Source of the DNA: a virus
Direction: 5' to 3' (one strand)
DNA: 21,915 nt
Virus record (IMG/VR): IMGVR_UViG_3300031877_000335
Span: 1 to 21,915 of that record
Shown here: positions 1 through 21,915 of the stretch, in pieces
How positions within the stretch are numbered: position 1 is the first letter of the stretch
Layout of the letters: each line of letters opens with the position of its first letter
Made by a program: the position numbers and the translations under genes
The notes under the pieces: model-generated
Databases searched by the model: none
What the model was told of the DNA's origin: nothing
What the model saw: only the letters and a program-made list of their open reading frames with translations

Positions 1-474
1 ATGGGAGAAAAGGAAACAAGAACTGGCTGGGAAGACTCAGTAATGGGAGAATTTGACTTTGAGAAGGGAGAGATTCTCACAAATCTCACGCTTCTGGAAG
101 ACCACGGAGACAAATTTCCATGTCCTTTCTGTATTGAAAAGCATCTCAGCAAGGTAATAGGGTATGCGGAGGAGGTTAGTTTGGGAGAAGACGATAAGGA
201 GATGAAGGAACTTGCGGAATGGGCTAGAGAATGGCGAAGGAAAATTCAAGGAGCAAAAGAACATTCGCATGACAACCCTAGAACAAGAGGGTTTTTGCCT
301 CATGGACTGACTGGACTGACTGAATGTGAGAAAGAGCATAGTGATATCCGTAGGAAGCTTGCGAAATGCATCAAAAAGGTTGAACTGAAATGTTGTGGTC
401 GTCATACAAAGGACTATTCCGCTTGTGAATGTAACCCCGTTGCAGTTTGCAGAGCTTCAATTCCGTGTCCTTAA
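1..474 (+). CDS. Cysteine-rich zinc-type protein of unknown function
   Basis: I do not recognise a specific family. The 157-residue protein has an N-terminal CPFCIEKH motif (C41, C44, H48) followed by a charged helical stretch to about residue 85, a linker, then a C-terminal Cys/His cluster (C109, H113, C123, C131, C132, H135, C142, C144, C150, C156). Two zinc sites are plausible. CxxCxxKHL motifs followed by an acidic helix occur in small phage and virus proteins of unknown role (recalled, not searched). The ATG is the first base of the window, so the true start could lie upstream; a second ATG at 43 is possible but has no clear ribosome site. It is the first visible gene of the + strand cluster and ends 98 bases before the first basic peptide, which suggests but does not prove membership of that operon. 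Confidence 0.6.
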   Translation: MGEKETRTGWEDSVMGEFDFEKGEILTNLTLLEDHGDKFPCPFCIEKHLSKVIGYAEEVSLGEDDKEMKELAEWAREWRRKIQGAKEHSHDNPRTRGFLPHGLTGLTECEKEHSDIRRKLAKCIKKVELKCCGRHTKDYSACECNPVAVCRASIPCP

Positions 475-572
475 GAATTCTACAATATTTTTTAGGTCGC
501 TGCAGCCTCTCTGTTAGACATCTTGATGCTTATTTTGATACCAACAGACATAGTATTCTTTTGGTCTCTGAA
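475..572 (+). promoter_or_regulatory. Short AT-rich gap with possible promoter
   Basis: This 98-base gap separates the zinc-type gene from the small basic peptides. It holds TATA-like stretches, ACAATATTTTTTAGG near 482-496 and TTATTTTGATAC near 531-542. Either could drive the capsid cluster. An open frame does run through it from 447 into the basic peptide, but the codons upstream of 573 look unlike the Arg-rich tail and have no ribosome site. Confidence 0.25.
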
Positions 573-644
573 ATGGGACGACGTAGATGCAAATATGGTA
601 GAACCATAAGTGGACCTTGCAGGAAAAGGAAAAGGAGACGTTAA
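573..644 (+). CDS. Tiny arginine-rich Cys-containing peptide (23 aa)
   Basis: The ATG at 573 opens a 23-residue frame starting MGRRRCKYGRT and ending GPCRKRKRRR before TAA at 642. Twelve of 23 residues are Arg or Lys, and two cysteines (C6, C16) bracket a Tyr-Gly-Arg loop. The composition is that of a protamine-like nucleic-acid condensing peptide; tailless icosahedral dsDNA viruses such as adenovirus carry very small basic core peptides. The frame stays open upstream to 447, so a longer 65-residue form is possible, but the upstream part is not basic and overlaps the previous gene. There is no strong ribosome site. The same frame resumes right after the stop in the next basic ORF. The role is inferred from composition only. 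Confidence 0.45.
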   Translation: MGRRRCKYGRTISGPCRKRKRRR

Positions 645-647
645 CTT

Positions 648-767
648 TTGGATAAATGCTTCCGTAATCCTCGAACTGGGGTTATGATGCGTAGAAAACC
701 TCATGGAAGAGGATTTGAACGGTGCAGAAAGAGAGGTAGAAGACATGGATATACTAGGAAATCTTGA
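648..767 (+). CDS. Small basic two-cysteine protein (39 aa)
   Basis: A TTG at 648 with GGAG at 634-637 (10-base spacing) opens a 39-residue frame ending at TGA 765-767; an ATG at 684 is an alternative. Fifteen of 39 residues are Arg or Lys. The core reads CFRNPRTGVMM, then nine residues later FERC, so two cysteines (C4, C26) bracket an NPxTG motif. That spacing recalls the 2-cysteine adaptor domain of large eukaryotic DNA viruses, but the similarity is short and may be chance. It lies in the same frame as the 23-residue peptide, separated only by TAA and one codon, and overlaps the next gene by 23 bases. A DNA-binding core or adaptor peptide is the likely class. Confidence 0.45.
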   Translation: MDKCFRNPRTGVMMRRKPHGRGFERCRKRGRRHGYTRKS

Positions 768-1206
768 CCCTGAAAAGCTTTTCAGAAAAGTTGAACAGAA
801 AGCTCCAGTCCTAGGAAACCTTTACGGTTTCTTTGGTCCGTTAGCCGCTACTGCTGGTAGTCAAGGAAGAACAGAAAACGCCTTAGACGCTATCATCAGA
901 GAACTTTTCGCACTGACTAACCCAAAAATGCCAACAATAGAAGGCATAATTTACTGGTGGAAAGACTGGGCAAGCGGAACAGCCAAAAACGGCATTGTTG
1001 CATGGCTGATAGGAGAAGTTCTAGGTAACTCAAGGATTTCAGACTTTGGCGTTAACACACTGAAAGGAACAGCGCTTGCCGCTTTAGTTGGAGAGATAGG
1101 GCAAGGCGGGGGTGCGCCCTACGGTCCTAACCCAGCCAACCCAGATTTCCCATTCTCAAATCCAAGAGGACCAACTCCTACGGGAGTTAACCCATATGAT
1201 AGGTGA
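745..1206 (+). CDS. Small hydrophobic virion-like protein with Pro-rich tail
   Basis: The 153-residue product starts MDILGNLDPEKLF. I chose the ATG at 745 because GAGGT at 733-737 lies 7 bases upstream; an in-frame ATG at 703 has no ribosome site and would overlap the basic ORF much further. The middle has two hydrophobic or amphipathic helices (about residues 78-92 and 102-118) rich in Gly and Ala, too short for confident membrane spans. The last 30 residues are an extended Asn/Pro-rich tail (PYGPNPANPDFPF). Small membrane-associated proteins are typical minor components of tailless viruses with an internal membrane. It is placed directly before the putative capsid gene, 6 bases apart. No family recognised. 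Confidence 0.6.
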   Translation: MDILGNLDPEKLFRKVEQKAPVLGNLYGFFGPLAATAGSQGRTENALDAIIRELFALTNPKMPTIEGIIYWWKDWASGTAKNGIVAWLIGEVLGNSRISDFGVNTLKGTALAALVGEIGQGGGAPYGPNPANPDFPFSNPRGPTPTGVNPYDR

Positions 1207-1212
1207 TAGTGA

Positions 1213-2019
1213 ATGCCAATAGGTTCAGACGTAGTAGGACCAACAGTACTGTCAGCCACTTCAGACGTTCAGTTAGGTGGAGCTTCATGGAAAGTTCCAG
1301 CAGGAGTAAAATCCATCCTTGCTGTCATTCCAGTAGTAAGCTCTCCGGGTGGACCCACAGCCGCACAGCCGATAGCCGCAAAGCTCACAGTTGAAAGCGA
1401 TGATGTTAAGGTTGCTCCTTTCATTGTTCCAGCACAGATAATCGGGTCAAGCTTAGGTCTGTCGGGTGTTCAGCCTTCTGGGAAGAGCATGCAATATCCC
1501 ATGAATTTATCCGTTAGCGGTGGCAACGAAATCAACTTCTATGGAACTGGACTTTTTGACCACACCATTGAACCGTATATGTCTGTAACAATCATCTACG
1601 CTGATTACGTAGTAACTCCACAATACCATGCGAAACTTGGAACCTTCACCAACACGGGAACTGCCGCCGCCGAGGCATCGGGAACCGCTTACAGCATAAG
1701 CGGCGCAAAAGCCATCAAGAAGGTCATAGGGTTAGTGGTTGGAACAACTGTAGCAACGACAAAGGGAATCATGGGCAAAATCAGAATGAAAAGTTCTGAT
1801 TTTAAGGTTCCATGGGAACTGAAATTTCATGTAGAGCCTTGTCATGGTGTCATAGCTACTAATGCAACGACAGCCTCAGCACAAGAAGCTACTGCGGGGG
1901 TTGTTCTGTTGGATGTTGATATACCCGTTGCGTCTCCATGCAATATTCAAGACTACTTTACATTGGCTGTTGCATTAACGACAACTGGCAATTTCCTGAC
2001 AGGTGTCATGTATGTGTAG
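1213..2019 (+). CDS. Putative double-jelly-roll major capsid protein
   Basis: This 268-residue protein is almost entirely beta-strand-like, with few charges and no signal peptide, as for an intracellularly assembled capsid protein. Two halves resemble each other: residues 55-67 (AAKLTVESDDVKV) match residues 187-199 (MGKIRMKSSDFKV), preceded in both by a GVKSILAVIP / AIKKVIGLVV strand and followed by hydrophobic strands. A tandem duplication of this size is what a double-jelly-roll capsid protein shows, and the length is close to PM2 P2 (about 269 residues). The start is supported by AGGTGAT at 1200-1206, seven bases before the ATG. It lies between a hydrophobic protein and two further beta proteins. 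A fibre or other virion protein is the main alternative. Confidence 0.55.
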   Translation: MPIGSDVVGPTVLSATSDVQLGGASWKVPAGVKSILAVIPVVSSPGGPTAAQPIAAKLTVESDDVKVAPFIVPAQIIGSSLGLSGVQPSGKSMQYPMNLSVSGGNEINFYGTGLFDHTIEPYMSVTIIYADYVVTPQYHAKLGTFTNTGTAAAEASGTAYSISGAKAIKKVIGLVVGTTVATTKGIMGKIRMKSSDFKVPWELKFHVEPCHGVIATNATTASAQEATAGVVLLDVDIPVASPCNIQDYFTLAVALTTTGNFLTGVMYV

Positions 2020-2038
2020 GTTCAACGACAGCCTACCC

Positions 2039-2068
2039 AAATTCACCGTTTTAGGGGTGAATTTTTTT
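2039..2068 (+). promoter_or_regulatory. Hairpin with T-run that buries a ribosome site
   Basis: AAATTCACC (2039-2047) and GGTGAATTT (2056-2064) form a perfect 9-bp stem around an 8-base loop, and a run of seven T (2062-2068) follows. The right arm contains most of GGGGTGA (2054-2060), the ribosome site of the TTG start at 2067. The element can therefore act as a terminator after the capsid gene, as a translational damper for the next gene, or both. Seen directly; its function is inferred. Confidence 0.6.
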
Positions 2069-2474
2069 GTCTTCTGAAAGGTCTGAAATTCTGAATCTCA
2101 GAGATTTCATTTACAAGTTTCTGGGCAAGAAGCTCTATGAGTTGACTCTCAGAGGTGACTATGTTCCTCAAACTGGGGCTGATGTCATCAAGATGTTGGA
2201 GGTTCCGTTCTGTCATAGACTTGTGCGGGTGGAAGTCAAGCATACTGATGGGAGTGACGTGGATTCTACGGCGGCGTTTACATGGTCTTTGTCAAGACGG
2301 ACAACAAAGAATCTGTATTCAAAGATTGTGGGGTATTCTGCCTCTGTTGTCACTGATTTTGTGGAAGCTTTCGGTGAAACCTATGAGTATCCTAACATGG
2401 AATACAAGTTAGTGACCAACACAACCAATGGACATAGAATCTATTTGAAAATGACTATTCAACTGTTGGATTGA
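2067..2474 (+). CDS. Beta-rich protein, possible minor capsid protein
   Basis: A 135-residue product from a TTG start. GGGGTGA at 2054-2060 lies six bases upstream and decides this start, since no ATG fits. A helical N-terminus (about residues 1-45, RDFIYKFLGKKLYEL) leads into alternating beta strands (VRVEVKHTDG, AFTWSLS, YKLVTN, IYLKMTIQLLD). No cysteine motif, signal peptide or membrane helix is present. The strand-rich second half and its place after the putative major capsid gene suggest a minor capsid, spike or penton protein. Translation is probably limited by the hairpin over its ribosome site. No family recognised. Confidence 0.6.
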   Translation: MSSERSEILNLRDFIYKFLGKKLYELTLRGDYVPQTGADVIKMLEVPFCHRLVRVEVKHTDGSDVDSTAAFTWSLSRRTTKNLYSKIVGYSASVVTDFVEAFGETYEYPNMEYKLVTNTTNGHRIYLKMTIQLLD

Positions 2475-2478
2475 GAAC

Positions 2479-3003
2479 ATGAGAGAAAGCCTCTTAGACG
2501 GACTAAAAGTTTTGAATGACCGTTTACTTTATCTTAGTCCTTTGTATTGGTTAACAACCTTCATCAACACCGCCACTAGCCACAATCTATACGTTCCCCA
2601 TGGAACTGCTCCCACAACAAAAGACATAGTTCCAGTAGGGGAATGTTGGATGGTAGAGGGAATACATTGTTTAGGGAGCAATTCAACCTTTAACGGACCT
2701 GTAAACATAAATCACAACATTTGTTATCTCATGAATGTTAATAGTCGGTTCAGGCAAGGCGCACAAGCAACGGGTGAACCTAATGAAACAAACTCAGACG
2801 CTTTTGTCCATCGGTCTAGTCTAATTCAGGTTAGCACGTCGCCAAGTGCGCATTGGTTACATGACTTGGCTAGTAGTCTTTATCATCAAAATCCCGTGCT
2901 GACCATGCATGAGAGGGACAGTATTCTCTTTGAATTGACGGGGTTAACTGTTGGGAACGTGGAGATTCTACAAGTGGTAGGAAAGAAGTTTAAGGTGATT
3001 TGA
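2479..3003 (+). CDS. Beta-rich protein, possible vertex or penton protein
   Basis: The 174-residue product follows the previous gene by four bases, so the two are probably cotranslated. The N-terminal 35 residues are helical and hydrophobic (LLYLSPLYWLTTFIN). The rest alternates beta strands and turns (VPVGECWMVEGIHCL, PVNINHNICYLMNV, SILFELTGLTVGNVEIL), a pattern fitting a single jelly-roll. Pairs of short beta-barrel proteins beside a capsid gene are common for vertex proteins in tailless viruses. The ribosome site is weak (GGATTGAG). I cannot assign a family; its role is inferred from context. Confidence 0.6.
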   Translation: MRESLLDGLKVLNDRLLYLSPLYWLTTFINTATSHNLYVPHGTAPTTKDIVPVGECWMVEGIHCLGSNSTFNGPVNINHNICYLMNVNSRFRQGAQATGEPNETNSDAFVHRSSLIQVSTSPSAHWLHDLASSLYHQNPVLTMHERDSILFELTGLTVGNVEILQVVGKKFKVI

Positions 3004-3228
3004 TTGAAGTTGGACCTTGACCCTAGTCTTCAGCGTGTCATAGCCACAGGGATCCTGCTTTTCCTTGAAGTATTGCTGGGAAATATTATCGTGCAACTTC
3101 AGACGGGAAACTATCCTAGCCCCATTCAAGCTTTAACAATTTTGTGTGTTTCGGCTCTTTCTATAGTTACCTACTTGTTAACTTTCTTGCGTAAGGAAGA
3201 GGAAAAGGAGACTGAAGACAGTGGGTGA
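3004..3228 (+). CDS. Small two-helix membrane protein
   Basis: A 74-residue protein with two predicted membrane helices (about residues 12-31 and 42-62), a short loop with Pro residues (GNYPSPIQ), and a strongly charged C-terminal tail (RKEEEKETEDSG). This matches the outline of a class II holin, but a viral internal-membrane protein fits equally well given the putative tailless-virus neighbours. The TTG start directly follows the TGA stop of the previous gene and is preceded by AGGTGAT at 2993-2999; a second in-frame TTG at 3010 has better spacing. It overlaps the next gene by 8 bases. Confidence 0.6.
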   Translation: MKLDLDPSLQRVIATGILLFLEVLLGNIIVQLQTGNYPSPIQALTILCVSALSIVTYLLTFLRKEEEKETEDSG

Positions 3229-3757
3229 CAACCCAAGGATTTTGACGGAATGGTTATCTACTAATCCTCAGATGAATGAGGACGTTAAGAAAACTATAGT
3301 TAAGCAAACAACGGTCATAGCTAGACCCATTATGAGTTCCAACATTTTTGACCTTTCAACGGTTCCAGACAACATCATGTTTTGGTTGGTCTTACTTCAG
3401 TTGGGAAAGAGAAATCCCGCTAGTGTGGAAAGGCTTTTGAAGACTCTTTTTCAAGCTTGCGGAGACGCATTAGAAGCATATTGCAGAGCTGGAGCTGGCA
3501 ACCGTATTACTGCATGGGGAAGTGGAGTATTGACAAGCATCTTTATGGAAAGGTTCGGACTGTTGACTCACGCACAGACTACGGGCTTTCATTTAGGGTT
3601 GAACATCATAGCGGGTGCGGAAATCACTGAAGAAATAGCGGCTGAAATAATGAGTATCTTCCCGTGGAATTTTGCGAACAAGGACCTAGATTTCCCAACA
3701 ACCCTTGTTCTAGGAGACAAAAGCAGAACCTTCAAGGTTACGAGAGGAGTCAAGTAG
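3221..3757 (+). CDS. Helical protein of unknown function
   Basis: A 178-residue protein, mainly alpha-helical, with no recognised motif. The GTG start overlaps the stop of the preceding gene by 8 bases and has GGAG at 3206-3209 upstream, so it is translationally coupled. The middle contains a helix pair (SVERLLKTLFQACGDALEAYCRAG) and a hydrophobic glycine-containing segment (about residues 118-133, TTGFHLGLNIIAG) too polar for a clear membrane span. It is the last gene of the + strand cluster. Its 3' end overlaps a small - strand ORF by 8 bases, so the two transcription units converge here. Confidence 0.6.
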   Translation: MGDNPRILTEWLSTNPQMNEDVKKTIVKQTTVIARPIMSSNIFDLSTVPDNIMFWLVLLQLGKRNPASVERLLKTLFQACGDALEAYCRAGAGNRITAWGSGVLTSIFMERFGLLTHAQTTGFHLGLNIIAGAEITEEIAAEIMSIFPWNFANKDLDFPTTLVLGDKSRTFKVTRGVK

Positions 3758-3893
3758 TTTCTTCACTGTCTTCCTTTTCGTCTTCCATGATGTCCTTAAC
3801 TGTGTCTTTAATTTCCTTCCCTACGGTCCTAACTGGTTTGAAGGCAAAAGCTACAAGCTTTCCGTAGAGTCCTTTCTTCTTTTTGTCTTTCAT
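3750..3893 (-). CDS. Small charged protein (47 aa), probably leaderless
   Basis: The ATG at 3893 (reading leftward) opens a 47-residue frame starting MKDKKKKGLYGKLVAFAFKP and ending in an acidic tail (EDEKEDSEETT). The N-terminus is very basic, the centre is an amphipathic helix, and the tail is acidic. It has no ribosome site, but a TATA-like CCCTTAAAAG lies about 30 bases upstream, fitting a nearly leaderless archaeal transcript. It converges with the + strand cluster, overlapping the last gene by 8 bases. Function unknown; a small regulatory, membrane-associated or DNA-binding protein is possible. Shortness keeps confidence moderate. Confidence 0.45.
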   Translation of the reverse strand: MKDKKKKGLYGKLVAFAFKPVRTVGKEIKDTVKDIMEDEKEDSEETT

Positions 3894-4291
3894 AGGAGAA
3901 AGGAATAGTTAGGGAGACTTTTAAGGGTTCTTGATATCAAAGAAAAAAGTGATAGTTTCGGACAAATTTTGTTCAAAAGTTGTCTGTTAACATCAATTTG
4001 ATTTTGTTAACAAATTTTCTGCTCATCCATATGGAAAATCCATATCGTTAACAAAATTGACACCAACATCATATGCCAAAAAAAAGAACTGTTAACATTA
4101 TGATAACTTGACAAAAGAAGCTCAAAAAAAGCCTGATTTGTTAACAAATTCTCCTCCCCCGCAAAGTGTTAGGTTAAATGTTAGCTTCTAACTAACAATT
4201 TCCATAGTTTTGTGTCTAAAAGCACTTTCTAGATGGAATTAAGCATAATCACGGTAAACATATCAAATGTAAACACTTAATGAAAGGATAT
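3894..4291. repeat. AT-rich noncoding region with GTTAAC palindrome array
   Basis: About 400 bases without a convincing gene between two converging arms. GTTAAC occurs at 3986-3991, 4006-4011, 4047-4052, 4091-4096 and 4140-4145. Two copies sit in longer perfect palindromes: TTTGTTAACAAA at 4003-4014 and ATTTGTTAACAAAT at 4136-4149. Flanking them are TGTTAG at 4167-4172 and 4179-4184 with inverted CTAACA at 4192-4197, a CCATATGG palindrome near 4027, a CATATGG/CCATATC pair around 4030-4046, and GTAAACA repeated at 4254-4260 and 4269-4275. Such clustered palindromes in AT-rich DNA suit a replication origin or a repressor array. GTTAAC also occurs inside genes of the left arm, so the hexamer alone is not specific. 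Confidence 0.5.
3917..3927 (-). promoter_or_regulatory. TATA-like box for the 47-residue protein
   Basis: On the - strand this reads CCCTTAAAAGT. Its centre lies about 30 bases before the ATG at 3893, so transcription would start within a few bases of the ATG. This fits the absence of a ribosome site there. Sequence pattern only. Confidence 0.35.
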
Positions 4292-5737
4292 CTAAGATTG
4301 ATGTTTCTTCCAAAACAGGTAAACTTTTGTTTGGGTTAGGAAGACAAGAATACGAAGCATTTTAGCCAATTTTTCAAGACTCGCCGTATCCACAAGGGCT
4401 TCAAATTCTTTTGTGGTCAGAAATGCTTGGCGAACACCCATGATGCGTTTTCGATAGATGCTTCCCGAAATCTCTTTGAAATCCCTCTTAATCCCCTTTA
4501 TGTCTTCAGTCGACATCCCCCACAGTTTTTCTAGATTTGTTCTTTCTGAGGTGAGGAAGATCGGATTGAAGTGTAAGGCTCTCAATTTCTCAACAGCCCT
4601 TAATATTTCCGGGTGAGGCTTGGTTTCCGCAATTTTCGTCATGCCAGCCTTCTCGAAAAACGGGTTGTACTTCGCCATAACCGCTAAGGTCTCAACGTAA
4701 GGCTTACCAGCTAAAGGAAGGGTTTCTGCCACAATTTTCACGCCCAACCCGATAGTGCGGTATTTGGGATGAACAACAACCCTGGAAATTCGGGTTAAGG
4801 TGCGGTTGATTTCCTGAATTGACAAGTTTCTTCCAAAGGCTTTGCGTCTCCCAGACACCGCAATGGGAGGAGAACCGTAAACGATTACGCCGGCGGTTTC
4901 TTCGCCCCTTTTCAAAACAAAAATCTTTTGGTGGGCAAAGAGGCGTGAATCTCTATAGTGAAAGCCAGCTAACTTTTCATAGTCCTCCTTCGTTCCTTCC
5001 TCCACGTGCATTTCCTTGACAAGACTGCATTCTCTGTTGATTTCGTTCGGAAAGTAACGAACCTCTATTTCTCTTCCGAACCGCTTGTGGATGTGAACCG
5101 ACGGCTTCAGATCTTGAAAGAGGTCGGTGTGGGTGGTAGCTGCAAAAACAGCTTTCCCCTCCTCCCTCGCAATTTTCTGAAGGTTGAAGCCCACGATTTT
5201 GGCTGTGTCCCGGTCTAGCGTGGAGCAAAACTCGTCTGCAAACCAATACTGCCTATCGGCTTCAATCATCTTAGCTAGTTTATATCGATATTTCTGTCCG
5301 TCGCTGAGTTGATTGTAGCGCCGTATAAAAAGGAAGGCGTCGTTTAAACCAACCCTAGAAAGGAGGCTTAAACTCTCATCGAAGGTTTTTCCAACAGTGT
5401 CGATAAGAGGCTTCGTCTCTTCAACTTCAACATCGTTAATATTAATTGTTTCCGAGCCAAGGTCTTTTTCCAGCGTCCTCAACAAAACGCTTTTTCCGCT
5501 TCCACTGTCCCCGGTGATGTAGACTATGTCGTTGGGCGCAATCTTCAACTCCACGTTGTCGTAGATCACGTGTTCTTGAAAATCGTCTACGCCAAGGCCG
5601 AAGGCCTCAGCAACCTTAACCGTGCGGTCTGTGATGTCTGTTCTAGTTTTGTAGGCAATGTTAATCCTGAAAACGCCTGCCTTCCGATCATATTTTTTCG
5701 TTATTCTAGTGATCTTAAAGAGTTCGCGGATTCCCAT
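4292..5737 (-). CDS. ABC-type ATPase fused to GNAT acetyltransferase
   Basis: A 481-residue two-domain protein. Residues 1-240 form an ABC ATPase: Walker A GDSGSGKS (76-83), signature LSDGQ (144-148), Walker B YWFADE (164-169) and H-loop histidine H203. There are no membrane spans and no transporter partner, so it is a soluble ABC protein. Residues about 240-385 form a GNAT fold with the acetyl-CoA loop RVVVHPKYRTIGLG (319-332) and the NPFFEKAGM motif (358-366). The C-terminal 100 residues are helical and unassigned. It starts one base after the large terminase stop, at the end of the long - strand operon. The substrate is unknown; modification of a packaging, host or RNA target is conceivable but unsupported. 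Confidence 0.85.
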   Translation of the reverse strand: MGIRELFKITRITKKYDRKAGVFRINIAYKTRTDITDRTVKVAEAFGLGVDDFQEHVIYDNVELKIAPNDIVYITGDSGSGKSVLLRTLEKDLGSETININDVEVEETKPLIDTVGKTFDESLSLLSRVGLNDAFLFIRRYNQLSDGQKYRYKLAKMIEADRQYWFADEFCSTLDRDTAKIVGFNLQKIAREEGKAVFAATTHTDLFQDLKPSVHIHKRFGREIEVRYFPNEINRECSLVKEMHVEEGTKEDYEKLAGFHYRDSRLFAHQKIFVLKRGEETAGVIVYGSPPIAVSGRRKAFGRNLSIQEINRTLTRISRVVVHPKYRTIGLGVKIVAETLPLAGKPYVETLAVMAKYNPFFEKAGMTKIAETKPHPEILRAVEKLRALHFNPIFLTSERTNLEKLWGMSTEDIKGIKRDFKEISGSIYRKRIMGVRQAFLTTKEFEALVDTASLEKLAKMLRILVFLTQTKVYLFWKKHQS

Positions 5738-5738
5738 G

Positions 5739-7145
5739 TTACCACGCTCTAACCAGCTTGGATGGCGCCTCTGCCTGTCTAGTTGAGAGGCAAGCTAGGG
5801 CTAGCGCCCAAAGCCTATCGTCATGGTTTCCCTCCGGATGGCTGAATTTCATGTGTCCATCCTTTGTGAGTCCAAATTTTTCGCAGTGAATTTCAGCAAT
5901 CAATTGGCTGTCGTAGGGTAAAGCTAGCTTCCGGGTTTGCATCAGCTCCCTCATGTGGCTTAACACCTCCTCTTTTCTTTGGGTGGTCAAAATCACGCCC
6001 TTTGTGTTGGTGACGATGGCGCTCATGTCTTCTACAACGTATTCGCCGACGCCAATCTGGTCCACATAGATGGCTTCTACTGTTTGGTATCGGTCTGTTA
6101 GGGCTTTTATGTAGCCGATGACGCTGGCGTAAGGTGTGCCCAGTTTAAACCTGCACAGATGAACTAGGCGAATTTGTTCCTTGTCCAAAAGTTCTACAAC
6201 CGCCACTGCGCTGTAATCCTGTTTCTTTCCAAGGTCCACTCCGATGCAGAATCTGCCGGAGAGATGATCCTCGAAATCGGCGTATTCTAGGGCGCCGTCA
6301 ATACAGTGGGTGATGAGGTCTTGAGAAAAGTAACAGCTTTCATCTTCAACCCATTCCGCCTCCATCTCACGTTTCCAACGCCAAGGGTCTTCGGCAAATT
6401 GTTTGCGAATTTTCTCGAGAATACCCGCTTTTAATGGACCGTGGGGCTCAACTGCTTGTTGCCAAGTTACGTGATGTTTGGCGAAGTCTTCGTAGTCAGG
6501 GTGATAGAAGATTTTGTAGAAAATGCTATCCTGATTCCATGGCGTGCTACTGCAAACAAATTTGCCGTTTGTTGTGCCAAGAGTGAAAAGCACGGCGTCA
6601 TATAGCTCTTCATCGTTAGCCACAAAATTGTATTCATCGATATACACGAGGTTTAATGAAGGACCCCGAATCGTATCCGGGTTGTTTGGGAAGGCTTCAA
6701 TGGCAGAGCCGTTGGTGAAGCAGATAACTGTTTTCAATGGTTTAAAGCACATGCCGGGCGGTAGGTTTCGTACAAAATGGCTTATACGCCGAATGATTAG
6801 TTTGGCTTGTCTCCAGCTTGGACCCACAACTGCTATGTAGCTGTCAGGATGCGTAACCGCATACCAAAGCAGTAGGGCAGATACAATCCAGCTTTTTCCG
6901 CTTTGCCTGCACCAACGAGCAGCGATAAATTGATTTTCCAAAAACAATTTGATGAATTGTTTTTGATAGTTTGTGGGTTCAAATCCCACAACCTGTCTAA
7001 AAAATAGGATGGGATCGTTGCTTAGCTTCTGGGCTTTAGCGACTTCAGCCTCATCTACTAACTTCTCACTTTGCTGTAGGCTGAACCATCTGGGCAGTAT
7101 CTGGTTTGGACGCATAGCCCTTGGCTTTTTCCGTAAGCTCAGCAT
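5739..7145 (-). CDS. terL: Terminase large subunit
   Basis: The 468-residue packaging motor has both expected domains. ATPase: Walker A RWCRQSGKS (77-85), Walker B LVYIDE (166-171), coupling motif SSTP (199-202). RNase H-like nuclease: GVDLG (D304), YVDQIG (D362) and HDDRLWALAL (D442/D443). It translocates viral DNA into the prohead through the portal and cuts the concatemer. The ATG at 7145 has GGAGG with a 6-base spacing, so it is preferred to the ATG at 7115; the gene then overlaps the small terminase by 80 bases in another frame. It lies near the 3' end of the operon, downstream of the tail genes, an uncommon order. Confidence 0.93.
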   Translation of the reverse strand: MLSLRKKPRAMRPNQILPRWFSLQQSEKLVDEAEVAKAQKLSNDPILFFRQVVGFEPTNYQKQFIKLFLENQFIAARWCRQSGKSWIVSALLLWYAVTHPDSYIAVVGPSWRQAKLIIRRISHFVRNLPPGMCFKPLKTVICFTNGSAIEAFPNNPDTIRGPSLNLVYIDEYNFVANDEELYDAVLFTLGTTNGKFVCSSTPWNQDSIFYKIFYHPDYEDFAKHHVTWQQAVEPHGPLKAGILEKIRKQFAEDPWRWKREMEAEWVEDESCYFSQDLITHCIDGALEYADFEDHLSGRFCIGVDLGKKQDYSAVAVVELLDKEQIRLVHLCRFKLGTPYASVIGYIKALTDRYQTVEAIYVDQIGVGEYVVEDMSAIVTNTKGVILTTQRKEEVLSHMRELMQTRKLALPYDSQLIAEIHCEKFGLTKDGHMKFSHPEGNHDDRLWALALACLSTRQAEAPSKLVRAW

Positions 7146-7542
7146 ATTTTTCCTCCATTTCGAGTAGTTTGGCTTCTACGGTTCGGTAATCGATGTAGTC
7201 AGCAAGTAATTCCTTGTATGTCTTAGCAAGTGTTGCCACAACATGTAGTCTTTGAATTTCAACTTTGTCAAGGTCTGGCTTAACAGCAGCCTTTAACGCT
7301 CCAGCCAAAATTTTCAATGCTTCCTCAACGCTCGGTAACTCTACGGGAAGGCTAATTTCATGAGTTGTTGAACGCTGTTTCTGTGATTGTTCAACAACAC
7401 GCAGACCCAAACGCATCAGTTTCATACGTACGGCTTCAACCGACTTGTTCATGGCTTTGGCTACACTGTTCAAGTCGTGAGTCTGCTGCCACAACTCACG
7501 CAATTGGGCTATTTCTTGTTCCGTCCAAGGTTTGCCGGGCAT
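7066..7542 (-). CDS. terS: Terminase small subunit
   Basis: A 158-residue protein with an N-terminal Myb/SANT-like helix-turn-helix (about residues 5-48: WTEQEIAQLRELW, then LNSVAKAMNKSVEAVRMKLMRLGL), a Pro-containing linker, and a long helical oligomerisation region (about 75-145) including a heptad-like stretch EAKLLEMEEKYAELTEK. This is the usual layout of small terminases, which bind the packaging site and load the large subunit. It precedes the large terminase and overlaps it by 80 bases. The ribosome site before the ATG at 7542 is poor (GATGAA). The family is assigned from layout and neighbour rather than strong sequence identity. Confidence 0.75.
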   Translation of the reverse strand: MPGKPWTEQEIAQLRELWQQTHDLNSVAKAMNKSVEAVRMKLMRLGLRVVEQSQKQRSTTHEISLPVELPSVEEALKILAGALKAAVKPDLDKVEIQRLHVVATLAKTYKELLADYIDYRTVEAKLLEMEEKYAELTEKAKGYASKPDTAQMVQPTAK

Positions 7543-7553
7543 TTCATCAACAC

Positions 7554-7808
7554 TCAGGCTTTTTGTCCAAAGAATGTTCCAAGGAGGGTCCCAACAACCA
7601 AGGTGATGGTTGCAAAGATTTCGATGTTGAAGTTGCCTAGAAAGGCTATGTGGACTATTTCCAAAGCTACTAGCAGAACCAGCGCTATGATTGCAGCTAG
7701 CACCCCATACACTAGGGTTTGGCTGGGTGGAATTTCAACTCGCTTCACTTTCTTGCCTGATTTGACCAGAACCTTCTTTGTTAGGAGTTTATAGATGCGC
7801 CCTTTCAT
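7554..7808 (-). CDS. Holin-like two-helix membrane protein
   Basis: An 84-residue protein with a strongly basic N-terminus (KLLTKKVLVKSGKKVKRVE), then two membrane helices, about residues 31-52 and 59-80, joined by a short loop. The C-terminus is very short (GQKA). This topology is seen in holins, which permeabilise the membrane at lysis, but no endolysin gene is visible nearby, so the name is provisional. The start at 7808 has AGGTGGGAG four bases upstream. It lies 11 bases before the small terminase start and overlaps the upstream gene by 20 bases. Confidence 0.55.
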   Translation of the reverse strand: MKGRIYKLLTKKVLVKSGKKVKRVEIPPSQTLVYGVLAAIIALVLLVALEIVHIAFLGNFNIEIFATITLVVGTLLGTFFGQKA

Positions 7809-8202
7809 GTTTCTCCCACCTGCATTTAACTGTGGAAAAACAACCCGCCTTGGTTTTGATTTTCATGAGGTTTTTCTTAATGATCTCATGGAACTTTTCC
7901 TCTAGGTCTCGATGTCTTCGCACCTTGATTTTTTCAATCATGCCAACTGGAATGCAGTTGTAAACCAAGTCATAGGTTTCTTCTGTAATTTGGAAGATGT
8001 CTTTCAGCAGAATCAGGTGTTTCATGCGTTTTCCTTTAACTCCAACGAAGTGTCCGACGCTGGCTACTGGCGTGTCAAAATGGGGTTCGCCTCCTTCTCC
8101 GGTTCTGCCCATGGCTTCGCTGGCGTCAAGCCAATAAACTCGAATGAGGTCGCCAAACTGTAACCGAGAGATAGCTTGGGGCACATGCCCTTGGTCATTC
8201 AT
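7789..8202 (-). CDS. Small protein with beta-barrel-like N-terminus, unknown
   Basis: A 137-residue protein not assigned to a family. Residues about 14-95 alternate strands (FGDLIRVYWLDASEA, VASVGHFVGVKGKRMKHLILLKD) and could form a small SH3-like barrel; the remainder is a basic helix (KVRRHRDLEEKFHEIIKKNLMKIK) ending with two cysteines (C121, C127). The ATG is coupled to the stop of the baseplate hub gene (TAATG), so it is cotranslated with tail genes. A tail-tip accessory or a DNA-binding role are both open. It is a real gene by coupling and codon context, of unknown function. Confidence 0.65.
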   Translation of the reverse strand: MNDQGHVPQAISRLQFGDLIRVYWLDASEAMGRTGEGGEPHFDTPVASVGHFVGVKGKRMKHLILLKDIFQITEETYDLVYNCIPVGMIEKIKVRRHRDLEEKFHEIIKKNLMKIKTKAGCFSTVKCRWEKHERAHL

Positions 8203-9809
8203 TAAGCTCGGACAACTCCTGCTTTTGTGCGGGCTAGGGCGCTGCTTTTGCTTTTCAGAGCATAGAGGTAATCTGCCAGTAGAGGCGCCTCCTTTCCAAG
8301 TTCCAAAGTGAGTTCCAAGGTTTGTTCCGCAGCGTTTACATGATATTCCACGCTTGTGATGCGAAAGTCTGAGTCTATGTTTTCGTTTGGCAAAGTAACG
8401 TGAATTTTGTCTCCTGGAAGGATTCTGTTTGTGCCGTAGTCGATAACATTGCTTCGGATGGTTAGGTATTCAGCTGGGTCTTTCAAATAAGCCAGCAAGG
8501 CTTTGGCTCTTAACATGCATTCGTTGTCGCTGTGGAGTTCTTCGTCCACTTCCACGAGTTCTCTAAGACCATAGTTGTTTTGGCTAGTCAAGTCTTCTTG
8601 GGTGGCTTCCCATCGGCATTGGTTGAAGAAGAGGTTGTCGATCCAGAAGCTGCCTGTTCCGGTTCCTGAAAAATGTACATCCCAAAGGATTTCATTGATT
8701 GTTTCCCAGTTGAAACCAGCATCCACAGTTTCCCATTCGTTTTCATGTTTTTTGCCTACGTTAAATTTCTGCAGATACCACTGATCAGCCTCGAGCTGAA
8801 ATCGTTTAATTGCCCATTTTCCCGTGTTGTCTTGGAGAATTACGTTTGCTTCTCTGCTAAAGGCTGATTGCCGCCTAATCTGAAATTGTAATGTTGGATA
8901 TTTGTTGCAGTTTGGTTGCCACCCAGATGGAATAACTAAACGAAGACGCCCATAATAGTCGGATTGGTTTGTTGTATGTTTTATACTGTAGGAACCCGCA
9001 GTTTTGGTTTCACCGTCAAGGGAGACGCTTCCGGTGCCTGTTCCACTCTGCCAATCATCCACCTGATCACCATTAATGTCTAAGGTTTCGGTCCAAGAGT
9101 CACCGTCGGTTGGATACTTTTTCTCTGCTGCCCCAAAAACTGTGATTTTATTTCTTATCCTCTGAATGTCCTTCCGATATTCGCTTGCCTCAATTAGCTC
9201 TGAAAGGCTGATGGGCGATGTTTTGCTGTTTTTTGGGAAAAAGGCGAATTTGGCGTCGTGTTCCACTCGAAAGTCATATCCGATTACGCCGGCTTTGTCG
9301 GCGCTTTCTGCAATGTACCGTAGAACGTCGAAAACTGGAGTGTTCTCATATTCCAGCTTTGTATATGTGGTATCCGTGTTTTCTACGAGTTCAGTTGAGT
9401 TGCGAACGTGGCTTAGTTCCACAAAATAGTCGATGAGGTCCTTAACTATTTCCTCACCCTTCTTATTCTCATAGGTTTTTGTAATCACCCGCCTGAAGAG
9501 GCGTTCACCCCAGCATCTGCCTCCAACTCGAATGTAGTTTTCAACAGGCGTAGATTCGCAAACGATTTCTTCGACCCGAACCGTAGCTATTAGGGGACAG
9601 TTGCTTCCTCTTCCAATGCTTATGCTTCCGTCAACGCCTACATTGATTGGGTAGGTTTCAGTGTATTTCTTGTCGAAATTCTGGAGAAGACAGGAGAAGC
9701 TCGAAACTTCATTGGTGCATCCCAGATGAACCCTCAAGTCTAGAACGTCGCCTTGTGGAGGCGTAACCGACCCAAAAACAAGGGCTACGACTGGCAAGGC
9801 TACGCTCAT
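8202..9809 (-). CDS. Baseplate hub protein with inserted beta-sandwich
   Basis: A 535-residue tail-tip protein. Residues 1-230 and 400-535 follow the usual hub layout: a beta domain at the start, then IRNKITVFGAAEKK (219-231), then TSQNNYGLRELVE (408-420), a helix with repeated Ala, and a PGDKIHVTL strand (465-473). Between these, residues about 240-400 form an extra beta domain (GSYSIKHTT, LQFQIRRQ, GTGTGSFWIDNLFF) resembling a carbohydrate-binding jelly-roll. The protein should close the tail tube and carry receptor contacts. GGGGTG lies four bases before the ATG, which overlaps the previous stop (ATGA). Confidence 0.75.
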   Translation of the reverse strand: MSVALPVVALVFGSVTPPQGDVLDLRVHLGCTNEVSSFSCLLQNFDKKYTETYPINVGVDGSISIGRGSNCPLIATVRVEEIVCESTPVENYIRVGGRCWGERLFRRVITKTYENKKGEEIVKDLIDYFVELSHVRNSTELVENTDTTYTKLEYENTPVFDVLRYIAESADKAGVIGYDFRVEHDAKFAFFPKNSKTSPISLSELIEASEYRKDIQRIRNKITVFGAAEKKYPTDGDSWTETLDINGDQVDDWQSGTGTGSVSLDGETKTAGSYSIKHTTNQSDYYGRLRLVIPSGWQPNCNKYPTLQFQIRRQSAFSREANVILQDNTGKWAIKRFQLEADQWYLQKFNVGKKHENEWETVDAGFNWETINEILWDVHFSGTGTGSFWIDNLFFNQCRWEATQEDLTSQNNYGLRELVEVDEELHSDNECMLRAKALLAYLKDPAEYLTIRSNVIDYGTNRILPGDKIHVTLPNENIDSDFRITSVEYHVNAAEQTLELTLELGKEAPLLADYLYALKSKSSALARTKAGVVRA

Positions 9810-10351
9810 TCAACACCCCTTCTTCGCAGGGCTTCTTCTTCGCCGGCTCGTCTGATACTCCGCCCATAACCAGACGTCTCAGCCAGAGCAGCGTTATAGT
9901 TTTTCACAGAAGCCGTTGCCGCATTCATCTGAGACGCAAAATACCACATGGCAGCCGCAGCAGCAACAATCACAGCTAATCCTACTCCGGTTAGGGCTAA
10001 GAAAGTCGCGTAACTAATGTTCAGGGCGTTTTGGGCTGCGGTGGCTACCCAACAAGCAGCAGCATAAACTTTTTGGGCAATGGCTACTCCCCAGCTGCTT
10101 CGCATAAACATGCCCAAAGCCATGACCACTGAACCTATGCTGGAAAGCCATCTGGATTGTTCAGCGGTTAACAACCCAAACTGCCTGCCAAGATGAGCAA
10201 CTGCGGTGCTGGTGGCTCCTAAACCAACAAAGGCGGCACCAACAGATTTTATCTGAGCCTCCATAGATTCCGCGTCGGTTTTGATGCGGTTAAACTCGCT
10301 CGAACAACGATTAACAGCCCTTATTGTGACAGTCATCTCGTGGAAACTCAT
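9806..10351 (-). CDS. Very short tail tape-measure-like protein
   Basis: A 181-residue, Ala-rich, mainly helical protein with a hydrophobic centre (about residues 68-82 and 113-138, GVGLAVIVAAAAAMWYF) and a basic C-terminus. It lies exactly where a tape measure is expected, between the tail chaperones with the gp10-like protein and the baseplate hub. Tape measures set tail length at roughly 0.15 nm per residue, so this one would predict a tail near 27 nm, much shorter than in ordinary siphoviruses. GGAGG lies seven bases before the ATG, which overlaps the previous stop (ATGA). It could instead be a membrane-active ejection protein. Confidence 0.6.
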   Translation of the reverse strand: MSFHEMTVTIRAVNRCSSEFNRIKTDAESMEAQIKSVGAAFVGLGATSTAVAHLGRQFGLLTAEQSRWLSSIGSVVMALGMFMRSSWGVAIAQKVYAAACWVATAAQNALNISYATFLALTGVGLAVIVAAAAAMWYFASQMNAATASVKNYNAALAETSGYGRSIRRAGEEEALRRRGVE

Positions 10352-10716
10352 GAGCCAGCCTCCCTTACTGCTTGGCTAATGACATGATCAATTCGGTTGA
10401 CGAGAACTGGCATTCGAAACTCAAGGGCGTTGCTTAGAAAACGGCGAGCCCGAATGTACCTTGTCCCAAACTCCTGATAAACAGCGTAAGGAACAGCTGC
10501 ACCCAACCGTATGGTCCAGTCCTGCACCTTAACATAGATGCTGTCCCGTAAACGACCAGTTCGAACAGGACAGCGAGCCCTAGCAACATTCTTCATGACT
10601 TCCCCTTCCAACCCCATAGCCTCCTGAACATGGCGTTTCAAACCATCATCTAACCGGCTCAGTTTCTGACGCAACTCTGGAAAACCCTCAACATTTATTT
10701 CCATTTCAACAGACAT
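10348..10716 (-). CDS. HK97 gp10-like neck/tail completion protein
   Basis: The 122-residue product (from ATG 10716) has the HK97 gp10 layout: a helical N-terminus (LRQKLSRLDDGLKRHVQEAM), the ARARCPVRTGRLRDSI motif, a short beta strand, then VPYAVYQEFGTRYIRARRFLSNAL. The P-V-x-T-G-x-L-x-x-S and A-x-Y-x-E-F-G-T signatures are typical. It works at the head-tail joint or tail end during assembly. A TTG at 10728 could add four residues but puts the GGGAG site too close, so ATG 10716 is preferred. In many phages this gene lies before the tail tube; here it follows the tail chaperones. Confidence 0.82.
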   Translation of the reverse strand: MSVEMEINVEGFPELRQKLSRLDDGLKRHVQEAMGLEGEVMKNVARARCPVRTGRLRDSIYVKVQDWTIRLGAAVPYAVYQEFGTRYIRARRFLSNALEFRMPVLVNRIDHVISQAVREAGS

Positions 10717-10900
10717 GGCGGGGCACAACTCCCTTCGTCTTTTTCATTTCCTCCTCGGTTTGGCGATCTATTTCTTTTAGAATCACGAGGAATTCCTCGA
10801 CTTTTTTCGCGGGCTGACGTGCCAGCTGAGTTGGAGTCCACCCAAATTCTTTGCAAAGGCGGAACTCTGTGAGACTAGAATGAGCTTTGCCACGCCTCAT
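10706..10900 (-). CDS. Second tail assembly chaperone (gpT-like extension)
   Basis: A 64-residue protein beginning MRRGKAHSSLTEFRLCKEFGWTP. The pattern of a short helical ORF with FGWTPxQ(L) directly after a tail chaperone is that of the second, frameshift-made part of tail assembly chaperones (lambda G/GT arrangement). Its ATG overlaps the upstream TGA (ATGA), so it could also be made by re-initiation. Reading upstream in the same frame stays open to the slippery site at 10912-10918, so a -1 shift would fuse it to the upstream protein (about 182 residues in total). These chaperones coat the tape measure and recruit tail tube subunits. Confidence 0.7.
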   Translation of the reverse strand: MRRGKAHSSLTEFRLCKEFGWTPTQLARQPAKKVEEFLVILKEIDRQTEEEMKKTKGVVPRHVC

Positions 10901-11253
10901 CGCCCTAACGAGTTTTTTGCCTCTTCAAAGCTTACACTGCATAAGCTGTTCACAACTCGGCTGAAGAGTTCGCCGAGTTCGATGGGTATGCCGTTTTCTT
11001 CGCTGAGCAACTTCTCGAGGCTTATGGGCTTTTTCGCTGGCTGTTCCTTGAGGCTAGCCCAGATGGTTTCAGCTTGGATGGCTACGTAGTCGCTGTTCAA
11101 GATTTGACCGGTTACTGAATGATACTTAGTGTGTTTTTGGATTATGCGGTTGCGTTTAGCCCAACTGATTTCCTGAAACACGTATTTGCCAGCGTATTCC
11201 TCTCCGAATCGACCATCAATTTCAAGGGTTTCTGTTTTCAAAGCCATCGCCAC
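10897..11253 (-). CDS. Tail assembly chaperone (gpG-like)
   Basis: A 118-residue protein between the tail tube and the short FGWTP-containing ORF, the standard site of the first tail chaperone. The N-terminus is beta-like (ETLEIDGRFGEEYAGKYVFQEISWAKRN), then helices (DYVAIQAETIWASL, LEKLLSEENG, FSRVVNSLCSVSFEEAKNSLGR). The GTG start at 11253 and an ATG at 11247 are both possible; GGTGG lies too close to decide. The C-terminus reads through the A_AAA_AAC slippery sequence before TGA. Assigned from position, size and the slippery site rather than from strong sequence identity. Confidence 0.7.
   Translation of the reverse strand: MAMALKTETLEIDGRFGEEYAGKYVFQEISWAKRNRIIQKHTKYHSVTGQILNSDYVAIQAETIWASLKEQPAKKPISLEKLLSEENGIPIELGELFSRVVNSLCSVSFEEAKNSLGR
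10912..10918 (-). promoter_or_regulatory. Canonical -1 frameshift site (A_AAA_AAC)
   Basis: On the - strand the zero-frame codons are GCA AAA AAC TCG, giving the heptamer A_AAA_AAC in the correct phase for -1 slippage. After the shift the reading is CTC GTT AGG GCG and then the ATG of the next ORF, without any stop. Tail chaperone pairs of many phages use exactly this device. Seen in sequence; use in this organism is inferred. Confidence 0.65.
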
Positions 11254-11256
11254 CGA

Positions 11257-12099
11257 CTAACTGATTGCCACAGTTTTTGCCACGAAGGAGGCTTTCACAG
11301 AAACTAGGTCTTCGATTCTTGTTGGCGCCGAGACGCTTTCCCACTTGCAGTTGCTGAAAACCGCCTTGTTTGTTCCTCCCAGCCCAAACTCTAAAGAAAA
11401 TTCTGCGTCGTTGATGACGTCATCGAATTCGTCTTTAGTTTCGAAGTCAAGGGTTAGTTCTCCGCTGCAGTTTCTGTGGCGTTCTGGAAGGTATTTGAGT
11501 AGATGTCCGCTGTTTGTCCTTATGACTGGCACCCGTTTTAAGTTGTTCTCGATGACAAAGCGGAAGTCTGTAACCCGCTCCAGCGTCGTTGCACCCTTCT
11601 TGACATAGCTCTCGTAGTAAGGTACAGCTCCAGAATAGTCGGCGTAGGTGGCGCCACTGATCTTTGAGGTTCCAACAGCCACATCCTGACCAAACAGCTC
11701 AGCAGTTGCCTTCAACAAACCCTCCACGGAACATTCAACGCTTAGACTCTCGAATCTACAACCCTTATGCAGCAAATCAACGATACCACTTGATTTTTCG
11801 TAGATAACCTCCACGCTCAAGGATTTTAGGGTCTGAACATGCTGAAGAAAGTTGATGGGAGCTTCGCTGGGCACGTTGTAGGCAATCTTGAGTTCCACTT
11901 GCCTCAATCCTTTGCGGATGGTCTGCAGATCTCGGGATCCGGTGCCCCGAACCTTTATGAGGATGGGGTTTAGGGCTGGTTCCACATTTTCTGCGGTAGC
12001 TATTCCCAGCATAGACGGGTTTATGGGAGTCACTCCGTAGGTTGTTTCTTCCACGTAGTAGACTTTTGCTTCATGGGCTCCATATACTGGTGTAGTCAT
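11257..12099 (-). CDS. Major tail tube protein
   Basis: A 280-residue beta-rich protein starting MTTPVYGAHEAKVYYVEETTYGVTP, an N-terminus typical of phage tail tube proteins (YVEETTYGTTP-like). Strands alternate throughout (LRQVELKIAYN, LSVEVIYEK, FESLSVECSVEG, GELTLDFETK, SVKASFVAKTVAIS). It should polymerise into the hexameric tube around the tape measure. The start is supported by GAGGTGA six bases upstream. It lies between the tail terminator and the tail chaperones, the usual order. No sheath gene is present, so the tail is non-contractile. Confidence 0.85.
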   Translation of the reverse strand: MTTPVYGAHEAKVYYVEETTYGVTPINPSMLGIATAENVEPALNPILIKVRGTGSRDLQTIRKGLRQVELKIAYNVPSEAPINFLQHVQTLKSLSVEVIYEKSSGIVDLLHKGCRFESLSVECSVEGLLKATAELFGQDVAVGTSKISGATYADYSGAVPYYESYVKKGATTLERVTDFRFVIENNLKRVPVIRTNSGHLLKYLPERHRNCSGELTLDFETKDEFDDVINDAEFSLEFGLGGTNKAVFSNCKWESVSAPTRIEDLVSVKASFVAKTVAIS

Positions 12100-12115
12100 T
12101 TCTTTTCACCTCTTT

Positions 12116-13090
12116 TTACGTAATCATAACATTTTCAAACAACCATGTTTTGACCGTGAACTCTGTGCGCCAGAGAAACGGTTTAACGCGCACTTCATCC
12201 TCGTCTCGATAGGAAACTATGTCCACGTAGGTGATTCCTTCAACCGTTACAAGGCAGCGGGAATAGTCGCAGTAGATGGCGGCTGGAGAAACGCCGTCGC
12301 TTGGGTTGGTGGTTCTCGCAAGCAGATACACATAGCCATCAGCGTCGACGAAGTCGGTTAGGGAAGAAGTCAACATTACAATGATTTCTTCATCGCTTCC
12401 GCCCGTTCCAGTTTGGGGGTTTTGCCAAGCAGAAGCGTTAGAGTTCCAAACTTTCACCGTGACACCGTTTCCAGCAGGCGCTGTTCCGTAGCCCTCAAAC
12501 TTCAGGACAATTTCCTTAACGGTTTTCTCGTCGGATTCAATCTTAACACGGAACAAGAGGAGAGAGTATTTGCCATTCTCAGACTGAGAATAGCTGAAAC
12601 GTTGGTCGTCGCTGCGCCAAATCTTTTCATGATCTGCCGCCGACAACTCTGTCCAGTCTGGCGCATCCGGAGTTAGCTCAGAAGCAGATTTTGCGTAGTA
12701 GGCCTTGTGAGTTCCAGTGAGAGGTCCAACTCCAACATAATCATAGATGGTTTCGTTGGGTTTCGTTCTTTTCTCCCGAAGGACTCGGTTGACTTCCTGC
12801 CTAAGTTTATTTCGCATCTCCTTACCTGTGACGCCGGGCTTGTCAATTACCCAAATGTTGACGCGGGCGTATCCAACTCGTCTACGCATTGTTGCCGACA
12901 GCCCAATTTTTTGGTCTTCGCTGTGGTCGAGACCCACTGTCACCTGCCCATCGTAGTTTTTGAGGAGTTCTCGGTCGTACCATTCTGTGCTGACGTAGAT
13001 TTTGGCTAGGGAGCCGTCGTCCTTCACAACTTGGAGGTTTTTATCCAGAAGGCGGACGAGGGTTGTGACAGGGTCTTCTATTTCGGTCAT
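12116..13090 (-). CDS. Tail terminator-like protein with inserted beta domain
   Basis: A 324-residue protein directly before the tail tube, where tail terminator or completion proteins lie. Residues 1-120 have the terminator-like layout: a helix (DPVTTLVRLLDKNLQ), strands including GYARVNIWVIDKPG, and a helix EMRNKLRQEVNRVLREKR. Residues about 122-287 form a separate beta-sandwich (IVLKFEGYGTAP, GVTVKVWNSNASAWQNP, YVYLLARTT, RCLVTVEG), and the final strand FLWRTEFTVKTWLF resumes the first domain. The ATG at 13090 overlaps the previous stop (TAATG) with GGAGG 11 bases upstream; that site overlaps a GTG at 13111 that would add 7 residues, so I prefer 13090. It should cap the tail and bind the head. 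Confidence 0.65.
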   Translation of the reverse strand: MTEIEDPVTTLVRLLDKNLQVVKDDGSLAKIYVSTEWYDRELLKNYDGQVTVGLDHSEDQKIGLSATMRRRVGYARVNIWVIDKPGVTGKEMRNKLRQEVNRVLREKRTKPNETIYDYVGVGPLTGTHKAYYAKSASELTPDAPDWTELSAADHEKIWRSDDQRFSYSQSENGKYSLLLFRVKIESDEKTVKEIVLKFEGYGTAPAGNGVTVKVWNSNASAWQNPQTGTGGSDEEIIVMLTSSLTDFVDADGYVYLLARTTNPSDGVSPAAIYCDYSRCLVTVEGITYVDIVSYRDEDEVRVKPFLWRTEFTVKTWLFENVMIT

Positions 13091-14499
13091 TAGCCAAGAA
13101 GCCTCCTGCACACGGCTCTTCGATACATGAGTTGCCCTTGAAAATCAAACTCCTCGACTGGTCCAACTTCATAGTCGACACCTTTTCGTCGGATTTTATC
13201 ACGGTGACGGATGGGCGCAAAAACATGAACTGTGATGTAGTCGTTGACGATGTATCCTGGCTCCATGACAATTTCGTCTGGTCTGGCGAGGCTGACTAGG
13301 GCTTTGATGGTTACGCCTTCTCCGTAGGAGATTGATTCCTCGGCTTGCCTCACGGGATAGAGGGTTAGGTCTTCGCCATGGGACCTCAGGATTCTGGTGA
13401 AAGGCGTTATTGGTGGACTATAGTTTAGGAAGAGGAGGGAAAGCCAAGCAACCGTCACTGTAGCCTTCTTGTTTTCAACGGCGCTGTAGTCATCAAATTT
13501 GACGCCCCAGAACATGAAATCCTCTTGATGAGAGTTTGTTATGTTGAAGCTGAATTCTAGGGCTGACTTGTCGTGGCCAGTTCTAATCTGCCACAAAATC
13601 CCCGCTGTTACGGCGTCGTAGTATTCGCAGTCAACCTTTCTGGAAACCACATCAACGTAGCCCGACCAGCAGACGGCGGAGTTGTAGGCTGGGTAGTCTG
13701 CACTCGGACCAATCGTGTTGATGAACTCGTAGACTTTCTTAACCGTCAAACTCCAGCCCTCATGGTGGAAAAGGCCGTTTAGGGCGTAGCCGAAATCGTC
13801 GTCGTAGATGGTGTTTGATGTGCCTACTTTGAGCCATTCTCCGTCTCCGTTTGGGGGAGGAGCATAGCGACTGTAAAGTTCCTCGAAGCCGCTTCTATAG
13901 AAGTTAACAGCGTCGTCAATCATGGTTTGGTATTTTGTTTCGCTGGTGCGTTCATAGAGCATTTTCAAGGCTATTAAGCCGTATAGGTCGATGACATGCA
14001 TTTCTGGGAGCCAAGCGCCTGCCAAGGTGACTGCCTGGGCAAAACCGCCATAGTACTTGTCGTGTTGCCCTAGCTGGCTTGGTTTTTGTTGCATGTTGTA
14101 GAGGAAAGTTCCTCCAGCCAGTTTAGCGGCGTCGAGGTAGGCTTGGGTGCCAGCTAAGTCGTAGGCTTTTAGGAGGGCTGGAACTGCTCGCATGGCATCT
14201 ATGCTATAGTAGTAGCTGCTGCCGTCCTTGCTTTGGAATCCTCCATACGCCAGCTTTGTGTCGTCTGTGCATTGGATAGAAAGCAAATAGTTGGCTAGGG
14301 CTACGATCTTGTTGTAGATGTTCGTTTTTTCGCTTTCAAACTGCCCATCAAAGTATGCTTGGTATAGGAAGTCGATGGCGTGGGCGGCTGGAGCTGAACC
14401 CCTACCCCACTCTGTGTCGACGCCTGTTCCGGGGATGTAGTAGAAGTAGGGTGCGTAGTCCATGATGAAGTTGAAGTAGGCTTGAGGAACCGTTCCCAT
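13090..14499 (-). CDS. Head-closure protein fused to an alpha/alpha toroid domain
   Basis: A 469-residue two-part protein. Residues about 5-360 show repeated helix pairs with aromatic Gly-rich turns (LAYGGFQSKDGSSYYYSIDAM, YYGGFAQAV, EMHVIDLYGLIALKMLYE), the look of an alpha/alpha toroid as in glycan epimerases, unsaturated glucuronyl hydrolases and related enzymes. Residues about 366-469 form a small beta domain (GVTIKALVSLARPDEI, YITVHVFAP, HRDKIRRKGVDYEVGPVEEF) resembling phage head-closure proteins, with the typical strand around an Arg-Lys-Gly-x-x-Tyr-x-Val. It lies between the head-tail connector and the tail terminator, exactly the head-closure slot. No catalytic residues can be named. 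GAGG lies nine bases before the ATG. Confidence 0.6.
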   Translation of the reverse strand: MGTVPQAYFNFIMDYAPYFYYIPGTGVDTEWGRGSAPAAHAIDFLYQAYFDGQFESEKTNIYNKIVALANYLLSIQCTDDTKLAYGGFQSKDGSSYYYSIDAMRAVPALLKAYDLAGTQAYLDAAKLAGGTFLYNMQQKPSQLGQHDKYYGGFAQAVTLAGAWLPEMHVIDLYGLIALKMLYERTSETKYQTMIDDAVNFYRSGFEELYSRYAPPPNGDGEWLKVGTSNTIYDDDFGYALNGLFHHEGWSLTVKKVYEFINTIGPSADYPAYNSAVCWSGYVDVVSRKVDCEYYDAVTAGILWQIRTGHDKSALEFSFNITNSHQEDFMFWGVKFDDYSAVENKKATVTVAWLSLLFLNYSPPITPFTRILRSHGEDLTLYPVRQAEESISYGEGVTIKALVSLARPDEIVMEPGYIVNDYITVHVFAPIRHRDKIRRKGVDYEVGPVEEFDFQGQLMYRRAVCRRLLG

Positions 14500-14502
14500 T
14501 TT

Positions 14503-14868
14503 CTAGATCCTCTTCAACGTTGATCCGCGCAGTTCTTTCAGCATGCGTTCAAGTTCGGCTTGGAGAACGTCTAGGGGCGGAGCCTTGCTGAGGACACTTA
14601 CGTTTTGGTCTCCGACAGAGAAGCTTAAGCCCACGGCGGAGCCTCCTGTTAGGTAGCAGATGGCGTATATGGCTGAGAGAACAGTGATAAACTCCTTCTC
14701 AGCGTCTGTGCAGTTGCTATAGTCTATTTCTCGGTTGGTTTCCAACTCCAAGGCAACCTCAGCCCTCTTAATCATCTTCAAAACCTTCTCGTCTGGAACC
14801 TCCTCCGAAGAAACATTGATTACGTCCCGAACATCATCAGCTGAAACAGATGCCAAAGTCGCCGTCAC
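14503..14868 (-). CDS. Head-tail connector (gp6-like adaptor)
   Basis: A 121-residue helical protein with the usual adaptor outline: VSADDVRDVINVSSEEVPDEKVLKMIKRAEVALELETN, then a helical core (AEKEFITVLSAIYAICYLTGG), a short beta loop (GLSFSVGDQNVSV) and a C-terminal helix (LDVLQAELERMLKEL). Such proteins form the ring beneath the portal. The GTG start at 14868 has no ribosome site but lies 29 bases downstream of a TATA-like box, so it is probably leaderless and first in the neck/tail transcription unit. It ends three bases before the head-closure gene. Confidence 0.8.
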   Translation of the reverse strand: MTATLASVSADDVRDVINVSSEEVPDEKVLKMIKRAEVALELETNREIDYSNCTDAEKEFITVLSAIYAICYLTGGSAVGLSFSVGDQNVSVLSKAPPLDVLQAELERMLKELRGSTLKRI

Positions 14869-14890
14869 CGCATTAGAAAAAGAAAATAAG

Positions 14891-14901
14891 CTTAATTTAA
14901 A
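14891..14901 (-). promoter_or_regulatory. TATA-like promoter of the neck/tail unit
   Basis: On the - strand TTTAAATTAAG lies centred about 29 bases before the GTG at 14868, in a 211-base AT-rich gap (14869-15079) with no gene. This would start transcription at or just before the GTG and matches the lack of a ribosome site. The rest of the gap has A/T tracts but no other clear element. Confidence 0.45.
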
Positions 14902-15079
14902 CTTATTTCACGAAAAAAAGCCACCAAAAACGATTATTTCAAAATCTCTACGTCTAAAAAAGATGATTCTTCTGAATATTTTATTTTGAAGCAGAAAATT
15001 TCCAATCTAATATGCTTTGATTATTTGATGGGGTGGAAAATTCCGACAACATTAAATCTCTAAGGGAGCACCCTTGTGA

Positions 15080-15379
15080 TTATTGTGCCATTCTTATCAT
15101 TCTGTAGTAATCATACACACCATACGTCAATAAACTTAACCCAAGAAACCAACTGATGTGATGCAATAGTTCATAGATTTCTGTTTCGCCGGTTATGGCA
15201 CCAACTATACTCATTAATGAGCCGATCAGTAGGAATATACTAGATAAAAGAACTGGAGACCAGAAGGACCTTCTTATTTTCTTAACTCGAAACTCTATGA
15301 TGGTGTTTAAGCTAAAAAAGACTAGAAGCAAGGAAATGAAGACACACGCGATGTCAGTTATCAGCTCTACTGGATGCAT
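15080..15379 (-). CDS. Small three-helix membrane protein
   Basis: From ATG 15379 the 99-residue protein has three membrane helices (about residues 6-28, 41-62, 70-90), a basic loop between the first two (RVKKIRR) and a short polar end. I chose this start because AGGAG lies six bases upstream; an in-frame ATG at 15433 has no ribosome site and would only add 18 polar residues. It is flanked by AT-rich gaps (14869-15079 and 15380-15467) and is itself more AT-rich than the viral genes around it, so it may be a recent insertion. Function unknown; superinfection exclusion or a host-derived sensor fragment are possible. Confidence 0.6.
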   Translation of the reverse strand: MHPVELITDIACVFISLLLVFFSLNTIIEFRVKKIRRSFWSPVLLSSIFLLIGSLMSIVGAITGETEIYELLHHISWFLGLSLLTYGVYDYYRMIRMAQ

Positions 15380-15467
15380 GCTAAACTCCTTTTGAACTGA
15401 GAGGGGATGATGATTAAAAAAGTTATTAATCATTCAGACTTAGATTTCGAGTAACACAAGGAAGCCT

Positions 15468-15710
15468 TCAGATTATTTCCATGTATTTTTCTCCGTTTTC
15501 CGTGATCTGGTAGATTCCTCGGCTAACCCTCTCAATATAGCCTTTTTTTAGTAGGTATCTTAGGCGGTTGTCGAATCTTGTGCGTGTTGCGGAAGGGTGA
15601 CAAGTAGCCAAAACCTTCTTCTCCATATCTGTCCAATGGACCCTTCCCATCTTCAGCGTTTTGAGAATGATTTTGTCCATTTGGTCCTGTTCTTCTCGCC
15701 GTTTGCTCAC
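15468..15710 (-). CDS. Winged-helix DNA-binding protein
   Basis: An 80-residue protein fitting a compact archaeal winged helix: helices in DQMDKIILKTLKMGRVHWTDMEKKV, a recognition helix region SATRTRFDNRLRYLLKKGYI, and a wing strand ERVSRGIYQITENGEKYM. It probably binds viral or host promoters. The GTG start overlaps the preceding TGA stop (GTGA) and has GGTGA seven bases upstream, so it is cotranslated with the zinc-ribbon protein. It ends the head unit just before the AT-rich break, well placed to regulate the following promoter. Regulatory target inferred from position only. Confidence 0.75.
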   Translation of the reverse strand: MSKRREEQDQMDKIILKTLKMGRVHWTDMEKKVLATCHPSATRTRFDNRLRYLLKKGYIERVSRGIYQITENGEKYMEII

Positions 15711-16012
15711 GACAGCTTCACCTCAACAGGCTTTTGGCAGCTATAGTAGGGCGGTGTATGGTTATGGCAGACATACAGCGTTTCCAAAGTCCAATCAGAA
15801 GAAGTTACAGCTTGACCTTTCACCGCATAGCTTTCTTTCCCTCCATAAGTGTTGGGTGTGAGATCCGGAGTGAAAGGCGTCATTTCCGCCCCACAAAGCG
15901 GACAATGTTTATAACAATCACAAACAGCCAAATCAGCGGGTCTCTTACGCACCAGAAGCCTACCACATTTGGGACAAGAGCCCCATGCAAATCCAATCTT
16001 GGGAACACACAA
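15707..16012 (-). CDS. Zinc-ribbon protein
   Basis: A 101-residue protein with CPKC (C13, C16), CDC (C31, C33), CPLC (C37, C40) and a later CHNH (C82, H83, H85) plus C92. Two rubredoxin-like knuckles probably bind one zinc, and the CHNH/C92 set may bind another. The centre (about residues 42-80) is strand-like. The start is a TTG four bases after the previous stop, with AGGTGG eleven bases upstream; no ATG fits. It is coupled to the winged-helix gene, so a joint DNA-binding or regulatory role is plausible. No specific family recognised. Confidence 0.65.
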   Translation of the reverse strand: MCVPKIGFAWGSCPKCGRLLVRKRPADLAVCDCYKHCPLCGAEMTPFTPDLTPNTYGGKESYAVKGQAVTSSDWTLETLYVCHNHTPPYYSCQKPVEVKLS

Positions 16013-16015
16013 TTT

Positions 16016-16645
16016 TTATCCAGCCACCTGAACCGAAACTAAACCGTCGCCGTAACCGTAACCCGCCACCGCCGGAACCTCATAGGTTATGACCAATCTA
16101 GGAGCGTAGGTTGTTCCACTTTGACACCCCTCAATGGTACATTCGGCATCATCGTCTCCGTCTTCGCTCATGCTCACAGCATATTTGTCATCTCCATCCC
16201 TGCAATATTCAACGTCGCCACAGGCATCAATACCCAAATCTTCAGTGTATGTTCCAACCGCCCTCGGATTAGTTGTATTCAAATACAGAGCCCCACCTCC
16301 GTAGGCGCAACTAGCAAAACACGTCATTGGTGTATCGTCACAAGGATGTTTGTTTCCACTTGTTCCTCCGTAGCTCCAGATTTTCCAAACTCCTGCCGCA
16401 CCTCCCGCCCCCGTCACCTTATACTTTAATTCCACTTTGGTTACGTTGGCGTCCGCTGGCAGACTTGAAAGGTTGAAAAACCACCAGCTTCTCCTTGAAA
16501 CTGTTTGTCCTCCTGTTCCGCCGGGCTGTTTACCTACTTTGAGTTGATGGGTACACGCGGAATCTTTAGTGTAGTTGCTGTCAGTTTTTTCCACGAAGGC
16601 GCACTGGTTGCTTCCCTGCCCACATATGAGTTCGAGAGTAGGCAT
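16016..16645 (-). CDS. Cysteine-rich virion surface protein, DNRLRE/CBM-like
   Basis: The 209-residue protein shows a beta jelly-roll pattern: SRRSWWFFNLSSLPADANVTKV (50-71) followed by VELKYKVTG, and the closing strand YAPRLVITYE (180-189). This is the usual signature of DNRLRE/CBM96-type domains, which are common in archaeal surface proteins. It has ten cysteines, an even number suggesting disulfides and exposure outside the cell, yet no signal peptide, fitting a virion part such as a head fibre. GGTGA (16651-16655), overlapping the upstream stop, lies five bases before ATG 16645 and decides the start over a GTG at 16672. Confidence 0.65.
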   Translation of the reverse strand: MPTLELICGQGSNQCAFVEKTDSNYTKDSACTHQLKVGKQPGGTGGQTVSRRSWWFFNLSSLPADANVTKVELKYKVTGAGGAAGVWKIWSYGGTSGNKHPCDDTPMTCFASCAYGGGALYLNTTNPRAVGTYTEDLGIDACGDVEYCRDGDDKYAVSMSEDGDDDAECTIEGCQSGTTYAPRLVITYEVPAVAGYGYGDGLVSVQVAG

Positions 16646-16650
16646 AGTTT

Positions 16651-17208
16651 TCACCGAACTAAATGATCCCACGTTATCCTAACAATCCACATTTCCACGA
16701 GTTCGCCAGTAGTGTAATTTTTAACAGACACTGGCTCCATAAGTTTTAGTTGTTCCGGGAAAATTCTACGCATCCAGTCATAAAATTTCCCCGCAACCCT
16801 GAATTCTCCAACTCCACCTTTCCCGAACTTGTTAGCCATTCCTACAACGAGTTCCTCAAAATATCTGTGGTCGTCATTTTCATAGTCCTTGTTATCTACT
16901 GTGCAGTAGGCCCAATGGAGAATTCTGCTGTATTCTGGATTGTCAGGAATTTCCTTGAAGCGAATGAAAATTACTGCGCGCACATTTTCCTTTTCATCTT
17001 CGGCGCAGAATAGATGGAACCCCTTTATTGGAGCTTCATCGGAGCCGAAATCAATTCCTTCCGTAACAACTTTCATGGCGTATTCAGGTGTCAGCTCCTT
17101 CAATACAGGATTCATGCATAGCCTTGGGAAACTCAGTTCCGGCTGGCTTTTAATGAAGTTAACGGCCTTTTTGAAGTCTTCATAGTTTTTTGCTTCATAG
17201 AATACCAT
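16651..17208 (-). CDS. Unknown protein with GNAT-like strand pattern
   Basis: A 185-residue protein of mixed alpha/beta type. The order helix (YEDFKKAVNFIKSQ), strands (GFHLFCAEDEKENVRAVIFIRFKE, ILHWAYCTVDNKD), helix (RYFEELVVGMANKFG), strand (GEFRVAG) and helix (FYDWMRRIFPEQLKLM) weakly recalls an acetyltransferase fold, but the acetyl-CoA binding loop is not recognisable. GGAGG overlaps the end of the upstream gene and lies six bases before the ATG, so translation is coupled. Its place between two likely fibre or surface proteins suggests a fibre-related or virion-modifying role, which is inference. Confidence 0.6.
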   Translation of the reverse strand: MVFYEAKNYEDFKKAVNFIKSQPELSFPRLCMNPVLKELTPEYAMKVVTEGIDFGSDEAPIKGFHLFCAEDEKENVRAVIFIRFKEIPDNPEYSRILHWAYCTVDNKDYENDDHRYFEELVVGMANKFGKGGVGEFRVAGKFYDWMRRIFPEQLKLMEPVSVKNYTTGELVEMWIVRITWDHLVR

Positions 17209-17209
17209 T

Positions 17210-17929
17210 CTAAACCTCCTCTATCAGCACGGTTCCCTTCATGGTTCCTGTTCCGCTAAGATAACCATACAAAGCCTCGTCAACCGCGCCTTCAACATTT
17301 GCGCCTATAAGATTCATGCCTATGACGCCTTTAGCTTGAATCGCAAAGAGAAGGTCTCCGCCGGTGCCAAACCTCAAGGCTGTAACGATATCAGCGTTGG
17401 AAGACCATGCAAACCCCTTAACTCTAATCTTCTTCCCCGACGCAGGAGTATGAACAACACCCGTGCTTGTCAAGTCAATTTTTTTGGCGGTTGCTGTTTT
17501 AGAAATGTCCGAAACCTGAACTTTCCCAATTTCGTTTGTTCCTGACGGTAACGGAACGTCAAAGCCAGCGACATCAACTTTTCCAAGGTCTCTAGCTGCG
17601 CGATCACTAATATCCCTTGCATAGGGTTCGTTAATCCAGGCGTCGCCAGCCTCGTTGAGTATTTGGCATTGGACAAGACCGCTGGCTCCTCCACCTCCAG
17701 CTTGGTATTCCACTCCTTGGTGAACAAGCTGAACCATAAGCTCATGGGTGTTAGCCCTCTGTTTCAGCTGTTGCCCCTGCGACCCATAAACGCGACCTAA
17801 AAGACGGTCAGCGCGATCAATTACATCCTGAACTGCCGGATCAGCGGGATAATCAAGCTTCGTTAAGATTTCATCTAACTTATCGTGAATGGCTTTGTAG
17901 GATTCAGCGTAGTTGCCCCATTCAACCAT
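17210..17929 (-). CDS. Likely head fibre or decoration protein
   Basis: The 239-residue protein begins with about 70 helical residues with coiled-coil character (SYKAIHDKLDEILTKLD, AVQDVIDRADRLLGRV), a Gly-rich hinge (QAGGGGASG, about 76-84), then a beta-rich part with repeated short strands (IGKVQVSDI, KKIRVKGFAWS, LLFAIQAKGVIGMNLIG, GTMKGTVLIEEV). A coiled-coil stem followed by a small beta domain suits a trimeric fibre mounted on the capsid. It directly follows the major capsid gene. GGTGA lies seven bases before the ATG. Function is inferred from layout. Confidence 0.55.
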   Translation of the reverse strand: MVEWGNYAESYKAIHDKLDEILTKLDYPADPAVQDVIDRADRLLGRVYGSQGQQLKQRANTHELMVQLVHQGVEYQAGGGGASGLVQCQILNEAGDAWINEPYARDISDRAARDLGKVDVAGFDVPLPSGTNEIGKVQVSDISKTATAKKIDLTSTGVVHTPASGKKIRVKGFAWSSNADIVTALRFGTGGDLLFAIQAKGVIGMNLIGANVEGAVDEALYGYLSGTGTMKGTVLIEEV

Positions 17930-17986
17930 TTTAGGGTCACCACAAAAAAGAGGAGAAGAAGTTGGATTATGGCAGCGCTAACCTAA

Positions 17987-18907
17987 CTACCAGCCTGTTC
18001 CCCTCGCCACAGCCTTGCTTCTTAATACGCCAAGCCCGATGCGTTCTGAGGCTACGATGCCGTAGCGGTCTCCCTTCGGGTTCTCGAAAGGTTCTGTTAG
18101 GATGTCTCGTCTCAGAAGCATGACGGTGGCAACGTCTGTGTCGATGCAGTAAACGGTTCCGTCAGTCACTTTTGTGCTAACGACAATTTTCATGCCAAGA
18201 TAGGTTTCGCCCAGTATTCCTCGGCGGATGTCAGCCATGCCTCCAAAATAGAAGCTGTGGATAAATTGGTCCTGTTTCCACAAGTCAGCGAGTTGGTTAG
18301 GATTGATAACCAAAACTTTAGCGTTGAAGTTTTCCGCCTTCACTCGGTTCCAGAAGCCAACTAGACCATCCCAGTTGAGGGTTCCAGCGCCGTTGTAGGC
18401 GCTTCCGCCGGCGAGGTCGCTGGCAGCTATGCCGTCGTAGAGGGCTAAGACCTTTTCTGTTTCCAGCTCTGCGATGGCTCTGCCCACCTCAGCTGTTTGT
18501 CTTTCCATGACACCCCATGATGCGTCTTCAAAGAATTTCTTGGAGTATTCGGCGCCAGCTTTGATTTCCATATCTGCTTTGATGTCCACGGTGTCATATT
18601 TTTCTTGGGTTATCCAAACCTCTGAGAGTTCGGGGGTTCTGTGGGCTTTGCCGAGCTTTGCCCTTGGGAATCTCACTAGGGTTTCGGTGGTGGGTAAGAC
18701 CCAGATTATTTCTCTTCCGATTAGGGCTGGTTTGGCGGCTTCCACAACCACATCATGCATTTTTCCGAGGGCGTTGGCAGCGTCGCTGAGGATAGCTTCC
18801 CTCATAACAGCGTTTACCATGAGGTTTGACTTAGCCTTCTTAAGAAGGTCGGGCAGAATGGGCTGGTATTCAGGGTCCTTCATGATGGCTTCGAAAAGTT
18901 TGGGCAT
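17987..18907 (-). CDS. HK97-fold major capsid protein
   Basis: A 306-residue protein with the layout of HK97-fold capsid proteins: a helical N-terminal arm, an extended loop region (VLPTTETLVRFPRAKLGKAH), strands VDIKADMEIKAGAEYSKKFFED, a long spine helix region (GVMERQTAEVGRAIAELETEKVLALYDG), and an A-domain with VLVINPNQLADLWKQ, ILGETYLGMKIVVSTKVTDGTVYCID and a closing RYGIVASERIGLGVLRSKAVARGTGW. No long delta domain is visible, and it lies after a protease and a decoration protein as expected. AGGAG lies nine bases before the ATG. It forms the icosahedral head of the tailed virus. Confidence 0.88.
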   Translation of the reverse strand: MPKLFEAIMKDPEYQPILPDLLKKAKSNLMVNAVMREAILSDAANALGKMHDVVVEAAKPALIGREIIWVLPTTETLVRFPRAKLGKAHRTPELSEVWITQEKYDTVDIKADMEIKAGAEYSKKFFEDASWGVMERQTAEVGRAIAELETEKVLALYDGIAASDLAGGSAYNGAGTLNWDGLVGFWNRVKAENFNAKVLVINPNQLADLWKQDQFIHSFYFGGMADIRRGILGETYLGMKIVVSTKVTDGTVYCIDTDVATVMLLRRDILTEPFENPKGDRYGIVASERIGLGVLRSKAVARGTGW

Positions 18908-18921
18908 GTTTCATTTCTCCT

Positions 18922-19341
18922 TTAGGCTTTGTCAACGTAGATTAGTCCCGTGTCGCCGCTGGCAAAGGTCTGCAAAGCAATGCCAACTGCCCTGGCGATT
19001 CTGTCTGGAATGTCGCTGGCAGTGTAAGTTCCTGAACCATCAGCCAAAACGATCACCTTCGCGTTGGCGTCTGTCTGAACAGCCTTGCCCCGGTCAATGG
19101 CGCCTCCAGCCGTTACCTTCACCACGCCTCGAACGCAAACAGAGCAGAATTCTCCGGATGCAACGGTGTTTAAGGCAACGCCAATAGGGTATTGTGTGGT
19201 TGCTGAGCATTTGCTGACTTTCATGTTGGCGCTAAGGTAAACTAGGTCGCCTTTTGTTATGGCTGAAGCAGCCTCAAAGCTTAGCACTATTCCATCGCTT
19301 ACCATTTCTCCAACTTCAGCGTCAGGCCAAAGATCGGTCAT
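18922..19341 (-). CDS. Capsid decoration protein (DUF2190-like)
   Basis: A 139-residue beta-rich protein with the usual pattern of small capsid decoration proteins: a first strand region GIVLSFEAASAITKGDLVYLS, then YPIGVALNTVASGEFCSVCVRGVVKVTAGGAIDRGKAVQTDANAKV and a closing RAVGIALQTFASGDTGLIYVDKA. Two repeats of the type GVALxTxASGE/D suggest a two-fold internal symmetry. These proteins clamp onto and stabilise the mature head. It sits between the prohead protease and the major capsid gene, the classical place. GGAGG lies nine bases before the ATG. Confidence 0.8.
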   Translation of the reverse strand: MTDLWPDAEVGEMVSDGIVLSFEAASAITKGDLVYLSANMKVSKCSATTQYPIGVALNTVASGEFCSVCVRGVVKVTAGGAIDRGKAVQTDANAKVIVLADGSGTYTASDIPDRIARAVGIALQTFASGDTGLIYVDKA

Positions 19342-19389
19342 TTACGACTTCCTCCAGTTTTGATGCGGTTTCGGCAAGTTCATCCTTAC

Positions 19390-20604
19390 CTACTCCCGGT
19401 CACTGTTTCCAGATGACTCTGACTCCAGCCTATGCTTCAGCTGGCGGACAAGCAATTGAGGCCCGTAACTCCAGGCGCGGACAATCCAGTCTTCAGGCAA
19501 AAGGTTCAGAATTTCCTTTTTATTGATTAAATCGGATGGGGATGGCTCAGACGAGCTGATGATTGCCTCGCCAAGAGGCTTTCTTCTTCCAAACTGCTGT
19601 GTCTGTTGAATGCCTACGGTGGCAGGGAGTTCGCTTGGAGCCCTCAAATATTGAGGATGATCATTCAGCCAGTTTCTCACCTTTTCGAGGGTCCAGCCTT
19701 TGGCTTTCATGAACAGAAGCGCCATAAGCTGAGGATTCTCTGGGTTTTCGCGGAGGCGTCCGTAAATGCCTTGGATTCCGTTTGTTTGGTCTATCCAAGC
19801 TGTGAAGAAATGTTCCTCTAGAAACGCTGTTGGATCATGGATTTGGTGGAAGATGAATTCTTGGGGCTCAGTTTGTTCTTTTGCTACCTTTGCTTCCTTT
19901 AGTTGTTTGATAATGGCTTCCCAAACTTCTACGACTTCTACAGTTGTGAGGGGGTCGCCGGGATCGAAATCCTTCAGGAGGGATAAGCCAGTGAAGTTGA
20001 TGCCTCGTGGTGCCACGCCATCAACATTCTCTAAACTTTTCCATTCAAACTCGACGCTGCAGTGTTTTATGTCACCGTTAACAATCTGCCCCATTACAAC
20101 TGGATCGTTCAGTTGGGCAACGTATTCTATGGCACCGTCCTCGTATTCGGCGCCTAAAACCTTCCCGCGAATCGGCTTGTAGTGATCGAGAATGAGGGGC
20201 TTCCCCTTAAGGGAATGAGCTGCCTTCTGTAGTTCCTTCTCCAAATACTCCCGAATTTCAGGCCATTCTTCAGGGTGAACTGTGCGCATGGGATGTAGAG
20301 CCTTGCCTCGAATTAGGTTGGAGATGCCTGGCATTTCTTTGATGGAGCCATCCCAGCTGAAGGATTCTTTTGCCTTTTCTTGGCGCTGCTTGAACCATTC
20401 CTTTGCCTTTTTTAAGTTCCAGCCTTTCTCTTTCTTGAAAAGATAGCTTATGACTTCAGTTGTTTTCTTGCCATTAGGCTTGCCAATAACCGCTTGAATT
20501 CCTTCTTCCTCGCTGAGGGTTATGGTTCTGAGACTGTCAGGCTCAAACTCCTCTTGATTCCTATGCCCTGAACGAATAAACTCCTCAGTTTCTTCCCACG
20601 GCAA
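19390..20604 (-). CDS. Prohead protease with flanking duplicated motif
   Basis: A 404-residue protein. The centre (about residues 85-225) has the prohead protease layout: GKPLILDH (H141, putative catalytic His), GKVLGAEYEDGAIEYVAQL, then VNGDIKHCSVEFEW (S183, putative nucleophile). It should mature the capsid by cleaving scaffold and arm sequences. On both sides lie copies of one repeat: residues 35-73 (GIQAVIGKP...KGWNLKKAKEWF) and 277-315 (GIQGIYGRL...KGWTLEKVRNWL). The TTG start has GGTG six bases upstream. The long C-terminal part may act as scaffold. The order protease, decoration, capsid is canonical, but the portal that usually precedes it is absent. Confidence 0.8.
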   Translation of the reverse strand: MPWEETEEFIRSGHRNQEEFEPDSLRTITLSEEEGIQAVIGKPNGKKTTEVISYLFKKEKGWNLKKAKEWFKQRQEKAKESFSWDGSIKEMPGISNLIRGKALHPMRTVHPEEWPEIREYLEKELQKAAHSLKGKPLILDHYKPIRGKVLGAEYEDGAIEYVAQLNDPVVMGQIVNGDIKHCSVEFEWKSLENVDGVAPRGINFTGLSLLKDFDPGDPLTTVEVVEVWEAIIKQLKEAKVAKEQTEPQEFIFHQIHDPTAFLEEHFFTAWIDQTNGIQGIYGRLRENPENPQLMALLFMKAKGWTLEKVRNWLNDHPQYLRAPSELPATVGIQQTQQFGRRKPLGEAIISSSEPSPSDLINKKEILNLLPEDWIVRAWSYGPQLLVRQLKHRLESESSGNSDRE

Positions 20605-20661
20605 CTAACACACCAAAAAAATAAGGCAACACGATACTGTTAACTTAAGGGACATGAAGCT
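20605..20661 (-). promoter_or_regulatory. Candidate promoter of the head operon with GTTAAC
   Basis: The 57-base gap between methyltransferase and protease contains CTTAAGTTAA (20641-20650, - strand reading), which could be a TATA box placing a start near 20619, then GGTG six bases before the TTG. A single GTTAAC (20639-20644) overlaps the box, the same hexamer that is clustered at 3986-4145. Regulation by a shared binding protein is conceivable but not shown. Confidence 0.3.
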
Positions 20662-21915
20662 TTAGGTTGCGTTTTGGTTTCGCCTCTTCAACAACTCCTT
20701 TATGGTTATTGCAGTAATTTCCAAATTGTCATGCAATTTTGCTCTCGCAATTTCTTCCCAAGCTCCACTACCAAAACTGAAAGCCACTATATACCCTTTT
20801 GTTGCCTTTTTGCGTCTCATTGCAGTTTCAAAATTGTCAATGACATTTCTTCCGATGTCATCAGATTGCTTAACTTGAATAGGATACCCTTCTAAGCTAA
20901 ACCCATCAATTCCCATATCAGAGGTTTTACGAGCTGAAACTCTACCAAATAACCTTTGAACTACCCAATTCTGAAACTCAAAAGGTGGAAGTTTTCTAAG
21001 CTCTTCTTCAGACAGAGGCATACCCATAACATTAGGTGACACATTTAGCTTTCGCATTCTACTTTCCATAAGGTTGCATGCTGTTGGTGAAACATCTATA
21101 CCAATCCATCTTCGACCGAGTTTGTGTGCGACAACTATTGCTGTTCCACAGCCACAAAAAGGATCGAGAACAATATCCATTACATCAGAAGATGCCGAGA
21201 TAATTCTATGTAATAGCTTTTCGGGTTTTTGTGTAGGATAACCTAACTTCTCTTTACCCAGAGGATAGCCTCCAACATCATCCCAAACGTCATTGGCTTT
21301 TGTTCCCTTTTCAATATCAATGTAGGTTTTCAATCCTACCTTACTCTTCTTTTCCCAATCAGCCAATTTTCTTCGTCCAGTTCTTGCACCTCTAGTATAA
21401 TACCAACCTTTTTCATCACGCTTGAGACTTTTAAGTAGCTTTTCCGAATATGGTCTGTGCTGAGAGTGAAATTTTACGCGATTGGTTTTGCCATAAAAAA
21501 GAAGGGTTTCATGAGCTTTGGGAAATGTTGGTGCATTATCCGCTCTCCTACCTAAAACCCAAATTATCTCGCGAATAAAATTCTCACTACCAAATATCTC
21601 ATCCATCATCACCTTAAGATAAGCCCCTGCATGCCAATCACAATGAAGATACATAGAACCAGATGGTTTCAAAACTCTATAGCATTGTTCAACCCTTTCT
21701 TTCATCCATAAAATATAATTGTTAATCCCCCCTTTCCATCTATCTTCAAAAGCCCTCTTTTCTGCTCCATCATGCCAAATAATCTCATACTGCTGATTTG
21801 AAAAGAAGGGTGGATCAGCATAGATCAAATCTACACAATCATTTGGAAATTTAGCTAAAACATCCTTACAATCACCACAATAAATTGTGTTAGTGCTGAA
21901 ATAAGAGATGGACAT
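20662..21915 (-). CDS. DNA methyltransferase fused to Mrr-like nuclease domain
   Basis: The 417-residue protein begins at the window edge. Residues 1-290 are an N4/N6 methyltransferase of beta order: catalytic DPPF (34-37) comes first, then the YPTQKPEKLLHRII element (226-239), then the S-adenosylmethionine motif DPFCGCGT (251-258). Residues about 310-410 look like an Mrr-type PD-(D/E)XK nuclease: FEFQNWVV, MGIDGF (D337), IQVKQ (Q347, K349), GRNVIDNFETAMRR and GYIVAFSFGSGAWEE. This would put modification and restriction in one chain, or make a methyl-directed nuclease. The bases before its ATG are outside the window. It probably protects viral DNA or attacks competitors. Confidence 0.85.
   Translation of the reverse strand: MSISYFSTNTIYCGDCKDVLAKFPNDCVDLIYADPPFFSNQQYEIIWHDGAEKRAFEDRWKGGINNYILWMKERVEQCYRVLKPSGSMYLHCDWHAGAYLKVMMDEIFGSENFIREIIWVLGRRADNAPTFPKAHETLLFYGKTNRVKFHSQHRPYSEKLLKSLKRDEKGWYYTRGARTGRRKLADWEKKSKVGLKTYIDIEKGTKANDVWDDVGGYPLGKEKLGYPTQKPEKLLHRIISASSDVMDIVLDPFCGCGTAIVVAHKLGRRWIGIDVSPTACNLMESRMRKLNVSPNVMGMPLSEEELRKLPPFEFQNWVVQRLFGRVSARKTSDMGIDGFSLEGYPIQVKQSDDIGRNVIDNFETAMRRKKATKGYIVAFSFGSGAWEEIARAKLHDNLEITAITIKELLKRRNQNAT

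What the first reader, a model, noticed from the sequence alone, without database searches (positions are those of the whole stretch)
1213..2019. Internal duplication suggests a compact double-jelly-roll capsid protein
Two halves of the 268-residue protein share a strand and motif pattern: AAKLTVESDDVKV (55-67) against MGKIRMKSSDFKV (187-199), each preceded by a GVKSILAVIP / AIKKVIGLVV strand. Tandem jelly-rolls of this total size define double-jelly-roll capsid proteins, and this would be among the smallest, possibly from an undescribed archaeal lineage.
Basis: partly seen in the sequence, partly recalled or inferred. Interest (0 to 1): 0.78.

Follow-up and report, generated by a model that had tools for sequence, protein, structure and literature searches.

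The report
Orphan two-domain protein beside tailed virus
A protein built of two weakly similar halves belongs to a small gene set that looks like a virus-particle cassette sitting next to an ordinary tailed archaeal virus; whether it is a double-jelly-roll capsid protein could not be shown here.

Summary
The ORF, coordinates and quoted motifs are exact, and the two halves resemble each other modestly (shuffle P 0.004-0.008). The window is mainly a head-tailed virus with its own HK97-type capsid protein, terminase, tail tube and neck protein, all on the minus strand, so the 268-aa protein is not that virus's major capsid protein. It lies in a plus-strand cassette (about 570-3757) that none of the tailed-virus relatives fetched carries. 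One full-length homologue was found (34% identity, E 2.3e-30), in a Bathyarchaeota MAG, behind the same Arg-rich Cys peptide (MGRRRCKYGRT.. / MARRRGCKYGRT..) and a 125-aa counterpart of the window's 153-aa protein. That conserved trio fits a virion structural cassette, with a layout like FLiP and PM2 (small basic or membrane protein, then a capsid protein of about 270-310 aa). The fold is undetermined: the one usable model had pLDDT 30. I rate a double-jelly-roll capsid at about one in three.

The parts
573..644 (+). 23-aa Arg/Lys-rich peptide MGRRRCKYGRTISGPCRKRKRRR, likely nucleic-acid binding
   Evidence: Matches MARRRGCKYGRTSRGRCRKKR upstream of the homologue in L018; no shuffle of 5000 reached the score; motif found in 1 of 257 Bathyarchaeia-class genomes, G014 C107 only
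648..767 (+). possible second basic peptide (39 aa, TTG start, two Cys); overlaps the next gene, uncertain
   Evidence: open frame, 38% K+R; no homologue
745..1206 (+). 153-aa protein, Gly/Pro-rich C-terminus
   Evidence: 27% identity to L018 174-551, E 0.002; same place in both cassettes
1213..2019 (+). 268-aa tandem two-domain protein (the finding)
2067..2474 (+). 135-aa orphan, beta-rich by composition
   Evidence: no homologue
2479..3003 (+). 174-aa orphan, beta-rich by composition
   Evidence: no homologue
3004..3228 (+). 74-aa membrane protein
   Evidence: hydropathy maximum 2.41 over 19 residues
3221..3757 (+). 178-aa orphan, last gene of the cassette
   Evidence: no convincing homologue
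3984..4147 (.). five TGTTAACA palindromes in 164 bases between cassette and tailed-virus block
   Evidence: 17 one-mismatch matches in the window against 7.1 expected, 10 of them here

Best explanation
The protein is a virion component made of two tandem beta-sandwich-like domains, encoded in a particle cassette (Arg-rich peptide, small protein, tandem protein, further beta-rich proteins, membrane protein) of an element distinct from the head-tailed virus in the same record. Most likely it forms the outer shell of a small tailless particle, with the Arg-rich peptide neutralising DNA. Shown: cassette conservation with one relative, absence from tailed relatives, internal similarity. Inferred: beta fold, shell role, DNA binding, tailless particle.
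For: Full-length homologue with conserved upstream peptide and small protein. All minus-strand genes from 4292 to about 20604 recur in tailed relatives in varying subsets (with a few exceptions such as 15080-15433 and 16651-17208), whereas no plus-strand gene does. In Bathyarchaeota contigs L015 and L016 the terminase end of the tailed block runs into genes that look cellular by reading. Layout parallels FLiP, where an Arg-rich 84-aa structural protein precedes a 311-aa capsid protein, and PM2, where a 34-aa structural protein precedes a 269-aa one. The Odin group of double-jelly-roll viruses also has a small protein before the capsid gene and no packaging ATPase (PMC5894146).
Against: No fold evidence. 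No sequence similarity to known capsid proteins by HHalign (E 0.14 to 0.54). No packaging ATPase in the cassette as seen. Codon usage does not set the cassette apart (distance 5.50, null 95% 6.20). The window ends at base 1, so the cassette's neighbours are missing. Only two family members are known.
Confidence: 0.38

Rival explanations
1. The cassette belongs to the head-tailed virus as a variable adsorption or decoration module, and the tandem protein is a surface or receptor-binding protein with two beta domains.
For: Same record; codon usage not distinguishable; W-x-VPA-GV sequence recalls phage surface and fibre domains (own knowledge, not tested); in L018 the gene is followed by a 96-aa protein matching phrog_30212, E 8e-6, and a 363-aa protein that by reading resembles a beta-helix spike.
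Against: No cassette gene in any fetched tailed relative; Arg-rich peptides and a membrane protein are unusual in an adsorption module; transcribed convergently to the structural block.
Confidence: 0.34
2. The contig joins two unrelated sequences by misassembly, or the cassette is host DNA next to a provirus trimmed at gene boundaries.
For: Both window ends fall exactly on start codons, as trimming at gene boundaries would give; tailed block ends next to cellular-looking genes in L015 and L016.
Against: The cassette recurs in a Bathyarchaeota MAG on a 2.9-kb contig with the same gene order; orphan content is unlike housekeeping genes.
Confidence: 0.2

Closest known systems
FLiP (Finnlakeviridae) capsid cassette
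   Same: Arg-rich small structural protein directly before the capsid gene; no packaging ATPase reported; small structural protein genes after it
   Different: No sequence similarity; FLiP capsid protein is 311 aa and shows no internal repeat by the same test; FLiP's Arg-rich protein also has a membrane segment
PM2 (Corticoviridae) P7-P2-P3-P4-P8 block
   Same: capsid protein of 269 aa after a tiny structural protein, small structural proteins after it
   Different: No sequence similarity; PM2 P7 is a hydrophobic peptide, not Arg-rich; PM2 has P9 (its packaging ATPase, own knowledge) upstream
Odin group double-jelly-roll viruses (PMC5894146)
   Same: small protein before the capsid gene, no packaging ATPase, archaeal and sediment setting, a further single-jelly-roll protein
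Head-tailed Bathyarchaeia viruses
   Same: the rest of this record: terminase, HK97-type capsid protein, tail tube, neck protein
   Different: none of the relatives fetched carries the cassette

Membership tests
double-jelly-roll major capsid proteins | two stacked eight-strand jelly-rolls | tested here: inconclusive
   single-sequence model pLDDT 29.9; no other usable model
double-jelly-roll major capsid proteins | sequence or profile match to a known member | tested here: not met
   no Pfam, PHROG or PDB match; HHalign to PM2, FLiP, STIV E 0.14-0.54. Known members often share no detectable sequence similarity (PMC8812541), so this is weak
double-jelly-roll major capsid proteins | trimeric pseudohexagonal capsomer | not testable with these tools
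   needs expression or cryo-EM
double-jelly-roll viruses | FtsK-HerA packaging ATPase near the capsid gene (absent in Odin and FLiP groups) | tested here: not met
   no Walker A match in other cassette proteins; the one in the 268-aa protein is a bare pattern match; upstream genes lie outside the window
HK97-type head-tailed virus (the rest of the window) | terminase, HK97 capsid protein, tail tube | tested here: met

The most novel reading that the evidence does not exclude
A double-jelly-roll capsid protein as small as PM2 P2, with an Arg-rich packaging peptide and no ATPase, from a tailless virus or satellite of Bathyarchaeia lodged beside a head-tailed provirus. A survey of Bathyarchaeia viruses reports head-tailed, filamentous and spindle-shaped types, and its main text does not contain the words jelly, icosahedral or tailless (PMC10848311).
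Probability: 0.33. Interest if true: 0.7.

Novelty: new member of a known kind. Interest (0 to 1): 0.42.

Why it matters
If the shell reading is right, it would add a tailless virus type to Bathyarchaeia, abundant sediment archaea whose surveyed viruses are of other types, and would give a case where the two barrels still show sequence similarity, which bears on how double jelly-rolls arose.

Tried and rejected
All eight viral scans (three with the tandem protein, its alignment or its homologue, two with neighbouring genes, two with DNA patterns, one with the terminase) gave no second homologue of the tandem protein; pattern hits L029, L031 and L032 are unrelated proteins. Both genome-contig scans, phage and plasmid records, 44 genomes of the L017 class and 398 of the phylum gave none either. 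Weak hits L019-L028 were judged chance after reading the six aligned from the profile search. Pairwise comparison of cassette proteins with PM2, FLiP and STIV proteins: three of 207 tests beat all 200 shuffles, about one expected by chance, not taken as evidence. Codon usage did not separate cassette from tailed block. No tRNA in the window. Structure: P0001 alone failed. The tool accepted it. I did not collect that model and nothing here rests on it; it also spent the last prediction job.

Full report
What is there. The window is a 21,915-base virus record. Both ends fall exactly on start codons, which would fit trimming at gene boundaries; that is inference. From 4292 to about 20604 the minus strand carries a head-tailed virus: terminase large subunit, tail protein, neck protein, tail tube, HK97-type capsid protein and a head decoration or scaffolding match. 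Terminase relatives were found in 13 viral contigs and three archaeal genome contigs, two of them Bathyarchaeota.

The finding. The halves align with shuffle P 0.004-0.008. With the homologue included, N- and C-half profiles align in the same register with E 0.023, but the homologue's own halves do not reach significance. I take a tandem duplication as likely, not proven. By the same test, FLiP and STIV capsid proteins show no repeat and PM2 P2 a marginal one, so a repeat does not by itself point to a double jelly-roll.

The cassette. In a table of 33 window genes against 20 loci, no plus-strand gene of 1-3757 has a counterpart in the tailed-virus relatives, while most minus-strand genes do. 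The only hit is the tandem protein in L018, a 2,893-base contig of a Bathyarchaeota MAG that also holds a terminase relative on another contig. There the order is Arg-rich peptide, 125-aa protein, 276-aa tandem protein, 96-aa protein, 363-aa protein. The peptide match is strong, the small-protein match moderate (27%, E 0.002), the tandem match clear (34%, E 2.3e-30).

What it most likely does. An Arg-rich peptide, a small protein and a beta-rich tandem protein conserved together, with more beta-rich proteins and a membrane protein beside them, look most like a particle cassette. FLiP and PM2 have comparable layouts, and Odin-group viruses lack an ATPase and have a small protein before the capsid gene. 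I put about 0.38 on a shell protein of a separate small element, 0.34 on a surface protein of the tailed virus, and 0.2 on misassembly or host DNA.

What could not be settled. The fold. The single-sequence prediction failed. A second prediction used an alignment containing the L018 protein.

Noticed in passing
window 3984-4147: Five TGTTAACA palindromes in 164 bases between two convergent gene blocks, possibly regulator binding sites.
   Followed up: partly
window 3750-3893, minus strand: Open frame of 47 aa (MKDKKKKGLYGKLVAFAFKPVRTVGKEIKDTVKDIMEDEKEDSEETT) beside the palindromes.
   Followed up: no
window 4292-5737, minus strand: 481-aa protein with an ABC-type ATPase part and a weak GNAT acetyltransferase match, beside the terminase gene in many tailed relatives.
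   Followed up: partly
window 20662-21915, minus strand: DNA methylase fused to an Mrr-type restriction endonuclease domain.
   Followed up: no
window 13090-14499, minus strand: 469-aa protein with a weak glycosyl hydrolase 76 match, conserved in tailed relatives.
   Followed up: no
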